Source of the DNA: Balneolaceae bacterium
Lineage (GTDB): Bacteria; Bacteroidota; Rhodothermia; Balneolales; Balneolaceae
Assembly: GCA_017640605.1 (NCBI GenBank)
Contig: JAEPQH010000013.1
Span: 1-64,000 of the forward strand
DNA length: 64,000 bases
Direction: 5' to 3'
The translations under genes were made by a program, and so were the position numbers. The number at the start of each line of letters is the position of its first letter. Within the stretch, counting starts at the first letter, position 1. The notes beneath the pieces were generated by a model. It did no database searches. It saw only the letters and a list, made by a program, of their open reading frames with translations, and was not told where the DNA came from. Shown here piece by piece: positions 1 to 64,000 of the stretch.

Positions 1-68
1 AAAACTTATAATACCCAACGCCCTCACTGGAGCCTCAATTTAAAGACGCCTCAGCAGGCACACACAAA

Positions 69-94
69 AATGGCTGAGCTAACGCCCAGCCATT
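69..94 (-). terminator. Probable terminator of the ABC transporter operon
   Basis: An 8-bp perfect inverted repeat (AATGGCTG / CAGCCATT) with a 10-nt loop is followed on the minus strand by five T residues. It lies about 155 bp beyond the stop of the permease-peptidase gene, which is the last minus-strand gene at this end. The rest of bases 1-251 shows no gene. Confidence 0.5.
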
Positions 95-251
95 ATGAGT
101 AAGAGTAAACAAAAACCGTCAACTTATTTTAGGACGGGACAATGAACCAAACCAGAGATTCAGAAATAGACCGAACTATTTCCTAATATCTAACAGATAC
201 TTACCTGCACTAAATGATAGTACTTGTACAAGGTTTTCGATGTACAAAACG

Positions 252-3200
252 CTACAACTGAACTTCTGCCCTATTATCACTTATATCTTTGTCTAACAGT
301 AGCATATTTGGATCGATGACCAAGAGCTCTGGTTTTTGGGAAAACTCGAAAGTAATGGCATTGACCCCATTCTCCGGTTGAATTTCCAAAAGTTTGATGA
401 GTGTGTTTTCTCCTTGTTCATCCTGCGAATAAAAGCCTAGCTGCATCTTTTCATCAAATGGGAGTAGTTTTTCTTTACTCCATTCCGATGCATCGATTTT
501 TCCCAACTCAAGGCTAACTTCTATCTCATACTTAGAGGATGAATGTTTTTGAGCCAGTACTTCAACCATCGAGTTTTTGTAAATCATCACTTCTTCGAAT
601 AAGGCTCTGATCTGCTCAACTTGTTCCAGCGGCGAAATCGCGTAGATATAGCCCATAAGATCATCGGTGGTGGGATATCGTCCTGATTGAAGATGTTTTT
701 TACCCGTTCTGGAATTCCAATCGTTAATAAAATCCGACAATGCTTGATTCACGGACTCCTCGGACGTCAAATGCACTAAGGCATTCATCGCAATTAACCC
801 TTTTTGATAGTAGATATAATCCTCGCCGGATTTCACCGAAATTAGCGCAGACTCATTTTTATCCTTTCCTGCTCGCTTTTTGAAATACTGCCTCATATTC
901 CATTTCAAAAGTTCGTTAGTCATTTCTTCTCCATACCGATTTCTGAACACCATCAGCGCCGAATATTGAGCCAGCGTTTCTGCAATCATCATTTGTCCCG
1001 GTAAATCGGCAGCATTCAGTTGGTCACCCCACCACTGATGCGCCACTTCATGGGCAGTTATGTAAAACGGGATATCGAGTGCGCCGTCAGCCATCGTATC
1101 GAAGGTAAAGCCCATATCTTCAGCTACGGTTATCATCCCCGGAATCGATTGCGCTCGCCCATGATAAATGGGCACTTCCACAATGTTGAGGTGATCAAAC
1201 TGATAGGGCGAAATATGCGTGGTTAGGTATTCCAAAGCTTGTTTCATACCGTCCATCATGTTCGCGTTATTATAGCCGTGACCGAGATGGTGGTAAATTT
1301 CGAGGTCAACGGGATTGGGCAAATCACCCAAACTAATCTCCGAGCGCATCACTTCGTAATCAGCTATTGCAACGCTAAACATATTCGAAATGGTCTCTTC
1401 GGTTTTGTAGTGAAAATAAGCCCGATCCGACTCTTGCCAACTGTTCACCAAATACCCGGGCGCAACTGCTATCTGATTTGAATCGGTACTAATCAACATT
1501 TCCAAGTGGATATATTCCCCGTTTCCGTTTGCTTTCCCGATGCGAAGCGACAACGAATCAAAACGAGTACTTTCTTCTAAGTTGACCGGCAACCCGAACT
1601 CTGCTCTAAGTTTGGGATCTTCGATCTCGATGTCGGACAAGTACCCTAAAGACGGTACGTGGTAATCGTTGATGAGCGTTCCGTTGCGAACCAAATGAGT
1701 GTTGAAATCTGCTCCGATCTTTTGGGTTCTAAACTGCTGCTCGAATAAAAGCTCGAGGGTATCTCCCGGAGCCATTTCGCTGGTTAGTTCGAGTTTATAC
1801 ATCCCAAAAGTTGCCGATGAAGAATCCACCGATGCAACTATTACTTGATTTGGAAAAAGTAGCTTCGCCTGTTCTGTGGGTAGCTTTTGTAAGTACAGCG
1901 TTTTGATGGTTTGATCCGTCCAATTCACCAAGCCCAGCTTACCACGCATGGCGTAGGTTAACTCCGATGGAAACACGTCCAATTCTATAAATACCGAATG
2001 CATTTCGGGCTGAGGAAGTACTTTCAGATAACTGAAGCTCCGTTCGTACTCGGCGCGTAATTCAAGTTCATCATCGCTGGAGTAATACGAATGTTTGATG
2101 TTAGTTTGATAAAAGATGAATCCTCCAATTGTGCTAGTCATTACCAGCAGAATCAGTGTTGCACGTCTCAAGCTTTTTGAGAATCGAGTTTTGTAGATTT
2201 TTAATCGTTGCTTAAAACTCGTTTCTGACCCTCTGCCAACAAATGGCACGGCGATGGTTAAACACATCGAAAAAAGTAGAATCCAGTATGCTTTAGTCCA
2301 TAAGTAGGATTCCATCAGGTACGAAAATCCATTCATGTCGGAATAGGTGGGCAATGTTGATCCCCCAAAAAAGAGGAGATCGTGGGTTATACCAAATTCC
2401 ATAAAACCTGCGGTAGTAATCATCAAAAAAATCAGAGTTACGATATGCGCCAAATACTTATGATGGATTATCACTTGCGAGATAAAACACACCAAGCTGA
2501 TGAGCACCAGGTAAGGAAAAATCTCGAGGTAAAAAGCACTCAAGTACAACCCGACTTCAAAATCGTAATAGCCGTTTACAGCCTGATAGGTCATGCCTGT
2601 GCCAATCATCAACATAAAAAGAATTGCAAACAACGAATGTAAGCCCAAGAACTTTCCGGCAATTACTAGCCAAGGCTGGGTGGGATATGCATCCAAAAAC
2701 GAGTGGACGTCCACATCTCGCTCTCTCCACATCAGCTCGCCGGAGTAGAACAAGGTGATCCCCAGAAAAAAGAAAAAGGTGAGCTCCACCAACTCGCCAA
2801 TGATCAAATACGTAGTGGGCAAACTGTCGATGCCGAACGGAGTACCCAGGCTGAAACCATTGATCACCAATACGCCAATCGCACAGACCAAAATAGCCCA
2901 AAACGCGATGTCGGAAACGATTAGCCGAAGGTTAAACACAGTGTGCTGCACCAATTGATGCATCCACGAAAACGACACCTTAATTGGATTGATTTGCAGG
3001 TTCACCACCTCCAGCTTCGATGAGTCTTCTACCTCTTCGCTCGGCGCTTTTTTTCTTTTACGATTAGTTGGCATCCCCATCGAAAATCGAACATAGCCGA
3101 ACAACAAAACTGCCAACCCAATGCTTATCCACAGCAAACGATTAGCAAGCAGCACGCCTTCGAGCGGCACATGTTGAGTGGCAAGCTCAGCAGCACTCCA

Positions 3201-3857
3201 GGTAGCTGTTTCAATGCGAATGGTTTGAAAAGTAAACGGCTCGATTAAACTGGTGAGGAAAAGTGAGTCGCTACCCGTTGCAAGATTCAGGGCAAACAAA
3301 TATATCAGCATAAAGAAAAAGCCCTGAATGTACACCAGTAGCAGTTTTCGGGTGAGCAATCCCGTTACAAAAAATAGTGCGCTGCTAAAGAAAAGCGTAG
3401 GGATTGTGAGTCCTAAATAGGGCTGTACATACGACCAAATATTGACGGAGTACTCGGCATCTAATTCGTGCCATGGAAGAAACGGTGAGATCATCAAGCC
3501 GAGAGGTACGGCAAGAAAAACCACAAAAACTACGATCAAAGAGCCGATGAATCGTCCCAACACATAGTGCGACTTTTGAATCGGAAAGCTAAATAGAAGT
3601 TGATGCACTTCATGTTTAAAATCGCGAAGAATTGGGGTGCCCACAATCATCGAAACCACGAGTAGAAATAGCGCAGAAATGATGCCCATCGTTCGGGCGA
3701 TTAAGCTGGGCGAATGCACAGGAATGGCCTGGAGCTGGCCTTGGAAAATAAAATCGATGCTGATGACCGAAAAAAGAAACAGCACCAAAAAGTACGCATA
3801 GGTATCGATGCGCTTTGCCCGATATTGAAGTTCGAAAAGGATGAATGCTTTAATCAT
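252..3857 (-). CDS. ABC-2 type permease fused to M1-family metallopeptidase
   Basis: This is a 1201-residue membrane protein. Roughly the first 570 residues contain many hydrophobic segments arranged as two ABC-2-permease-like blocks. The C-terminal half is extracytoplasmic and carries an M1 (gluzincin) peptidase signature, HEVAH followed by QWWG, at residues 936-940, with the next zinc-ligand glutamate in AETLAQY at about 960. That spacing is 19 residues rather than the 18 of classical M1 enzymes, as I recall for this fused family. The GAMEN substrate motif is not obvious. The gene starts 17 bp after the ATPase stop, so both form one transporter operon. The substrate is unknown; coupled peptide cleavage and transport is an inference. 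Confidence 0.85.
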   Translation of the reverse strand: MIKAFILFELQYRAKRIDTYAYFLVLFLFSVISIDFIFQGQLQAIPVHSPSLIARTMGIISALFLLVVSMIVGTPILRDFKHEVHQLLFSFPIQKSHYVLGRFIGSLIVVFVVFLAVPLGLMISPFLPWHELDAEYSVNIWSYVQPYLGLTIPTLFFSSALFFVTGLLTRKLLLVYIQGFFFMLIYLFALNLATGSDSLFLTSLIEPFTFQTIRIETATWSAAELATQHVPLEGVLLANRLLWISIGLAVLLFGYVRFSMGMPTNRKRKKAPSEEVEDSSKLEVVNLQINPIKVSFSWMHQLVQHTVFNLRLIVSDIAFWAILVCAIGVLVINGFSLGTPFGIDSLPTTYLIIGELVELTFFFFLGITLFYSGELMWRERDVDVHSFLDAYPTQPWLVIAGKFLGLHSLFAILFMLMIGTGMTYQAVNGYYDFEVGLYLSAFYLEIFPYLVLISLVCFISQVIIHHKYLAHIVTLIFLMITTAGFMEFGITHDLLFFGGSTLPTYSDMNGFSYLMESYLWTKAYWILLFSMCLTIAVPFVGRGSETSFKQRLKIYKTRFSKSLRRATLILLVMTSTIGGFIFYQTNIKHSYYSSDDELELRAEYERSFSYLKVLPQPEMHSVFIELDVFPSELTYAMRGKLGLVNWTDQTIKTLYLQKLPTEQAKLLFPNQVIVASVDSSSATFGMYKLELTSEMAPGDTLELLFEQQFRTQKIGADFNTHLVRNGTLINDYHVPSLGYLSDIEIEDPKLRAEFGLPVNLEESTRFDSLSLRIGKANGNGEYIHLEMLISTDSNQIAVAPGYLVNSWQESDRAYFHYKTEETISNMFSVAIADYEVMRSEISLGDLPNPVDLEIYHHLGHGYNNANMMDGMKQALEYLTTHISPYQFDHLNIVEVPIYHGRAQSIPGMITVAEDMGFTFDTMADGALDIPFYITAHEVAHQWWGDQLNAADLPGQMMIAETLAQYSALMVFRNRYGEEMTNELLKWNMRQYFKKRAGKDKNESALISVKSGEDYIYYQKGLIAMNALVHLTSEESVNQALSDFINDWNSRTGKKHLQSGRYPTTDDLMGYIYAISPLEQVEQIRALFEEVMIYKNSMVEVLAQKHSSSKYEIEVSLELGKIDASEWSKEKLLPFDEKMQLGFYSQDEQGENTLIKLLEIQPENGVNAITFEFSQKPELLVIDPNMLLLDKDISDNRAEVQL

Positions 3858-3874
3858 AAAAATACAGTGAGGAA

Positions 3875-4753
3875 TTACGCTTGGTGGGCATGGATTTTTG
3901 AGAAATACACATGCTGAAGATTGGGCTCCAACGGTTCGAAATCGTGGCCCGGTTTCGTATGAGCATGCACGATGATTTGAGGCTTTCCACGAAACAATAG
4001 CTCGGCAATCACTTCAAAATTGGATCGGTAAAAAGGCAGGTCGGCGCGATGAATGTGTTTCCCATAAATTCGTCCGCCCATTTCCTCGATAGCGTCCTCA
4101 GGGATGCCGCTCCAAAGCACCTTCCCTTCGCTCAAAATGGCCATGTTGGTGCACAACTCTTTCACGTCATCCACTAAATGTGTCGAAAATATCACGATCG
4201 CCTCCTCGCCTAACGCACTCAACAAATTGTGAAATCGATTACGCTCGGTAGGATCGAGTCCGGCCGTGGGCTCATCCACAATGATGAGCGAAGGATTAGT
4301 AAGCAACGCCTGCGCGATGCCCAACCGGCGTTTCATCCCGCCCGAAAATCCGCCCACTTTTTTAGACCGATGCACAAACAAATTCGTTTGCTCCAATAAA
4401 TAGTGCACGCGCTCTTTTCGCTGTTTTGCATTTTTGATTCCTTTTAGCACCGCAAAATGATTCAACACCGTTTCTGCGGTTAAGGTGGGATACATTCCAA
4501 ACTCTTGCGGTAAATATCCCAACTGTTTTTGAATTTCCAGCGGTTTCTCCAGCACATTTATTCCGTTTAGATGGATGGTGCCTGTATCCGGAGATTGTAG
4601 TGTTGCGATGGTACGCATCAGTGTAGATTTTCCGGCACCGTTGGGACCAAGCAGGCCGAAAAGCCCGTTGCCTAGTTCCAACGAAACGTTACTCAATGCA
4701 GAAACGCCGTTGGAATAAGTTTTTGAAATAGTTGAAATCGTAAGGGTATTCAT
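3875..4753 (-). CDS. ABC transporter ATP-binding protein
   Basis: This 292-residue nucleotide-binding subunit energises the downstream permease-peptidase. The Walker A motif is GPNGAGKST, the signature is SGGMKRR in place of the usual LSGGQ, the Walker B is LIIVDEPTAGLDP, and the switch histidine lies in STHLVDD. A C-terminal stretch of about 80 residues after the NBD is typical of ABC-2 drug or antibiotic exporters. The open frame extends upstream to a GTG at 4792, but the ATG at 4753 (MNTLTIS) starts directly at the first beta strand of the NBD and is preferred. Neither start has a strong Shine-Dalgarno. It is divergent from the LytS kinase gene. Confidence 0.87.
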   Translation of the reverse strand: MNTLTISTISKTYSNGVSALSNVSLELGNGLFGLLGPNGAGKSTLMRTIATLQSPDTGTIHLNGINVLEKPLEIQKQLGYLPQEFGMYPTLTAETVLNHFAVLKGIKNAKQRKERVHYLLEQTNLFVHRSKKVGGFSGGMKRRLGIAQALLTNPSLIIVDEPTAGLDPTERNRFHNLLSALGEEAIVIFSTHLVDDVKELCTNMAILSEGKVLWSGIPEDAIEEMGGRIYGKHIHRADLPFYRSNFEVIAELLFRGKPQIIVHAHTKPGHDFEPLEPNLQHVYFSKIHAHQA

Positions 4754-4859
4754 TAGTTCTTGTAAGTTGATTTTGCACCCAAGGTATCCCACTCTTTTTG
4801 TTCGATACAGCTTTTGATGTGGAAAGCCCTAAGTGAGCTATGAACTATTTACTGAGTGT

Positions 4860-4876
4860 GATGAAATCATTTCATC
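4860..4876. promoter_or_regulatory. 17-bp palindrome between divergent ABC and LytSR genes
   Basis: The perfect inverted repeat GATGAAAT-C-ATTTCATC lies in the 207-bp intergenic space between the ATPase start (4753) and the kinase start (4961). Its symmetry and position suggest an operator. It has no T tract, so it is not a terminator. Confidence 0.4.
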
Positions 4877-4924
4877 CCTCAAAACACGACTTTTATATCG
4901 CCATATGGATTGTTCATCAACTTC

Positions 4925-4956
4925 TTTGTTAGCGGCGGGAGGCTTCACTAACTTTG
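4925..4956 (+). promoter_or_regulatory. Bacteroidota-type promoter of the LytS gene
   Basis: TTTG at 4925-4928, a 20-bp spacer and TAACTTTG at 4949-4956 match the TTTG / TAnnTTTG (-33/-7) consensus of the Bacteroidota housekeeping sigma factor. The expected transcription start is about 4960-4961, which coincides with the ATG of the kinase gene. Confidence 0.6.
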
Positions 4957-4960
4957 CCCG

Positions 4961-5752
4961 ATGATCGACTCCCTTTTTCCCCGATTTCCCTGGCTCCAGA
5001 AATATGCCTTTTGGATTATTTTGATTGGCGGCGCCCTCGTGTTCATGTACACCGAAGACGAAGCCATCGAGCCGTATTATTCGTTTTCGGTATTTATTTA
5101 TTGCGTACTGATGATATTCTGGGCCACCCGCTGGATCATAAAACAACGCCGCGAATTACTTAGTTTGAAAACGGTACAACAAAATACCGAGCTTCAGCAC
5201 CTCAAAAGTCAGGTGAGTCCACACTTCTTTTTCAATATGCTGAATAACTTGTATGGCACCATCGATTCTGACCCCCAAAAAGCAAAACAATTGGTGTTAA
5301 AACTGTCTGATTTGATGCGATACAGCATTTACGAAGGTGAACAGGAACGGGTGGCTATTCAGGATGAGATCGATTACATCCAAGCGTTTATCGAGCTGCA
5401 TCAAATGCGTTACCGCAATCCATTGGATGTCCGCTTTAAGGTGGATGTGGATGATCCCGAGTTTGAGGTGATGCCGCTCATTTTCATCAATTTGATTGAA
5501 AACGCCTTCAAGCATGGGGTCGAGAATCTTCGAAAGGATGCCTTCATTCATATTCATTTGGAAGTGAAAGAACAGGCAATCTTCTTTACTGTGAAGAACA
5601 ATTTCGATGTGAGTCGGATCAACGAATCGTCGGGTATCGGATTAAAAAATCTCCGCCGGCGACTTCAACTCGAATACCCAAAACGGCACACCATGAGTTT
5701 CGAGGTGCAAAACAATGAATACCACGCCACACTAACGATTCAACCAAAATGA
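4961..5752 (+). CDS. LytS/YehU-type sensor histidine kinase
   Basis: A 263-residue sensor kinase. Two membrane segments (about residues 13-30 and 37-60) have almost no extracytoplasmic loop. They are followed by a His_kinase (PF06580) domain with the phospho-acceptor histidine in SQVSPHFFFNML and a HATPase N-box in NLIENAFKHG, then GIGLKNL. The lack of a sensor domain suggests it senses membrane state or a membrane partner. The stop overlaps the start of the LytTR regulator (ATGA), so the two proteins are translationally coupled. The ATG sits at the predicted transcription start, so the message may be leaderless; GGGAGG at 4937-4942 lies upstream of that start and inside the promoter spacer. 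Confidence 0.9.
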   Translation: MIDSLFPRFPWLQKYAFWIILIGGALVFMYTEDEAIEPYYSFSVFIYCVLMIFWATRWIIKQRRELLSLKTVQQNTELQHLKSQVSPHFFFNMLNNLYGTIDSDPQKAKQLVLKLSDLMRYSIYEGEQERVAIQDEIDYIQAFIELHQMRYRNPLDVRFKVDVDDPEFEVMPLIFINLIENAFKHGVENLRKDAFIHIHLEVKEQAIFFTVKNNFDVSRINESSGIGLKNLRRRLQLEYPKRHTMSFEVQNNEYHATLTIQPK

Positions 5753-6450
5753 TCAATTATCTCATCATCGACGACGAATACGTTGCTCACGATATCATCA
5801 AGGGCTATTGTGATTTGCTGCCCAATATGCAGTTGGCGAAAAGTTGTTACGATGCGCTGGAGGCCATCGAGTATTTGAACCAACATGCGGTGGATTTGAT
5901 TTTTCTGGATTTGAACATGCCCACGCTTAAAGGCTTCGAGTTTTTGCGCACCTTGCAAAACCCACCGAAAGTGATCGTAACCACCGCCTATCAGGAGTAT
6001 GCATTAGAAGGCTACGAGCTAAATGTGGTGGACTATTTGCTGAAACCCTTCAGTTTCGAGCGTTTTTTAAAGGCTGTGAATAAAACCACGCTAAATGTTC
6101 CGAAACCAAATCCCACAAGTACACCCGAAACTACACAGGCATCCCGCACTATCTTCCTAAGGCAAGACAAACGCTTCATTCAGATTGAGCTCGACAGCAT
6201 TCAATATCTCGAAGCATCGGGTAACTATACCAAGGTGATAACCACCGCTCAAACTATCTCCGTCCGCGAAAAGATCTCCGAACTTTTGGATGAGTTCAGC
6301 TCCGACGATTTTCTGCAAGTCCACCGCTCTTTCGCGGTTTCAAAATCTCACATTTCCAGTATCGTCGGCAATCGCATTTTCATTGGCGAAACTCAAATTC
6401 CCATCGGCAAAATGTTTAAAGCCAATGTGGATGGGATTGTTGGTGGGTGA
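5749..6450 (+). CDS. LytTR-family response regulator
   Basis: A 233-residue regulator. The N-terminal receiver domain contains the acidic pair DDE near residue 8, the phospho-acceptor Asp in FLDLNMP, the conserved Thr-Ala in VTTAYQEYA and the Lys in LLKPF. After a proline/threonine-rich linker comes a LytTR DNA-binding domain (LEASGNYTKV, FLQVHRSFAVS). The cognate kinase precedes it with a 4-bp overlap. Its likely targets are the divergent ABC-peptidase operon and its own promoter; this is an inference from gene order. Confidence 0.92.
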   Translation: MINYLIIDDEYVAHDIIKGYCDLLPNMQLAKSCYDALEAIEYLNQHAVDLIFLDLNMPTLKGFEFLRTLQNPPKVIVTTAYQEYALEGYELNVVDYLLKPFSFERFLKAVNKTTLNVPKPNPTSTPETTQASRTIFLRQDKRFIQIELDSIQYLEASGNYTKVITTAQTISVREKISELLDEFSSDDFLQVHRSFAVSKSHISSIVGNRIFIGETQIPIGKMFKANVDGIVGG

Positions 6451-6676
6451 GGTTTGAGGACTGAGGTTTGAGGCACAAAAAATACTGATTAGCCTATTAC
6501 TTTTTCATTTCGAATGAGCGAATGCGAGAGAGAAATCTAGTATGCATCTCTGTTTACAATGAAAATATTTAGCCTAGACACTCAGAGCGCAGCGATGAGT
6601 CTTCAGAACTATAATTCGAAATAAAAAAGTATTTGGCAGATCCTTCAGTCGTCGCAAGCTCCTTTATCTGGATGAC
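6448..6676. repeat. Intergenic repeat block after the LytTR gene
   Basis: The stop codon of the regulator runs into two copies of the 12-mer TGAGGTTTGAGG (6448-6459 and 6462-6473). At 6505 a copy of the TCATTTCGA...AGAAATCT half-palindrome begins. Another half-element, AGATCCTTC...GGATGAC, ends at 6676. These words recur at 13831, 17311 and 18257 and belong to one dispersed palindromic family. No gene is visible between 6450 and 6869. Confidence 0.5.
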
Positions 6677-6762
6677 TTTTAAAGAAGCCAAGTCTGGTTA
6701 TTTGAATTCTGATTATCTCGAAATATCGACTTCGTGATACATCTCTGGCTTAGTCATAACCA

Positions 6763-6788
6763 AGCAGGGACTTTAGTCCTGCCTTTTT
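6763..6788 (+). terminator. Possible terminator downstream of the LytSR operon
   Basis: GCAGGGAC-TTTA-GTCCTGC can form a stem of about 7 bp with one bulged G, followed by CTTTTT on the plus strand. It lies about 310 bp after the regulator stop, so its assignment is uncertain. Confidence 0.4.
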
Positions 6789-6868
6789 AAAACTATTGCC
6801 AAACAGTGATTGGGAGAAAAGTACACTCTAAAGAAAAACTACGAGTTCAATGGGAATTTCAATCCACA

Positions 6869-6902
6869 AAAAAACCCCAACCGGAAAACCGATCGGGGTT
6901 TG
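6869..6902 (-). terminator. Terminator of tRNA-Phe
   Basis: On the minus strand AACCCCGATCGG pairs with CCGGTTGGGGTT around a TTTT loop, followed by a T run. It begins 6 bp past the tRNA 3' end. Confidence 0.8.
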
Positions 6903-6907
6903 AAACG

Positions 6908-6980
<73 letters not shown>

Positions 6981-6996
6981 TTGTTTAAGAGGACGG

Positions 6997-7027
6997 CAAA
7001 GATAGTGGGTTATCTACCCAGATACAA
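6997..7027 (-). promoter_or_regulatory. Promoter of tRNA-Phe
   Basis: On the minus strand TTG (7027-7025), a 20-bp spacer and TATCTTTG (7004-6997) match the TTG / TAnnTTTG arrangement. The predicted start is about 13 nt before the mature tRNA. Confidence 0.6.
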
Positions 7028-7057
7028 TAACCGATTTCAAATTTATGCAACTTCTGC

Positions 7058-8755
7058 TTAATGAATGTCTTTCAATCGCATTTGTAACGTCCGCCTGCCG
7101 TTCCAGTTATTTTCTTCCAGTACATAGGCAATACTAAACGATTCCCCATTTCTTACCATAGGCAAAAACTCATGCATATTGAATCCAATCGCATCAAACA
7201 CTCCAGAATTACCTTGCTTAATCTTCATTTTTAAATGGCCATTTCCTACTACGGTTGGTATGCCTACTACTTGCACTCCTTCGCTCACAAAAATAGGGCG
7301 AAGGTTGGCCGGACCAAAGGGTTTAAACTGTGCCAGTAACTTCCAAAATTTCATGTCGATTTCTGCAAGTTCTAGCTTGGCATCAACCATCAATTCAGGT
7401 TCAAAACTGGAATTAGCTAGTCCGTTATAAGCAATTTGATTTATTCGACGACGGAATTCAGTCAGGTTTTTTTCCTCCAAGGTTAAACCGGCAGCGAATT
7501 CATGTCCACCAAATTGCTCCAGCAAATCTTCGCATTCTTTCATGGCATCGTAAATATTAAAGCCACGAATGCTACGCGCCGAGCCTTTGATTTTACCTTC
7601 CACATTACTCAACATAATGGCCGGGCGATGAAACATATCCACTAAACGAGATGCTACAATTCCAATCACACCCAAATGCCAATCGGGTTTGTATAGCACT
7701 AAGGTGCTTACATCGTCGATGTCGAGCTCGTCATCGATTTGAGCCAAAGCCTCTTCCATCGTTTTACTGTCTTTGTCGCGACGGCGTAAATTGATCGACT
7801 CTAATTCTTTGGCCAACGATTTTGCCTCCCCCGCTGATTCTGCAATCATCAACTTAACAGCGGTAGATGCATCCCCCATCCTGCCCGCAGCATTAATTCG
7901 TGGCCCAATCGAAAACACAATCTTGCTAGTTGTGATGTCACTAACCGGCATCCGAATTAAATCCATTAATGTTTTGATTCCAACACGTGGATTATTTTGC
8001 AACATTTGAAGCCCTGCACGCATCAGAATTCTGTTTTCACTGATAATCGGCACTATATCAGAAGCGATAGAAATAGCTATGAGATCTAAAAATTTGTAAG
8101 CGATTGAATCCGGTAAACCAAGCTTTTTCAGCGTTGCTTGTACCAGTTTAAATCCCACACCTGCACCTGATAATCCATCAAAAGGATAGTTGCAATCCGG
8201 GCGCTTAGGATCGAGCACGGCTACGGCGTCAGGAATCCCATCTCCTACCGTATGATGATCACAAATGATCAATTCCATGCCTTTTGCTTTAATCTCTTTG
8301 GCTTCTTCGATGGCTGTAATCCCACAATCGACGGATACAATCAGATGAGCTCCTATATCATGAGCATATTGTATGCCCTCGGGATTAATTCCATACCCTT
8401 CTTTAAACCGATGCGGAATGTAATAGTCGGCGTCTACACCAAATTCTTTTAAAAACGTGTACACACAAGCCGTAGCAGTGGTACCGTCTACGTCGTAGTC
8501 GCCGTAAACCACAACTTTTTCGCTTTTACGTATAGCCAACGCGAGGCGCTCAGCACCTTCTTCCATGTCCTTCATCAGGAATGGGTCGTACAACAGATCT
8601 ATAGTTGGGCGGAAAAAAGATTTTGCATCATCATATGTTTTTATGCCACGAATAGCCAACAATTGGGCTATAATGTCCGGTACGCCAAGAGCCTGCTTTA
8701 TTTCGGACACGCTCTCCTCTCGTTCCGGCTGCGGATATACCCAGCGGAATGACAT
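7058..8755 (-). CDS. recJ: Single-stranded-DNA-specific exonuclease RecJ
   Basis: A 565-residue 5'-3' ssDNA exonuclease that acts in RecFOR recombination and mismatch repair. The DHH-family motifs are present: motif I DYDVDGTTAT near residue 85, SVDCGI, the DHH motif as CDHHTVGDG, and the DHHA1-type GHEFAAG near residue 420. A C-terminal OB-like domain follows. The length is close to the usual 560-580 residues. The ATG start MSFRWVYP is supported by a TTG-N17-TAGGTTTG promoter-like match at about 8808-8835, which gives a leader of about 50 nt. It is divergent from the leucine dehydrogenase gene. Confidence 0.93.
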   Translation of the reverse strand: MSFRWVYPQPEREESVSEIKQALGVPDIIAQLLAIRGIKTYDDAKSFFRPTIDLLYDPFLMKDMEEGAERLALAIRKSEKVVVYGDYDVDGTTATACVYTFLKEFGVDADYYIPHRFKEGYGINPEGIQYAHDIGAHLIVSVDCGITAIEEAKEIKAKGMELIICDHHTVGDGIPDAVAVLDPKRPDCNYPFDGLSGAGVGFKLVQATLKKLGLPDSIAYKFLDLIAISIASDIVPIISENRILMRAGLQMLQNNPRVGIKTLMDLIRMPVSDITTSKIVFSIGPRINAAGRMGDASTAVKLMIAESAGEAKSLAKELESINLRRRDKDSKTMEEALAQIDDELDIDDVSTLVLYKPDWHLGVIGIVASRLVDMFHRPAIMLSNVEGKIKGSARSIRGFNIYDAMKECEDLLEQFGGHEFAAGLTLEEKNLTEFRRRINQIAYNGLANSSFEPELMVDAKLELAEIDMKFWKLLAQFKPFGPANLRPIFVSEGVQVVGIPTVVGNGHLKMKIKQGNSGVFDAIGFNMHEFLPMVRNGESFSIAYVLEENNWNGRRTLQMRLKDIH

Positions 8756-8807
8756 TGTTTACTTTACCTTTATTTTTACTTTTATACATAAGAGGCGAGC
8801 CGGCGAC

Positions 8808-8835
8808 CAAACCTACACACCATGCCTTTCGGCAA
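8808..8835 (-). promoter_or_regulatory. Candidate promoter of recJ
   Basis: The minus strand reads TTG (8835-8833), a 17-bp spacer and TAGGTTTG (8815-8808). The spacer is shorter than the usual 19-21 bp, so support is moderate. Confidence 0.4.
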
Positions 8836-8942
8836 TTTCTAGTCTTTAAAATACACTTTTGCTAATAACTTTCATCATTCCCTTTTGAGGCCTCACTCTA
8901 AGTTTTTTGTGCAATTAAGCTCATTATGTACAAATGAATTCC

Positions 8943-8950
8943 GTAATTTT
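8943..8950 (+). promoter_or_regulatory. -7 box upstream of the leucine dehydrogenase gene
   Basis: TAATTTTG matches TAnnTTTG on the plus strand and predicts a leader of about 99 nt. No clear TTTG is found at -33. Confidence 0.35.
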
Positions 8951-9052
8951 GGAATCTGTGCATAAATACTGAGAGGGAACTTTTTACTAGTATTTGAAAC
9001 AGAAAAACGAGATTTTTGGAAGCGGTTCCAACCAATAAAAATATCCTTTAAC

Positions 9053-10228
9053 ATGATTGATACTCCATCTGCAGAAAAAAAAATAACCAAACAAGCAGAC
9101 ACCGAATTGAGCATCTTTAATGCCTTGCAAAACATGGGGCACGAACAAGTTGTTGTTTGCTCAAATCCTGACACAAATCTAAAGGCAATCATTGCCATTC
9201 ATAACACTACACTTGGTCCGGCCTTAGGCGGAACTCGAATGTGGACGTATAAAAATGAACAAGAAGCTCTGAAAGATGTATTACGCTTAAGTCGTGGCAT
9301 GACGTACAAAGCTGCAATCTCCGGGCTAAATTTGGGCGGTGGAAAAGCCGTGATCATTGGAGATCCACACACCGATAAAAACGAAGCGTTATTCCGATCT
9401 TTTGGTCGTTTCGTGGATTCACTCGGTGGCCGATACATAACTGCCGAAGATGTTGGAATGAGTGTGCAGGATATGGAATGGATCTATTCAGAAACCAAAT
9501 TTGTAACCGGAATTCCCGAAACATTGGGCGGAAGTGGAAATCCATCTCCCGTAACTGCATTTGGAGTTTACATGGGCGCCAAAGCTGCCGCAAAAAAGGC
9601 TTATGGCTCCGATTCATTAGCCGGAAAACGCATTGCTCTGCAAGGTGCCGGAAATGTAGCCTCTACCTTTGCAGATTACGCCGCAAAAGAAGGCGCTAAA
9701 CTTTTTGTTACTGATATTTATACCGAAAAGGCGCAAGCATTAGCCAACAAAGTGGGCGGAACCTTGGTTGAGCCAGACGAAATTTATGGCCTAGATGTAG
9801 ATATTTTCACACCATGCGCATTAGGTGGAGTTGTGAATGATCAAACCATGGATCAATTTAAATGTGATATTATTGCTGGTGGAGCGAATAACATACTGGA
9901 TAATGAAGATGTGCATGGACAAATGTTGCTCGAAAAAGGCATCTTATATGCACCTGATTACGTAATTAATGCCGGTGGTATCATCAATATTTCGAGCGAG
10001 TTGGAAGGATATAATCGACAGCAAGCGATGAATCAGACCGAGCGTATTTACGACACTACACTCAATGTGTTGAACTATTCAGAAGAGCACAGAATCCCTA
10101 CGCATAAAGCATCTAATGAATTAGCTGAAAAGCGCATTGCTGAAGTGAGTAAGCTGAAAAGCATGTATACCTCACAAAGCAAAATCTCCGGAAGATTGGG
10201 CGAGATGTATCGCCTTGATAATCGCTAA
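9053..10228 (+). CDS. Glu/Leu/Phe/Val dehydrogenase (leucine dehydrogenase-like)
   Basis: A 391-residue amino-acid dehydrogenase. It probably deaminates leucine, valine or isoleucine oxidatively to the 2-oxo acid with NAD+. The N-terminal domain has the glycine-rich substrate-binding stretch GPALGGTRMW, SRGMTYKAA with a conserved Lys, and the catalytic-lysine motif LNLGGGKAVI; D appears in AEDVGMSV. The C-terminal Rossmann domain has LQGAGNVAS, then DIYTEKA. It is slightly longer than typical Bacillus LeuDH (about 364 residues) because of about 25 extra N-terminal residues. It stands alone between a divergent promoter region and a terminator-like hairpin. Leucine is favoured, but phenylalanine or valine specificity cannot be excluded. 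Confidence 0.85.
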   Translation: MIDTPSAEKKITKQADTELSIFNALQNMGHEQVVVCSNPDTNLKAIIAIHNTTLGPALGGTRMWTYKNEQEALKDVLRLSRGMTYKAAISGLNLGGGKAVIIGDPHTDKNEALFRSFGRFVDSLGGRYITAEDVGMSVQDMEWIYSETKFVTGIPETLGGSGNPSPVTAFGVYMGAKAAAKKAYGSDSLAGKRIALQGAGNVASTFADYAAKEGAKLFVTDIYTEKAQALANKVGGTLVEPDEIYGLDVDIFTPCALGGVVNDQTMDQFKCDIIAGGANNILDNEDVHGQMLLEKGILYAPDYVINAGGIINISSELEGYNRQQAMNQTERIYDTTLNVLNYSEEHRIPTHKASNELAEKRIAEVSKLKSMYTSQSKISGRLGEMYRLDNR

Positions 10229-10245
10229 TTAAGCAATTTAATCCT

Positions 10246-10287
10246 TATCTTTGACTCCCGTTCAGTAATCTGAGCGGGATTTTTTTT
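10246..10287 (+). terminator. Terminator-like hairpin preceded by a TATCTTTG box
   Basis: A 9-bp stem with G-T pairs (CCCGTTCAG / CTGAGCGGG) and an ATTTTTTTT tail forms a good intrinsic terminator for the dehydrogenase gene (hairpin 10256-10279). Immediately upstream, TATCTTTG at 10246-10253 is a perfect -7 box whose predicted start is the first base of the hairpin. It could therefore also be the 5' leader of hsp33. Confidence 0.7.
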
Positions 10288-10315
10288 GCCCATTACGCCA
10301 AACAGAATTTCACAC

Positions 10316-11218
10316 ATGAATATCGAAGAATTTCAATTTAAAGACCGAATAATCAAGGGTATTACCAGCGACGGCCATTTTAAAATAGCGGTTGTAAAAA
10401 CGACCGATGTGGTACGCGAAGCGGCCGAACGGCATCAGCTATCGTTATTAGCAAAAGTGGTTTTGGGTAAAGCTATGACTGCTACTATGCTGCTAGCATC
10501 CGAATTAAAAAAAGAAGAGCGCATTCAGCTTAGAATGGATGGAAACGGACCGCTAAAATCGGTGATTGCAGAAGCAAATAGTTTGGGTGAAGTTCGCGGT
10601 TATGTTGCAGATCCAACCGCTGAGCTTGATTATACCTCGAAAGGCGTAAGTTTGGGCGATGGAATCGGATTAGGCGTCTTATCCCTTACAAAAGTTTTAT
10701 ACAACGAAGCTGAGCCGCGCACTTCGGCCATCGAAATTGTGAATGGCGATGTTACCACCGATGTAGCCCGATATTTGGCGCAATCAGAGCAAATTCCGTC
10801 TGCGGTTTTGTTGGATGTGGGCATTGACGAAGAAGGGATCATCACTCAGGCCGGTGGACTTCTACTCCAACGCCTGCCGGATGCGCCCGAAGGCCAGATT
10901 GATATGTTGCAGGAACGCCTTGCTTCTTTTCCTCCCATCGATCAATTATTAGCAGATGGGCAGTATATCGATGAAATCATGAAGAAGTCGGTTTCGCCAA
11001 TTGAAGTGAAAGAATTGAATCGTCAACCGGTTGATTTCTTTTGCCGATGTTCACGCGAGCGTTTTTTGGATGCTTTATCGATGTTGAACATAAATGATTT
11101 GAAAGAAATGGAAGGCGAATCGCAGGAAATTGTGTGCCATTACTGCAACAATCGCGAGGAAATCTCGAAAGAGGATATCGCCAAACTTATCAGCGAGGCG
11201 CAGGCAAAACTTAATTAA
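10316..11218 (+). CDS. hslO: Hsp33 redox-regulated chaperone
   Basis: A 300-residue cytoplasmic holdase that is activated when oxidation releases zinc and forms disulfides. The C-terminal zinc site is intact: CRCSRERF near residue 245, then CHYCNN near residue 278, giving the CxC...CxxC arrangement. The N-terminal substrate-binding domain shows LGKAMTATMLLAS and DGNGPLKSVIAEA. The ATG at 10316 is chosen over the upstream in-frame ATG at 10286, because the latter lies in the T tract of the preceding hairpin and adds ten non-conserved residues. The next gene follows after 15 bp. Confidence 0.93.
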   Translation: MNIEEFQFKDRIIKGITSDGHFKIAVVKTTDVVREAAERHQLSLLAKVVLGKAMTATMLLASELKKEERIQLRMDGNGPLKSVIAEANSLGEVRGYVADPTAELDYTSKGVSLGDGIGLGVLSLTKVLYNEAEPRTSAIEIVNGDVTTDVARYLAQSEQIPSAVLLDVGIDEEGIITQAGGLLLQRLPDAPEGQIDMLQERLASFPPIDQLLADGQYIDEIMKKSVSPIEVKELNRQPVDFFCRCSRERFLDALSMLNINDLKEMEGESQEIVCHYCNNREEISKEDIAKLISEAQAKLN

Positions 11219-11233
11219 TCAACGGGTACAAAT

Positions 11234-12067
11234 ATGGGCAGGCTCACCAACGACGAACTGAAACAAATCATCAAACGAGCCTCCATCCTTCAACGCTATC
11301 ACGAACAATCACTTTCAGGAAGCCAAGTTCCTGAACCCGAAGATATAGAACCGGTTTTTGAAATCGGGCATAATCTTGATATCAAACGTCATTTCATAAA
11401 ACAGGCTTTGATTGAATATGAAGGCATTCCCATCGATGAGCCAGTTATTGTAGATACCCAATCATTTACCGAAGCTGAAATACAAGGTTATGCAAACGGG
11501 CCAATGGATGGCGCTCTACTCAACGAAATTCGGGCTCAACTTGAGTATCATTTTAATACCGTAGGTGCAGTTTCACGCCGAAAAGGCAACATTTACTGGA
11601 ATGCGATGCCTGCTTTTCCCGCCAAACTTTTTGCTACTACAAGAAGCCCCGAACTAGAAATAAAAGAAGAAGCAACCGGCAGGATAAAACTCACCTTGAG
11701 ACAGAATCTAAAAACCTACAATAAATTATTTTTACCGGCGATGGGCTTTGGTTTTGGTGGATTTATGATGCTGGCTGCTTTGATGTATGACATTGCGGGA
11801 AATGACACTGAGCCAATGTTTATTTTTGGAAGCTTATTCATTCTGGGGAGTATGGGTTTTGCCAGATTTATTCGATCCCGAAAGCTAAAGAAGAAGCGGA
11901 AGCTCAAAGAGTTAGTTGAAACAATTCAGCAAATAATGGAACGCAGATTCCGCGCAGGACGCTTTAAAGAGGAACCCAAGCCGGAAATAGAAATGGAAGA
12001 TTTTGATGAGGTTTTAAACGATCAGGAAGAAATAGAAATCCGGCCGGAAGAAAAGATTAAATCATAG
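11234..12067 (+). CDS. Conserved hypothetical membrane protein
   Basis: A 277-residue protein I do not recognise. The N-terminal half (about 1-160) is soluble and charged, beginning with a helical LTNDELKQIIKRASIL segment. Two adjacent hydrophobic helices at about 170-190 and 196-214 form a hairpin in the membrane. The C-terminus is lysine-rich and then acidic (EMEDFDEVLNDQEEIE), likely cytoplasmic. It sits between hsp33 (15-bp gap) and the NADH dehydrogenase (8-bp gap), clearly co-transcribed with both, which hints at a role in stress or membrane redox maintenance. Confidence 0.8.
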   Translation: MGRLTNDELKQIIKRASILQRYHEQSLSGSQVPEPEDIEPVFEIGHNLDIKRHFIKQALIEYEGIPIDEPVIVDTQSFTEAEIQGYANGPMDGALLNEIRAQLEYHFNTVGAVSRRKGNIYWNAMPAFPAKLFATTRSPELEIKEEATGRIKLTLRQNLKTYNKLFLPAMGFGFGGFMMLAALMYDIAGNDTEPMFIFGSLFILGSMGFARFIRSRKLKKKRKLKELVETIQQIMERRFRAGRFKEEPKPEIEMEDFDEVLNDQEEIEIRPEEKIKS

Positions 12068-12075
12068 GCGCAATT

Positions 12076-13329
12076 ATGCCAAATAAAAAGGTGGTAATAA
12101 TTGGCGGTGGCTTTGGCGGAATGAATGTGGCCAAAACACTTTCAAACACCAACTACGACATCACTATTATCGACAAAGCAAATCACCACTTATTCCAGCC
12201 TTTGCTGTATCAAGTAGCAACTGCTGCTCTTTCACCGGGGGATATTGCAACACCAATTCGATCTGTATTTACTAAACAGGCAAATGTGAAAGTGGTTTTG
12301 GGGGAAGTTGTGGAAGTGAGCAAAACGGATCAGGTGGTTCAGCTTGCTGAAGGTGATCTCATCCCGTTCGATTATTTAGTGATTGCAACCGGTGCAGAAT
12401 ACAATTATTTCGGAAATGAGGATTGGAAGAAACATGCACCGGGGTTAAAATCGCTCGATGATGCCCTCAAAATTCGGGAGCGCATTTTGGTTTCGCTTGA
12501 GAAAGCTGAGAAAACGCCCGAACTCGAAGATCGTAAACCTTATCTCACGTTTGTGGTAATTGGCGGCGGACCAACCGGAGTGGAAATGGCGGGTTCTATT
12601 GCTGAGATCGCAAAACGAAACATGATGCGCGATTATCGAAATTTTCACCGTAATGAAACCACGGTGTATTTGGTGGAAGCTGCAGGGGGTATTCTAAATG
12701 GATTTTCAGAAAGTCTTTCCGATAACGCACTTGATACGCTAACTGAAATGGGAGTTCGTGTTCTGCTTAATACTCCGGTTGAGGAAATTCGGGACAACGG
12801 AGTAAAACTAAAAAATCAGTATATTGAAACACCGAATATCATGTGGGCAGCCGGAGTTGCCGGAACCGATTTAACCAATAATCTGGGAGAGGAAACCGAC
12901 CGCATTGGCCGCGTTAAGGTGAATGAGGATTTATCCATTCCGGATCATCCCAATATTTTTGTGATTGGAGATGCGGCCTATTTTGAGGATGAGAAAGGGA
13001 ATCCATTACCGGGCGTTGCTCCTGTAGCTATGCAGCAAGGAAAATATGTGGGAAATCTGCTAAAAAATGCCTTATCTAATTCAGCCCGAAAGCCTTTTAA
13101 ATATCTCGATAAAGGTACGATGGCAACCATTGGACGTGCTAAAGCAGTAGCCGATATCCGTGGTTTTAAACTTACCGGCTTTTTTGCATGGCTGATTTGG
13201 GGTGTAATCCACATTTTCTTTTTGATTGGCTTCCGAAACCGTTTTAGAGTATTCGGTGAGTGGATTTGGCACTACATCACGTTTAAACGTGGCGTGCGAT
13301 TAATTGCTCATAAAGAGAATCGCGAGTAA
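12076..13329 (+). CDS. ndh: Type II NADH:quinone oxidoreductase (NDH-2)
   Basis: A 417-residue, two-dinucleotide-binding flavoprotein that transfers electrons from NADH to quinone without ion pumping. The FAD fingerprint is VVIIGGGFGGMNVAK at the N-terminus, the NADH fingerprint is FVVIGGGPTGVEMAG near residue 160, and the second FAD motif is VIGDAAYF near residue 297. The C-terminal FFAWLIWGVIHIFFLIGF is the amphipathic or hydrophobic membrane anchor seen in NDH-2. It is the last gene of the hsp33 operon. The same window encodes the sodium-pumping NQR, so the cell has both coupled and uncoupled NADH oxidation routes. Confidence 0.9.
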   Translation: MPNKKVVIIGGGFGGMNVAKTLSNTNYDITIIDKANHHLFQPLLYQVATAALSPGDIATPIRSVFTKQANVKVVLGEVVEVSKTDQVVQLAEGDLIPFDYLVIATGAEYNYFGNEDWKKHAPGLKSLDDALKIRERILVSLEKAEKTPELEDRKPYLTFVVIGGGPTGVEMAGSIAEIAKRNMMRDYRNFHRNETTVYLVEAAGGILNGFSESLSDNALDTLTEMGVRVLLNTPVEEIRDNGVKLKNQYIETPNIMWAAGVAGTDLTNNLGEETDRIGRVKVNEDLSIPDHPNIFVIGDAAYFEDEKGNPLPGVAPVAMQQGKYVGNLLKNALSNSARKPFKYLDKGTMATIGRAKAVADIRGFKLTGFFAWLIWGVIHIFFLIGFRNRFRVFGEWIWHYITFKRGVRLIAHKENRE

Positions 13330-13341
13330 TGAACATTTCCC

Positions 13342-13378
13342 TTAACCAGTCAAGTTTTTAAAACCCTTGACGGGTTAA
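13342..13378. terminator. Inverted repeat between convergent genes
   Basis: TTAACCAGTCAAG (13342-13354) pairs with CTTGACGGGTTAA (13366-13378) with one mismatch. It lies between the convergent ndh and Fe-S carrier genes. There is no T tract, so it may be a bidirectional transcription-stopping hairpin. Confidence 0.5.
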
Positions 13379-13387
13379 AAAAGAAAA

Positions 13388-13813
13388 TCAAATAGCAAAG
13401 CTTGTTCCACATCCGCAGTTATCTACGGCATTTGGGTTATCGAAGGTAAAACCACGAGCATCCAGGCCATCCGGGTAATCAATTTCAATCCCTTCCAAGT
13501 ACATTAAATGTTTAGAATCTACAATTAACTCGATGCCGAAATTTTCAAACACTACATCTTCTTCAGTACGATTATCTAACCCAAGTTTATAACTCAATCC
13601 CGAACATCCACCACCTTCTACTGCTACTCGTAGATACAGGTTTTCGTGGTCGCTTTGTTGTGCTTTAATCTTAGCCACTTGCTTGGCTGCTCTCTCGGTA
13701 ATACGCACCGGTTCACCGGTTAACACCTGCTCATCTTCCGCAGTAGACTCTTCTTCATCAAAGTCGTCTAGCAGTGAAGCTATTACATCGTCTAATTGTT
13801 CGTCTTGGTTCAT
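13388..13813 (-). CDS. A-type iron-sulfur cluster carrier (IscA/ErpA/HesB family)
   Basis: A 141-residue protein that carries and delivers [4Fe-4S] or [2Fe-2S] clusters to target enzymes. All three ligand cysteines are present: GGGCSGLSY near residue 70 and DNCGCGTSF at the C-terminus. The first 35 residues are an acidic extension (DDFDEEESTAEDE) not found in E. coli IscA or ErpA (about 107-114 residues). It is downstream of the lipoyl synthase gene, an enzyme that must have its auxiliary cluster rebuilt after each turnover; a link is plausible but inferred. Confidence 0.9.
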   Translation of the reverse strand: MNQDEQLDDVIASLLDDFDEEESTAEDEQVLTGEPVRITERAAKQVAKIKAQQSDHENLYLRVAVEGGGCSGLSYKLGLDNRTEEDVVFENFGIELIVDSKHLMYLEGIEIDYPDGLDARGFTFDNPNAVDNCGCGTSFAI

Positions 13814-13830
13814 TTTCTCTTCTTTTTTTA

Positions 13831-13919
13831 GTCATCCAGAGGCAATTGCCGAAGGATCTACACAACTATAATTTGCCAATTTATTAATTGTGAAGATTCA
13901 TCGCTTCACTCTAAATGAC
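13831..13919. repeat. Palindromic intergenic element
   Basis: GTCATCCAGAGG...GAAGGATCT at the left and GAAGATTCATCGC...AAATGAC at the right are diverged complementary halves around an A+T-rich centre. This is the same layout as the element at 17311-17413. It fills the gap between the Fe-S carrier and AlbA_2 genes. Confidence 0.5.
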
Positions 13920-13954
13920 CCATTACAGATCAATTACTAATCTGAATTCATAAA

Positions 13955-14650
13955 TTAAGCACTTTTCCGCGAAAATGTATAATGCGCTACTCCGTCCTTT
14001 TCAAACAAATCTAACACGCCTACGCTTACCAGATTTACCAATATTTTAGCGGCCGTGTAGGTTGTAGTGTTTATTATGGTACTGAAACGTTCTACAGTAA
14101 TCTCGCTGTATTCGTTGAGGAATCGAAATAGAAGCTGTTCGTTTTCACCAAACTCAAAGGTAATTCCTTCTTCCTGACTCCCCAATTTCATTACTTCAAT
14201 AAGTTCTTCGTTTGCCAGAACGCTCTCATCTGCCTGACGAACAAACACTTTTCGCCGTTTCTTTCCTTTCAAATAAATCGGCTTTTTCTCCGCTTCAGGC
14301 ACGTTTACGATGATTATATCTTTATTACCGATATTCAATAGTTCCATGTGAATGTCGATTTCGGGCACACAAAGTTTTGTTGCTTCATCCAGCCAGAACT
14401 CTTCTTCCATATAACTTTCTGTGCCAACAAGTTCGCCGTTATCACTCACCCCAATTAAAATAGTGCCGCCTGTGGTGTTTGCGAATGCGGCTATTTCGCG
14501 GGCAATTTTTTCGGGTGATGCTACTTTATGTTTGAATTCGAGAAAGGAGCTTTCACCGGTTGCAACCAGGTTTTTCAGATCTTGGCGAGACATTGTACTC
14601 AGCGGCATATTGCCGGTATGCTGCAAATAAAAATTCATTTCGTCGTCCAT
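13955..14650 (-). CDS. AlbA_2 (Schlafen-type) putative DNA-binding protein
   Basis: A 231-residue protein. Residues about 30-130 form an AlbA_2 domain (PF04326): ESSFLEFKHKV, then IAAFANTTGGTILIGVSDNGELVG, then IIIVNVPEAEKKP. The C-terminal about 60 residues look like a winged helix (NEQLLFRFLNEYSEITVERFS is its first helix region). Proteins of this type are widespread putative transcriptional regulators or nucleic-acid-binding proteins; a specific function cannot be named. It starts 26 bp after gpsA and is likely co-transcribed. Confidence 0.8.
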   Translation of the reverse strand: MDDEMNFYLQHTGNMPLSTMSRQDLKNLVATGESSFLEFKHKVASPEKIAREIAAFANTTGGTILIGVSDNGELVGTESYMEEEFWLDEATKLCVPEIDIHMELLNIGNKDIIIVNVPEAEKKPIYLKGKKRRKVFVRQADESVLANEELIEVMKLGSQEEGITFEFGENEQLLFRFLNEYSEITVERFSTIINTTTYTAAKILVNLVSVGVLDLFEKDGVAHYTFSRKSA

Positions 14651-14676
14651 GATTCTCCTCCATCGACCGATCCTAT

Positions 14677-15687
14677 TTAGATGATTTTTTCGTCTTTGGG
14701 ATCTCTGTTCATCAATCTGTTCAAAGCATCTTTTGGGTCAACGCCATCAAACAACACATGGTATACTGCTTCTGTAATTGGCATTTCCACCTTGTTCTTT
14801 TTGGCCCAATCGTGCACCGATTTTGTGGTCTTTATACCCTCTGCAACCATATTCATACTCTTGATAATTTCATCCAACTTGAAACCTTTCCCAATTTGTT
14901 GCCCAACGTAACGATTTCGACTATGCGCAGATGTACAAGTAACAATCAAATCGCCCATCCCTGTTAATCCGGAAAAAGTATCGGTATGAGCGCCCATCAT
15001 TTGCCCCATTCGCTTCATTTCGTGCAAGCCTCGGGTGATAAGAGCGGCTTTAGCATTATCGCCTAATTCTGCACCATCAATCACACCGGCAGCGATCGCC
15101 ATAATATTTTTTACCGATCCACCAATCTCCACACCAATTACATCGTTGTTTGCATACACTCGAAACATGGTGGTCATAAATGTTTCCTGAATCACCCTCG
15201 CAGTTCGGCTGGAATAAGCTGCCGCTACCACCGTAGTAGGTCGAAGTCGTGCCACTTCTTCGGCGTGAGATGGGCCATAGAGTACGCCAATATTATCTTC
15301 GTAGGTAACACCGTCCATCACTTCAATCAGAATCTGTGACATGGTTTTGAAGGTGTCGTTTTCTATCCCTTTCGAAACCGTTACCAAGATTTCATGGCCA
15401 TCTAAACAGGGCTTTATTTTGGCCGCAATTTCGCGAAGTGTATGTGATGGCGTCGCAAAAACCACCATATCCTGTGATCGCAAACAGTGCTCGATGTCGT
15501 TGTAAGCAACGATTGACTTCGGTAATTCTAAATCGCTTAAGTATGATGAGTTTTTATGTGTGGAATTAATCGATTCCACCACGTCTTTTTCGCGGGCCCA
15601 GATTTGAACTTTATTTCCGGCAGTATCCAGCACTTTAGCTAGAGCAGTTCCAAAACTACCGGCACCAACAACGGTTACATTTCTCAT
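14677..15687 (-). CDS. gpsA: Glycerol-3-phosphate dehydrogenase [NAD(P)+]
   Basis: A 336-residue enzyme that reduces dihydroxyacetone phosphate to sn-glycerol-3-phosphate for phospholipid synthesis. The N-terminal nucleotide-binding motif is VVGAGSFGTALAK, then the GpsA-specific YGPSHAEEVA, the catalytic-lysine region VEIGGSVKNIMAI and GLTGMGDLIVTC. Its start overlaps the plsY stop by 4 bp (ATGA). Its product is the substrate of PlsY, so the gene pair encodes consecutive steps. Confidence 0.95.
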   Translation of the reverse strand: MRNVTVVGAGSFGTALAKVLDTAGNKVQIWAREKDVVESINSTHKNSSYLSDLELPKSIVAYNDIEHCLRSQDMVVFATPSHTLREIAAKIKPCLDGHEILVTVSKGIENDTFKTMSQILIEVMDGVTYEDNIGVLYGPSHAEEVARLRPTTVVAAAYSSRTARVIQETFMTTMFRVYANNDVIGVEIGGSVKNIMAIAAGVIDGAELGDNAKAALITRGLHEMKRMGQMMGAHTDTFSGLTGMGDLIVTCTSAHSRNRYVGQQIGKGFKLDEIIKSMNMVAEGIKTTKSVHDWAKKNKVEMPITEAVYHVLFDGVDPKDALNRLMNRDPKDEKII

Positions 15688-16382
15688 GATGGCACCTTCT
15701 CTGTTTGAACTTCTGCCTCTGTTTCCTTCGGTTTACTTTTACCTACTCGATTTTCAGTGCCGTCGATCAACCGTTGTATGTTTGATTTGTGCTTGTATAT
15801 AATTCCTGTGGCTACAATTATTGCAAAAACGATGATGCTTCCATCAATATCAATGTCTAAACCGTAGCGCATCACCAATAAATTAATCGGGTAAAGTAAG
15901 GTGGCAGTTATTGAGGCCAACGAAACATATTTAGTGATAAAAATGATGAGACCGAACATCACAAAAGAAATTGCGATGGAAATCGGTTCTACGCCAAACA
16001 GCATTCCGCACGCAGTTGCAGCGCCTTTTCCACCTTTGAAGCGCGCAAACAAAGGAAACATGTGCCCGATTACAGCAAACAACCCACAGGCGATTTTCAA
16101 AAAGGCTTCTACATCCCAATTCGGTGGGGCAAGGGGACCTGCAAATAAATCAAACGCAATGGCGCTTAACCAAAATGAAGGTACAAAGCCCTTCATAAAG
16201 TCCATTGCAAATACCGTTATTCCCGCCGGTACACCCAGAACTCGGAATGTGTTGGTTGTTCCTGCATTTCCGCTTCCATGCTCTCGTACATCAACTCCTT
16301 TGTATACCTTTCCGACCCAAATGGCAGAAGGTATCGATCCCAGTACGTAACTGATCAATAGTACGGTAAGCGTAGATAGCAT
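15684..16382 (-). CDS. plsY: Glycerol-3-phosphate acyltransferase PlsY
   Basis: A 232-residue polytopic inner-membrane enzyme that transfers acyl groups from acyl-phosphate to glycerol-3-phosphate, giving lysophosphatidate. Family motifs are present: GSIPSAIWVGK with VREHGSGNAGTTNTFR at the N-terminus, the FKGGKGAATACG motif near residue 115 and membrane segments throughout. The last 30 residues (SKPKETEAEVQTEK) are a charged tail beyond the usual end. It is coupled to gpsA by a 4-bp overlap. An alternative TTG or ATG start a few codons away would not change the call. Confidence 0.93.
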   Translation of the reverse strand: MLSTLTVLLISYVLGSIPSAIWVGKVYKGVDVREHGSGNAGTTNTFRVLGVPAGITVFAMDFMKGFVPSFWLSAIAFDLFAGPLAPPNWDVEAFLKIACGLFAVIGHMFPLFARFKGGKGAATACGMLFGVEPISIAISFVMFGLIIFITKYVSLASITATLLYPINLLVMRYGLDIDIDGSIIVFAIIVATGIIYKHKSNIQRLIDGTENRVGKSKPKETEAEVQTEKVPS

Positions 16383-16413
16383 GTTTGTAAGTTAAGTTAA
16401 CGTTTAGCAGAGC

Positions 16414-17289
16414 TTAAACGTGACGTTCAGCATGATACGATGAACGCACCAACGGACCACTTTCTACGTGGCCTATTCCTAGTTTTTCTCCAATTTCCTT
16501 GTATTCAGCAAACTGATCAGGGTGTACCCATTCTAACACCGGATGATGCATTTTTGTAGGCTGCATGTACTGCCCAATGGTAAGAACATCCACTTCGTGA
16601 TCTACACAATCTTGCATCAATTCAATCACCTCTTCGCGAGTTTCCCCTAAACCAACCATGATACCGGTTTTCGATTTAACACCGGCTTTTTTGGTTCTCA
16701 ATAATAACTCTAACGAACGCTCATAACGTGCCTGCGGACGAACTCTTCGGTATTTATTGGGCACAGTTTCCAAGTTATGACTTAATACTTCCGGTGGAGT
16801 ATCTAATACAATCTGTAACGTTTCCCAATCGCCCTTAAAATCCGGAATCAATGACTCGATGGTTACACCGGGAATAGCTTCACGCAAGGCTGTATGCGTT
16901 GCTGCAAAAATAGGAGCTCCACCATCTTTGCGGTCGTCTCTGTTGATGGAGGTTAATACCACGTGTTTAAGATTCATTTTAGCAGCGGCATCAGCAACAC
17001 GGCGTGGTTCATCCCAATCTAAATCTTTGGGTGGTCGACCTGTTTTTACTGCACAAAATGAGCAAGAACGCGTACATACATCGCCTAATAACATAAAGGT
17101 TGCTGTTCCCGCGCCCCAGCATTCTCCCATATTCGGGCAGCGTGCTTCAGAACAAACGGTATTCAATTTGTGCTCATTAATGGTGTCTAGCACTTCCTTG
17201 AATTTCTCTCCTGATGGAAGCTTTACGCGCAACCAATCCGGTCGGCGTTGCTTCGATTTCTTTTCTACTATCTGTAGTTCTTTAATCAT
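16414..17289 (-). CDS. lipA: Lipoyl synthase LipA
   Basis: A 291-residue radical-SAM enzyme that inserts two sulfur atoms into octanoyl groups on lipoyl domains. The auxiliary-cluster cysteines are in CSEARCPNMGEC near residue 47, the radical-SAM cluster motif is CTRSCSFC near residue 72 and the C-terminal serine motif is GPLVRSSYHA. All required ligands are intact. It lies 133 bp after lipB in the same orientation, separated by a palindromic repeat element, and shares the neighbourhood with lpd and an A-type Fe-S carrier. Confidence 0.96.
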   Translation of the reverse strand: MIKELQIVEKKSKQRRPDWLRVKLPSGEKFKEVLDTINEHKLNTVCSEARCPNMGECWGAGTATFMLLGDVCTRSCSFCAVKTGRPPKDLDWDEPRRVADAAAKMNLKHVVLTSINRDDRKDGGAPIFAATHTALREAIPGVTIESLIPDFKGDWETLQIVLDTPPEVLSHNLETVPNKYRRVRPQARYERSLELLLRTKKAGVKSKTGIMVGLGETREEVIELMQDCVDHEVDVLTIGQYMQPTKMHHPVLEWVHPDQFAEYKEIGEKLGIGHVESGPLVRSSYHAERHV

Positions 17290-17310
17290 GGAATAATTTC
17301 TTTATTTGAT

Positions 17311-17413
17311 GTCATCCTGATTCGCCATCCGGCGGAGAAGGATCTGCAAAATGTTGGTATAGGTAATAGCGTTTTGCAGATTCTTCGCCCCGACAAGCGG
17401 GACTCAGAATGAC
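17311..17413. repeat. Palindromic intergenic element with nested inverted repeat
   Basis: The outer halves GTCATCCTGA...GAAGGATCT and AGATTCTTCGC...CAGAATGAC are complementary. An inner inverted repeat, CTGCAAAA (17345-17352) / TTTTGCAG (17372-17379), extends the stem. It sits between lipB and lipA and could shape the mRNA or lie as a mobile REP-type element. Confidence 0.6.
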
Positions 17414-17422
17414 TTTATAAAA

Positions 17423-18151
17423 TTACAAAAAATATTGCTCTAGTTCCTGCCATCCACCGGATACAGAAACACGAACATCAAAAACATCTTCAAAGTGAGA
17501 AACGATCCTTTCTTTAACTTCTGATAACTCAACTTCTCGCCCTAATTGTGCCTGCAAACTGGTTACAGCTTTATCGGTAATTCCGCAGGGTACAATGTGT
17601 CCAAAGTAGCTAAGATCGCTATTCACATTGAAAGCAAAACCGTGCATGGTCACCCAACGTGATGATCGAATCCCGAGCGCTGCAATTTTCTCTTCGCCAA
17701 TCCAAACGCCGGTTAGTCCGTCGATGCGCCCTGCTTCCAGACCATAATCTCCACAAACGCGAATGATCACTTCTTCCAGAAAGCGCAGGTATTTATGGAT
17801 ATCGGTGAAGTGCCGATCTAAATCCATAATCGGGTAGCCTACAATTTGTCCCGGACCATGATAAGTGATATCGCCGCCACGATCGATTTTTACGAATTCG
17901 GCTTCCAGTTTTTGGAGCTCCAGCATAGATCGAAGCATATTTTCTTCGGCACCGGATTTTCCCAAGGTATACACATGAGGATGCTCAACAAACAGCAGGG
18001 CATCATTTTTCCGATCACCCTCAAACTCTCCCTTCGATTCTGCACGCTTTTCTTCGATCAACTTTTCCTGCACCGATCGTTGGAGTTCCCAAACCGGTTG
18101 GTAGGATCCTGCTTCTAAATCGTAAAGGTTGATCGTTTGTTTTGATTTCAT
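17423..18151 (-). CDS. lipB: Octanoyltransferase LipB
   Basis: A 242-residue enzyme that moves octanoate from acyl carrier protein to lipoyl domains, the step before LipA. The motif RGGDITYHGPGQIVGYPI is intact, the catalytic lysine is in GEEKIAALGIR and the acyl-thioester cysteine is in HIVPCGITD. The ATG start MKSKQTINLY gives a short N-terminal region before the conserved core. It is downstream of lpd and upstream of lipA on the same strand. Confidence 0.95.
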   Translation of the reverse strand: MKSKQTINLYDLEAGSYQPVWELQRSVQEKLIEEKRAESKGEFEGDRKNDALLFVEHPHVYTLGKSGAEENMLRSMLELQKLEAEFVKIDRGGDITYHGPGQIVGYPIMDLDRHFTDIHKYLRFLEEVIIRVCGDYGLEAGRIDGLTGVWIGEEKIAALGIRSSRWVTMHGFAFNVNSDLSYFGHIVPCGITDKAVTSLQAQLGREVELSEVKERIVSHFEDVFDVRVSVSGGWQELEQYFL

Positions 18152-18204
18152 TTATACAAACACCTATGGGCGTTTCGAAACACCAAAATATAATTGCTAT
18201 ATAC

Positions 18205-18236
18205 ACGTAAGGACGTATCTCGATACGTCCTTACGT
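18205..18236. repeat. Perfect 14-bp inverted repeat with CTCG loop
   Basis: ACGTAAGGACGTAT and ATACGTCCTTACGT flank a 4-nt loop. The stem is perfect, and on the plus strand it is followed by TTTTATT. No plus-strand gene ends here, so it looks more like a dispersed palindrome than an ordinary terminator, though it could stop transcription from lpd. Confidence 0.6.
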
Positions 18237-18256
18237 TTTATTAATCCAATACTATT

Positions 18257-18335
18257 GTCATTTCAAGCGAAAGCAAGAAATCTAACCGGATGCTTTTATG
18301 CCAATTATTAGATTTCTCCCTATGGTCGAAAAGAC
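18257..18335. repeat. Palindromic intergenic element (GTCATTTC variant)
   Basis: GTCATTTCAAGCGAAAG...GAAATCT at the left is mirrored by AGATTTCTCCC...CGAAAAGAC at the right. It abuts the 3' end of lpd. Confidence 0.55.
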
Positions 18336-18343
18336 AAATCAGG

Positions 18344-19762
18344 TTATTTCTTAACCGGCGTTCCTAAATGAACACCTTCGTTATAGGCTTCAGCCACTGC
18401 TTCCATCACCGCCTCAGATAAGGTCGGGTGTGGGTGAACCGCACTGATGATTTCATGTCCGGTTGTTTCCAAATCACGGGCAACTACTGCTTCTGCAATC
18501 ATTTCGGTTACACCGAATCCGATCATGTGGCAACCTAACCACTCGCCGTATTTTGCATCGAATACTACTTTTACGAAACCTTCTTCATGACCAAGAGCAG
18601 TCGCTTTTCCGGAAGCTGAAAGCGGGAATTTCCCAACTTTGATTTCGTAGCCTTCTTCTTTAGCCGCTTCTTCAGTTAAACCAACCGATGCAATTTGAGG
18701 CTCGCAATAGGTACAACCAGGGATGTTTTCGTAGTTGATCGGCTTCGGACTCATTCCGGCTAACTGCTCAGCAAGAACAACCGCTTCGTGCGATGCTTTA
18801 TGCGCTAACCAAGGGGCTCCGATAATGTCTCCAATAGCGTAAATGCCATCTACTCCGGTCGAGTAATCCGATTTATCCGCAACGATTGCGCCACGCTCAA
18901 CTTTTACGCCGATGTCTTCCAAACCAAGGTTTTCAACGTTTCCTGTTACACCAACTGCAGAAAGAACTACATCAGCTTCGATTTTCTCTTCGCCTTTTTT
19001 GGTCTTAACAGTTACTTCAACACCTTTGCCTTTCTTCTTCACATTCTCAACGGTGCTTTCGGTAAGTACGTTGATGCCTTTCTTCTTGTAGATTTTACCG
19101 AGCTCACGGCCAACATCTTTGTCTTCAACAGGAACCAAGGTTTTTTGCAGTTCAACCAGAGTTACTTCAGTGCCGATGGTGTTGTAGAAGTAAGCAAACT
19201 CAACACCAATGGCGCCAGCTCCCACAATCACCATTTTCTTTGGCTGCTTTTCCATGGTCATAGCCTTTTCCGAATCGATGATCATTTCGCCATCAATCTT
19301 CAAGCTTGGCAGCTCACGCGGACGCGCACCCGTTGCAATGATAAAATGCTTGGCTTTGATACTTTCTTTCTCTTTGCCGTTTTCGTCGTTCACAGCAAGC
19401 TCGCTTTTCGATTTGAACTTACCCGCTCCCATGAATACCTCAATCTTATTGGCTTTCATCAGGAACTGAACACCCTTGCTCATTTTGTTGGCAACACCAC
19501 GGCTACGTTTTACCATGCCTTCGAAATCAGCTTTAACGTCACTTACTGAAATCCCGTAATCATCAGCATGTTGAATAGATTCTAATACTTCTGCCGAACG
19601 CAATAATGCTTTGGTTGGGATACAGCCAATATTCAAACAAACGCCACCTAAGTGTCTTTTCTCTACAATTGCTGTTTTAAAACCCAGTTGCGATGCCCGG
19701 ATTGCAGCCACGTAGCCACCAGGTCCTGAGCCAATTACGCATACATCAAATTCTTTTGCCAT
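18344..19762 (-). CDS. lpdA: Dihydrolipoyl dehydrogenase (E3)
   Basis: A 472-residue FAD enzyme that reoxidises dihydrolipoamide in pyruvate, 2-oxoglutarate or branched-chain dehydrogenase complexes and the glycine cleavage system. It shows the FAD motif VIGSGPGGYVAA, the redox-active disulfide CLNIGC in GGVCLNIGCIPTKA, the NAD motif IVGAGAIGVEFA, AIGDIIGAPWLAHKAS and the dimer-interface catalytic His-Glu in HPHPTLSE. The start has an upstream AAAGGAA Shine-Dalgarno. It heads the lpd-lipB-lipA series, so the lipoate-dependent partner and lipoate synthesis genes are grouped. Confidence 0.95.
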   Translation of the reverse strand: MAKEFDVCVIGSGPGGYVAAIRASQLGFKTAIVEKRHLGGVCLNIGCIPTKALLRSAEVLESIQHADDYGISVSDVKADFEGMVKRSRGVANKMSKGVQFLMKANKIEVFMGAGKFKSKSELAVNDENGKEKESIKAKHFIIATGARPRELPSLKIDGEMIIDSEKAMTMEKQPKKMVIVGAGAIGVEFAYFYNTIGTEVTLVELQKTLVPVEDKDVGRELGKIYKKKGINVLTESTVENVKKKGKGVEVTVKTKKGEEKIEADVVLSAVGVTGNVENLGLEDIGVKVERGAIVADKSDYSTGVDGIYAIGDIIGAPWLAHKASHEAVVLAEQLAGMSPKPINYENIPGCTYCEPQIASVGLTEEAAKEEGYEIKVGKFPLSASGKATALGHEEGFVKVVFDAKYGEWLGCHMIGFGVTEMIAEAVVARDLETTGHEIISAVHPHPTLSEAVMEAVAEAYNEGVHLGTPVKK

Positions 19763-20038
19763 GATTTCCTTTTGATAATAGTTTTTGATTGTCTTGTTGC
19801 CATAAAATCACCAAAACACGAATAGTAACCTCTTTTCATTCACATGCGTTTTAGCATTTCGGGAGTGCCTGCTTCAAACAGGAAAGAAGCAGCACGTTCA
19901 AGGCGGCTTAAGGTACGGGTTTTACATTAGAAGTTCGAGTGACAGGAAGGGGAAAGAATACAACTTGTCTGAGAAGCTTGGATTTAATTGACGTTTGATT
20001 TAACATTGCTTACCAATATTCTTATTAAAATTAATGGT

Positions 20039-20489
20039 ATGAAAAAAGTACTGTTTCTAGTTCCTGTCTTTTCGATACTCACATTTATGTTTTGTGCAGA
20101 TTCTGAAAACCTGCACGAAAATATGACTCATATCGAATTGTCGGCTTTGAACAAATCCATGTATTACGATATTGAGCTTGATTCAGAAGGTAATGTGGGG
20201 CTTTATCATCCAAATGATGAACGAACGGGCACACTACTCGGTCTGAATGGATTGCCCTTCAATGGAACACGTACAGCTTGTTTTAAGTGATATCAAAACG
20301 GAATCAGATTCTCTTTCAACTTATGTTATATACCATCCCAATGGTCAAGTTGCTCAGGAGTTTCAGATTAAACCTGCACTCGGTCTTGATGGATTAGCTA
20401 CCATTTACGATGAGTCAGGTACGATTATCGGACAACGACTTTATGAAAAAGGAGAGATCGTTGAAACCATCGTTGAATTGGAAGAGTGA
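20039..20489 (+). pseudogene. Frameshifted MORN/YwqK-like lipoprotein
   Basis: Two overlapping frames together make one plausible protein. The first starts at ATG 20039 (MKKVLFLVPVF) with a lipobox ending in FMFC and reaches GLPFNGT. The sense then continues in the next frame as VQLVLSDIKTE...YHPNGQVAQEF...GLDGLATIYDESGTIIG...YEKGE. The joined sequence has the G-x-NGT / YxxNGQ / YDxxGxI / YxxGE pattern of YwqK-type MORN-like repeats. One extra base near 20271 would explain the break. It may be a real pseudogene or a sequencing error. No SD is obvious. Confidence 0.6.
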
Positions 20490-20498
20490 TCTGTGAAA

Positions 20499-20783
20499 TT
20501 AGCTAATTCTAGGCGCCCTACGATGATGCATTAAAGCTGTAACAATGATTAAACCATCATCAATCAAATAAAAAATACCATAAGGAAATCTTCGAAGTAT
20601 CATGCGTCGAGTATTTCCTTCAATCACTTGAAATATGAGAGGATCTTTCTGAATTAGATTCAACGCAATTTCTATTTCTGATTCAAATTCACCAGCAAGT
20701 TGAGCATCAATTTCTGCATACCATAGCATAGCTTCTTTAAAATCATTAAGCGCTTCGGTAGAAAACCTGACTTCATTGATCAC
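20499..20783 (-). CDS. RelE/ParE-family toxin
   Basis: A 94-residue type II toxin. The fold pattern is clear: the N-terminal strand EVRFSTEALNDFKEAMLWY, the middle helix FESEIEIALNLIQ, then the basic strand TRRMILRRFPYGIFYLID and a C-terminal HHRRAP tail. The YGIFY and RR features are typical of ParE-like gyrase poisons. Its start overlaps the upstream antitoxin by 11 bp. Functionality has not been shown; the sequence is intact. Confidence 0.87.
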   Translation of the reverse strand: MINEVRFSTEALNDFKEAMLWYAEIDAQLAGEFESEIEIALNLIQKDPLIFQVIEGNTRRMILRRFPYGIFYLIDDGLIIVTALMHHRRAPRIS

Positions 20784-20988
20784 TTCGAATAGATTTTTTT
20801 ACATCCTCCCAAGAATGTAATTCAGTGTTGCCGGTTTTATAAATCACTTCACGCTCTCGAACAATTTTTCTTTGTGCTTCTGTTAACGGAACGTCGCTTT
20901 CACGCAAACTAGCCGTTAGATACTCAATAACATCCAATTTTTCATCGGCACTTAACGGCTTCAATATTCTTTCTAAATCTTGTTTCAT
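20773..20988 (-). CDS. Antitoxin of the ParE module (addiction module component type)
   Basis: A 71-residue antitoxin. The N-terminal helix pair MKQDLERILKPLSADEKLDVIEYLTASL resembles the small 'addiction module component' family, and a C-terminal toxin-binding tail HSWEDVKKSI follows. The ATG at 20988 is preferred to the upstream in-frame start at 21009, which adds only MNLVITS. It is the first gene of the pair and probably autoregulates the operon together with the toxin. Confidence 0.85.
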   Translation of the reverse strand: MKQDLERILKPLSADEKLDVIEYLTASLRESDVPLTEAQRKIVREREVIYKTGNTELHSWEDVKKSIRSDQ

Positions 20989-21108
20989 ACTTGTAATTAC
21001 CAAATTCAACGAATGAAACTCAAATTAATATTCTTCTCACATCTTGATCGATATCAAAAAATAATCGTTCTTACGAGTTGAGAAATCATCACAAGAGATC
21101 GTTTGGCT

Positions 21109-21879
21109 ATGAAAATCCTACTTTTACTACTATCGCTATTTTTAATCCCGGAGACCATCACTTCGGATCAACCCGTCAACACCACAGATGACGAACGCAT
21201 CCAACAGCTTGTTAAGTATTTTGATGCTAAAGGAGTGGACATCAAACCACTGCTGAACGACGAGCGATTTGAGTTGGTAGAACGAATCACCAAAAAGTTT
21301 ACGCGTTCGGCCGAACGCAGAATCGAAAATCTCGATGATTACAAAAAAGTGATCGGCTACGATGCCAAAAAACGTGCCATCGATACCTTTTACGCTCAAT
21401 ACAGCGCCGAACTTCAAGCCGCTGAAAAGGAATATGGAATCCCCAAAGAAGTAATAATAGGGATCATTGCGGTGGAATCTGATTTCGGTAAGAATAAAGG
21501 TCGTTACAATCCATTTAATGTGTATGTGAGCATGTATGTAGAAGATCACCGCGCAGAATGGGCGCTCGCTCAACTTGAGGAATTGCTCGAATTCGTGGAA
21601 AAGAAAAACATGGATGTGCTTTCGATGAAATCAAGCTATGCCGGAGCGATGAGTTACGCGCAGTTTATTCCTTATTCGCTAAACCGCTGGTGGGTAGGTG
21701 ATCAATTGTATCACATGCCGGATAATATAAATTCGGTGGCTAACTATCTGGCTCACTTCAAAAACAAAACAGGAAGCCTGGAAACAGCGGTATTGCGCTA
21801 TAATCCAAGCTCACTCTATGTTGGTGCTGTATTAGCGTTAGCTGATGATGCTAAGTCGGTAACAAACTCAGCGCCTTAA
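21109..21879 (+). CDS. MltB-like lytic murein transglycosylase
   Basis: A 256-residue exported enzyme of the SLT_2/MltB type that cleaves peptidoglycan glycan strands to 1,6-anhydro products. An N-terminal signal peptide (KILLLLLSLFLIPETITS) is followed by the catalytic glutamate in IIAVESDFGKNKGRYNPF and by the SYAGAMSYAQFIPYSLNRW motif. The PG-binding and calcium-like loops of longer MltB proteins are absent. The ATG at 21109 is preceded by AAGAGA. A TTG two codons upstream is possible but less likely. Confidence 0.85.
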   Translation: MKILLLLLSLFLIPETITSDQPVNTTDDERIQQLVKYFDAKGVDIKPLLNDERFELVERITKKFTRSAERRIENLDDYKKVIGYDAKKRAIDTFYAQYSAELQAAEKEYGIPKEVIIGIIAVESDFGKNKGRYNPFNVYVSMYVEDHRAEWALAQLEELLEFVEKKNMDVLSMKSSYAGAMSYAQFIPYSLNRWWVGDQLYHMPDNINSVANYLAHFKNKTGSLETAVLRYNPSSLYVGAVLALADDAKSVTNSAP

Positions 21880-21893
21880 TTTTATACCTCGCT

Positions 21894-21915
21894 ACGAGCT
21901 ATTAATTTAGCTCGT
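21894..21915. terminator. Hairpin between convergent genes
   Basis: The perfect 8-bp inverted repeat ACGAGCTA-TTAATT-TAGCTCGT overlaps the last codons of the GNAT gene and follows the transglycosylase stop by 15 bp. It has no T tract. Confidence 0.45.
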
Positions 21916-22393
21916 GCGACATAAAGTACCATTTGGGCTCACCGAATTCGAAGCCTTCGCGTTCGTAGAGTTTTTTGGCGGGATTGTCTTCCCGAACTTC
22001 GAGCGTGATTTTGGAGCAGCCCATTTCTTCAGCTTCTTCTTTAACCGTTTCCAGCATTTTGGTGCCAATTCCCATCCCACGTGCATCGGGGTGAACGGCT
22101 ACATCATGAATTTTAAACGTTTTGCTTGCCGTAAAGGTCGAAAAGCCAATAAAGCAAGTTACAATCCCAAGCGCTTTTTCGCCAGCGTACGCGATGTAAG
22201 TCATGGTAGTTGGAATCTTCTTCATTTCCGCAATCATATCTACGCGGATTTCTTCGCCCAAAGGCTCATCTTGTCCCATAGGATCGCGGGAAAATAAATC
22301 GACAATATTTACAATGTCGGCGGCGTGTTTAGGATTTTCTAGATCTGCTTTTATTATTTTTACGTCGTTGGCGACGCTTTTAGTGATACTCAC
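21902..22393 (-). CDS. GNAT-family N-acetyltransferase
   Basis: A 163-residue acetyltransferase. Acetyl-CoA-binding motif A is VHPDARGMGIGTKMLETV, then ITLEVREDNPAKKLYEREGFE, which is motif B. The N-terminal half defines the substrate site and is not recognisable. A TATTTTTG box on the minus strand at 22426-22433 predicts a leader of about 29 nt. Substrate unknown; amino-group acetylation of a small molecule or protein is expected. Confidence 0.88.
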   Translation of the reverse strand: MSITKSVANDVKIIKADLENPKHAADIVNIVDLFSRDPMGQDEPLGEEIRVDMIAEMKKIPTTMTYIAYAGEKALGIVTCFIGFSTFTASKTFKIHDVAVHPDARGMGIGTKMLETVKEEAEEMGCSKITLEVREDNPAKKLYEREGFEFGEPKWYFMSHELN

Positions 22394-22425
22394 TTGAGTT
22401 GGTTTTTGGTTTAAAATTCAGCGCT

Positions 22426-22433
22426 CAAAAATA
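22426..22433 (-). promoter_or_regulatory. -7 box of the GNAT gene
   Basis: The minus strand reads TATTTTTG, matching TAnnTTTG, about 33 bp before the start codon. No clear -33 element. Confidence 0.35.
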
Positions 22434-22605
22434 GCCTTTATTTAAACCATCCTAAAGGCGAATTGTTCCTTTATCGCCAACATTGTGTAATAATATTATT
22501 TACTTAACATCAGCATTAAATATAAACTAATAGTTAACACCGCTCTTTAGCTAAAGTGATAAGTGGAACAATCTTGTTATAAACGGCCTATACATACTCA
22601 AAAAG

Positions 22606-23388
22606 ATGAAGTTTACTCATTATTTTGCTCTTCTATCTATCGTGTTTTTGATACAATGTTCGGATAACTCACCAACCTCATCAAATCCCGATAACGGCAA
22701 TCCTAATAACCCGGAACCGGAAACTTATTCACATACCCAACGAACCGGTAGCGCAGCTGTTGATTTTTTATCCGATTCAGAGTTCACCTCTCTCACACTG
22801 GAAGTAGATTATGTTGAAGGCTTTAAACCCACTTCTCAAGCAATTTCAGCTTTGCAGAACTTTCTGGAAACTTACCTGAACAAACCTGATGGAATCACCA
22901 TTAATCTGGATGAGCCAATTCCCTTATCTGGGAAAGACACTCTTACCGTTCAGGATGTTGTTGATATGGAAAATCAGTACCGCTCAACTTTCACTAGTGG
23001 CTCAGATCTCGGAGTTTATATGATTATTCCAGATGGAGTTTTTGAACGAGAGAATGTATTGGGCTTTGCTTATTACAACACATCGGTTGCCATTCTTGAA
23101 GAGCGCATCAGACAGATTTCGGGCGGTTTTGGGGAACCATCAACCTCTGTGGTAGAAACCGCGGTTATGAATCACGAAATCGGACATTTGCTTGGCTTAG
23201 TAGCTAATGGTACACCGGCAACTTCCGATCACCATGATGAAGAAAACGGAGCACATTGCACAAACGATGCTTGTTTAATGTATTTCGCGGTACAATCGGC
23301 AGGATTTATGGGCAATTTACTGGGTAGCTCAGCGCCGGGTCTTGATCAAGCCTGCATCCAAGACCTCCAAGCCAACGGCGGCAAATAA
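22606..23388 (+). CDS. Zinc metalloprotease-like lipoprotein
   Basis: A 260-residue secreted protein. The lipobox is FLIQC, followed by a low-complexity Asn/Pro/Ser linker (NPDNGNPNNPEPE) that tethers it to the membrane. The zinc site is NHEIGHLLGL near residue 190, the HExxHxxG pattern of metzincins. A likely third ligand lies in the SDHHDE segment, and NDACLMYF resembles a Met-turn with the Met one residue after Cys. The spacing between HExxH and the third ligand is longer than in archaemetzincins. It is probably an outer- or inner-membrane anchored protease of unknown target. Confidence 0.75.
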   Translation: MKFTHYFALLSIVFLIQCSDNSPTSSNPDNGNPNNPEPETYSHTQRTGSAAVDFLSDSEFTSLTLEVDYVEGFKPTSQAISALQNFLETYLNKPDGITINLDEPIPLSGKDTLTVQDVVDMENQYRSTFTSGSDLGVYMIIPDGVFERENVLGFAYYNTSVAILEERIRQISGGFGEPSTSVVETAVMNHEIGHLLGLVANGTPATSDHHDEENGAHCTNDACLMYFAVQSAGFMGNLLGSSAPGLDQACIQDLQANGGK

Positions 23389-23412
23389 CCAACAACTTGA
23401 ATGTTGGTTATT
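23384..23412. terminator. 11-bp hairpin after the metalloprotease gene
   Basis: AATAACCAACA and TGTTGGTTATT are perfectly complementary around a 7-nt loop. The stop codon lies in the left arm. It separates the convergent metalloprotease and prfC genes. Confidence 0.55.
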
Positions 23413-23459
23413 GCTTGTTGATCTACTACGTCACTGACTCCGTAGATTAAAAATATTGC

Positions 23460-25070
23460 CTAGCCTTGCTTGAACTTGAATAAGTGTTCAGCACCTACTT
23501 TTTCTTCAGCTTGATTGAGGGCGTACATCGAATCGAAGAGCACGATTGGGTTTTCGTCCAAATCTTTGGTTACGTGGGTTGAATAACTCGATTCGAGCTT
23601 GGCAATCACTGCATCGTTATTATTTGGTAACCAACGGGCTGTGTAATAAGCAACCGGAGTAATTACCAATTCAACGCCGTATTCTTCTTTCATTCGATGG
23701 TGCACCACCTCAAACTGAAGTACGCCCACTGTTCCGAGAAGCAATTCATTTCCAACACCATTCGGAACCTCAAATACGTGAACCACACCTTCTTCCGATA
23801 GCTGCTTCAAGCCTTCACGAAGTTGCTTTCGTTTAAATGGATCTTTGGTGGCTACTTTTTGGAAGTGCTCCGGCGTGAACAGCGGAATTACATCAAAGCG
23901 AACTTTATTCTTTTCGTAAATCGTGGTGCCGATTCGGAAATCGCCCGGATTAAAGATCGATACAATATCACCGGGAAAAGCCTCTTCCATTAGTTGTCGC
24001 TCATCACCCATTAACGTGTGAGGAGTAGCCAGCTTCAGTTTCTTACCGGTATGCGAAACCACCACTTGTTGTCCGCGCTGGAATTTCCCCGAAGCAACTC
24101 GAATAAATGCCGCACAATCGCGATGACCCGGATTCATATTCGCCTGCATCTTAAAGATGAAGCCTGAAAATGAATCTCCTAAATCTCGTTCGTTTCCTTC
24201 AGAATGCTCGTAACCTTGTGGTGGTGGCGCAAGTTGATGGAAATAGTTCAAAAATACATCCAAACCAAAGTTGTTCAATGCCGATCCAAAGAATACAGGC
24301 GTAACTTTACCTGAGTTGTACAGGTCTTTGTCCATATTTGGGTACATGTCTTCGATCAACATCAACTCTTCCAGAAATGCCTCTTTTTCAGCATCGGATA
24401 AGTTGCTTTTATCAAGTGCGTCATCCACCTCTAAAACCTCGGTTACTGCTTTTTTCGCACCATGATCTGCTTTTTCATAGACGTGCACTTTTTTGGAAAG
24501 CACATCGTAAATCCCCTGGAACTTTTGTCCGTACCCTAACGGCCAGCTTGCGGGTAATGCTTCAATTCCAAGTTTGCTTTCTACATTACTCAAAACTTCC
24601 AGAGGGTCCATACCGGGGCGGTCGCACTTATTAACAAAGGTGATTACCGGCACTTCGCGAAGCTTACATACTTCGAATAATTTTTCGGTTTGTTCCTCAA
24701 CGCCTTTGGCAACGTCAATTACCATCAAGCCCGAGTCGGCAGCAACCAAAGTTCGAAGGGTATCTTCGGAGAAATCTTTGTGACCCGGAGTATCCAGTAA
24801 ATTGTATTTGATGCCTTCTTTTTCGAAGCGCATCACGGAAGAAGTCACCGAAATTCCACGTTCTTTCTCGATGGCCATCCAATCAGATGCTGCATGATGA
24901 GCGGCTTTTCTAGCTCGTACTGATCCTGCCTCGTGAATAGCTCCACCATAGAGTAGTAATTTCTCGGTGAGGGTCGTTTTACCGGCATCGGGGTGTGAGA
25001 TAATGGCAAAGGTGCGTCTCTTTTTCGCTTCTTCTAAAATTTCGTTATTTGCGGTAGCCGCCTGCGACAT
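23460..25070 (-). CDS. prfC: Peptide chain release factor 3
   Basis: A 536-residue GTPase that recycles RF1 and RF2 from terminating ribosomes. The G motifs are intact: G1 SHPDAGKTTL near residue 26, G3 DTPGHKDF and G4 NKCDRPG. The RF3-specific domains include PVFFGSALNNFG and the C-terminal VGVLQFEVV motif. The length matches E. coli PrfC (529). It is a single gene convergent with the metalloprotease gene. Confidence 0.95.
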   Translation of the reverse strand: MSQAATANNEILEEAKKRRTFAIISHPDAGKTTLTEKLLLYGGAIHEAGSVRARKAAHHAASDWMAIEKERGISVTSSVMRFEKEGIKYNLLDTPGHKDFSEDTLRTLVAADSGLMVIDVAKGVEEQTEKLFEVCKLREVPVITFVNKCDRPGMDPLEVLSNVESKLGIEALPASWPLGYGQKFQGIYDVLSKKVHVYEKADHGAKKAVTEVLEVDDALDKSNLSDAEKEAFLEELMLIEDMYPNMDKDLYNSGKVTPVFFGSALNNFGLDVFLNYFHQLAPPPQGYEHSEGNERDLGDSFSGFIFKMQANMNPGHRDCAAFIRVASGKFQRGQQVVVSHTGKKLKLATPHTLMGDERQLMEEAFPGDIVSIFNPGDFRIGTTIYEKNKVRFDVIPLFTPEHFQKVATKDPFKRKQLREGLKQLSEEGVVHVFEVPNGVGNELLLGTVGVLQFEVVHHRMKEEYGVELVITPVAYYTARWLPNNNDAVIAKLESSYSTHVTKDLDENPIVLFDSMYALNQAEEKVGAEHLFKFKQG

Positions 25071-25156
25071 AGAGTGATGAATTAATTGATTTGAAAGCTG
25101 TGCAAAATACGATGATTTTTGGTTATTCGTTAATTCAGAATTGTTATCTGATGTTC

Positions 25157-25208
25157 GTTAATCGTTAATTGTTATTTTAAGCACATCCATTAACGAATAA
25201 CGATTAAC
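25157..25208. repeat. Inverted repeat of degenerate GTTAATCGTTA words
   Basis: GTTAATCGTTA (25157-25167) pairs perfectly with TAACGATTAAC (25198-25208), and the interior continues as an imperfect stem. Further GTTATTCGTTAAT words occur upstream at about 25122. It separates prfC from the next divergent gene. Confidence 0.5.
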
Positions 25209-25229
25209 AAGAACATATTGAACATTCAT

Positions 25230-25856
25230 TTGAAACATATTCTGCTCATCACTTTGTTTTGGCTTCCTTCAGGCGTCTATGCCCAAATAATCGGCGATGA
25301 GGCACTGCAAAAATTACAGCGCGGCCAATCAACCACCGTTGAGGGAGAGTTTATCGCCTATCTTGCAGATACTGTTTCACCCGATTATGCGATTACTCAA
25401 TTAGAAGCATTGGGCTTTGAACTTGGTTATATCGACATTCAGCCTTTCACCATTGCCATTGTGAATCAGCCTGAGTCTGAGGTGATTGAAAAAATGACTT
25501 CACAACCCGAGATATTGGAGTTTGTGTATCAACCGGACTTAGTGGATAGTGCTTATTTTCGGGAATTAGTAGATGCTCAGGGATTATCGAAAGAAGAAAC
25601 TGATGCTGCTTTCAAACGTGTTTTAGAATCACAAAGGAGTGAGCGGCTTTTTATTCGTTTTCAATACCCGATGAATGAAGGTGCCGTAAAAGCTTTTATG
25701 GCAAACTACCGATCGGTAGCCTATGAAATTATCTCCGATTTCCCCCGAACTGTAAACATTCTTGTTGAACCCGGCACTGAAAATGAACAAATGCTTAAAG
25801 TAGAACAGCTTCCTTTTGTTCAATACACCGCATTGATTGGTATTATAGAAGAATAG
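25230..25856 (+). CDS. Exported protein with two similar ~65-residue domains
   Basis: About 208 residues, not a family I recognise. No ATG is available: TTG codons at 25218 and 25230 are the only sensible starts, and TTG 25230 gives a clean signal peptide (KHILLITLFWLPSGVYAQ). After it, two stretches look alike: GEFIAYLADTVSPDYAITQLEALGFEL...PFTIAIVNQ...PEILEFVYQ and ERLFIRFQYPMNEGAVKAFM...PRTVNILVE...LPFVQYTAL. Each resembles the ferredoxin-like fold of peptidase inhibitor I9 prodomains. A periplasmic inhibitor or binding role is only a suggestion. Confidence 0.65.
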   Translation: MKHILLITLFWLPSGVYAQIIGDEALQKLQRGQSTTVEGEFIAYLADTVSPDYAITQLEALGFELGYIDIQPFTIAIVNQPESEVIEKMTSQPEILEFVYQPDLVDSAYFRELVDAQGLSKEETDAAFKRVLESQRSERLFIRFQYPMNEGAVKAFMANYRSVAYEIISDFPRTVNILVEPGTENEQMLKVEQLPFVQYTALIGIIEE

Positions 25857-25966
25857 TACATACGCAAAGCCATGCTTGGCATTTACTTAATCGATTTTGG
25901 AACATATCCATCAGTATTTAGTTAATATTAGAAATAATAATATTAAATACTTAAGTGTTCAAAACT

Positions 25967-26404
25967 ATGAGTAATCAAGCAATTATTAATAACACCTATT
26001 TATCCGACAAAGAACTCGATCATTTTAAAAACTTATTGATAGAAGAAAAACAATCTGCCGAAAAGGAAATATCTATTCTACAAACTTCTATCGATCAGAT
26101 TGAAAACAAAATGAACGACACAAGTTCATCGGCGGCTCATCACCAAGGCAATGTCGGTTCGAATGAAGAGCTACGGCAAACGAATTACACGCTCATCGAA
26201 AAACAAAAAGATAAGCTAGAGAAAATCGCGATGGCCCTCGACCGTATCGAAACCGGGAATTATGGAATCTGCCTTGCAACAGGAAAGCAAATTCAGAAAG
26301 AACGGTTAGAGGCCATTCCGTACACCATGCATGCTTTTGAATCGAAGCAAGGTAATTTAGAACCGGATTCTAAGGAACAGTTATCGGTTAATGAAACCAA
26401 TTAA
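25967..26404 (+). CDS. TraR/DksA-family protein with degenerate zinc finger
   Basis: A 145-residue protein of the DksA/TraR type, which acts on RNA polymerase. The first 100 residues form a coiled-coil hairpin (LDHFKNLLIEEKQSAEKEISILQ and the return helix EKQKDKLEKIAMALDRIETG). The C-terminal globular motif YGICLATGKQIQKERLEAIPY keeps one cysteine instead of four, so no classical C4 zinc site remains, as in many Bacteroidota members. The ATG at 25967 is chosen over a GTG four codons earlier. A palindromic A+T-rich segment (AGTATTTA...TAAATACT) precedes it. Confidence 0.8.
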   Translation: MSNQAIINNTYLSDKELDHFKNLLIEEKQSAEKEISILQTSIDQIENKMNDTSSSAAHHQGNVGSNEELRQTNYTLIEKQKDKLEKIAMALDRIETGNYGICLATGKQIQKERLEAIPYTMHAFESKQGNLEPDSKEQLSVNETN

Positions 26405-26405
26405 G

Positions 26406-27303
26406 CTAAAATAGCCCAAGTTGTTGTATTCGATTTGCCGGCCATGCCGGTAGAGGAGGGACTTCAATCAATTCTGACAACAACTTATGAAAGTGCGTAG
26501 CAACTACTGGCTGCGAAATAATATCCGGTGTGTGAATGAACACATACGGATGTTTGCCCTCCCGAATCCAATCAGCTACAACTATCGCCCATTCTTTTAA
26601 ATACGCTTCGTTATTCAATATATCATTGCTGCCAACATAGCGAACCATCGGGCGATTTCCTTCCATATTGAATCGAACCGGATTTTTAGGTTTTTTTCGT
26701 TGTGCTTCTACAATGGATGCTTCTCTTGATTGCATAGCATGTAGCTTGCGTGTGTCAAAAATGATGCGCTCGATGCCATAACTTTCAATCAAGCTCACAA
26801 AATTATGCTCTTCTTTGCCGCGATTATAAAAATCAGGATGTCTCACTTCAATTCCATACGCATAGATTTTAGGTAAACTTTCGAAGAGCTTTTCAAGCTT
26901 GTATAAATCTTTCGGGCTAAATGATTCCGGAAGCTGAATCATGAATGGTCCCAACTTTGTTCGCATATTTTCGAACAGCGATAAAAAGCGTTCTACCTCA
27001 TTACCTATATTCGCAAGCCGATTTATATGTGTGATTTGCCGAGGTAACTTAAAGCAAAACTTGAAATTATCCGGCGTTTGATCATTCCACTTGGCAAGTG
27101 TTTCCGCGCTTGGTGTATTATAGAAAGTGGTGTTACCCTCAATCGTGTTAAACACCGACGAATATTGAGCCAAGAACTGATCTGGCTTTGTCCCTTGCTT
27201 ATAAAACGAACCTACCCAATCCGATACACTCCAGCCGGTTAATCCGAGGTGATATTTTCTTTGTATGCTGATAAGCCCAACCCTGATTAGAATCTATGAG
27301 CAT
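26406..27303 (-). CDS. DUF72 (YecE-like) protein with apparent frameshift near the start
   Basis: The downstream frame gives a DUF72 TIM-barrel protein: SVFNTIEGNTTFYNTPS, then FKFCFKLPRQITH, FMIQLPESF and PYVFIHTPD. Its first usual start codon, TTG 27173, would remove the conserved first strand. Immediately upstream in the same frame the DNA encodes KYHLGLTGWSVSDWVGSFY, the normal start of this family, but with no ATG, GTG or TTG. An ATG at 27303 lies in another frame that joins this one if one A of the AAAA run (27255-27258, minus strand) is removed. So there is either a frameshift, a sequencing error or a rare start codon. Confidence 0.75.
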
Positions 27304-27389
27304 CAATTGAATCTTCTTTCAATCAATATCTGACGTTATAACCCACTAAAATCGAGGAACGTTTATCCAATAGTTAATCCATACTCGGA

Positions 27390-28241
27390 TTACTCATATA
27401 ATTCGATCAACCCAAGTAATTCTTTTAAATCTTCCACCCTTCGAGGCTGTTCTAACCGTTCATAGCTGTGGATCAAATTTCTTATGCAACGAATGAGCAC
27501 TTCAATGTCGGAGGCAATTTTAAAGTGATCCGGTTTGGGTTCGATATTATTCTTTTTCAGGAAAAAATAGCACTGATCGTACGAAACAATAGCGCCGTTA
27601 TCGTATGGATCGATGAGCACTTCTTCTTTATCACTTACATAATTCAACATAAAGTGAATAGGCATATTCACGCCAAAGAAAGGCATCTCAAGTCGACGTG
27701 CCAAAAACATAACCACCATGCTTAAAGTGATGGGCAATCCTCTCCTACGACGAATAACCTGATCAATAAAACAATTATCAGGATTGTGATAGTCTTCAGT
27801 GTCCCCTTTGAAATTTAAATCTTCAAACACAAATTTTATGAGCTGTTTCATCTTTCGACGCTCATCCAGTCTGTAGCGAATAGTAGGCTCTACCATTTCC
27901 GCAAAATGATCGAGTTTCTTTTGATACTCCTCAATCCGCAACGTGGGATTCCCAAACCGGGATAAGGTGAGAACCGCGTACTCAAGGTCTTTTCTATTTC
28001 GAACACCCCGATCAAGTAGCTCCTGAAAATCAGCCTTTAACACAGGAAACGTGATGTTATGAATAATCTGGCTTACACGCTTTTTGTCGTCTTTATTGTC
28101 AGTTTCGATTCGAAACTCGTCTAACAACGGAACAGCATTTTCACCAAGTTGTTTAAATCGGTTTTGCACACTCTCCTGGATAAATGGATCGGGATCATCC
28201 ATCAACAGTAATAAAGACTCTATTTCAGATTTGGTAGTCAT
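27390..28241 (-). CDS. SirB1-type transglutaminase-like protein
   Basis: A 283-residue protein. The N-terminal about 80 residues are helical and HEAT-like (DDPDPFIQESVQNRFKQLG). The rest matches the SirB1 transglutaminase-like domain (PF13369): FNGD-like LNFKGDTEDYHNPDNCFIDQVIRRRRGLPITLS, then GVNMPIHFMLNY and DPYDNGAI. The cysteine before FIDQV and the histidine in PIHFML may be remnants of a catalytic dyad. Members of this family are usually cytoplasmic and of unknown role. It is divergent from the arginine deiminase gene. Confidence 0.85.
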   Translation of the reverse strand: MTTKSEIESLLLLMDDPDPFIQESVQNRFKQLGENAVPLLDEFRIETDNKDDKKRVSQIIHNITFPVLKADFQELLDRGVRNRKDLEYAVLTLSRFGNPTLRIEEYQKKLDHFAEMVEPTIRYRLDERRKMKQLIKFVFEDLNFKGDTEDYHNPDNCFIDQVIRRRRGLPITLSMVVMFLARRLEMPFFGVNMPIHFMLNYVSDKEEVLIDPYDNGAIVSYDQCYFFLKKNNIEPKPDHFKIASDIEVLIRCIRNLIHSYERLEQPRRVEDLKELLGLIELYE

Positions 28242-28346
28242 GCTTTCTTGTAAGGCCCTTCAAAATAGCTAATCATATGTACAATATCTCAAAAAATGGT
28301 TGCCTGAGTTCCTATATTCCATTCAAACAGAGTCAAAAACCACCAT

Positions 28347-29582
28347 ATGAAAATCAACGTTTCTTCCGAAATTGGACATCTAAACGGGGTAATCGTTCAC
28401 ACTCCGGGACACGAAGTTTCTCTTGTTAACCCAGAAATTGCCGAGCAATTACTTTTCGATGACATCATTTTTGAGGATGACGCCCGTGGCGAACATCTCG
28501 ACATGCTGGAAGTGTTTAAAGCCGCGATGAATCCTGATGGAAAGGTGATTGAAATAGCTGACATTTTTCTGGAAACTATTCAGAACGAAGATGCCGCCGC
28601 CTATTTCATCGAGCAGCTGATTAAAGAATATCCTGAGGAAAATTTACAGGTTATTGAGGATGAGTTAAGGTCGCTCGATCCTGATGACCTGCTAAAATTT
28701 AGTGTGCAAGGTGTGTTACATGGTTCTAAGGATTTCAACATGTTGCCTTCCCCGAATTTATTGTTTACCCGCGATCTTGCCGCTGTTTGCGGAGATAGTA
28801 TTTTGTTATCCCGAGCAGCTACAAAAGCCCGACTTCGTGAATCTTTGATTATGGAAACGGTGGTTCAGCATCACCCACTTTTCAACGAAGTAAAAAATAA
28901 TGCGATCCGAATTTCTGGTCACCAAAGTATTGAAGGTGGTGATGTTTTGGTTCAATCGAATAAGCTGGTCTTGATAGGGATGAGTGAACGGACTTCCTTT
29001 ACCGGATTAATGAAAGCCGCCGAAGGGTTACTTAATCACGGCGTTGAAACTGTGCTCGCTGTTGATATTCCCAAGCAACGGGCAAGCATGCATTTGGATA
29101 CTGTTTTCACCTTTATTTCAAAAAACGAATGTGTGGCCTTCCCCCCGGCAATTCTTGATCAAAAAGATAATGTTGTAGCCCTGCAAAAGAATGGAGATAA
29201 AATTGTAGCAGAACAACGCTCGAGTTTACAAAGCGCACTCAACGAGTTTTCAGGAGTTGATTACACCTTTATCAAGTGCGGTGGTGAAGATTTAACCAGT
29301 CAGTTTCGGGAGCAATGGACCGATGGTGCGAACATGTTTGCCCTAGCCCCAGGCGTTGCAGTTGGCTACGAACGAAACACACGAACATTCAACACTTTGG
29401 TTGATCATGGCTATGCATTTATGAACCAATTCGAGTTTGTTGAGGAATACGGAAATGCTCCATTACCTTTGAACGATGAATTAAAAATCGCGATTAGTTT
29501 TCAAGGTCATGAGCTTTGCCGCGGTCGTGGTGGTGCACGCTGTATGACTATGCCTATTTCAAGAGAATTGATAAACCACTGA
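28347..29582 (+). CDS. arcA: Arginine deiminase
   Basis: A 411-residue enzyme that hydrolyses L-arginine to citrulline and ammonia. Guanidine-modifying-enzyme motifs are in order: SEIGHLNGVIVHTPG at the N-terminus, LLFTRDLA, GHQSIEGGDVLV, MHLDTVFTFI with the catalytic His-Asp region, and the catalytic cysteine in GGARCMTMPI near the C-terminus. The ornithine transcarbamylase and carbamate kinase genes of the classical arc operon are not nearby, so it may serve nitrogen supply or pH control alone. The next gene follows after 4 bp. Confidence 0.92.
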   Translation: MKINVSSEIGHLNGVIVHTPGHEVSLVNPEIAEQLLFDDIIFEDDARGEHLDMLEVFKAAMNPDGKVIEIADIFLETIQNEDAAAYFIEQLIKEYPEENLQVIEDELRSLDPDDLLKFSVQGVLHGSKDFNMLPSPNLLFTRDLAAVCGDSILLSRAATKARLRESLIMETVVQHHPLFNEVKNNAIRISGHQSIEGGDVLVQSNKLVLIGMSERTSFTGLMKAAEGLLNHGVETVLAVDIPKQRASMHLDTVFTFISKNECVAFPPAILDQKDNVVALQKNGDKIVAEQRSSLQSALNEFSGVDYTFIKCGGEDLTSQFREQWTDGANMFALAPGVAVGYERNTRTFNTLVDHGYAFMNQFEFVEEYGNAPLPLNDELKIAISFQGHELCRGRGGARCMTMPISRELINH

Positions 29583-29586
29583 TTGA

Positions 29587-30837
29587 TTGGAAAACCAACA
29601 AAGCCCGATACAGATTCAAATTGAAGACGAGCGAAAGCCTAAAAAACTAAGGGATTTTCTTCCCCTTTACGGCAAGAACAAACCGGATGCTAAAACACTT
29701 CTTAAGCATTTACTATTGTTTGTTCTCACCTTTATCTCGGTGTCTTTAGTTAGCACCTTTTTAGTAGGTAAAGAGTTACAAATAGCTACACTTTGGGGCG
29801 TGATGGTTCCTTATCCCGGCCAAGCGGATTTGCTTCGCGGTGTGCTTTTTGCCACTTTATTGCTCTCTTTTTTAACAGCTCATGAGTTCGGACATTACTT
29901 CGCGGCTGTTTATCACAAAATTGCAGTCTCCCTGCCTTACTACATTCCAATCCCATTGGGTATAGGAACACTGGGTGCTGTAATTCGAATACGGGAACAG
30001 ATTCATGAAACTAACAAGCTTTTTGATGTGGGCGCAGCAGGACCAATTGCTGGTTTCATTGTATCAATAATAATCTTGTTTATCGGATTTTTTACGTTGC
30101 CTGATGTCACTTTCTTAAACGAGTTTGGTGATCATAACTACGTGATCGAATACTATCAGGAAAATGGGGAATATCCCGAAGCTCCAAAATTGACTGAAGG
30201 GCAAATTGCCTTTTATTTTGGTGGAACCCCTCTCTATAATGCGCTTTCAAGCTTATTCGAAAATGCTCCGCCTTTGTGGGAAATCATGCATTATCCATTT
30301 CTTTTAGCCGGTTGGTTTGGGTTATTTTTTACCGCGCTAAACTTGATGCCCGTCGGACAACTTGATGGTGGACATATTTTGTATTCGCTCATCGGTTTTG
30401 AAAAACATCGCCTGGTTGCCCGCTTGTTCTTTATTCTGATCACCATCTTTGCCAGTTTCGAAGCCATTCCCATCATCAATAGTTTTGTGAGCGATTTCGA
30501 TAGTTCCATATTTCTGCTTTCCTGGATGATCTGGGCCGGATTTCTGTTCTTGATGTTTCAGCGTGCATTTCGAAGAAATCAGCCTTGGGTAGCCGGTGGT
30601 TTGGCTTCTTCGTTGATTCTTTCCTTCGGTTACAGCACATTTTTTGCCAGTGATGACGGTATGGAATCGTCTTTGATTTGGCTCTTCTGGATATTCTTTA
30701 TCACCTTTTTTGTGCGAGTCGAACATCCACCCGTAATTATTGAGCGCGAATTAACTCCCACCAGAAAAGTGTTAGGATGGATAAGTATGCTTATATTTGT
30801 TCTCTGTATAAGTTTCAATCCATTGTCATTCAGATAA
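29587..30837 (+). CDS. Site-2 protease family (M50) membrane metallopeptidase
   Basis: A 416-residue polytopic membrane protein. The zinc motif HEFGH is in LTAHEFGHYFAA near residue 101, and the second ligand motif is NLMPVGQLDGGHILY near residue 257. There are about eight hydrophobic segments and no PDZ domain, which separates it from RseP. Such proteins cleave membrane anchors within the bilayer. The start codon is TTG at 29587, directly after the arcA stop; no ATG is available before conserved sequence. A TPR lipoprotein gene follows after 1 bp. Confidence 0.88.
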   Translation: MENQQSPIQIQIEDERKPKKLRDFLPLYGKNKPDAKTLLKHLLLFVLTFISVSLVSTFLVGKELQIATLWGVMVPYPGQADLLRGVLFATLLLSFLTAHEFGHYFAAVYHKIAVSLPYYIPIPLGIGTLGAVIRIREQIHETNKLFDVGAAGPIAGFIVSIIILFIGFFTLPDVTFLNEFGDHNYVIEYYQENGEYPEAPKLTEGQIAFYFGGTPLYNALSSLFENAPPLWEIMHYPFLLAGWFGLFFTALNLMPVGQLDGGHILYSLIGFEKHRLVARLFFILITIFASFEAIPIINSFVSDFDSSIFLLSWMIWAGFLFLMFQRAFRRNQPWVAGGLASSLILSFGYSTFFASDDGMESSLIWLFWIFFITFFVRVEHPPVIIERELTPTRKVLGWISMLIFVLCISFNPLSFR

Positions 30838-30838
30838 C

Positions 30839-31282
30839 ATGTTCATGAAAAAACTATTCATTCTATCTACGCTATTGCTTATTTCAGCCTGCTCAAATAA
30901 TCAAAATGAAGCTCAAACTGCTGTAGCTGAAAGCGCCGATCTCGAAACTAGAATCAACGCACTTATTGATGCCGATCAATACACCACAGCGCTTGAATTG
31001 CTGGATGCGGAAACAGAAAGTGAAGAGGTTTTGCGATTAAAAGAGAAAACCTATCTCAATTATGGTCTTTTTCTGGAATACCGCGATTCTAATGTCACCA
31101 ATATGCGGGATAAAATGAACAATGCACTACGCCAATATGTGAAAGTGCTACGGATTAATCCAGATAATGAAAAAGCCATCACAGAGATAGAGCAAATTTT
31201 GGGGATTTATTCCACCTTCCCTGATCGTTCGCCTGATGAAGATGTAATGGCCGAGCTAAAAGAATTAGGCTTTAATATTTAA
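30839..31282 (+). CDS. Small lipoprotein with tetratricopeptide-like helices
   Basis: A 147-residue lipoprotein. The signal ends at a lipobox (LLISAC) near residue 19. After an Asn/Gln/Ala linker comes a helical region in which LIDADQYTTALELLDAE and ALRQYVKVLRINPDNEKAITEIEQIL resemble TPR repeats. It begins 1 bp after the site-2 protease stop (ATG at 30839; a second ATG at 30845 is equally possible), so it may assist or be a substrate of that protease. Specific function unknown. Confidence 0.8.
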   Translation: MFMKKLFILSTLLLISACSNNQNEAQTAVAESADLETRINALIDADQYTTALELLDAETESEEVLRLKEKTYLNYGLFLEYRDSNVTNMRDKMNNALRQYVKVLRINPDNEKAITEIEQILGIYSTFPDRSPDEDVMAELKELGFNI

Positions 31283-31304
31283 CGACCGAGAACTAAAGAC
31301 CAAG

Positions 31305-31359
31305 GACGGACGACGAATGACCACCGAAGTCCTTCGTCTTTCGTCAATCGTCGTCCGTC
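31305..31359. repeat. Inverted repeat of GACGGACGACGA words
   Basis: Arms 31305-31321 and 31343-31359 match in 16 of 17 positions (GACGGACGACGA is perfect). The surroundings are built of variants of the same short words (CTAAAGACCAAGGAC, GTCCTTCGTCTTTCGTC). It fills the gap between the lipoprotein and smpB. Confidence 0.55.
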
Positions 31360-31372
31360 ATTTATAATCACC

Positions 31373-31831
31373 ATGAGTAGCCCAACCATCAAAAACAGAA
31401 AAGCTTATCACGACTATTCCATCGAAGAAACCTTCGATGCCGGGATTGCTTTACAGGGCACCGAGGTGAAATCTATTCGTCAAGGAAACGCAAGTTTTAC
31501 CGATTCTTATGCTTTTATTAGAGATGGAGAAGTTTGGCTAAAAGAGTTTTATATCAAGCCGTTTGAACATGGTTCTTACAATAATCATGATCCGCGACGA
31601 GAACGAAAGCTCCTACTCAACAAAAAAGAAATTCGTGAACTTGAAAAGGGTACACAGCAGAAAGGAAATACTATTGTTCCGCTAAAAATCTTTTTTAAAA
31701 ATGGCTTTGTGAAAGTTCAGATCGGTTTAGCCAAAGGTAAAAAGCGGTTTGATAAAAGAGATAGTATCAAAGCTTCTGATACAAAACGAGATATCGATCG
31801 CGCCATTAAACGTGGTAAAGTGAGTATCTAA
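31373..31831 (+). CDS. smpB: SsrA-binding protein SmpB
   Basis: A 152-residue protein that binds tmRNA and brings it to stalled ribosomes. Family motifs are all present: the start IKNRKAYHDYSIEETFDAGIAL, GTEVKSIRQG, the SF-x-D-SYAFI stretch, AKGKKRFDKRDSIK and a basic C-terminal tail (RDIDRAIKRGK). The length is typical. The tmRNA gene itself is not in the window. It is followed 1 bp later by the convergent T9SS-type protein gene. Confidence 0.95.
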   Translation: MSSPTIKNRKAYHDYSIEETFDAGIALQGTEVKSIRQGNASFTDSYAFIRDGEVWLKEFYIKPFEHGSYNNHDPRRERKLLLNKKEIRELEKGTQQKGNTIVPLKIFFKNGFVKVQIGLAKGKKRFDKRDSIKASDTKRDIDRAIKRGKVSI

Positions 31832-31832
31832 C

Positions 31833-32750
31833 TTATTTAATAAGTGTCATAGTTTTTACCATTTCCTGATCTCCAACTCTGACTTTATACATATAAGTAC
31901 CTGAAGCCAAATCAGACGCAGTAAAAGAAAAATAATGCTGTCCGGTACCTAGCCATCCGTCATAAATTTCGTACACAAATTCACCGGTGATCTTGTAAAC
32001 AGAAATATTGGTTTGACCGGGTCTATCAAGACTTAAAGGTATATTCGTTGATGGATTAAATGGATTGGGATAATTTTGATCTAATCTAAAAACTTGCCTT
32101 GAGTCTATTTGTTCAGTATTAGTTCTAATTACGTCAATAGATTCAATCATATCTCTTTGACTAAAATAGGCTTCAAGTATATAGTTGTTATCCTGCCACG
32201 CTTGGCTTAAGCTATCGATGGGATAGCCGTTAACTTCCAATTTGAATGAAGGATAATCAGCTCTCATAATTTCAATGTTATAGTGTGCTAAAATTGAATC
32301 TGCTGAAGCAGAATCAACCAAGTCCTCATTAAAGTACACACTCATTGGACCTCCCCGATATTGAGGCGCTTGAAAACTAACTGAATCATGTACTCCCAAA
32401 ACCGAAATAGAAACTGTTTGCTCACCTGATATTGGAGGCAAACCAATTAATTTTGGATCTAAGCTCCAGGTATATTGTAGATATTCTCCGGGCCACAGTG
32501 TATCTCTGTAATCATCTGTCGTAGTATAAGTTGGAAATAAAGAGATCCCGGAAAAATCTTCGAAGTATACTGCGTAAGTACTTGTTCCCTGATATGCATG
32601 AAATGTGTTCGATTGGTTGGATAACCTGTAAGTAATTTCAATCGGCTCCCCATATTCATACTCGCTTTTAGAAGTAATCACTTCTGATACAACTTGTGCT
32701 TGAGCTATAGTTAGTAATAGAAGGGAAATGACAATTATGAGAAATTTCAT
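31833..32750 (-). CDS. Secreted protein with T9SS-type C-terminal sorting domain
   Basis: A 305-residue exported protein. The signal peptide is KFLIIVISLLLLTIAQAQ. Residues about 20-120 look like an immunoglobulin-like BsuPI/protease-inhibitor fold (SKSEYEYGEPIEITYRLSN). The last 85 residues begin with FRLDQNYPNPFNPSTNIP and end in MVKTMTLIK, the pattern of the Por-secretion C-terminal sorting domain. The protein is therefore probably carried to the surface by a type IX system. The role of the N-terminal part is unknown. Confidence 0.82.
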   Translation of the reverse strand: MKFLIIVISLLLLTIAQAQVVSEVITSKSEYEYGEPIEITYRLSNQSNTFHAYQGTSTYAVYFEDFSGISLFPTYTTTDDYRDTLWPGEYLQYTWSLDPKLIGLPPISGEQTVSISVLGVHDSVSFQAPQYRGGPMSVYFNEDLVDSASADSILAHYNIEIMRADYPSFKLEVNGYPIDSLSQAWQDNNYILEAYFSQRDMIESIDVIRTNTEQIDSRQVFRLDQNYPNPFNPSTNIPLSLDRPGQTNISVYKITGEFVYEIYDGWLGTGQHYFSFTASDLASGTYMYKVRVGDQEMVKTMTLIK

Positions 32751-32790
32751 GTTATCTCTGCTAGACCCGCATTTTATCTAACGTATTAAT

Positions 32791-32827
32791 AAAAAAACAA
32801 AACCCCAACTTATTCAGTCGGGGTTTT
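32791..32827 (-). terminator. Terminator of the RNase P RNA gene
   Basis: On the minus strand CCCCGAC pairs with GTTGGGG around a 7-nt loop, followed by TTTTGTTTTTTT. It begins about 8 bp past the rnpB 3' end. Confidence 0.85.
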
Positions 32828-32834
32828 GATATTC

Positions 32835-33326
32835 TGCGGAAAAGCCTGTAAGCCGGATTCTGTTCCTCCGCCAGATGGCGGATTCGGCAATCATTTATCT
32901 GGTGCATTCTACCCGACAGCGTCTCGACAAGCGGCGAATACTGCCCTACGTGAACTTGCACCCCACGAGGTTTACCTAGCTGTGTACCTCACGGTAACAC
33001 ACGGTGAGCTCTTACCTCACCTTTTCACCATCACCACCAACGCAGAGCGTTGGAAATTCCAATTTTTAAATTCCAAAATTCAAACAAACTTCAATTTTTA
33101 AACCTTAAATAGTTTAAACATTGTTTGTTAATTGATTTTTTGGAATTTGGAATTTTCCAGCGCTCTGCGCTGGGGCTGTTTCTTTTCTGTTGCACTCTCT
33201 GTCGCTTATTCGTCGCCAAATAAGCGCCTCAGCTACGCCCTAAGGATCGCTGAGCGTGGTGCTTGTTGGTGTCCGGACTTTCCTCCCCGAATTAAAAATT
33301 CGAAGTGATTGCCCGGCTTTTCCGGC
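32835..33326 (-). ncRNA. rnpB: RNase P RNA (class A) with expanded P12
   Basis: On the minus strand the universal signatures appear in order: GAGGAAAGTCCGGAC (P4 5' strand), AGTGCAACAGAAA, GGTGAAAAGGTGAGGTAAGAG, GTAAACCTCGTGGGG and, near the 3' end, GAATCCGGCTTACAGGC. The ends pair: CGGAAAAGCC at 33324-33315 with GGCTTTTCCG at 32846-32837, giving a 10-bp P1. The RNA is about 490 nt, against about 350-400 nt for most bacteria. The excess is a palindromic A+T-rich insert at 33037-33173 where P12 belongs. The RNA removes 5' leaders from tRNA precursors. Confidence 0.95.
33037..33173. repeat. 137-bp palindromic insertion inside rnpB
   Basis: The insert begins with CCAACGCAGAGCGTTGG (33037-33053) and ends with CCAGCGCTCTGCGCTGG (33157-33173). 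The two ends are each self-complementary and also complementary to each other, and the arms continue with AAATTCC and GGAATTT words for about 35 bp. The core is very A+T-rich. Confidence 0.75.
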
Positions 33327-33328
33327 AA

Positions 33329-33356
33329 TAAAGATACAAATAAAAAAGGGAAGCAA
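33329..33356 (-). promoter_or_regulatory. Promoter of rnpB
   Basis: The minus strand has TTG (33356-33354), a 17-bp spacer and TATCTTTA (33336-33329). The predicted start, about 33325, coincides with the 5' end deduced from P1 pairing. Confidence 0.6.
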
Positions 33357-33370
33357 TACTGCCTCCCTTT
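33340..33370 (-). terminator. Terminator of the coiled-coil protein/Nif3 operon
   Basis: AAGGGAGGCAGTATTGCTTCCCTT followed by TTTTTATTT on the minus strand makes a strong intrinsic terminator 26 bp after the stop at 33396. It overlaps the rnpB -33 region. Confidence 0.85.
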
Positions 33371-33395
33371 CAACCACTATGCTGATCACTATCGC

Positions 33396-34130
33396 TTAGA
33401 GCGACAGATTCTTCTTTGCATTATCAAAAAATGACTGATCTACTACAATACGGCCACTATTTTCGTCGGTGATAATCTTATTCATTCGGCGAACTTCTAC
33501 CTGCGTTTGCGGGGGTAGTGCCATACCTAAAGCAGCACCTCTATCCATGGCAACAACTGCAATACCGTTATTTAAACCATTTCGTAAACGCTTATAATTA
33601 CGGATATATCGTTGATCAATTTCTTTCTCAACTTCGTCGCGTTTTGCTTCAAGCACATCTTCTTCTTCCTGTGTAGACTTCATCACTTGCTCAAGGCTAT
33701 TTTGCTTGGCATTGTATAGGGTCTTTATTTCAGCAAGATTTTTTTCGGCTACCTCAATTTCCGGGCCGATTGACTCCTGGCGTTTTTCAATCTCTATTAA
33801 ACGCGCTTTATTATTTTCAATGATTTGTTTCTGCACTTCAATTTCTTTGGTAAGCGCATCGTATTCGCGGTTATTGCGAACTGTTAGTTGTTGGTCTTCG
33901 TATTTTTTAACCTTTTCCTCAGAAGATGTGACTTCCAGTTTAAGGTTATCATACTCAACCATCAGGTTTTTTTCCTCTTCTTTAAGCTTATTCAGCTTCG
34001 ACTCTCCTCGTGCAATATCGGTTTCGATATCCAGTATTTCTTCCGGAAGATCGCCTCTTAGTTGCTTGATCTCATCGATTCTACTATCTATATATTGAAG
34101 ATTCGCGAGTTGTTGCAGTACTTCTTTCAT
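33396..34130 (-). CDS. CT398-like coiled-coil protein lacking the zinc ribbon
   Basis: A 244-residue protein. About 180 residues form a long coiled-coil hairpin (LRGDLPEEILDIETDIARGE through EAKRDEVEKEIDQRYI). The C-terminal domain has the shape of the C4-type zinc ribbon of the CT398/HP0958 family: GAALGMALPPQTQVEVRR, then IITDENSGRIVV. However, the positions that normally hold CxxC...CxxC are occupied by other residues, and the protein contains no zinc-ribbon cysteine. It follows nif3 by 13 bp, a gene order I associate with Bacteroidota. Function uncertain. Confidence 0.85.
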   Translation of the reverse strand: MKEVLQQLANLQYIDSRIDEIKQLRGDLPEEILDIETDIARGESKLNKLKEEEKNLMVEYDNLKLEVTSSEEKVKKYEDQQLTVRNNREYDALTKEIEVQKQIIENNKARLIEIEKRQESIGPEIEVAEKNLAEIKTLYNAKQNSLEQVMKSTQEEEDVLEAKRDEVEKEIDQRYIRNYKRLRNGLNNGIAVVAMDRGAALGMALPPQTQVEVRRMNKIITDENSGRIVVDQSFFDNAKKNLSL

Positions 34131-34143
34131 GTATAATTGTTAA

Positions 34144-35205
34144 TCAGCTTTGATGAATGGATTGTGGTTCAATATCAGAAACGTAAATATTCATAGGATT
34201 GGTAACCGTCTTCGTGGCAAACACTTTCAAGTCATCGAATGCATCCGAAAGTTCATTTTTCAACTCTTCAACAATCGGAAACTCACTCTCGTAATGCCCC
34301 ACATCAACCAGTAAAAAATTATCCGACTCCGTAAAAAAATCGTGGTACTTAATGTCTGCGGTGATAAATGCCTGAGCGCCTGAGTTCAGCGCTTTATTTT
34401 TTAGTGAGATACCCGCGCCACCGCATACCGCCACTTTTTTAATTCGGTCAACATCACCGGAAAAGCGTACGGCGCGTAAGTTTAACGCTTTGGAAATGAG
34501 GTGTAGGAATTCATTTTTACCTACTCCACCTTCGGGATATTCTCCTATAACACCCAAACCAAAATTCTGTGAAGGCGAAGACAGCTCTGTTACTTGAAAC
34601 GAGCCAGCTTTTAACAAACCCTCTTTTTCTAAGCCTGCACGCAATTCAGCAACATGGTGTTGATCGATGATTGCCTCAAAACATTTCAACCCATGTTCAC
34701 GATTTTCTACCGTAAAATAGTGCGCTTCTTCCGCTGAGTAATAATTCAGCAATTTTAATACGGCTTCAGCATCGTCGTGTGCCGTTACCAACCTAATTTT
34801 GCGACTGATTCGATAACTTTTATCCAAAAATCTGAGGTTATCTAGCCCAAGAATGTTGGCTAAAACAAATGATACCCCATCAAGGGCAGCATCTAAATTT
34901 GTATGAGCAACTAATAGTCCAATATCATTCTTTATCAACTTATAGATGATTTTCCCTTGTTCGTTGGTTGGGGTAATCGATCCAATTTTGCTAAAGATTA
35001 GTGGATGATGTGCTACAATGAGTTGTACTTTTTTAGAAATGGCTTCTTCTACAACAGCATCAGTAACATCAAGACAAGTGAGGATGGCGTATACTTCTGT
35101 GTTTGGGTCTCCTACCAATAGCCCGACATTATCGTAATCCATCTTTATTTTGGGCGGTGCCCACTGATTCAAAAAGGTAGATATATGTCGGATTTGGGTT
35201 GCCAC
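34144..35205 (-). CDS. Nif3-like dinuclear metal-centre protein
   Basis: A 353-residue member of the Nif3/YbgI family, hexameric proteins with a two-metal site and debated activity (GTP cyclohydrolase I type 2 in older names). Conserved parts are FLNQWAPP near the N-terminus, YDNVGLLVGD, CLDVT, the metal-binding VAHHPLIF, the THTNLD-like VAHTNLDAALDGV, and near the C-terminus DIKYHDFFT and DVGHYESE. A central insert of about 110 residues (CutA/PII-like) makes it the longer form. The start is GTG 35205, preceded by AGAGGA. Confidence 0.9.
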   Translation of the reverse strand: MATQIRHISTFLNQWAPPKIKMDYDNVGLLVGDPNTEVYAILTCLDVTDAVVEEAISKKVQLIVAHHPLIFSKIGSITPTNEQGKIIYKLIKNDIGLLVAHTNLDAALDGVSFVLANILGLDNLRFLDKSYRISRKIRLVTAHDDAEAVLKLLNYYSAEEAHYFTVENREHGLKCFEAIIDQHHVAELRAGLEKEGLLKAGSFQVTELSSPSQNFGLGVIGEYPEGGVGKNEFLHLISKALNLRAVRFSGDVDRIKKVAVCGGAGISLKNKALNSGAQAFITADIKYHDFFTESDNFLLVDVGHYESEFPIVEELKNELSDAFDDLKVFATKTVTNPMNIYVSDIEPQSIHQS

Positions 35206-35399
35206 TTTATCTATCCTCTGATGTATTATGTTTAGAAAAGCGGCCCGACAAACGGCCTATGTTGGAGTGATTAATTTGTACCAAAAAATCTAGAATAATT
35301 ACACATTCTTTTGAACCACAAAAAATACGATTAAAACGCGAATTTTAAAAGGCTAACTTATGGTTGAATAAATAAATGCACGCATTAAACCTAAAAACG

Positions 35400-36098
35400 A
35401 TGGTAACTGACGATATTAAAACGAACTTAGAGGAAATTAGAAATCGAATTACAGCTGCAGCTGAACGATCAGGTCGAGATCCTAAAGAGATTACGTTGAT
35501 TGCAGTAAGCAAAACCAAACCAAATGAGGCAATTTTAGAAGCTATAAATGCCGGACAACTTCACTTTGGGGAAAACCGTATGCAAGAACTCCAATCAAAA
35601 ATGGATGAAATTGATCATTCAGGGGCTCAATGGCATATGATCGGCACGATGCAATCGAATAAAATCAAATACATTGCACATCGAGTAAACTGGATTCATT
35701 CGGTGGGTAAAGCAAAATATCTGAAAGAAATTGATAAGCGCGCTAATCAGAACAATCATCATGTAAATGTACTTATTCAGGTTAACATTAGTGATGAAGA
35801 TCAAAAAAGTGGCTGTGAGATAACGGATCTCGAGGCCATTTTAAGTAAAGCCAAAGATTACTCAAATATCACTGTAAAAGGGCTTATGGGGATGGCGCGC
35901 TTTGTAGATGACCCTGAAGAGGTACGCGATGAGTTTAAACTGCTGAAGTCTGCTTTTGATGCGCATCAACATTTGAACGGAGGCAACATCGACCTAACCG
36001 AATTATCGATGGGAATGAGCAACGATTTTGAAGTTGCCATAGAAGAAGGCTCTACCATGGTTCGCATTGGAAGTGCCATATTTGGAGCACGAAACTAA
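35400..36098 (+). CDS. yggS: YggS-family pyridoxal-phosphate homeostasis protein
   Basis: A 232-residue PLP-binding TIM-barrel protein that buffers free PLP and affects amino-acid pools. The PLP lysine is in [11 protein letters not shown] near residue 36. Other motifs are [36 protein letters not shown] and [26 protein letters not shown] 35400 gives the usual short N-terminus; an in-frame ATG at 35376 adds eight residues. It heads a plus-strand cluster that runs to divIVA, as its homologue ylmE does in Firmicutes. Confidence 0.93.
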
Positions 36099-36156
36099 GG
36101 TTGATTATTTGCGTAGCCGTTACCACTTTATTTCAAAAATCTAAATCAAGGGCATT

Positions 36157-36447
36157 ATGTTATTCGGACTTCCATGGTGGGCCATTATCGCAATCGTTGC
36201 TATTGTTGGTGGCATGTACACTTCAATCAGAGAAAAGGAAATGAAATTGGAAGAAAAACGGCTTACCAGTTCTAAAGAAGCACAAGAACTGCGAAAGATG
36301 ATTTTCAACCTGAAATCCAGGGTAGAACATTTGGAAACCATTGTTGCTGATTTAGAAGAAAAACAACCCGAAATTACCCTTGACGATATAGAGATTAAAA
36401 ATGATCTTGATGATGACAACAAGAACTCATCCCGAGTGAGAGGTTAA
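36157..36447 (+). CDS. PspB-like small membrane protein
   Basis: A 96-residue protein with one N-terminal membrane helix (LPWWAIIAIVAIVGGMYTSI), a coiled coil (EMKLEEKRLTSSKEAQELRK through ETIVADLEEKQ) and an acidic tail. This layout is that of PspB, the phage-shock membrane partner, but identity is not certain. An AAGGGC Shine-Dalgarno precedes the ATG. The next gene, also a one-helix membrane protein with a coiled coil, starts 3 bp after the stop. Confidence 0.75.
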   Translation: MLFGLPWWAIIAIVAIVGGMYTSIREKEMKLEEKRLTSSKEAQELRKMIFNLKSRVEHLETIVADLEEKQPEITLDDIEIKNDLDDDNKNSSRVRG

Positions 36448-36450
36448 CAC

Positions 36451-36801
36451 ATGTCGGAAGAAGAATTAATTATATCTGTTGTAGCCATAGTATTTGGTAC
36501 CGGTTTTGCCGCTTTTATCATGTATAATATTTTCAGTTTAATAAGAGCGGCTATCGAACGTAAAAATCCATCAAGCAGTGATCTTAATCCTCAGTTTTTT
36601 AGAGCCCTTGCTGATTTCAAAAAGACTACTGAACGTCGATTAAATAATGTTGAAGCAATAATTACCGATCTGGAAGAAGAGCGTATTTTGATCCCCGAAA
36701 AAAACGAGTCTACCGGGGATATTGAGATTGAAGATGAGGAGCAACGAGAAGAAGTAAAAAAATCGAGCGACAGTAATCTGCGGAACATGTTAAATGAATA
36801 A
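36451..36801 (+). CDS. Small membrane protein, likely paralogue of the preceding gene
   Basis: A 116-residue protein. The N-terminal membrane helix is IISVVAIVFGTGFAAFIMYNIF, followed by FFRALADFKKTTERRLNNVEAIITDLEEE. That stretch mirrors the SRVEHLETIVADLEEK coiled coil of the gene before it. The C-terminus is acidic. The two are 3 bp apart and probably form a membrane complex. Function unknown; the divIVA gene next to it suggests the cell envelope or division site. Confidence 0.75.
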   Translation: MSEEELIISVVAIVFGTGFAAFIMYNIFSLIRAAIERKNPSSSDLNPQFFRALADFKKTTERRLNNVEAIITDLEEERILIPEKNESTGDIEIEDEEQREEVKKSSDSNLRNMLNE

Positions 36802-36846
36802 ATAGTACTTTAAAGCGCTTTTCGTTCATCAAATAATCTACAGAAT

Positions 36847-37542
36847 ATGAAGATCACACCGATTGAGATTAAACAGCAACAGTTTGAAAAATCTTTACGT
36901 GGCTTTGATGTTGCCGAGGTACAATCTTTTTTAACTCTAGTTTCTAACGAATATGAAAACCTGATTACCAAAAATCAGGAACTCGAAGATCAAATTGAGA
37001 AATTGACTGATCGTGTTAAACACTATGAACGTGTTGAGGAAGCGCTACATGAAACGTTACAAACTACCAAAGAGTCGGTTGCTCAAAAAATGGATAATGC
37101 TCGTTTAGAGGCAAAAAACCTTGTTGATAAAGCCCATTTGGAAGCAGAAACTATTGTGAAAGAAGCGCATCATGAAAAAGCGCACATCCGCCAAAGTATT
37201 CTGCGATTATTAGATAAAAGAGAAGAAATTATTGTGGGAATCTCATCCTATCTCGAAAATGCATCTTCTACCATCTCTAAGTTTAAGGATGACGAAATGA
37301 AGATCTTCTCATTTAATGAAAAAGAAGAAGAACCAATTCAAAAAAGCGCTGATAAGAATGTTGACGTGATTGAAGCAGATAAAAACAAAGCAGAAGAAAA
37401 TTCTACCAACTCGCGCTTTACCTTTGACGATGAAGCCGATCAGACATCTTCTGATATTGATACTAGTTTCATGAATTCAGACGACGACTCCTTTCCTCCG
37501 GGATCAGAGCGCTTAGATGATATTTTAGACGAAATCGATTAA
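36847..37542 (+). CDS. divIVA: DivIVA-domain protein
   Basis: A 231-residue protein. The N-terminal DivIVA lipid-binding domain is clear (MKITPIEIKQQQFEKSLRGF, then DVAEVQSFLTLVSNEYE), with the conserved Arg-Gly-(F/Y)-Asp turn. A long coiled coil follows (LEDQIEKLTDRVKHYERVEEAL...). The last 70 residues are acidic and probably disordered (DDEADQTSSDIDTS). DivIVA proteins bind curved membranes at poles and septa. It lies downstream of yggS as in Gram-positive division clusters. Confidence 0.9.
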   Translation: MKITPIEIKQQQFEKSLRGFDVAEVQSFLTLVSNEYENLITKNQELEDQIEKLTDRVKHYERVEEALHETLQTTKESVAQKMDNARLEAKNLVDKAHLEAETIVKEAHHEKAHIRQSILRLLDKREEIIVGISSYLENASSTISKFKDDEMKIFSFNEKEEEPIQKSADKNVDVIEADKNKAEENSTNSRFTFDDEADQTSSDIDTSFMNSDDDSFPPGSERLDDILDEID

Positions 37543-37555
37543 AACGAATTAGCCA

Positions 37556-38389
37556 TTGGATACTGTAGCAGAGTTTAGAAAAAAACGCGATGAAGCTGTT
37601 GAATATTTATCGCAAGAAATTGGAGATTTTAAACCTGAATACTTACTCATTTTGGGGACAGGTTTAGGTCAACTCGCCGAAGAAATAGATGTACTTAAGG
37701 CTATTGAGTACGATCAAATTCCGCATTTTCCTGTTTCCACTGTAGAAAGTCATCACGGCCGTTTACTCTTTGGTCACTTGGGCGGAAAGCCTGTAGTAGC
37801 TATGCAAGGTCGCTTCCATTATTACGAGGGATATACCATGCAGGAAATTGTTTTCCCGGTTCGTGTGGCTCGGAATTTAGGTGTGCAAACCTTAATAGTT
37901 AGTAACGCTTGTGGAGGTTTGAATCCAAATTTCCAGCGTGGCGACATCATGCTCATTAACGACCATATTAATTTTTTGGGTGATAATCCTTTGATCGGTC
38001 CAAATGATGACGAACTTGGTCCTCGATTTCCTGATATGAGCGAACCTTATACCGAGCGATTGATCGAAACTGCAGAAAACGTAGCGCTCGACCTTTCCAT
38101 AAAAATGCACGAAGGTGTTTATTTGGCAATCTCCGGCCCAATGCTTGAAACCAAAGCCGAATATAGATACATGCGTCAACTTGGTGCAGATGTTGTAGGC
38201 ATGAGCACGGTACCTGAAGTTATAAGTGCTGTGCACATGGGTCTCGAAGTTCTTGGTATTTCTGTTATTACCGACGAATGTTTCCCCGATGCGCTTGAAC
38301 CGGTAAGTTTGGATGATGTTCTAGAAGCGGCCGGAATGGCAGAACCAAAAATGACTCAGGTTATTATTGGCGTACTAGAACGATTATAA
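37556..38389 (+). CDS. Purine nucleoside phosphorylase (PNP, trimeric type)
   Basis: A 277-residue enzyme that splits inosine and guanosine with phosphate to base plus ribose-1-phosphate. Family motifs: LILGTGLGQLAEEI (phosphate site), ESHHGRLLFG with His, VAMQGRFHYYEGY, SNACGGLNPNF, GPMLETKAEYR and VVGMSTVPEVI. The start codon is TTG at 37556 (MDTVAEFRKK), 13 bp after the divIVA stop; no ATG is available. It is the last metabolic gene in the cluster. Confidence 0.93.
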   Translation: MDTVAEFRKKRDEAVEYLSQEIGDFKPEYLLILGTGLGQLAEEIDVLKAIEYDQIPHFPVSTVESHHGRLLFGHLGGKPVVAMQGRFHYYEGYTMQEIVFPVRVARNLGVQTLIVSNACGGLNPNFQRGDIMLINDHINFLGDNPLIGPNDDELGPRFPDMSEPYTERLIETAENVALDLSIKMHEGVYLAISGPMLETKAEYRYMRQLGADVVGMSTVPEVISAVHMGLEVLGISVITDECFPDALEPVSLDDVLEAAGMAEPKMTQVIIGVLERL

Positions 38390-38401
38390 TTGAATTCTAA
38401 G

Positions 38402-38476
38402 ACTATTTTTCCACAAAAAGCGTTATTTTTCCACGTAGTATTGCAATCTACCGTAGAATTGTTTTTCTATGGTAAA
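38402..38476. other. Intergenic block with repeated TTTTTCCAC words and a hairpin
   Basis: TATTTTTCCAC occurs twice (about 38404-38414 and 38424-38434); the first, TTTTCCACA, resembles a DnaA box. It is followed by an imperfect inverted repeat, TACCGTAGAA / TTCTATGGTA (about 38451-38476), in front of the acidic-protein gene. Confidence 0.4.
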
Positions 38477-38508
38477 CTAACAACCATCGATAGTAGGTAT
38501 CTGCATAT

Positions 38509-39273
38509 ATGAATTTTGATGGATTCGACGACGAGCTTTGGGACGAACACAAGTGGGAAGCTCATCTTGATGAAGTAGAACGAAAAAGCGATCAACTCCG
38601 CCGTTTCATCTCCTCTGATCCTAAAGGCAATATTCCCCGCTGGATCACATTGCTACAAGAAAGTCAGGACGAGGATGATGCCTTTGAGGCATACGTAGAG
38701 GAAGAGCTGTTGCTTGACGAAGCTTATTTTCCCGAGGAAGAAGACGACTGGGACGATGAAGATGATTACGATGATGAAGATTTTCTTTTCGGAGCTCAGG
38801 ATGAATTTGATGAACTCGAGGAAATGGATGATTTTGATTCCGGTGAGGAATGGAAAGCGTTAAGTGAAGATTTTGCCAGTTCTGATTACGGATCGTTAGA
38901 TAACCTTCTCATTTTTAATCGCTCCAGAGAATTAGCCGTTGACGTTTTGAAATGGGCGGAATCTGTAGACGAAAAATATCAGACCAAATCCTTTCAGGAA
39001 TTTGTTGGTGAAACGCTCAAAATTGGCGCAAAGTTAGCCGGTGGCTACTCCTTTGGTTTCGAACCGGAATACATTGGTGCCAACATAGCTTATACCAAAA
39101 AAGCTCTTAAATGCTCCAATTTGGCCTTAGCACTATTGCAAGCCCAACGTTCTGAGGAATATTTTAACGCTTCTGATTATGGCGACTTCCACGAGCGTAT
39201 TTTCGAGCTCCGTAACGATGTGGGCGTTTACGTTCAGGAATTGAGAGATCGATTCTATAATCGAATGGATTAA
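38509..39273 (+). CDS. Conserved hypothetical protein with an acidic central region
   Basis: A 254-residue soluble protein that I do not recognise. Residues 1-70 form a charged helical region (WDEHKWEAHLDEVERKSDQL). Residues about 75-110 are almost entirely Asp and Glu (FPEEEDDWDDEDDYDDEDF). The C-terminal 130 residues are helical with FVGETLKIGAKLAGGYSFGF and resemble a small helical bundle. No signal peptide. The very acidic stretch suggests interaction with a basic partner or a halophilic lifestyle. The next gene is convergent and touches its stop. Confidence 0.8.
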   Translation: MNFDGFDDELWDEHKWEAHLDEVERKSDQLRRFISSDPKGNIPRWITLLQESQDEDDAFEAYVEEELLLDEAYFPEEEDDWDDEDDYDDEDFLFGAQDEFDELEEMDDFDSGEEWKALSEDFASSDYGSLDNLLIFNRSRELAVDVLKWAESVDEKYQTKSFQEFVGETLKIGAKLAGGYSFGFEPEYIGANIAYTKKALKCSNLALALLQAQRSEEYFNASDYGDFHERIFELRNDVGVYVQELRDRFYNRMD

Positions 39274-40269
39274 TTAATCCTCCCAGATTCCAATTTCTTT
39301 CATTCCTTCTGAATCTGCTGCCGCTCTAAACATCGAACCGGTATTGGTACGCATCGATATGTTGCCATATTTATCGACTGCGATAAAACCTGCTTCTTTT
39401 GGATTCAATAAATCATCTACTAAATAACTCATAGATTCTTCGAGCGTAGATTCCGTGAATTTCATGTGCATGGCTAGTGCATGCGCAGAAACGTTTAACA
39501 TAATCCGTTCACCCCAACCCGTTGCTGATACCGCAACCAGATCGTTAGCATACGTTCCGGAACCAATAATCGGAACATCACCAACTCTACCGAATTGCTT
39601 GTTCGTCATTCCTCCTGTAGATGTACCGGCAACGATATTTCCGTCGCTATCAACTGCTACACAACCTACCGTGCCCATTTTCCATGAATTCTCACTACTT
39701 GTATCATCATGGTTATATCCCTGTCCGGCATTTCTTCGTTTCCAGCGTTCGTATTTTTCTTCCACTCTAAAGTACAGTGGGTCCACTCGCTCTACATCCG
39801 TTTGATCGGCGAAGGTTTCCGCTCCATCAGTAGCAAAGAATACATGATTGGATTCTTCCATTACTTTCCTTGCAAGGGATATTGGATTTTTAACGGTAGT
39901 TACTCCGGTAATTGCTCCGGCGTTTAAAGTATTACCATGCATAAATGCAGCATCCAATTCATTCTTACCTTCAGCTGTAAAAACAGCTCCTCTTCCGGCA
40001 TTATATAATTCGTTATTCTCCAGATATTGAATAGTTGCTTCTACGGCATCTAACGCTGAACCCCCATTTTCTAATATTTCTGTCCCAACAGCCAGCGCTT
40101 CCTCGAGCGATTCCATATATGCTTGAGTACGCTCAGAAGGTGAATCTTTAGGATAATAACCAGCCCCACCGTGCAGAGCTATGGCCCATTTCTTTGTTTC
40201 CTGAGCGTTCGTTTCGTGAATAAATCCTCCAATAAGAAGGATCAATAAAAGAGTTAGATAGTTTTTCAT
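39274..40269 (-). CDS. Isoaspartyl peptidase/L-asparaginase (Ntn-hydrolase)
   Basis: A 331-residue exported plant-type asparaginase that removes isoaspartyl dipeptides and asparagine. The signal peptide is KNYLTLLLILLIGGFIHETNAQ. The autoproteolysis site and nucleophile threonine are in KMGTVGCVAVD near residue 200, then GTSTGGMTNK. The alpha-subunit motif is LHGGAGY with GSALDAVE. ATG 40269, preceded by AAAGG, is preferred to the upstream in-frame start at 40329, which lies in a terminator. The YceI gene precedes it. Confidence 0.92.
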   Translation of the reverse strand: MKNYLTLLLILLIGGFIHETNAQETKKWAIALHGGAGYYPKDSPSERTQAYMESLEEALAVGTEILENGGSALDAVEATIQYLENNELYNAGRGAVFTAEGKNELDAAFMHGNTLNAGAITGVTTVKNPISLARKVMEESNHVFFATDGAETFADQTDVERVDPLYFRVEEKYERWKRRNAGQGYNHDDTSSENSWKMGTVGCVAVDSDGNIVAGTSTGGMTNKQFGRVGDVPIIGSGTYANDLVAVSATGWGERIMLNVSAHALAMHMKFTESTLEESMSYLVDDLLNPKEAGFIAVDKYGNISMRTNTGSMFRAAADSEGMKEIGIWED

Positions 40270-40304
40270 ATGTACCTTTTTAGTTTCCCCTATTTCAATA
40301 AAGT

Positions 40305-40335
40305 ACACAAAAAAAGGTGCCTGAAGCACCTTTTA
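40305..40335 (-). terminator. Terminator of the YceI gene
   Basis: AAGGTGC-CTGAA-GCACCTT with a TTTTTTT tail on the minus strand, 22 bp after the YceI stop. Confidence 0.85.
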
Positions 40336-40357
40336 TCATTTTTTAAAGATTCTACTC

Positions 40358-40897
40358 TTATTGTTGAACTACTTGAACATTGAGATCAAGTTTAACAGTG
40401 TCGGCTACAACAACGCTACCTGCTTCGGTAATTGCATTCCATTTTAAACCAAATTCTTTTCGGTTTATAGCACCGGAGATTTCAAAACCGGCTTTTTTCT
40501 GACCATAAGGATCCACAACTGTTCCACCATGATCTACATCTAAAGTGATCTCTTTTGTAATATCACGAATGGTAAGGTTTCCTTTAAGTGCAAATGTTCC
40601 TTCTCCTGTTTTAGTAAATTCGGTAGAAGTAAAGGTCATTTCAGGATATTTCTCTGCATTAAAGAAATCATCAGATTTTAAGTGCCCATCACGATCGGCT
40701 ACTCCGGTATCAATACTGTCGATATCGGCTTTAAATGTAATTTGTGCACCTTCAAAAGATTCATTCTCTGTTTCAAGAGTTGCATCAAAGGACTTGAATT
40801 TTCCGGTTACGGTTGAGATAACTAAGTGCTTTACTTTAAACGTAATTTCTGAGTGAGTAGGATCAACTTTCCAAATAGTTTTTACGGCGGTTTCCAT
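40358..40897 (-). CDS. YceI-family lipid-binding protein
   Basis: A 179-residue lipocalin-like protein. It begins WKVDPTHSEITFKVKHLVISTVTGKF, continues with DSIDTGVADRDGHLKSDDFFNAEKYPEMTF and ends with GLKWNAITEAGSVVVADTV, all family landmarks. There is no signal peptide, so it is probably cytoplasmic, unlike E. coli YceI. The family binds polyisoprenoids, possibly quinone precursors. It is monocistronic, with its own terminator. Confidence 0.9.
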   Translation of the reverse strand: METAVKTIWKVDPTHSEITFKVKHLVISTVTGKFKSFDATLETENESFEGAQITFKADIDSIDTGVADRDGHLKSDDFFNAEKYPEMTFTSTEFTKTGEGTFALKGNLTIRDITKEITLDVDHGGTVVDPYGQKKAGFEISGAINRKEFGLKWNAITEAGSVVVADTVKLDLNVQVVQQ

Positions 40898-41011
40898 AGT
40901 AATAAATAAATTATAAGTTTGAAATAGTTCAACATTAAACTATTTACCTGCGTATACCATTCCCCACGTTCAATAAAATTTTATCTAAAAAGGAATACCT
41001 ATTTTAATTAG

Positions 41012-42745
41012 CTAGTAACCTGCCGCTTGTCCATCTACTCTTGCTTCTGAAGCTCCGTAATATACTCCATTTTCCAGATCACGCATAATAGCTTGAAACC
41101 GACCAAAGAAACTATTTCCAACCTGCACGCGGTGTCCCATTGCACGGAGATCACGAACTACTTGTGGAGGAATTGAAGTCTCGATACTCACCAAACCAAC
41201 ATTGGTTAATGTATCATCTAAACCATCAGTCGGTTGTGTTGAACCCCGGTGGTTCCAGCGTAAAGCATCACCGGCCTGCTGCATGTTCATCCCAAAATCG
41301 ATCACATTTGTAATCAAACTTACATGTCCCATCGGCTGATAAGCTCCTCCCATATTTCCTAAAGTCATAAATGGCTCACCATCTTTCATTACGAAGCCGG
41401 GAATTATTGTATGAAATGGACGTTTTCCGGGTTCATACACATTTGGGTGATTGGGATCGAGTGAAAACAATTCCCCTCTATTTTGAAAACTAAAACCCGT
41501 TCCGGGCACCACAAACCCTGAACCCATTCCACGAAAATTACTTTGAATCAACGAAACCATATTTCCGTCTTTATCGGCCGTAGTTAAGTAAATAGTATCC
41601 CCTTCTTCGAGAACTTCTACTCCCGAGGTTAAATCATCACTTGCCTTACTTGTGATCAAAGCTCTACGCTGTTCAGCATATTCTTTCGATAGTAATGTTT
41701 CGTACGGGATGTCATAAAAATCTTCATCTACATAGTGTTTTGCGCGATCTTCGAACGTAAGCTTTTTCGCTTCGATCATCAGGTGAAAAGTCTCTGCTGT
41801 CGCAAAACCCGTTTTACTCAAATCGTAACCTTCCAAAATATTCAGCATTTGCAAAACTGCAGTTCCTTGCACATTTCCACCTACTTGATACACATCGTAT
41901 CCGCGATAATTCACCGTTTGAGGCTTTACCCAAGTTGATGTGTGCTTGTCGAAATCCTCAAACCGTAAATACCCTCCGTTTTCTTTCATCCAGCGGTCAA
42001 TTTTTCTGGTGATTTCACCACGATAGAAAGCATCTCGTCCTTCACTTGCCAATAACCTAAATGTATTTCCTAAATCAGGATTCTTAAAGATTTCCCCTTT
42101 TTCCGGTCCACGACCATCAAAGGTGAACGTCTCTTTAAACGCACCGACTTGTTGGCTTAACCGCGGAGCACTTCTTTTCCAGCTTGCTGAGATCGCTTCA
42201 CTCACGGGGAACCCGTTTTCGGCATACCAAATAGGCTCTTCCAAAATTTCAGCCATTGATATCGAGCCAAATTGATCATGCATTTCGAACCAACCATCGA
42301 TGGCTCCCGGAACAGATACTGATAGCAAATCCAACGCCGGTATTGAGTCAACCCTTTGTTCTTCCAAAATCTCCATTAAATCATCGTAGGAAAGTCCAAG
42401 TGGTGATCTGCCACTAGCGTTCAAAGCATACACTTGTTCACTTTCTGCATGATAGATGATTGCAAAAAGATCTCCACCGATTCCATTTCCGGTGGGCTCC
42501 ATCAAACCCATAGCTGCATTTGCTCCAATAGCCGCATCAATAGCGTTTCCCCCATTTTTAAGAATTTGCAGTCCAACCTGAGTCGCCAGCGGCTGACTGG
42601 TAGCTACCATTCCGCGCTGACCGATTACTTCCGAACGGGTTTGAATCAAGCTGCCCGCTTCGCGGTCTATTTGGGCGAATAATGCTGCCGGTATAAAAAG
42701 TAAGGAGACAAAAAGAAGTGTAAATATAGAAGGAGAAACGTCCAT
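41012..42745 (-). CDS. ggt: Gamma-glutamyltransferase
   Basis: A 577-residue exported enzyme that hydrolyses or transfers gamma-glutamyl groups of glutathione. The signal peptide ends at ALFAQ. Early motifs are GMVATSQPLATQVGLQIL, GGNAIDAAI and GNGIGGDLFAI. The nucleophile threonine of the small subunit lies in EEGDTIYLTTADKDGN, followed by GNMGGAYQPMGHV. ATG 42745 gives a direct signal peptide; an upstream TTG at 42817 is unlikely. There is a possible single promoter region before it. Gene order gives no pathway partner. Confidence 0.9.
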   Translation of the reverse strand: MDVSPSIFTLLFVSLLFIPAALFAQIDREAGSLIQTRSEVIGQRGMVATSQPLATQVGLQILKNGGNAIDAAIGANAAMGLMEPTGNGIGGDLFAIIYHAESEQVYALNASGRSPLGLSYDDLMEILEEQRVDSIPALDLLSVSVPGAIDGWFEMHDQFGSISMAEILEEPIWYAENGFPVSEAISASWKRSAPRLSQQVGAFKETFTFDGRGPEKGEIFKNPDLGNTFRLLASEGRDAFYRGEITRKIDRWMKENGGYLRFEDFDKHTSTWVKPQTVNYRGYDVYQVGGNVQGTAVLQMLNILEGYDLSKTGFATAETFHLMIEAKKLTFEDRAKHYVDEDFYDIPYETLLSKEYAEQRRALITSKASDDLTSGVEVLEEGDTIYLTTADKDGNMVSLIQSNFRGMGSGFVVPGTGFSFQNRGELFSLDPNHPNVYEPGKRPFHTIIPGFVMKDGEPFMTLGNMGGAYQPMGHVSLITNVIDFGMNMQQAGDALRWNHRGSTQPTDGLDDTLTNVGLVSIETSIPPQVVRDLRAMGHRVQVGNSFFGRFQAIMRDLENGVYYGASEARVDGQAAGY

Positions 42746-42926
42746 TGCTATCACATTTGATATAGTTGTTAACGAAATAACCGTATCGAATATCAAACAG
42801 TTCTTCGAATTGATCAATGATATTCGATCAGCAACGAACTAACTAAAATTCTCTGAGAACTCAAACTATACAAACGATGTAAATACCCTGGAGTTTAGCA
42901 TTGATAGAACAGCAGTTGATTTAACA

Positions 42927-42960
42927 AAAAAAAGCCACTCCATAAAATGAAGTGGCTTTT
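42927..42960 (-). terminator. Terminator of tRNA-Arg
   Basis: AAAAGCCACTTCA / TGGAGTGGCTTTT forms a stem on the minus strand, followed by T8. It starts about 8 bp past the tRNA 3' end. Confidence 0.85.
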
Positions 42961-42967
42961 CAACTTG

Positions 42968-43041
42968 TACGCCCGGGAGGGTTCGAACCCCCAACCCCCA
43001 GAGCCGAAATCTGGTACTCTATCCAGTTGAGCTACGGGCGC
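42968..43041 (-). tRNA. tRNA-Arg (TCG)
   Basis: The minus strand begins GCGCCCGTAGCTCAACTGG, has the anticodon arm CCAGA-TTTCGGC-TCTGG with anticodon TCG and the T-arm GGGGGTTCGAACCC. The acceptor stem GCGCCCG / CGGGCGT has a G-U first pair. CCA is not encoded. A 12-bp copy of part of the anticodon arm occurs 70 bp upstream (43071-43082). Confidence 0.93.
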
Positions 43042-43097
43042 ATTTTTTTGCAAAAATGCTTTAGATTCAGGAGCCGAAATCTTACTTCTTTTTCTGA

Positions 43098-43297
43098 TTA
43101 AGCATTGTTACAGTTCAGTAAATGATCTGCGCTAAGTTGTTCTTCATGTCCAAAAACAAAAAGCACGTTATTTAGAAAAATTGCTTTGAGGCGAGAATCT
43201 AAATCTATAATTCGATTCTTCTCAACGCATCTTGCAAATAATTCAATAATAACTTTGGCTCGCCTTCACATAATATCTGTTGTGATAACGGGCGCAA
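43098..43297 (-). pseudogene. Possible small frameshifted gene upstream of tRNA-Arg
   Basis: On the minus strand a TTG at 43297 opens MRPLSQQILCEGEPK in one frame. If one base is restored near 43262, the reading continues as VIIELFARCVEKNRII, then DLDSRLKAIFLNN, then VLFVFGHEEQLSADHLLNC to a TAA at 43098. The joined 66-residue sequence has a protein-like composition, and a TATATTTG box (43321-43328) lies just upstream. No family is recognised, and the frame break means that it is at best decayed or mis-sequenced. Confidence 0.35.
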
Positions 43298-43320
43298 ATA
43301 ATCTTAAGATCAAAGGATGG

Positions 43321-43338
43321 CAAATATACGTACATTTG
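43321..43338. promoter_or_regulatory. Palindromic divergent promoter upstream of nqrM
   Basis: CAAATATACGTACATTTG is a near-perfect palindrome with a TACGTA centre. Read on the plus strand it ends in TACATTTG, and on the minus strand it ends in TATATTTG; both fit TAnnTTTG. The plus-strand start would be about 43342, 83 bp before the nqrM ATG. Confidence 0.5.
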
Positions 43339-43424
43339 CACTTCATCGCATAGGAAATTCTACGGCATTTATTGAGGTTGCAGTATTAAATCCCGATCTT
43401 TACAGGCTAACAAGAGATGATACT

Positions 43425-43670
43425 ATGAATACCTTTTTACTCACACTCGGACTTGCAGTTGTTTTTATAGGCATTGGATTTGCCGGTATTGCTGTTAAAA
43501 TTCTTCTTAAGAAAAATGGAGAGTTTTCTGGCACGTGTGCCAGTCAAAGTCCTTTTCTAAATAAAGAAGGTGAAGCATGCAGCATGTGTGGTGCCCTTCC
43601 GAGTGAGAAATGTAAAAGTGATGACCAGCCTAAGAGGGATGAAAAGGAGTTTAGTCCGTTTGTGGCTTAA
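43425..43670 (+). CDS. nqrM: NqrM-like maturation factor of the Na+-NQR
   Basis: About 81 residues. One membrane helix (TFLLTLGLAVVFIGIGFAGIAVKIL) is followed by a cysteine motif, GTCASQSPFLNKEGEACSMCG, resembling the C...CxxC region of NqrM (DUF539), which is needed for Fe assembly in NqrD/E. A further Cys follows in SEKCK. An in-frame start at 43317 exists, but the promoter box at 43331-43338 lies inside that extension, so ATG 43425 is preferred. It is convergent with apbE and the nqr operon. I consider NqrM likely, not proven. Confidence 0.75.
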   Translation: MNTFLLTLGLAVVFIGIGFAGIAVKILLKKNGEFSGTCASQSPFLNKEGEACSMCGALPSEKCKSDDQPKRDEKEFSPFVA

Positions 43671-43739
43671 TTCGCAATAATTCTAGGTTACTCCCCTACT
43701 TATTAAATAGAAAAATCTGTGCCTCTACTTTAATTTAAG

Positions 43740-43759
43740 ATTCCTGCTTTCGCAGGAAT
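43740..43759. terminator. Hairpin ATTCCTGC-TTTC-GCAGGAAT after apbE and nqrM
   Basis: An 8-bp perfect stem with a 4-nt loop lies between convergent nqrM and apbE. The flanking GATTCCTGC...AGGAATGAC matches a repeat motif common in many bacteria (dRS3-like), so it may be both repeat and terminator. Confidence 0.5.
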
Positions 43760-43778
43760 GACTATGTTGGGTGTAGAT

Positions 43779-44777
43779 TTACTCTAAAATAAAACTCTGG
43801 AAGCCATCGGTTATGTGCTCTTGCCAGTTGCCACCTTCATCTGCATAGATCAAATACCCTTCGAGCTCATTTTTTGATTCAAGAAAGTTTTTGCACTCTT
43901 CCAATCCTATTACCATGCAAAGTGTGGCGTAAGCATCGGCGTCCATAGCGGTTGGTGCAATAATTGACGCACTGAGTAGATTGTTTTTTGCAGGATAACC
44001 GGTTTTCGGATTAATAGTGTGTGAGTATTTCAGTCCCGTCTGTTCATCAACCCAAAACTTCCGATAATTGCCTGACGTTGCCAGCGCGGCATTTTCCAGC
44101 TTAAGTATAAACTGAAAGCGATCTGCTACATCAATATTTTCCTGTGGTTTATCAACCCCAATCACCCACGTTTCATTTTTTAAGTTCTCACCACGGGTGC
44201 GAATCTCGCCTCCAACTTCAACCATATAACTACTGATTCCTTTTTCTTCTAAGAATTCAGCGAGTACATCAACCGTATAGCCCTGTGCAATGGCGTTGAA
44301 ATCTATGGTACTGTTTTCAGGAATTCTCACTCTGTTTCCATCCAGTTCAACTTTATTGTAACCGATCAGATTCAATGTATTATTCACTTGTTCGTCGGTA
44401 ACTTGTCCACGAATCTCATCAAACCAAAACCCCCACAATTGAACTAAGGGGCCTACAGTGGGATCAAAATCTCCATTACTTTCTTCTGCGATTTCTAAAG
44501 ATCGCTTTAGTACTTCTAAAAAGTATTCATCAACCTCAACCCAGTCACCTGTCTCATTTACTTGAGAAATCAATGATTTAGGCACCCAAGTACTCATAGA
44601 GTTATCAATATCTTCGAAGATTTCCTCGAACTCATTGGAATAATCTACATTTTCAGTGGTGATGTATTTTATCTGGTAGGTAGATCCCTGAGCATTCCCG
44701 GTGTTTTCCACTAATTGTGGAGTTTTACTCGAACATGAAAGGAGCGTAAGTAGTACAAATAGCGTAGTTTTTCTCAT
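43779..44777 (-). CDS. apbE: FAD:protein FMN transferase ApbE
   Basis: A 332-residue lipoprotein that transfers FMN from FAD to threonines of NqrB and NqrC. The lipobox is LLSC near residue 13. ApbE motifs are GSTYQIKY, IDNSMSTWVP, DFDPTVGPLVQLWGF, DFNAIAQGYTVD, VGGEIRTRG, SGNYRKF and the metal-binding region MDADAYAT. ATG 44777 is chosen over a TTG at 44789, which lies in the T tract of the nqr terminator. It follows nqrF and so probably receives read-through transcription. Confidence 0.93.
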   Translation of the reverse strand: MRKTTLFVLLTLLSCSSKTPQLVENTGNAQGSTYQIKYITTENVDYSNEFEEIFEDIDNSMSTWVPKSLISQVNETGDWVEVDEYFLEVLKRSLEIAEESNGDFDPTVGPLVQLWGFWFDEIRGQVTDEQVNNTLNLIGYNKVELDGNRVRIPENSTIDFNAIAQGYTVDVLAEFLEEKGISSYMVEVGGEIRTRGENLKNETWVIGVDKPQENIDVADRFQFILKLENAALATSGNYRKFWVDEQTGLKYSHTINPKTGYPAKNNLLSASIIAPTAMDADAYATLCMVIGLEECKNFLESKNELEGYLIYADEGGNWQEHITDGFQSFILE

Positions 44778-44785
44778 AATATCAG

Positions 44786-44820
44786 GCAAAAAAAATCCCG
44801 CACATAAATGCGCGGGATTA
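44786..44820 (-). terminator. Terminator after nqrF, overlapping the apbE leader
   Basis: AATCCCGCGCATTTATGTGCGGGATT followed by T8 on the minus strand, 18 bp after the nqrF stop. apbE starts 9 bp beyond the T tract, so its expression may depend on leakage through this terminator. Confidence 0.85.
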
Positions 44821-44837
44821 ACTTAAAAGTTGGATGA

Positions 44838-46151
44838 TTATCCACCAAAATCATCAAAGGCTACATTCTCTTCCGGTACGCCCCATTCGTCGCACATTTT
44901 AAGTACGGCTTGATTCATTAATGGAGGTCCACAGAAGTAGAACTCAATTTCTTCTGGTTCAGGGTGATTTGTCAAGTACTGATCAATTACAGCCTGGTGA
45001 ACAAATCCTAAGAAGCCATCACCTTCTTCGTCGTTGATGTCTTTCTTCTCTTTCCAATTGTCTTCTTCCAAAGGCTCAGAAAGAACAACGTAAAACTTAA
45101 AGTTGTCGAATTTGTCTTCTAACTGCTTAAAGTGATCTAAGTAGAACAATTCTCGCTTAGATCGACCACCGTACCAATACGTAACTTTACGTCCGGTTTC
45201 CAATGTTTTAAACAAATGGTACAAGTGCGAACGCATTGGCGCCATTCCGGCACCACCACCAATGTAAAGCATCTCAGAATCAGACTCTTCATTGATAAAG
45301 AATTCGCCATACGGACCTGAAATTGTTACAGTATCGCCTGGTTTTCTCGCAAAAATGTATGACGAAGCAATACCAGGATTTACATCCATCCAAGTGTTCT
45401 TAGCGCGATCCCACGGTGGAGTTGCGATTCGAACGTTTAACATAATGCGACGACCTTCGGCTGGATAGCTAGCCATCGAGTAGGCACGTTCGATTACGTC
45501 ATCGTTTTTCATTTTAAGATCCCAGAGGCCAAACTTATCCCACTCAAGTTGGAATTTATCCGGCTCATCATGTTCTTCGGGATGCGCAGTAATGTCGATA
45601 TCTTTGTAATCTACAGTACATTCAGGAATTTCGATCTGGATATAACCACCAGCTTTGTAATCCATATCTTCCGGAATCTCAACAATAAATTCTTTAATGA
45701 AAGAGGCTACGTTGTAATTTGACACAACTTTAGCTTCCCATTTTTTGATTCCGAATACTTCCTCAGGAATCGTGATTTCCATGTCTTCTTTCACTTTTAC
45801 CTGACAGCCCAAACGGTAATTTTCGGCCTGTTCTTTTCGGGTAAAGTGAGGTGTTTCGGTTGGTAGTATTTCGCCACCGCCACTGTGAACCTGACATTCG
45901 CATTGAACACATGTTCCACCACCACCACATGCTGATGGTAAGAAAATCTTGTTGTCACCTAAGGTACTCAATAGAGTTCCACCGGATTCAACTTCAATTA
46001 CCTTCTCACCATTGATGGTAATTTTAACCGGACCTGAAGGGGTAAGTGCGGCTTTAGCACCTAATAATATCGACACCAATAAAATAATTACGGCGAAGAA
46101 TATTAGGATACTGATACCAACTATTACAAGCGTTGTTGCTCCAAAAATCAT
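44838..46151 (-). CDS. nqrF: Na+-NQR subunit F
   Basis: A 437-residue subunit that accepts electrons from NADH through FAD. It has an N-terminal membrane helix (LVIVGISILIFFAVIILLVSI), a [2Fe-2S] ferredoxin motif (SACGGGGTCVQCEC near residue 70), an FAD-binding RAYSMASYP and an NADH-binding GGAGMAPMRSH...YWYGGRSKRE. ATG 46151 is preferred over an in-frame start at 46205, which would add 18 residues. It is the last nqr gene before the terminator. Confidence 0.96.
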   Translation of the reverse strand: MIFGATTLVIVGISILIFFAVIILLVSILLGAKAALTPSGPVKITINGEKVIEVESGGTLLSTLGDNKIFLPSACGGGGTCVQCECQVHSGGGEILPTETPHFTRKEQAENYRLGCQVKVKEDMEITIPEEVFGIKKWEAKVVSNYNVASFIKEFIVEIPEDMDYKAGGYIQIEIPECTVDYKDIDITAHPEEHDEPDKFQLEWDKFGLWDLKMKNDDVIERAYSMASYPAEGRRIMLNVRIATPPWDRAKNTWMDVNPGIASSYIFARKPGDTVTISGPYGEFFINEESDSEMLYIGGGAGMAPMRSHLYHLFKTLETGRKVTYWYGGRSKRELFYLDHFKQLEDKFDNFKFYVVLSEPLEEDNWKEKKDINDEEGDGFLGFVHQAVIDQYLTNHPEPEEIEFYFCGPPLMNQAVLKMCDEWGVPEENVAFDDFGG

Positions 46152-46170
46152 AGTTATATCTTCTTGATGA

Positions 46171-46788
46171 TTATAATTTGATTCCCATAAACGACATGAA
46201 GCCAATGCCCATCAAGCCGGTTACGATAAATGTAATTCCCAAACCTTTGAGCGGTGCAGGCACATTTGAATATTGAATTTTTTCGCGGATAGCGGCAATT
46301 GCTACAATTGCTAAAAACCATCCGATACCACTACCGAAACCAAACACGGTTGCCTCGGTAATGTTTGCATAATTTCTTTCTTGCATGAACAACGAACCAC
46401 CCAAGATTGCACAGTTAACCGCAATCAGTGGTAAGAAGATTCCAAGTGCGCCATACAATGCAGGAGAAAACTTTTCTACTAACATCTCAACCAATTGTAC
46501 CATGGAAGCGATGATGGCAATGAACAAAATGAAAGAAAGGAAGCTTAAATCAACGGTAGCGAAGCTTTCGCCCATCCATGATAATGCGCCTTCTGCCAAC
46601 ACATAGTTTTGAAGCAGGTAGTTTGCAGGTACCGTTACCGATAGTACAAAGATAACTGCTATACCAAGACCAACGGCGGTTGATACTTTTTTGGATACTG
46701 CCAAATATGAACACATGCCTAAGAAATAGGCAAATACCATATTGTCAACAAAGATCGATTTAACAAAAATGTTTACTAACTCTTGCAT
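46171..46788 (-). CDS. nqrE: Na+-NQR subunit E
   Basis: A 205-residue, six-helix membrane subunit that pairs with NqrD to hold the intramembrane iron centre. It starts [28 protein letters not shown], with the iron-ligand cysteine in GMCSY, and has the second cysteine in [15 protein letters not shown]. It is 3 bp downstream of nqrD. Confidence 0.96.
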
Positions 46789-46791
46789 GGA

Positions 46792-47487
46792 TTAGTCCTC
46801 AATCAATTTAGTATTACGTGCGCGTTGTACCCAAATCAAAATACCTACGGTAATTAACGCCATAGGAGGTAACAGCATGAAACCATTGTTGCTGTAGAAA
46901 CCGCCGTTTGCGAGATACCAAGATTCCGGAATAATTTGAGCACCCATTAACTGGCCTGAACCTAAAAGCTCACGGAAAAATGCTACGATGATCAGGATAA
47001 TTCCGTAACCGGCAGCGTTACCGATTCCATCAAGCAGCGATTTCCAAGGCTTGTTACCCAATGCAAATGCTTCGAGGCGACCCATGATGATACAGTTGGT
47101 GATAATCAGCCCTACGAATACCGCAAGTTCTTTACTTACATCGTATACAAACGCTTTAAGTACCTGATCAACCAATACTACCAACGATGCTACTACTACA
47201 AGCTGCACGATGATACGAATTCGATTTGGCACCAAATTACGCATCAAAGAAACGATTACGTTTCCGGCAGCCATCACGAATACAACCGAAAGCGCTAATA
47301 CGATAGCAGGTTGGAGTTTAACGGTGATCGCTAGTGCCGAACAAATTCCCAAAACCTGTACAGTAATCGGGTTATTGTCGTCGAATGGATCGGTTAATAA
47401 TTTCTTATTCTTTTTACTGAAAAGAGGCTCTTTCGGCTTTGCAACCGGCTTCTTTTCAACTACTTCTTTTTCTAAAACTTCTGCCAT
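46792..47487 (-). CDS. nqrD: Na+-NQR subunit D
   Basis: A 231-residue membrane subunit. The first 30 residues are a charged extension (EVLEKEVVEKKPVAKPKEPL) beyond the Vibrio protein. Ligand cysteines are in VLGICSALAI and in LIITNCIIMGR, mirroring NqrE. There are six helices. It is 24 bp downstream of nqrC and 3 bp upstream of nqrE. Confidence 0.95.
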   Translation of the reverse strand: MAEVLEKEVVEKKPVAKPKEPLFSKKNKKLLTDPFDDNNPITVQVLGICSALAITVKLQPAIVLALSVVFVMAAGNVIVSLMRNLVPNRIRIIVQLVVVASLVVLVDQVLKAFVYDVSKELAVFVGLIITNCIIMGRLEAFALGNKPWKSLLDGIGNAAGYGIILIIVAFFRELLGSGQLMGAQIIPESWYLANGGFYSNNGFMLLPPMALITVGILIWVQRARNTKLIED

Positions 47488-47511
47488 TGTATTGTGTGTT
47501 AATGCTGGCGA

Positions 47512-48231
47512 TTAGTTATTGAGTTGAGCTGTTGCCGTAGTTCCGGCATATTCTTTCAAGAATGGGAAATAAGATTTCAAGCAATCCAAAATCATCAATT
47601 CCACACCATCTGAAGTGATGGTTCCACCACTAATTCCATCTACTTCATAATCGGTAGAGGACCCACCTTTACGAACATCAATTCCTAGGAAATTGCCTTG
47701 ATCATCAAGAATCTTCTTACCTCTAAATTGTTCTGTAAAAATTGGATATTTGATTTCTGCACCAAGACCGGGTGTTTCCGCTTTGTGATCGAAAACCGCA
47801 CCGTAAACGGTGTTCAAATCTTCTTCCAATGAGATATATCCCCAGATCGGGCCCCAAAGTCCGGCACCACGAAGTGGAATCACATAAAAGGTTTTCCCAT
47901 CTTTTTCTGCTACATAAAGAGGCGCATTTCGCTCGTCATTTTCTAGCCTGATTTCCTTTGCCATATCAACGTTAAATGCATCCACACCTTGTACTAAGGA
48001 ACCTTCGCTCACTACAAGTTCTTCGAGGATATAATCCTGATACACTTCAGCAGCTTCATCGCGGGTCACTTCAATTTGAATTGAGCTCAAAATATTCTGC
48101 ATTTTTTCGAGCTCAACATTTTTGTCTTGCATTGGCTTTAGTGAAGTAGCTACCGCTGAAAGCGAGGCTGCTACCACTACTACCATAATTGCTGCAAATC
48201 CAAACGTATAACCGTTACTATTTACATTCAT
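47512..48231 (-). CDS. nqrC: Na+-NQR subunit C (flavin-bearing)
   Basis: A 239-residue protein with one N-terminal membrane helix (YTFGFAAIMVVVVAASLSAVATSL) and a periplasmic FMN-binding domain. The flavinylation motif is DGISGGTITSDGVE near residue 205, with the acceptor threonine in SGGT(IT). GAGLWGPIWGYI is a family landmark. ApbE, encoded downstream, would attach the flavin. It lies 2 bp after nqrB. Confidence 0.95.
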   Translation of the reverse strand: MNVNSNGYTFGFAAIMVVVVAASLSAVATSLKPMQDKNVELEKMQNILSSIQIEVTRDEAAEVYQDYILEELVVSEGSLVQGVDAFNVDMAKEIRLENDERNAPLYVAEKDGKTFYVIPLRGAGLWGPIWGYISLEEDLNTVYGAVFDHKAETPGLGAEIKYPIFTEQFRGKKILDDQGNFLGIDVRKGGSSTDYEVDGISGGTITSDGVELMILDCLKSYFPFLKEYAGTTATAQLNN

Positions 48232-48233
48232 TA

Positions 48234-49430
48234 TTATGCTCCGGCAGTTTTAAGGGCTAGTCGTTTTTGGCGTTTTTTGATGTTCGCCTGAATTACGTAA
48301 TGATCAATCAACGGCGCCATTGTGTTCATAAATAAGATGGCAAGCATGATTCCTTCCGGATACGCCGGGTTAAATACACGAATCATGATGGCGAAGAATC
48401 CGATAAAGAATCCGTAATAATATTTACCCATCTCGGTTTGTGAACCGGACACAGGATCGGTGGCCATGAATACTACACCAAAGGCAAATCCACCAAAAAT
48501 GAGTTGCTGCCAGAATGGAACCGCCATAAACGCTTGTTGCTCCGGGCTAATTGCGTAACCTGCAAATGCGTTGAAAATCAAGCCCATTACTGCGCCACCA
48601 ATTACTGCGCTTAGCATGATTCTCCAGCTTCCAATTCCGGTGAAAATCAACAATCCAGCACCCAATAAGATAAGTAACGTTGAAGTCTCTCCAATCGAGC
48701 CGGGAATCAATCCTAAAAATGCATCAAACGCTGAATACTGAGTGGTTCCTGTAGTTGCCAGCTCACCAAGTACGGTTGCACCAGACCAACCATCAACTAC
48801 AGCCTGACCTTCTTGTACCGAAGTGTTAATCCAAACTTTGTCGCCCGACATGTAGGTTGGGTATGCAAAGAAGGCAAAAGCTCGTGCTAACAGCGCCGGG
48901 TTGAAAATATTCATTCCGGTTCCGCCGAATACTTCTTTACCAATTACTACAGCAAATGCTACCGAAATTGCCACCATCCAAAGTGGAATATCAACCGGCA
49001 TTATCAGAGGAATCAACATTCCGCTAACCAGATAGCCTTCCTCAATTTGGTGTCCTTTTATCACACAGAAAAGGAATTCAAGACCAAGTCCTACACCGTA
49101 GGAAACAATTACCATTGGAATTACTTTGATGGCACCAAAAATAAATTGGTCAACAAAAGACGCATCAATACCAAGTGCATTGTAGTGGTGATATCCCACA
49201 TTCCACATACCAAACAATAAGCACGGTACAAGAGCCATGATTACTGTATTCATCGTACGCTTCAAATCGATTCCATCGCGAATGTGTGCGCCTTTGGCCG
49301 GGGTAGTGTGGCCGGGCACAAACAGAAAAGTGTAAAACCCATCAAATACTGGCCACAGCTTTTCGTATTTCGCTCCTTTTTCGAAATTCGGCTTTATGTT
49401 TGCTTCAAGAAAATCGTGTATAGCTTTCAT
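48234..49430 (-). CDS. nqrB: Na+-NQR subunit B (flavin-bearing)
   Basis: A 398-residue membrane subunit that carries covalent FMN and forms part of the sodium channel. The flavinylation motif is WSGATVLGELA near residue 215, with the acceptor threonine in SGAT. Other family parts are HIRDGIDLKRTMNTVIMALVPC, GKEVFGGTGMNIFNPALLARAF and FMATDPVSGSQTEMGK. It lies 26 bp after nqrA and 2 bp before nqrC. Confidence 0.96.
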   Translation of the reverse strand: MKAIHDFLEANIKPNFEKGAKYEKLWPVFDGFYTFLFVPGHTTPAKGAHIRDGIDLKRTMNTVIMALVPCLLFGMWNVGYHHYNALGIDASFVDQFIFGAIKVIPMVIVSYGVGLGLEFLFCVIKGHQIEEGYLVSGMLIPLIMPVDIPLWMVAISVAFAVVIGKEVFGGTGMNIFNPALLARAFAFFAYPTYMSGDKVWINTSVQEGQAVVDGWSGATVLGELATTGTTQYSAFDAFLGLIPGSIGETSTLLILLGAGLLIFTGIGSWRIMLSAVIGGAVMGLIFNAFAGYAISPEQQAFMAVPFWQQLIFGGFAFGVVFMATDPVSGSQTEMGKYYYGFFIGFFAIMIRVFNPAYPEGIMLAILFMNTMAPLIDHYVIQANIKKRQKRLALKTAGA

Positions 49431-49456
49431 CTATCTTAATAAACAGTGTTGATTTC

Positions 49457-50833
49457 TTACCCTAGTTCTTGTTTCATCAAGTCGAGACCTTGACGAACAT
49501 GTTTCTGAACTTCAATTTTTGATGTACATACAACTTCGCACAGCGCGAAATCTTCCTCTACAACTTCGTAGATACCTAAATTTTCCATCAGCTCGATATC
49601 GTTGGTCATAATCGCTTTAATTAGCTGTACCGGATAAATATCGAATGGGAAAACTTCTTCATACTGTCCACTTACAACAAATGCTCGTTCTTCTCCATGC
49701 TGATTGGTATCTAACTCATAAACCACTTCTTGGTTCGTTAGATTTGCAACCTGACGCTGGAAAAATGAAGGAAGAGCGCGAGAGATGCTGAACTTGTCGG
49801 GCTTTGGAATTAACCAGCCAAACATTTCAGGCTCTATTCCCTCTTCAATCACCGTAACTTGTCGTTCGTAGAAACTCAGGTACCCGTCTTCTTCAATTTT
49901 TGTACCGGTCAACACATTTCCAGTGATGATTCGGTTTTTCTTATCTGATACATTCTCTTTAATAAATGGCTTTACAGCTGCGCCAATTACCGTTGAATGA
50001 TATTTTCTATCTAATACTTCTGCTCCGGTAACTGCAATGTTGATGCGAGCATCAAACGTACCGGTTAAAAATAATCGCCCGATAATTACCACATGCTCGG
50101 GAGTGATCGTCCAAACGGTTTCTCCTTTGTTGATTGGGTCGATTTGTGCGATTTGTACGCCAACTAATCCCGCCGGGTGTGGACCGGAATACTTATTAAT
50201 TTGCACACCTTTTACACTGGAAAGCACACGACCTGATGGCGCATCTGCATTTAAACCTAGATGAACTTTGCCATCGGTGAGTTGCGCAAGCGCATCAATT
50301 CCTGCCTGGAATTCCTTCTCATTGCCATCCAGAAGCAGCGACATATCCGGAGCCAATGGTGCAGAATCAAACCCTGAAATAAATATCGCTTTTGGCGTTT
50401 TAGAAGTTTGTGCAACTACGTTGTATGGACGTTGCTTGAAGAATGCAAAGCATCCTGAGGTTGCCATCTTTTCTACAATAGCATCACGATCAAGGCTTAC
50501 AGGATCTGCTTTCCCGAAATCTTCGTAGACAACTTCTTTGTCAGCAAGGATTCTGATTTCGAGTATTCTTCGTTTTGCACCACGCACAACCTGAGCGATT
50601 TCGCCACTAACAGGAGCTGTTAGTTTAACTGCTTCATCGTCTTTGTTGTACATCAGTGTGCTTCCGGCTTTCACTTCGTCACCTTCCTTTACAACAAGTT
50701 TAAAGCGAGCGCCGTGAAAATCGTCGGGTTTAATAGCTACTGTTTCTACGGATGTAACAGGTGCAAACTCTTTGTCGGCTTCCCCTACCAACTTAATATC
50801 AACACCGCGTTTGATTTTAATTACTTCTGACAT
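49457..50833 (-). CDS. nqrA: Na+-NQR subunit A
   Basis: A 458-residue soluble subunit that lies at the cytoplasmic face and binds quinone. It begins with EVIKIKRGVDIKLVGEADKEF and shows DFHGARFKLVVKEGDEVKAG, RAKRRI-like GAKRRILEI, and GPHPAGLVGVQIAQIDPINKGE, all NqrA landmarks. ATG 50833 is chosen over an in-frame start five codons upstream. It is the first gene of the nqr operon; the leader contains a TATCTTTG box and an inverted repeat. Confidence 0.95.
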   Translation of the reverse strand: MSEVIKIKRGVDIKLVGEADKEFAPVTSVETVAIKPDDFHGARFKLVVKEGDEVKAGSTLMYNKDDEAVKLTAPVSGEIAQVVRGAKRRILEIRILADKEVVYEDFGKADPVSLDRDAIVEKMATSGCFAFFKQRPYNVVAQTSKTPKAIFISGFDSAPLAPDMSLLLDGNEKEFQAGIDALAQLTDGKVHLGLNADAPSGRVLSSVKGVQINKYSGPHPAGLVGVQIAQIDPINKGETVWTITPEHVVIIGRLFLTGTFDARINIAVTGAEVLDRKYHSTVIGAAVKPFIKENVSDKKNRIITGNVLTGTKIEEDGYLSFYERQVTVIEEGIEPEMFGWLIPKPDKFSISRALPSFFQRQVANLTNQEVVYELDTNQHGEERAFVVSGQYEEVFPFDIYPVQLIKAIMTNDIELMENLGIYEVVEEDFALCEVVCTSKIEVQKHVRQGLDLMKQELG

Positions 50834-50858
50834 GTAAGAATATTTCAATTTGGAGTTT

Positions 50859-50929
50859 TATCGGGAATTTGCATGATTTCTTAATATCCCGATAGCTATG
50901 AATCAGAAACTTTCAAGGCCACAAAGATA
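50859..50929 (-). promoter_or_regulatory. nqr operon leader: -7 box and inverted repeat
   Basis: TATCTTTG on the minus strand at 50922-50929 predicts a start at about 50918. Inside the resulting 85-nt leader, TATCGGGA (50859-50866) and TCCCGATA (50887-50894) form an 8-bp inverted repeat with a 20-nt loop, a possible RNA switch or operator. Confidence 0.5.
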
Positions 50930-50961
50930 CTAAAAAAAACAAGTGATTTGGAACTCTATCC

Positions 50962-50979
50962 TTTCATTTAAAAATGAAA
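50962..50979. other. A+T palindrome in the nqrA-queA gap
   Basis: TTTCATTT-AA-AAATGAAA is a perfect 8-bp inverted repeat about 35 bp upstream of the nqr -7 box, a candidate operator. Confidence 0.35.
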
Positions 50980-51010
50980 AATTGTACAAATCAGAAAAGC
51001 GCTTACAACG

Positions 51011-51032
51011 TTTTCCACAGCGATGTGGATAA
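51011..51032. other. Pair of inverted DnaA-box-like 9-mers
   Basis: TTTTCCACA (51011-51019, plus) and TGTGGATAA (51024-51032, i.e. TTATCCACA on the minus strand, the perfect E. coli consensus) face each other across 4 bp. They lie in the nqrA-queA gap beyond the queA stop. Confidence 0.45.
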
Positions 51033-51064
51033 GTTCAACGGTATGAGTTTCTTACCGACATCAA

Positions 51065-52063
51065 TCACAAAATGAGCATGGCATCGCCAAAGGAGTAAAA
51101 GCGATATTTTTTTTCGATTGCATGTTTGTAAAGGCGCTTCATTTCGTTAAAACCCATAAAAGCAGCAACCAGCATGAGCAGTGTACTTTTCGGCAAATGG
51201 AAATTTGTAATGAGTGCGTCCACTCTTTTGTAGCGATAGCCGGGAGTTATATAAATATCGGTTTCGCCCAATCCGGGTGAAAGAATTCCTTGATCATTCG
51301 CTACCGATTCCAGCACCCGAACCGACGTTGTTCCCACCGCAGTAACGTGTTTTGTTTGATTAAGACTTGAAGCCGTTTCGTCGTTGATGTGATACCATTC
51401 GCTGTGGATGTCGTGCTCCAGAATGTTTTCTACCTTAACCGGAGCGAAAGTTCCTAATCCAACATGCAGGGTTACTTCTTCTTTCTGGATGCCTTGCTTT
51501 TTCAGCGATTCGAGTAACTCTTCCGTGAAATGAAGTCCGGCCGTTGGTGCAGCTTTACTCCCCAGATCTTTGGCATACACCGTTTGATATTCACTGGCCA
51601 GTGTTTCGTTTTGCTCAATGTATGGCGGAAAAGGGGTGTATTTATAGGACTCGAGTCTTGGATCGTCCAAATCACAACTTAGAATCATGGTACGTAAACC
51701 GTCTTCGGCAACATGTGTGACTTCTGCTGTGATGCCTTCGATCAACTCAACGGTTTTGCCCAGTTTAAACTTTCGGCCAGGCCGTACTAGTGCTTCGATG
51801 GTGTTATTATTTCGAACAGAAGTCACAAACAGTTCTCGCTTACCGCCCTCGAACATCAAGCGGCATTTTTCCACCTTACTATTGTTTACCACCAACTTGG
51901 TATCTTTTGGCAGATACTTACCCAAGTTGTAAAACACATCGTCGGTGATTTCACCGGTTTCCCGATTATAAACCAGTAATTTGGCATGATCGCGCGGATG
52001 TGCGGGTGATTGAGCAATAAGTTCTTCAGGGAGATGATAATCGAAATCGGAGAGGGTGTACAT
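51065..52063 (-). CDS. queA: S-adenosylmethionine:tRNA ribosyltransferase-isomerase
   Basis: A 332-residue enzyme that adds the cyclopentene ring in queuosine synthesis on tRNA. Family motifs: FDYHLPEELIAQSPAHPRDHAKLLV, KLVVNNSKV, DLGSKAAPTAGLHFTEELL, ITLHVGLGTF-like VTLHVGLGTFAPVKVE and TNFHLPKSTLLMLV. It is slightly shorter than the typical 345-350 residues. A TATCTTTG box on the minus strand (52097-52104) predicts a 30-nt leader. Confidence 0.95.
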   Translation of the reverse strand: MYTLSDFDYHLPEELIAQSPAHPRDHAKLLVYNRETGEITDDVFYNLGKYLPKDTKLVVNNSKVEKCRLMFEGGKRELFVTSVRNNNTIEALVRPGRKFKLGKTVELIEGITAEVTHVAEDGLRTMILSCDLDDPRLESYKYTPFPPYIEQNETLASEYQTVYAKDLGSKAAPTAGLHFTEELLESLKKQGIQKEEVTLHVGLGTFAPVKVENILEHDIHSEWYHINDETASSLNQTKHVTAVGTTSVRVLESVANDQGILSPGLGETDIYITPGYRYKRVDALITNFHLPKSTLLMLVAAFMGFNEMKRLYKHAIEKKYRFYSFGDAMLIL

Positions 52064-52096
52064 TTGAGAATAATCAAGAAATAATGATCAGATTCT

Positions 52097-52104
52097 CAAA
52101 GATA
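52097..52104 (-). promoter_or_regulatory. -7 box of queA
   Basis: The minus strand reads TATCTTTG about 34 bp before the queA ATG. No clear -33 TTG. Confidence 0.4.
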
Positions 52105-52109
52105 CTGGA

Positions 52110-52334
52110 TTAGCTTTTTACTTTTTTGAAAAGATGAACATCGCCACCAGGCTTAATTTCAGATTCTATAAACTCGTTTGAGTGGTTCATGATATAAGAT
52201 TGAATATCAACTTCTGATAAACCTGTTTCTCTTGCAATTCCATGGATAGTGCGCCAATTGTTACCCGTTTTTTCAAAGCTCTGATTTATTATTTCAGAAA
52301 CGTTTTCTGTAGAATGGTTTGTCTCTTTACTCAT
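52110..52334 (-). CDS. Small putative winged-helix protein
   Basis: A 74-residue protein. Residues 20-74 (NNWRTIHGIARETGLSEVDI and onward, ending GGDVHLFKKVKS) have the rhythm of a small winged-helix domain, with helix-turn-helix around TIHGIARETGLSEVDIQSYI. It overlaps the stop of the preceding membrane-protein gene by 8 bp. A DNA-binding or protein-binding role is inferred only from this pattern. Confidence 0.65.
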   Translation of the reverse strand: MSKETNHSTENVSEIINQSFEKTGNNWRTIHGIARETGLSEVDIQSYIMNHSNEFIESEIKPGGDVHLFKKVKS

Positions 52335-52674
52335 CGGCTTTTTCTTTATTATTTACTATCAGCATCACCTGTTGATCTATTAACTCCTTAAATGCAGGAC
52401 TTTCAACAAATTCTTTAACGTCGTTTAATTCAGAAAGTTCTTTTGATAATTTATCGTTCAAGTGAGTTGGGTACTTAATTGTTAGGTAAGTCACACTCCC
52501 AACTATTGCTATGAATGATATAAACATTAATAAAATGAGGGTAAATTGCAATGTTTCGCTGAATTCTGTTAAACCTAATACCGCAAGCAAAATCCCTTCA
52601 ATAATTAGTAATGCTAAGGCGAAAAAAATTAATGGGGACTTGATTTGTCCCAATACCCCAATTCTGTCAGACAT
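52327..52674 (-). CDS. Small two-helix membrane protein
   Basis: A 115-residue protein. Two membrane helices (PLIFFALALLIIEGILLAVLGL and TLILLMFISFIAIVGSVTYLTI) form a hairpin, followed by a cytoplasmic helical tail of about 45 residues (SKELSELNDVKEFVESPAFKEL). I recognise no family. It is upstream of and overlapping the small winged-helix gene, so the pair could form a membrane-linked signalling unit. A TAGTTTTG box lies at about 52714-52721. Confidence 0.7.
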   Translation of the reverse strand: MSDRIGVLGQIKSPLIFFALALLIIEGILLAVLGLTEFSETLQFTLILLMFISFIAIVGSVTYLTIKYPTHLNDKLSKELSELNDVKEFVESPAFKELIDQQVMLIVNNKEKADE

Positions 52675-52779
52675 TTTCTAATTCATTTATTTATCTGCCT
52701 AAATAAATAAAAACAAAACTATCTAAACAATTATAATTTACTAGTAGGATTTTTGCTTTAGTAGATAATCAAACTAGAT

Positions 52780-53475
52780 TTATCTCTTTGCAACGGCAGA
52801 GGTATTTAAACTGGTTTTGCGATTGTATAACAAAGAATGCGCGATGGTTTGAGCGAAATCTTCAGCATTTAAATCATTTATATTTACTTTTTCAAAATGA
52901 TCCAGCACCCACACTAATTTTCCGGTTTTAGTATCAATGAGATAGGCAAATACTGCGGAATGCTCTACATATTCGGTGCCCCAATCGTAATTAATTTCTT
53001 CGGCGTCGGGCTCAATTTTTACAACCAAAACAAACGGGGTGTTAACTTCATCACTAATACGTGTATAGTCTAAATTAGAAGTATAATCCAACGCACTCGC
53101 ACCTAGGGTATTTATATCGTTAAGATATTGGTCGATTCGTTTAATTTCACTCTGCATTATTTCAGAGCTTTCCGGGGTATAAAAGGTTTCACTGATGGAT
53201 TTAATCTTTACCTCTTCTCCAATTTCACTCACTAGATGAAGCGGCAATTCTATGGCCAGTTCTGAAATCTTTGCCTGACGAGCTCTCATCTCCTCCTTAC
53301 TCAAAAAGAACCGTTTATCGTTTTCTATCGCCGTATAAACTAGTGTTATTTCATCCAGCTGCGATCGATCATATTCGTTCGAAAATCTGCTTTCCATTTT
53401 ATTTGTTGTGCTGCAATTCAACAATGGAAATAGCATTCCGATTACCAGCACTGATCTAAAAACAATTCTACCCAT
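52780..53475 (-). CDS. Lipoprotein of unknown function
   Basis: A 231-residue lipoprotein. The lipobox is LLNC near residue 21, after a signal peptide IVFRSVLVIGMLFPLLNC. The mature part is alpha/beta with FVLVVKIEPDAEE, AVFAYLIDTKTGKLVWVLDHFEKVN and DFAQTIAHSLL, resembling small periplasmic proteins that compute a stress or dose value, but no family is assigned. It is monocistronic. Confidence 0.75.
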   Translation of the reverse strand: MGRIVFRSVLVIGMLFPLLNCSTTNKMESRFSNEYDRSQLDEITLVYTAIENDKRFFLSKEEMRARQAKISELAIELPLHLVSEIGEEVKIKSISETFYTPESSEIMQSEIKRIDQYLNDINTLGASALDYTSNLDYTRISDEVNTPFVLVVKIEPDAEEINYDWGTEYVEHSAVFAYLIDTKTGKLVWVLDHFEKVNINDLNAEDFAQTIAHSLLYNRKTSLNTSAVAKR

Positions 53476-53789
53476 TTATGTTCACCCTTCATATGTGGCA
53501 CCTATTACAAGTACCTATTTATGTTACATTAATTTAAGCCATAACTTACTCATTGCAATGTTATTGTTCTTGCTCATAAATAATAATGATTTATTGATCA
53601 ACTCAACCGTTCGCGTCTCCTTGGGCAAAATTTTACTACTATTGTATAGGGCAACAGAGACTTAACAAGTTTTCAGATTAGACCAATGGTAGGGCGTACA
53701 ATTACGCAATAGCGGGTGTACTAAAAAGACTATTTTTTGCAATAACGGTATTTGAAATGGGAGAGGATGTAGTTCATCCCTCAAAGATT
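53476..53789. other. Intergenic gap without visible gene
   Basis: This 314-bp stretch between the lipoprotein start and the dxs stop shows no convincing reading frame, RNA gene or strong hairpin. Confidence 0.5.
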
Positions 53790-55709
53790 TTAAGCCTTCA
53801 CTAATTGTTGCTTCACTTTTTCCACCAATGCCTTTGCATCAATACCCACTTCGGCATGAAGTTCCTCCTGCGTACCATGCTCGATGATTCTATCGGGTAA
53901 GCCCATAATGGTTAGGGTTGGCTTGTCCGCTTTTTCGGCGATGTATTCTGCAACTGCGGATCCAAATCCACCTAACTTTGCGCCATCTTCCAGAGTAATG
54001 ATGTGCTGATACTTTTGGCAGATTTCGTCGATTAATTCGGTATCCAACGGCTTGGCAAAACGCATATCGTAATGACCAACATGGATATCTTCTTGCTCAA
54101 GTTCGGCGGATGCTTCTGTAACATATTTTCCAATCGGACCAAAGCTCAATACTGCTACATCTTCGCCTTCTTGAATGCAGATTCCTTTCCCGATTTCCAT
54201 TGCCTCGAAATGCTCTCTTACTTCCATGCCGGTAGAAGCTCCACGTGGATAGCGAATCGCCCAGCTTGCTCCATCATATTCACTGGCAGTAAACATCATA
54301 TCGCGTAAATCCTGCTCGTTCAGTGGTGAGGAAATAATCACGTTCGGGATTGAACGCATATACGAAATATCATAAGCTCCATGATGAGTCGGGCCATCAG
54401 CGCCAACTACTCCGGCTCTATCGATACAGAAAACTACCGGCAAATTTTGGATGGCTACATCATGTACAAACTGATCAAAACCGCGCTGTAGAAAAGTTGA
54501 GTAAATAGCGCAAAATGCTTTTTTCCCCTGGGCAGCTAATCCTGCTGCAAATGTAACCGCATGTTGCTCGGCAATACCCACATCAAACGCTCTATCAGGG
54601 AATGTATTCATCATCGGCCATAAACTTGAACCACTTGGCATAGCGGGCGTCATACTTACGATGTTTTCGTTTTCTGCAGCCAGCTCTACCAAAGCATCAC
54701 CAAATACATCCTGATATTTCGGTGCCGATTTCTTGGTTGATTTCGGCTTCAACGAAGCGCCGGTAATCTTGTCAAATGGGCTGCTTTGTGCGTGCCACTT
54801 TGTTTGTTCTTTTTCTGCCGGAGCAAAGCCTTTGCCTTTCACCGTAACAATGTGCAATAACTTCGGTCCTTTTACTTCGCGTAAATCTTCCAGGGTTTTT
54901 CTAAGAAGGTTCACATCATGACCATCAATCGGTCCGTAGTATTTAAAGCCAAATGAACGGAAAAGTGAACCGGGCGTTAATGCGGCCATCATCGCGGATT
55001 CCAGTCGCGAAGCCACTTTGCGCATTTTTGTTCCGGCTGATTTAAAGTGACCGAGTAAATCATACACTTCATCCCGCATTTTGTTAAATCGGCGGCTGGT
55101 AGTTACTTCTGCTAAATATTCTTTAAGTGCTCCCACATTTGGGTCGATCGACATGTTGTTATCATTTAATACAACCAATACATCACTTTTCATTGCACCG
55201 GCGTTGTTCAAGGCTTCAAAAGCTTGTCCGCCCGTCATGGCACCATCACCAATAATAGCTACTACTTTATCGTCTTTCTTGTCGAGGTCGTTGGCAACGG
55301 CCATACCAAGTGCCGCAGAAATAGATGTAGAAGAATGCCCTACACCAAAAGCATCGTGGATATTCTCGCTTCGTTTCGGGAAGCCGGAAATTCCACCATA
55401 CTTACGATTGGTATGAAAATTATCACGTCGACCGGTTAGAATTTTATGACCATAAGCTTGATGTCCAACATCCCAAATAATGCGATCGTTGGGCGAATCA
55501 TACACATAATGGAGTGCCGTTGTAAGTTCGACAACTCCGAGAGAGGCGCCAAAGTGGCCACCATGCACCGAAACTACATCCACGATAAAATCTCTGAGCT
55601 CATCGCATACATCTTGCAATTGCGTGGGAGATAATTTCTTCAAATCGGCGGGGGAATCTATTTTTGATAGAAGCGGACCTGCTTTTGGGATGTATTCGCT
55701 GATTTCCAT
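53790..55709 (-). CDS. dxs: 1-deoxy-D-xylulose-5-phosphate synthase
   Basis: A 639-residue thiamine-diphosphate enzyme that condenses pyruvate and glyceraldehyde-3-phosphate in the first step of the MEP isoprenoid pathway. Motifs are VVDVVSVHGGHFGASLGVVELTTALHY, the ThDP site GDGAMTGGQAFEALNNAG, the DXS-specific HYYGPIDGHD-like FKYYGPIDGHDV, and GADGPTHHGAYDISYMR. ATG 55709 gives the family-typical N-terminus MEISEYIPKAGPLLSKI; the frame extends another 26 codons upstream into xseB territory. It is downstream of xseB by 8 bp. Confidence 0.95.
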   Translation of the reverse strand: MEISEYIPKAGPLLSKIDSPADLKKLSPTQLQDVCDELRDFIVDVVSVHGGHFGASLGVVELTTALHYVYDSPNDRIIWDVGHQAYGHKILTGRRDNFHTNRKYGGISGFPKRSENIHDAFGVGHSSTSISAALGMAVANDLDKKDDKVVAIIGDGAMTGGQAFEALNNAGAMKSDVLVVLNDNNMSIDPNVGALKEYLAEVTTSRRFNKMRDEVYDLLGHFKSAGTKMRKVASRLESAMMAALTPGSLFRSFGFKYYGPIDGHDVNLLRKTLEDLREVKGPKLLHIVTVKGKGFAPAEKEQTKWHAQSSPFDKITGASLKPKSTKKSAPKYQDVFGDALVELAAENENIVSMTPAMPSGSSLWPMMNTFPDRAFDVGIAEQHAVTFAAGLAAQGKKAFCAIYSTFLQRGFDQFVHDVAIQNLPVVFCIDRAGVVGADGPTHHGAYDISYMRSIPNVIISSPLNEQDLRDMMFTASEYDGASWAIRYPRGASTGMEVREHFEAMEIGKGICIQEGEDVAVLSFGPIGKYVTEASAELEQEDIHVGHYDMRFAKPLDTELIDEICQKYQHIITLEDGAKLGGFGSAVAEYIAEKADKPTLTIMGLPDRIIEHGTQEELHAEVGIDAKALVEKVKQQLVKA

Positions 55710-55717
55710 AGTGATAC

Positions 55718-55924
55718 CTAATCTTGATCTTGCTGGCTGTTTACCTGCTGTATTTTTAACTCTGCCTGATGAAGTACTTGATTGCACTGTTTTGATAGCT
55801 CCATGCCTTTTTCGTACAACTTCACAGAATCCTCCAGTGTAATCTCTGGGCTTTCCAGTTGTTCCACAATAGATTCCAGTTGTTTTAAAGCATCTTCGAA
55901 GCTAAGCCGTTCCTTTTCTTCCAT
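55718..55924 (-). CDS. xseB: Exodeoxyribonuclease VII small subunit
   Basis: A 68-residue small subunit that assembles with XseA into a bidirectional ssDNA exonuclease. The XseB pattern is complete: [20 protein letters not shown], then [19 protein letters not shown]. The xseA gene is not adjacent in this window. The dxs ATG lies 8 bp downstream, which resembles the xseB-ispA-dxs arrangement in E. coli. Confidence 0.93.
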
Positions 55925-56149
55925 TAGAATGTGTGCCGGTGGTAATACTTTGATTTAAATAGCTTGGAAATTTACGGGTTTCTGGGCTAAAGTTATAATG
56001 GCTCAATTCAACAAAGCTGTTATTGGATATAATAAATCGGTAAAGTTAAACTATTAATTATATTGTAAATTTATTCCTTTCAGAACTTTTTCGGAAAATT
56101 GAAGTTCGGGTATATACCAATTACTTTTCACTTTTAATCTGCTTCACGA

Positions 56150-59100
56150 ATGCTCCACATTTACTTTAGGGTTGCTCTCCTGTTTTGCCTCACAGTATTA
56201 TTATCCTGTTCTCAATCTCCTGAACTTGAACTCTCCTCTAATTCACAAACCAATAGCTATATTTCGGCGATTACCTCGGGCGAAATCAGTGCCCATGGAG
56301 AAATTGGCATAACCTTAGCAAAACCGGTAACTCCCGAGAAGCAATTACGAAGTGGACTTTTGAGTTTTTCGCCTTCTGTGGGAGGAAGCATCGAATGGGT
56401 AAACGATCGAACCCTAGTTTTTACTCCTAGTCGACCGCTTAAAAACGGAACTTCATACAGTGCTTCCTTAGATCTGGCACAACTATTTCCTGAAGCCGCA
56501 CCAACCAATACTTACCAGTTCTCAGTAACCACGATCTCACAAGATCTAGAGGTTTCTTTAGGAGCTCTTACACCATCACCACAAAACCGCGATATGCTAC
56601 AGCTCGAAGGCTCGGTATTTACAGCCGACCTAGCCGATCTTAATGCCATCAAGAAAAGTATTCGGGCAAATCTAGACGGGCAAGCTTTAGAACTCGTTTG
56701 GTTAAGTGACGGCTTACAAAAAACGCATCGGTTTTTACTGCAGGATATTGCTCGAGGCAATACTGCATCTTCGCTGAAAGTCCTTTGGAGCGGCAAACCC
56801 ATCGGAGCAACAGCTACCGGAATGGCAACTGTGAATATTCCACCTAAGGGTGCTTTTGAGTTAATTGAGTCTACAATATTCCGAGATGAAAACCCACGTA
56901 TCGAGCTCATTTTTTCCGATAACGTAAAAAGCACCCAAAATTTTACGGGCTTGATAGCTCTCGGCAATGGAAATCCTGTAAATGTGATCGCAGCTAATAA
57001 CATAGTAACTGTGTATCCGCGCCGGCGAGTAAATGGGGCACAAACACTCATCATTGATAGTGCGTTAAAAAGCAGCACCAATAAATCTTTGGGGGTTATC
57101 ACTCAGCGTACTGTTAATTTTTTTCAGCCTAAACCTTCGGTACAATTTCTTGGAAAAGGAACGATACTACCTCGTTCCAATGATTTGTTTGTCCCTTTTA
57201 AAGCAGTTAGTCTGGGTGCAGTAGACGTTCAGGTTTCGCGAATCTTTGAAAATAATGTAGGCCAGTTTTTGCAGGATCAACAGCTGGATGGAACAAATAC
57301 ATGGAATTTGCGCAGGGTTGCCCGGCCGGTATTCCAAGGCGTGGTGCCTCTTTCTACCCTTGGAAATGTTGATGCCGGTGAGTGGAATAATTATGCACTT
57401 GATTTATCCAATTTTATTGAACCTGAGCCGGGTGCAATTTATCAAGTAGAAATAGGTTTTCGGCAGCATCAGGCACTGTATCCTTGCGGCGAAAATACCC
57501 AATCATTATCCGGTAACATGGCTCAAAGTTGGGAACTCGATACCGATTTAGAAACTCAGTATTGGAATAGTTTTGGCGATTATTATCGACCTCGAAATTA
57601 CAATTGGAGAGATCGTGATAATCCATGCACATCCAGCTATTTCTCCAGCAATCGGCGAATTCGCAAAAATGTGTTTGCATCCGATTTAGGTCTTATTGCA
57701 AAAACCGATGCTCAAAACGTTAGCACTGTTTTTGTAACGGACTTAAGAACTACAGAACCTCTTTCTGGGGTAAAAGTGCAGTTATTTAGCTATCAGCAGC
57801 AACCCATAGCCAACGGGGTTTCCGATGTGCAAGGAAAAGTGGTTTTGGATGCAGATCAAAGTGCATATTACATTATTGCTGAGCAAGGAGATCAAAAAGG
57901 ATATCTGCGAACCGACGACGGCACCTCACTATCACTAAGTAATTTTGATGTAAGTGGCGCTCGGGTTCAAAAAGGCATTAAAGGATTTATGTATGGCGAG
58001 CGAGGAGTTTGGCGGCCTGGCGATTCGCTGTTTGTTACACTATTGCTGGAAGATAAGAACAAGGTACTTCCCGACGATCACCCCATCATTTTTGAATTCC
58101 GCGATCCGTCCGGACAAGTTATTGATCGAGAGACACAGTTAAATAACCCATCCGGCTTTTTTGTCTACAAAGGCTTTACCGATAAGCAAGCACCAACCGG
58201 CAATTGGAGACTTTCTGCTATGGTTGGTGGTCAGACTTTTTCTAAAACGGTCAAAATCGAAACGGTAAAACCTAACCGTTTGAAAGTGGATTTGGATTTT
58301 GATGAAGATGCCGTTTTTGCAAACGACCGTACCTTGAATGCTACTCTTTCATCGCAATGGTTGCATGGCGCAACTGCTCGTAATCTAAAGGCCGATGTAG
58401 AAATGATGTTGAAGCCTTCACCTCCTGTTTTCGACAACTTTCGAGGTTATAGTTTTACTGATGAAACCATTTCCTTTGATGCTAAACCCGAGTTCATATT
58501 TGATGGCTCACTTAGTGCTGATGGCACCGTGGATGTTACCCACACGTTCCCGGCCGTTGAGAAAGCGCCCCCAAGATTACGTGCCGATTTCAGTTTGCGT
58601 GTATTCGAACCCTCAGGCAGCTTTTCTATAGGGAGAGCTTCTATATTTGTATATCCATACCGAACGCTGGTGGGCATTAAAGCGCCGGAAGGAAATGCTC
58701 GCAGGTATGGAAACTGGTTAAACAGATCCGAAACTCACACTTTCGAAATCGCCACTATTGATGCAGAAGGAACACCTGTCGGTGGCCGAAATTTAGAGTA
58801 TGAAGTTTATCACATCCGCTGGCGTTGGTGGTGGGAACGTGCCCGGGAAGATTTAAGCAATTACTTCGAACGCGAAAATGTGCGAAAAGTAGCATCCGGC
58901 AACTTGCAAACTCAATCGGATGGGAAAAACACTTTAGAATTTAAATTACCTAACAGCGCAGATGGTGGCAGATATCTAATCCGTGTAAAAGATCCGCGCG
59001 GAAATCACTCAGCCAGTACCATTGTATATTTTAGTTGGGGGAGTGGTCGCTCCAACGCCGTAAGTCCGGCTCAACTCAGTTTTTCATCCGATAAAGAAGA

Positions 59101-61684
59101 ATATGAAACGGGAGAACAGGTCACACTTACCATTCCAAGTAGTGCTGATTCCAGATTGTTGCTCAGCTTAGAAACGGGTTCTAAAATCTTGGAAACTATT
59201 TGGCTGGATGGCAACGACGGCGAAACCACCTATTCGTTTACCACCGACGAGAGAATGAGTCCAAATGTGTATGCTCATGTGATGCACATTCAACCTCATG
59301 GCCAAACCGATAACGATTTACCGATGCGGATGTACGGTGTGATTCCAATTAACGTTTTTAACCCCGAAACGATGTTGGAGCCGCAGCTTGCAATGCCGGA
59401 TGAATTAAAACCCGAAACTACAACCACAATTCAGGTTACCGAAGCCGGCGGTAAACCAATGAGCTACACGATTGCCATTGTGGATGATGGTTTACTTGAT
59501 CTCACCAATTTTACTACCCCAGATCCACACCCAAATTTTTATGCGCGTGAAGCGCTGGGAATAAAAACCTGGGATTTGTATGACTTTGTAACCAGTGGAT
59601 TCACCGGTGCTGTTTCGCGTGTACTTTCGGTGGGTGGTGATGGCGAGGCACTTGCCGCTGATCCACTGAATGAGGCCAATCGGTTTAAGCCAATGGTTCG
59701 CTTCGAAGGACCTTTTCATTTGGAGGCGGGAGATACTCATACTCACAAAATTTCTATTCCAAATTATGTAGGCTCAGTGAGAACTATGATAGTTGCCGGG
59801 CGAGATGGAAGCTATGGATCCGCTCAAAAAACTACCCCTGTACGAAAACCGGTAATGGTACTTGCTACCTTGCCTCGAGTGTTGGGTCCTGCTGAAAATG
59901 TTGAGTTACCCATTAGTGTGTTTGCAATGCAGGAATCTATCAACAACGTAGAAATCAGCATCGAAACCAACGAGTTGTTTGAAGAAACGGATCAAACGGA
60001 AACTACCCTTCGTTTTGAGGAGCCCGGTGATGAAGTGGTGACATTTTCACTTAAAACAAAAGCCGCCATTGGTGTTGGCAAAGTTCGGGTTGAGGCACGT
60101 AGTGGCAGAGAAACCGCTTATCATGAAATCGAAATTGCCATTCGTAATCCAAATCAACCCTTTACGCAGGTACTCGCAAAAAATTTAGATGCTGGAACTA
60201 ACTGGCAACTACCCCTGGAACTTCAGGGCATGACCGGTACCAATTCTGCTACACTGGAGCTTTCACGCATCCCGCCGATCAACGTAAGTAAGCGATTGAA
60301 ATATTTAATTCGATATCCACACGGGTGTATTGAGCAAACAACCTCGGCAGTTTTTGCACAGATGCTTGCTTCAGATGTTGTTGAACTCGATGCTGAACAG
60401 AAAAAAACGATTCAGCTTAATGTAGAGGAAGGCATCGATCGCATTAGTAAATTTTTGGCGCCGGGTGGTGGGCTGAGCTATTGGCCGGGTTCTGAAGATG
60501 CACACTCATGGGGTACCACCTATGCGTATCACTTTTTGCTCGAAGCACAAAAACGTGGATACTACGTCCCTTCAACTCTGTTGAATTCAATAAATGCGTA
60601 TCAAAATAGAATTGCTCGCCGTTGGACCACCACCGAATATCGCCGGTCCGATTTACAACAAGCTTATCGTTTATATACACTTGCCTTGGCGGGAGCCCCC
60701 GAGCTCGGGGCTATGAATCGCTTTCGGGAGCGTACAAATCTGAGTGCTCAAGCTCGTTGGAGAATTGCCGCCACATATGCTCTTATTGGCCAGCCTGAAG
60801 CAGCAAATGACATCGTAAACGGTGCATCAACCACTGTAGAAGAATATCAAGAATTATCCGGTAGTTTTGGCTCTTCACTTCGCGATCAGGCGATGATTTT
60901 GGAAACTCTTGCTTTACTTGATCGGCAAGATGAAGCCACTGACTTAATGCGAACCATTGCTACCTCATTAAGCACCAACAATTGGTACAGCACACAAACT
61001 ACCGCTTACAGCCTCATCGCCATTTCGAAGTATCTGAATAGTTACGATGTTGCCGGCGAAATTAATGCTTCTTATTCGTTAAACACCGGTTCAAGCGGCA
61101 GTATCTCTACCAATGCATTTGTGCGTCAACTTCCCTTAAGTATTGACGAGCAGGCTGAAAACACCATTTCTCTGTCCAATAAAAGCTCGGGAACTTTATT
61201 TGCTCGCATCATTTTAGAAGGCACCCCACTTATCGGTGATAACATTTCAACTTCATCGAATCTTGTACAGCGTGTTCGCTATCTATCGCTTAACGGGGAG
61301 CCTGTGAATCCCGCTTCCATTGAGCAGGGCTCCGACATTGTGATGGAAATTGCTGTTCAGAATCCAGGGCTTCGAGGTAATTATCAGGAAATGGCATTAA
61401 CCACAGTTTTTCCATCGGGATGGGAGCTTCGAAATACACGTATGGATAGTGAGGCTTTTCAAGAACCGGTTTCAAATTTCGATTATCAAGATATCCGAGA
61501 TGATCGCGTGTATACCTACTTTAATTTATCGGCGAATTCTACCAAGGTTTTTCGTTTCCAACTGAATGCAAGCTATCAAGGTCGATTCTATTTGCCGGCG
61601 GTTTCAACCAGTGCCATGTACGATGAAACAATTAATGCTCGTACGCCCGGACAATGGATAACTATTGAAGCTCCTGGAAACTAG
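56150..61684 (+). CDS. Bacterial alpha-2-macroglobulin (thioester type)
   Basis: A 1844-residue lipoprotein that traps proteases in the periplasm. The lipobox is LLSC near residue 20. MG-type domains run through the first 1100 residues, including GVRRPGD-like YGERGVWRPGDSLFVTLLL near residue 620, the macroglobulin MG3/4 hallmark. Near residue 1393 the thioester motif GCIEQTTS is intact in PHGCIEQTT. The C-terminal part resembles the terpenoid-cyclase-like thioester domain. The 1600+ length matches YfhM. It ends 1 bp before the PBP1C start, forming an operon. Confidence 0.93.
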   Translation: MLHIYFRVALLFCLTVLLSCSQSPELELSSNSQTNSYISAITSGEISAHGEIGITLAKPVTPEKQLRSGLLSFSPSVGGSIEWVNDRTLVFTPSRPLKNGTSYSASLDLAQLFPEAAPTNTYQFSVTTISQDLEVSLGALTPSPQNRDMLQLEGSVFTADLADLNAIKKSIRANLDGQALELVWLSDGLQKTHRFLLQDIARGNTASSLKVLWSGKPIGATATGMATVNIPPKGAFELIESTIFRDENPRIELIFSDNVKSTQNFTGLIALGNGNPVNVIAANNIVTVYPRRRVNGAQTLIIDSALKSSTNKSLGVITQRTVNFFQPKPSVQFLGKGTILPRSNDLFVPFKAVSLGAVDVQVSRIFENNVGQFLQDQQLDGTNTWNLRRVARPVFQGVVPLSTLGNVDAGEWNNYALDLSNFIEPEPGAIYQVEIGFRQHQALYPCGENTQSLSGNMAQSWELDTDLETQYWNSFGDYYRPRNYNWRDRDNPCTSSYFSSNRRIRKNVFASDLGLIAKTDAQNVSTVFVTDLRTTEPLSGVKVQLFSYQQQPIANGVSDVQGKVVLDADQSAYYIIAEQGDQKGYLRTDDGTSLSLSNFDVSGARVQKGIKGFMYGERGVWRPGDSLFVTLLLEDKNKVLPDDHPIIFEFRDPSGQVIDRETQLNNPSGFFVYKGFTDKQAPTGNWRLSAMVGGQTFSKTVKIETVKPNRLKVDLDFDEDAVFANDRTLNATLSSQWLHGATARNLKADVEMMLKPSPPVFDNFRGYSFTDETISFDAKPEFIFDGSLSADGTVDVTHTFPAVEKAPPRLRADFSLRVFEPSGSFSIGRASIFVYPYRTLVGIKAPEGNARRYGNWLNRSETHTFEIATIDAEGTPVGGRNLEYEVYHIRWRWWWERAREDLSNYFERENVRKVASGNLQTQSDGKNTLEFKLPNSADGGRYLIRVKDPRGNHSASTIVYFSWGSGRSNAVSPAQLSFSSDKEEYETGEQVTLTIPSSADSRLLLSLETGSKILETIWLDGNDGETTYSFTTDERMSPNVYAHVMHIQPHGQTDNDLPMRMYGVIPINVFNPETMLEPQLAMPDELKPETTTTIQVTEAGGKPMSYTIAIVDDGLLDLTNFTTPDPHPNFYAREALGIKTWDLYDFVTSGFTGAVSRVLSVGGDGEALAADPLNEANRFKPMVRFEGPFHLEAGDTHTHKISIPNYVGSVRTMIVAGRDGSYGSAQKTTPVRKPVMVLATLPRVLGPAENVELPISVFAMQESINNVEISIETNELFEETDQTETTLRFEEPGDEVVTFSLKTKAAIGVGKVRVEARSGRETAYHEIEIAIRNPNQPFTQVLAKNLDAGTNWQLPLELQGMTGTNSATLELSRIPPINVSKRLKYLIRYPHGCIEQTTSAVFAQMLASDVVELDAEQKKTIQLNVEEGIDRISKFLAPGGGLSYWPGSEDAHSWGTTYAYHFLLEAQKRGYYVPSTLLNSINAYQNRIARRWTTTEYRRSDLQQAYRLYTLALAGAPELGAMNRFRERTNLSAQARWRIAATYALIGQPEAANDIVNGASTTVEEYQELSGSFGSSLRDQAMILETLALLDRQDEATDLMRTIATSLSTNNWYSTQTTAYSLIAISKYLNSYDVAGEINASYSLNTGSSGSISTNAFVRQLPLSIDEQAENTISLSNKSSGTLFARIILEGTPLIGDNISTSSNLVQRVRYLSLNGEPVNPASIEQGSDIVMEIAVQNPGLRGNYQEMALTTVFPSGWELRNTRMDSEAFQEPVSNFDYQDIRDDRVYTYFNLSANSTKVFRFQLNASYQGRFYLPAVSTSAMYDETINARTPGQWITIEAPGN

Positions 61685-61685
61685 T

Positions 61686-64000
61686 TTGAGTAAGAAAACC
61701 ACATATTATTCAGGTCAGGCTGATCCATTGCGGTCCCTCGTTAAGCTAAAGCCGCGGTTTATGATTGGAGCACTAATCTTTGGTTTGATGGGATATGTTT
61801 ACTGGAATTCGTTACCTGATCCTCTTTTTAATACTCCCTACTCAACCGTACTTGAGTCGGCCAATGGAGAATTATTAGGTGCTAAAGTTGCCGATGATAG
61901 TCAGTGGCGTTTTCCTATTTCTCACTCGATTCCTGATAAATTCAAAACGGCCATTATCGAATTTGAAGATCGGCGCTTTTATGATCATGCAGGTGTGGAT
62001 GCTAGGGCAATCATTCGAGCCGCTAAGCAAAACTACGAATCTGGGCGAATTGTAAGTGGTGCCAGCACGCTAACTATGCAGGTAATTCGCTTAGCGCAAG
62101 AAAACCCAGAGCGAACCGTGCTTCAAAAGCTTAAAGAAATGGTGCTTGCCACTCGATTGGAGTTTTCTGCATCCAAAGATGAAATTTTAGCTTTATATAC
62201 AGCCCATGCTCCTTTTGGTGGAAATGTTGTGGGCCTGGAAACCGCCGCTTGGCGTTATTTTGGCAGAGAAGCTTCTCAACTTTCGTGGGCCGAAACTGCT
62301 ACACTAGCTGTTTTACCAAATAGCCCGGCTCTTATCCATCCGGCACGAAATCGCTCAGAGTTAAAGGCAAAACGAGACCGGCTGCTTAAACGATTGTATG
62401 AAAATGATTCGCTTGATTCTCTAACTTACCATTTATCTCTGATGGAAGCTTTGCCAAGTAAACCCCTGCCGCTCCCTCAAGATGCTCCCCATTATTTGGC
62501 GAAGCAAGTACTAACATCCCAAAAAGGAACTCGGATAAAAAGCACCATTCAACAGCCGATTCAGCAAAAAGTGAACGAAATTCTGGGTTATCATCATCAG
62601 CAATTATCAGCAAATGGAATCGAAAACGCTGCCGTTGTGGTGATTGACGTTAAAAGCCAAGAAGTGTTGAGTTACGTTGGAAATACAAAGGCAGGAGTAA
62701 ATCACGATCAATTTGTAAACATTATCGACGCCCCCCGAAGCTCGGGAAGTATTCTAAAGCCCTTGCTCTACCTGATGATGTTGAACGAAGGTCAGATACT
62801 TCCAAACACGTTGGTTCCTGATTTGCCTTCTACATTTTCGGAGTATTCGCCCAAGAATTTTTCCAGAAGTTATGATGGAGCTGTGCCAGCTTCGCAAGTT
62901 ATTGCACGCTCGTTAAATGTTCCATCTGTTCACATGCTTCAACAATATGGTGTTCCGAAATTCCATCATTATCTAAACGAAATGGGTATTTCAACTATCA
63001 CCAATGCACCCGAACACTACGGGCTAACGTTGGTTCTAGGCGGTGCAGAAACTACATTATGGGAAATTTCTGCGGTCTATTCTTCGCTCGCAAATCACCT
63101 AAATACATATGATGGTCACTCTGATCATGCGAAAGATTTTAACCCACATTTACTGAACCCAAATTCGTCAAGAGTTGCCTCGAACATATCATTAAGCGCC
63201 GGCGCTATTTGGGCCACCTTCGAAGCGATGACAGATGTACAACGCCCGGAAGACGAAGTGTTTTGGCGGCGATTTGATGGTGCCCGAAAAGTTGCTTGGA
63301 AAACAGGAACCAGCTTTGGAAACCGAGACGGCTGGGCCATTGGGGTCACCCCGGATTACGTGGTGGGAATTTGGGTAGGTAATGCTGATGGGGAAGGCCG
63401 ACCCGAGTTAACCGGTGTAAAAACTGCCGGACCAATTTTGTTCGACGTGTTTAACGCACTCCCAACTACTGAATGGTTTGCCACCCCTTGGTTTGAACTG
63501 GATGAAATTGAAGTATGCTCAAAAAGTGGTCATCGAGCGGGTGCATATTGCGAAAAAACTACTCGGGAATGGGTGCCCAAAGTAGGATTAAAAACGCAGG
63601 TTTGCCCATATCATAAACTGGTGCACTTGAACGAAAGTAAAACGCTGCAAGTCACTTCAAAATGTGCGGATATTAACACCATAATTAGTGAGTCCCGCTT
63701 TGTATTGCCCGCTGATCAGGAGTGGTACTATCAACAAAGAAATGCCTCTTACACTTCGCTTCCACCTATGGCAAAAAATTGTGGTGAGGATTTGAGTGGC
63801 CCAATTCAACTGATTTATCCAACCACAGAAGCAGATATTTATGTGCCGGTTGAGTTGGACGGAAAAACGGGCAAAACCGTGTTTGAAGTAGCTCATCGTA
63901 TTTCTGATGCAAAAATATTCTGGCATTTAAACGACGAATTTGTTGGCGAAACTACACACATCCACCAACTTGCCCTATCGCCAAGCAGTGGCCGGCACCG
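61686..64000 (+). CDS. pbpC: Penicillin-binding protein 1C (partial at window end)
   Basis: The frame is open from TTG 61686 to the end of the window, about 771 residues without a stop. An N-terminal membrane segment (FMIGALIFGLMGYVYW) is followed by the glycosyltransferase motifs FEDRRFYDHAGVD and GASTLTMQ. The transpeptidase motifs are SGSILK (SxxK), SLN in ARSLNVPS and KTGTS in AWKTGTSFG. The C-terminal PBP1C-type domain (PVELDGKTGK) begins before the end. It sits 1 bp after the alpha-2-macroglobulin stop, the classical pair in which PBP1C repairs peptidoglycan while the macroglobulin traps proteases. The TTG start is the only plausible one. Confidence 0.93.
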   Translation, partial: MSKKTTYYSGQADPLRSLVKLKPRFMIGALIFGLMGYVYWNSLPDPLFNTPYSTVLESANGELLGAKVADDSQWRFPISHSIPDKFKTAIIEFEDRRFYDHAGVDARAIIRAAKQNYESGRIVSGASTLTMQVIRLAQENPERTVLQKLKEMVLATRLEFSASKDEILALYTAHAPFGGNVVGLETAAWRYFGREASQLSWAETATLAVLPNSPALIHPARNRSELKAKRDRLLKRLYENDSLDSLTYHLSLMEALPSKPLPLPQDAPHYLAKQVLTSQKGTRIKSTIQQPIQQKVNEILGYHHQQLSANGIENAAVVVIDVKSQEVLSYVGNTKAGVNHDQFVNIIDAPRSSGSILKPLLYLMMLNEGQILPNTLVPDLPSTFSEYSPKNFSRSYDGAVPASQVIARSLNVPSVHMLQQYGVPKFHHYLNEMGISTITNAPEHYGLTLVLGGAETTLWEISAVYSSLANHLNTYDGHSDHAKDFNPHLLNPNSSRVASNISLSAGAIWATFEAMTDVQRPEDEVFWRRFDGARKVAWKTGTSFGNRDGWAIGVTPDYVVGIWVGNADGEGRPELTGVKTAGPILFDVFNALPTTEWFATPWFELDEIEVCSKSGHRAGAYCEKTTREWVPKVGLKTQVCPYHKLVHLNESKTLQVTSKCADINTIISESRFVLPADQEWYYQQRNASYTSLPPMAKNCGEDLSGPIQLIYPTTEADIYVPVELDGKTGKTVFEVAHRISDAKIFWHLNDEFVGETTHIHQLALSPSSGRH

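Follow-up and report, generated by a model that had tools for sequence, protein, structure and literature searches.

The window, the 64,000-nucleotide stretch of DNA analysed here, comes from a marine Balneolaceae-type bacterium and carries on its minus strand, at 32833..33324, the rnpB gene for a class A RNase P RNA with an enlarged P12. The gene was assigned to class A by its match to the full RF00010 model, conserved core included (model 1-367, complete; cmscan, 207.9 bits, E 6.1e-66; gathering score 100), and it is present in a single copy in the 3.74-Mb assembly. According to the RF00010 alignment, the extra bases of rnpB all lie inside one hairpin loop, P12. A previous sequence-only reading had placed a 137-bp self-complementary element in P12 at 33037-33173, with ends able to pair with each other. 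Both the position and the end sequences proved to be exactly as claimed.

The palindromic insert (137 nt, 33037..33173, minus strand) was delimited by its sequence, its fold and homologous inserts in relatives, and consists of three parts. In RNA sense it starts with a 17-nt REP-like hairpin, CCAGCGC-AGA-GCGCTGG (33157..33173, minus strand; window sequence CCAGCGCTCTGCGCTGG), continues with an A+T-rich imperfect palindrome of 103 nt (33054..33156, minus strand), relatives of which are scattered through other intergenic parts of the genome, and ends with a second 17-nt REP-like hairpin in inverted orientation, CCAACGC-TCT-GCGTTGG (33037..33053, minus strand; window sequence CCAACGCAGAGCGTTGG). 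Each terminal segment is a hairpin by itself, and the two are also complementary to one another, so that the insert ends pair over 25 nt at 84%.

Pairing within the insert and the ribozyme core

The folding energy of the insert RNA is -62.8 kcal/mol, compared to -30.2 +/- 4.0 kcal/mol in dinucleotide shuffles (z -8.2), and was matched by 0 of 200 such shuffles. The predicted structure is one long extension of P12 rather than two local hairpins at the ends. The ends can thus form the hairpins ascribed to them, but in the predicted RNA fold the long extension is preferred over these. When the whole 492-nt RNA was folded with and without the insert, as the sequence-only reading had suggested, 110 and 111 core pairs were obtained, respectively, 107 of them common to both folds. 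The insert contributes 55 internal pairs and none to the core, and the ensemble expectation for insert-core pairs is 0.03. These predicted folds agree with the proposal that the insert is tolerated as an extended P12 hairpin. Since rnpB is otherwise normal and single-copy, the RNase P RNA with its insert presumably retains activity.

All twelve inserts of this kind that we collected from the family are predicted to fold as a single extended helix. Pairing extends to 94.4% of the cells in their alignment, both sides are changed in ten pairs (3.2 in shuffles), and pairing falls to about 50% when the partners are slid by one column; these values come from a fold derived from the same 12 sequences, whose ends are palindromes. 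Such covariation favours a model in which the insert is under pairing constraint, and does not prove function.

Distribution among relatives

The rnpB gene was recovered in 88 of 92 family genomes. The same kind of P12 insert occurs in 12 of these 88 genes. Counting the window's own, about 53 were assessed by reading P12 itself, and the rest were judged by gene length. The carriers belong to four genera and include G000 and G001 (genus g1), G034 (g6), five g17 species and four g4 species. Their inserts have the same inverted two-hairpin layout, with a degraded 5' hairpin in G023 and a shorter interior in g4. Two further genomes, G005 (g4) and G014 (g13), have a solo hairpin alone in P12 (CCAGCGCTCCGCGTTGG in G005), which corresponds to the outer halves of both terminal hairpins joined together. 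The P12 hairpins of the remaining relatives are of unrelated sequence.

This distribution is patchy at close range. Sister species with and without the insert (G034 and G025, and G078 with G076 as against G081) differ by about 1% in RpoB protein, and at least six changes of state are needed to explain presence and absence on the RpoB tree, from which G002 was left out for its fragmentary gene and absurd branch. The rnpB core tree broadly follows the same genera, and therefore it is P12 that changes and not the whole gene. The comparison with close relatives thus sides with an insertion into a tolerant P12, as proposed, given that P12 is of the ordinary kind in sister species whose RpoB is nearly the same. 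An ancestral extended helix, named in the sequence-only reading as the finding that would speak against insertion, should be conserved with compensatory changes in all relatives. The compensatory changes are indeed found among the carriers, but the universality is not.

Similarity between the inserts is uneven. Those of g17 and G034 (g6) are 75-79% identical and those of g4 67-85% identical among themselves, and each of these two sets looks coherent. In contrast, the G000 and G001 inserts are only 67% alike, no closer than either is to dispersed copies elsewhere. Because the carriers keep its pairing through compensatory changes, the insert is not brand new, and g17 and g6 share it by descent or exchange. 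Its history may be that of a single ancient insertion lost many times, of a small number of insertions, or of recombinational exchange of P12. A selected function of the extension, for instance as a protein-binding site, as an RNase III processing site or in stabilising rnpB, would account for the covariation among carriers and for the identity of the g17 and g6 inserts; nevertheless, we consider it very unlikely, because most relatives, near-identical sister species included, do without the insert, and because tolerance alone predicts covariation when misfolding is harmful to an essential RNA.

To assess the wider occurrence, about 85,000 species genomes were scanned for the hairpin beside the motif that follows P12. 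Five records were obtained, all of them Balneolaceae or Balneola MAGs, which suggests that the insert is confined to Balneolaceae within the limits of the hairpin and motif pattern scanned. The motif itself varies in the family: the usual GGTAAGGG reads GGTGATGG in G000, G018, G028, G059, G061, G023 and G005, all of them carriers of the insert or a solo hairpin, and in no non-carrier read. Its 5' partner changes from ACC to ACA or ACT. The variant may mark common ancestry or an adjustment of the P12 base.

Repeat families related to the insert

The sequence-only reading had called the element mobile-like and proposed a search for further copies. A covariance model of the insert was searched over 59 relatives. 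The highest scores were those of rnpB copies, while the matches outside rnpB, found in six genera, mostly cover insert positions 23-122, a span that takes in the A+T core but neither of the terminal hairpins. These dispersed copies are intergenic, for example downstream of an apparent lysS, between convergent genes or beside tRNA genes (names taken from flanking sequence, not from annotation). In the window's own genome, BLAST matched the A+T interior at C27 with an E value of 3e-7, and C27 has a hairpin on one side only. The G000 and G034 inserts align to dispersed copies with z values of about 5-9 over dinucleotide shuffles, and dense copies of the A+T core number three, rnpB included, in 809 kb of G000, compared to none in a third-order Markov control. 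No intact composite of two hairpins and A+T core was found outside rnpB with the covariance model in the 59 relatives.

At several apparently orthologous intergenic sites (L094, L101 and L109 downstream of the apparent lysS, as well as L093, L097, L099, L100 and L107), A+T-rich palindromes occur in several genera with diverged sequence and retained self-complementarity. They are possibly terminators or old insertions. Since some of the dispersed copies occupy orthologous positions in more than one genus, active movement of the family is not required. Related palindromes of this family also lie beside or between tRNA genes in G012 (L111, L112).

The terminal hairpins have dispersed relatives of their own. 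The hairpin pattern CYARYGCNNNGCRYTRG was found at ten places in G000 compared to one for a reversed control pattern; the stems of this hairpin class are perfect over 7 bp or contain a G-T pair. Most hairpins outside rnpB read CCAATGC-TCT-GCGTTGG with variable outer arms, and in 8 of 35 such copies a second, inverted hairpin of the CGATGC-TCT-GCGTCG type lies at most 150 nt away. These related CCAATGC and CGATGC doublets are dispersed, whereas the composite with both CCARCGC hairpins was seen only in rnpB and is not spread between genes as a unit.

Hairpins of this kind accumulate around RAYT genes, which are present in insert carriers. With wobble allowed, we counted 17 hairpins with a GC-TCT/TCC-GC core in the surroundings of 21 loci carrying Y1_Tnp genes, 45.9 kb in total, compared to 0.34 expected from the G000 background. 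Four of five tested genes, one of them from G000, scored above the cut-off of NCBIfam NF047646 (REP-associated tyrosine transposase). The exact CCARC arms of the insert were found at no RAYT flank among these 21 loci, and inspection of the insert hairpins revealed no unpaired GTAG or CGTC tag beside them, the feature by which the two REP super-families are defined (PMC3733652). Likewise, no target-site duplication of the rnpB insert was recognised. The ends of the insert can still be described as REP-like on account of their structure, the sequence of their core and their inverted arrangement (AGA loop at the 5' end, TCT loop at the 3' end). The term mobile-like rests here on the dispersed relatives of the A+T core and on the hairpin class; movement by a RAYT is less certain, with the intact composite found in rnpB only and its exact arms at no RAYT flank surveyed.

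Six RAYT genes (L275, L276, L277, L282, L289 and L290), encoding proteins of about 176-181 aa, are flanked on either side by REP-like hairpins with the GC-TCT/TCC-GC core, usually no more than about 100 bp away and in most cases inverted. Three other genes in G000 (L083, L084 and L085) encode IS200-type transposases, some with AAGGACT-type hairpins nearby. The IS200-type Y1 transposases of G000 were rejected as a source of the insert, their flanking hairpins being unrelated to it.

These two repeat families bear on the question of whether anything was inserted at all. P12 could instead have lengthened on the spot, through duplication of a palindrome and template switching, with quasi-palindrome correction keeping the ends alike. 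Full two-hairpin composites were indeed found in rnpB alone, all four hairpin arms of G001 have changed together (CTAATGC/GCATTAG and CCAATGC/GCATTGG) as such correction would do, and the solo hairpins of G005 and G014 could be precursors. We nonetheless regard local growth as unlikely: it would not supply sequences common to other loci, whereas alignments of the A+T interior to elements scattered between genes score well above those of shuffles, and the hairpin class is both dispersed and associated with RAYT genes.

Interpretation and known systems

Taken together, the insert is probably a REPIN-like composite palindrome that is tolerated as an extension of P12, is held under pairing constraint and is often lost. 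It would be a non-autonomous element, an A+T-rich palindrome of a dispersed kind enclosed by inverted REP-type hairpins at its two ends, lodged in the P12 loop of a single-copy, otherwise normal RNase P RNA. Being self-complementary throughout, the element would, once transcribed, prolong P12 as one long hairpin apart from the core; the ribozyme would therefore keep folding, and selection would tolerate the element. Once resident, mutations in it would be compensated or removed, the loss of non-pairing variants following from the essential role of RNase P. The insert would also be easily deleted, at times leaving one hybrid hairpin, and the solo hairpins fit a deletion between short repeats of the two ends. 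With less confidence we infer that it arrived by RAYT-type single-strand transposition. In this model tolerance is the simplest account, the P12 tip being dispensable and a self-complementary element extending the helix.

REPINs are inverted REP doublets that form hairpins with compensatory changes and leave singlets as remnants (PMC3116915). The rnpB insert resembles REPINs and BIMEs with their RAYTs (PMC3116915, PMC3733652) in its two short inverted hairpins and in the self-complementary spacer that joins them, in the predicted folds, into one long hairpin with compensatory changes. The solo hairpins resemble REPIN remnants, and the hairpin core of the insert brackets RAYT genes in the family. 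It differs from REPINs in its location inside an essential RNA gene, its low copy number and a spacer that is itself related to a dispersed palindrome, and none of the RAYTs surveyed carries its exact arms. A stricter proposal, in which the insert is a true REPIN and a host RAYT moved it as a single unit, draws on these same correspondences, including the carriers' RAYTs bracketed by hairpins of the same core. It is a tentative possibility at best, since the insert arms are unlike every RAYT-flanking hairpin surveyed, no tag of the GTAG or CGTC type was seen, and the dispersed A+T cores mostly have no terminal hairpins, which makes the core and the hairpins appear to be repeats of two separate kinds. 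We therefore describe a REPIN-like architecture and do not claim REPIN membership, given a composite that is not spread as a unit and a link to RAYTs through the hairpin core only.

Palindromic elements inserted in RNA genes are known from Rickettsia. The rnpB insert is similar in being a palindromic repeat placed at a point where the product can accommodate an additional hairpin, and differs in sequence, in phylum and in its two-hairpin composite structure. A correspondence of the Rickettsia repeats RPE-4 and RPE-6 to CGTC REPs is noted in PMC3733652. For RNase P RNA itself, precedent exists in the STRR repeats of cyanobacteria (Vioque 1997, as cited in PMC2858038). There too the gene for RNase P RNA harbours a genomic repeat family, which some of the related species have kept. 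Unlike these short tandem repeats, the rnpB insert is a single large palindrome of two interspersed repeat types. A literature search, confined largely to papers outside subscription journals, retrieved nothing pertinent on insertions in P12 and no description of a palindromic composite there, whether REP-type or other.

A second precedent is provided by the intervening sequences of 23S rRNA, inserts in helices of an essential RNA that are removed by RNase III (PMC4990558). The rnpB insert likewise occupies a helix of an essential RNA, is patchily distributed and is a candidate RNase III substrate, while the 23S sequences lie in rRNA, some of them encoding S23p. An element that survives in a single-copy essential RNase P RNA must leave the enzyme working, and the twelve natural carriers with their close insert-free sisters form a comparison set for a selfish palindrome accommodated in a ribozyme. 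The extended P12 hairpin, modelled at roughly 50 bp, is a plausible substrate of RNase III. Whether this enzyme clips it to give a naturally split, two-piece RNase P RNA, by analogy with fragmented 23S rRNA, seems doubtful; the carriers make such splitting at P12 directly testable, and an RNase III gene is encoded in the genome.
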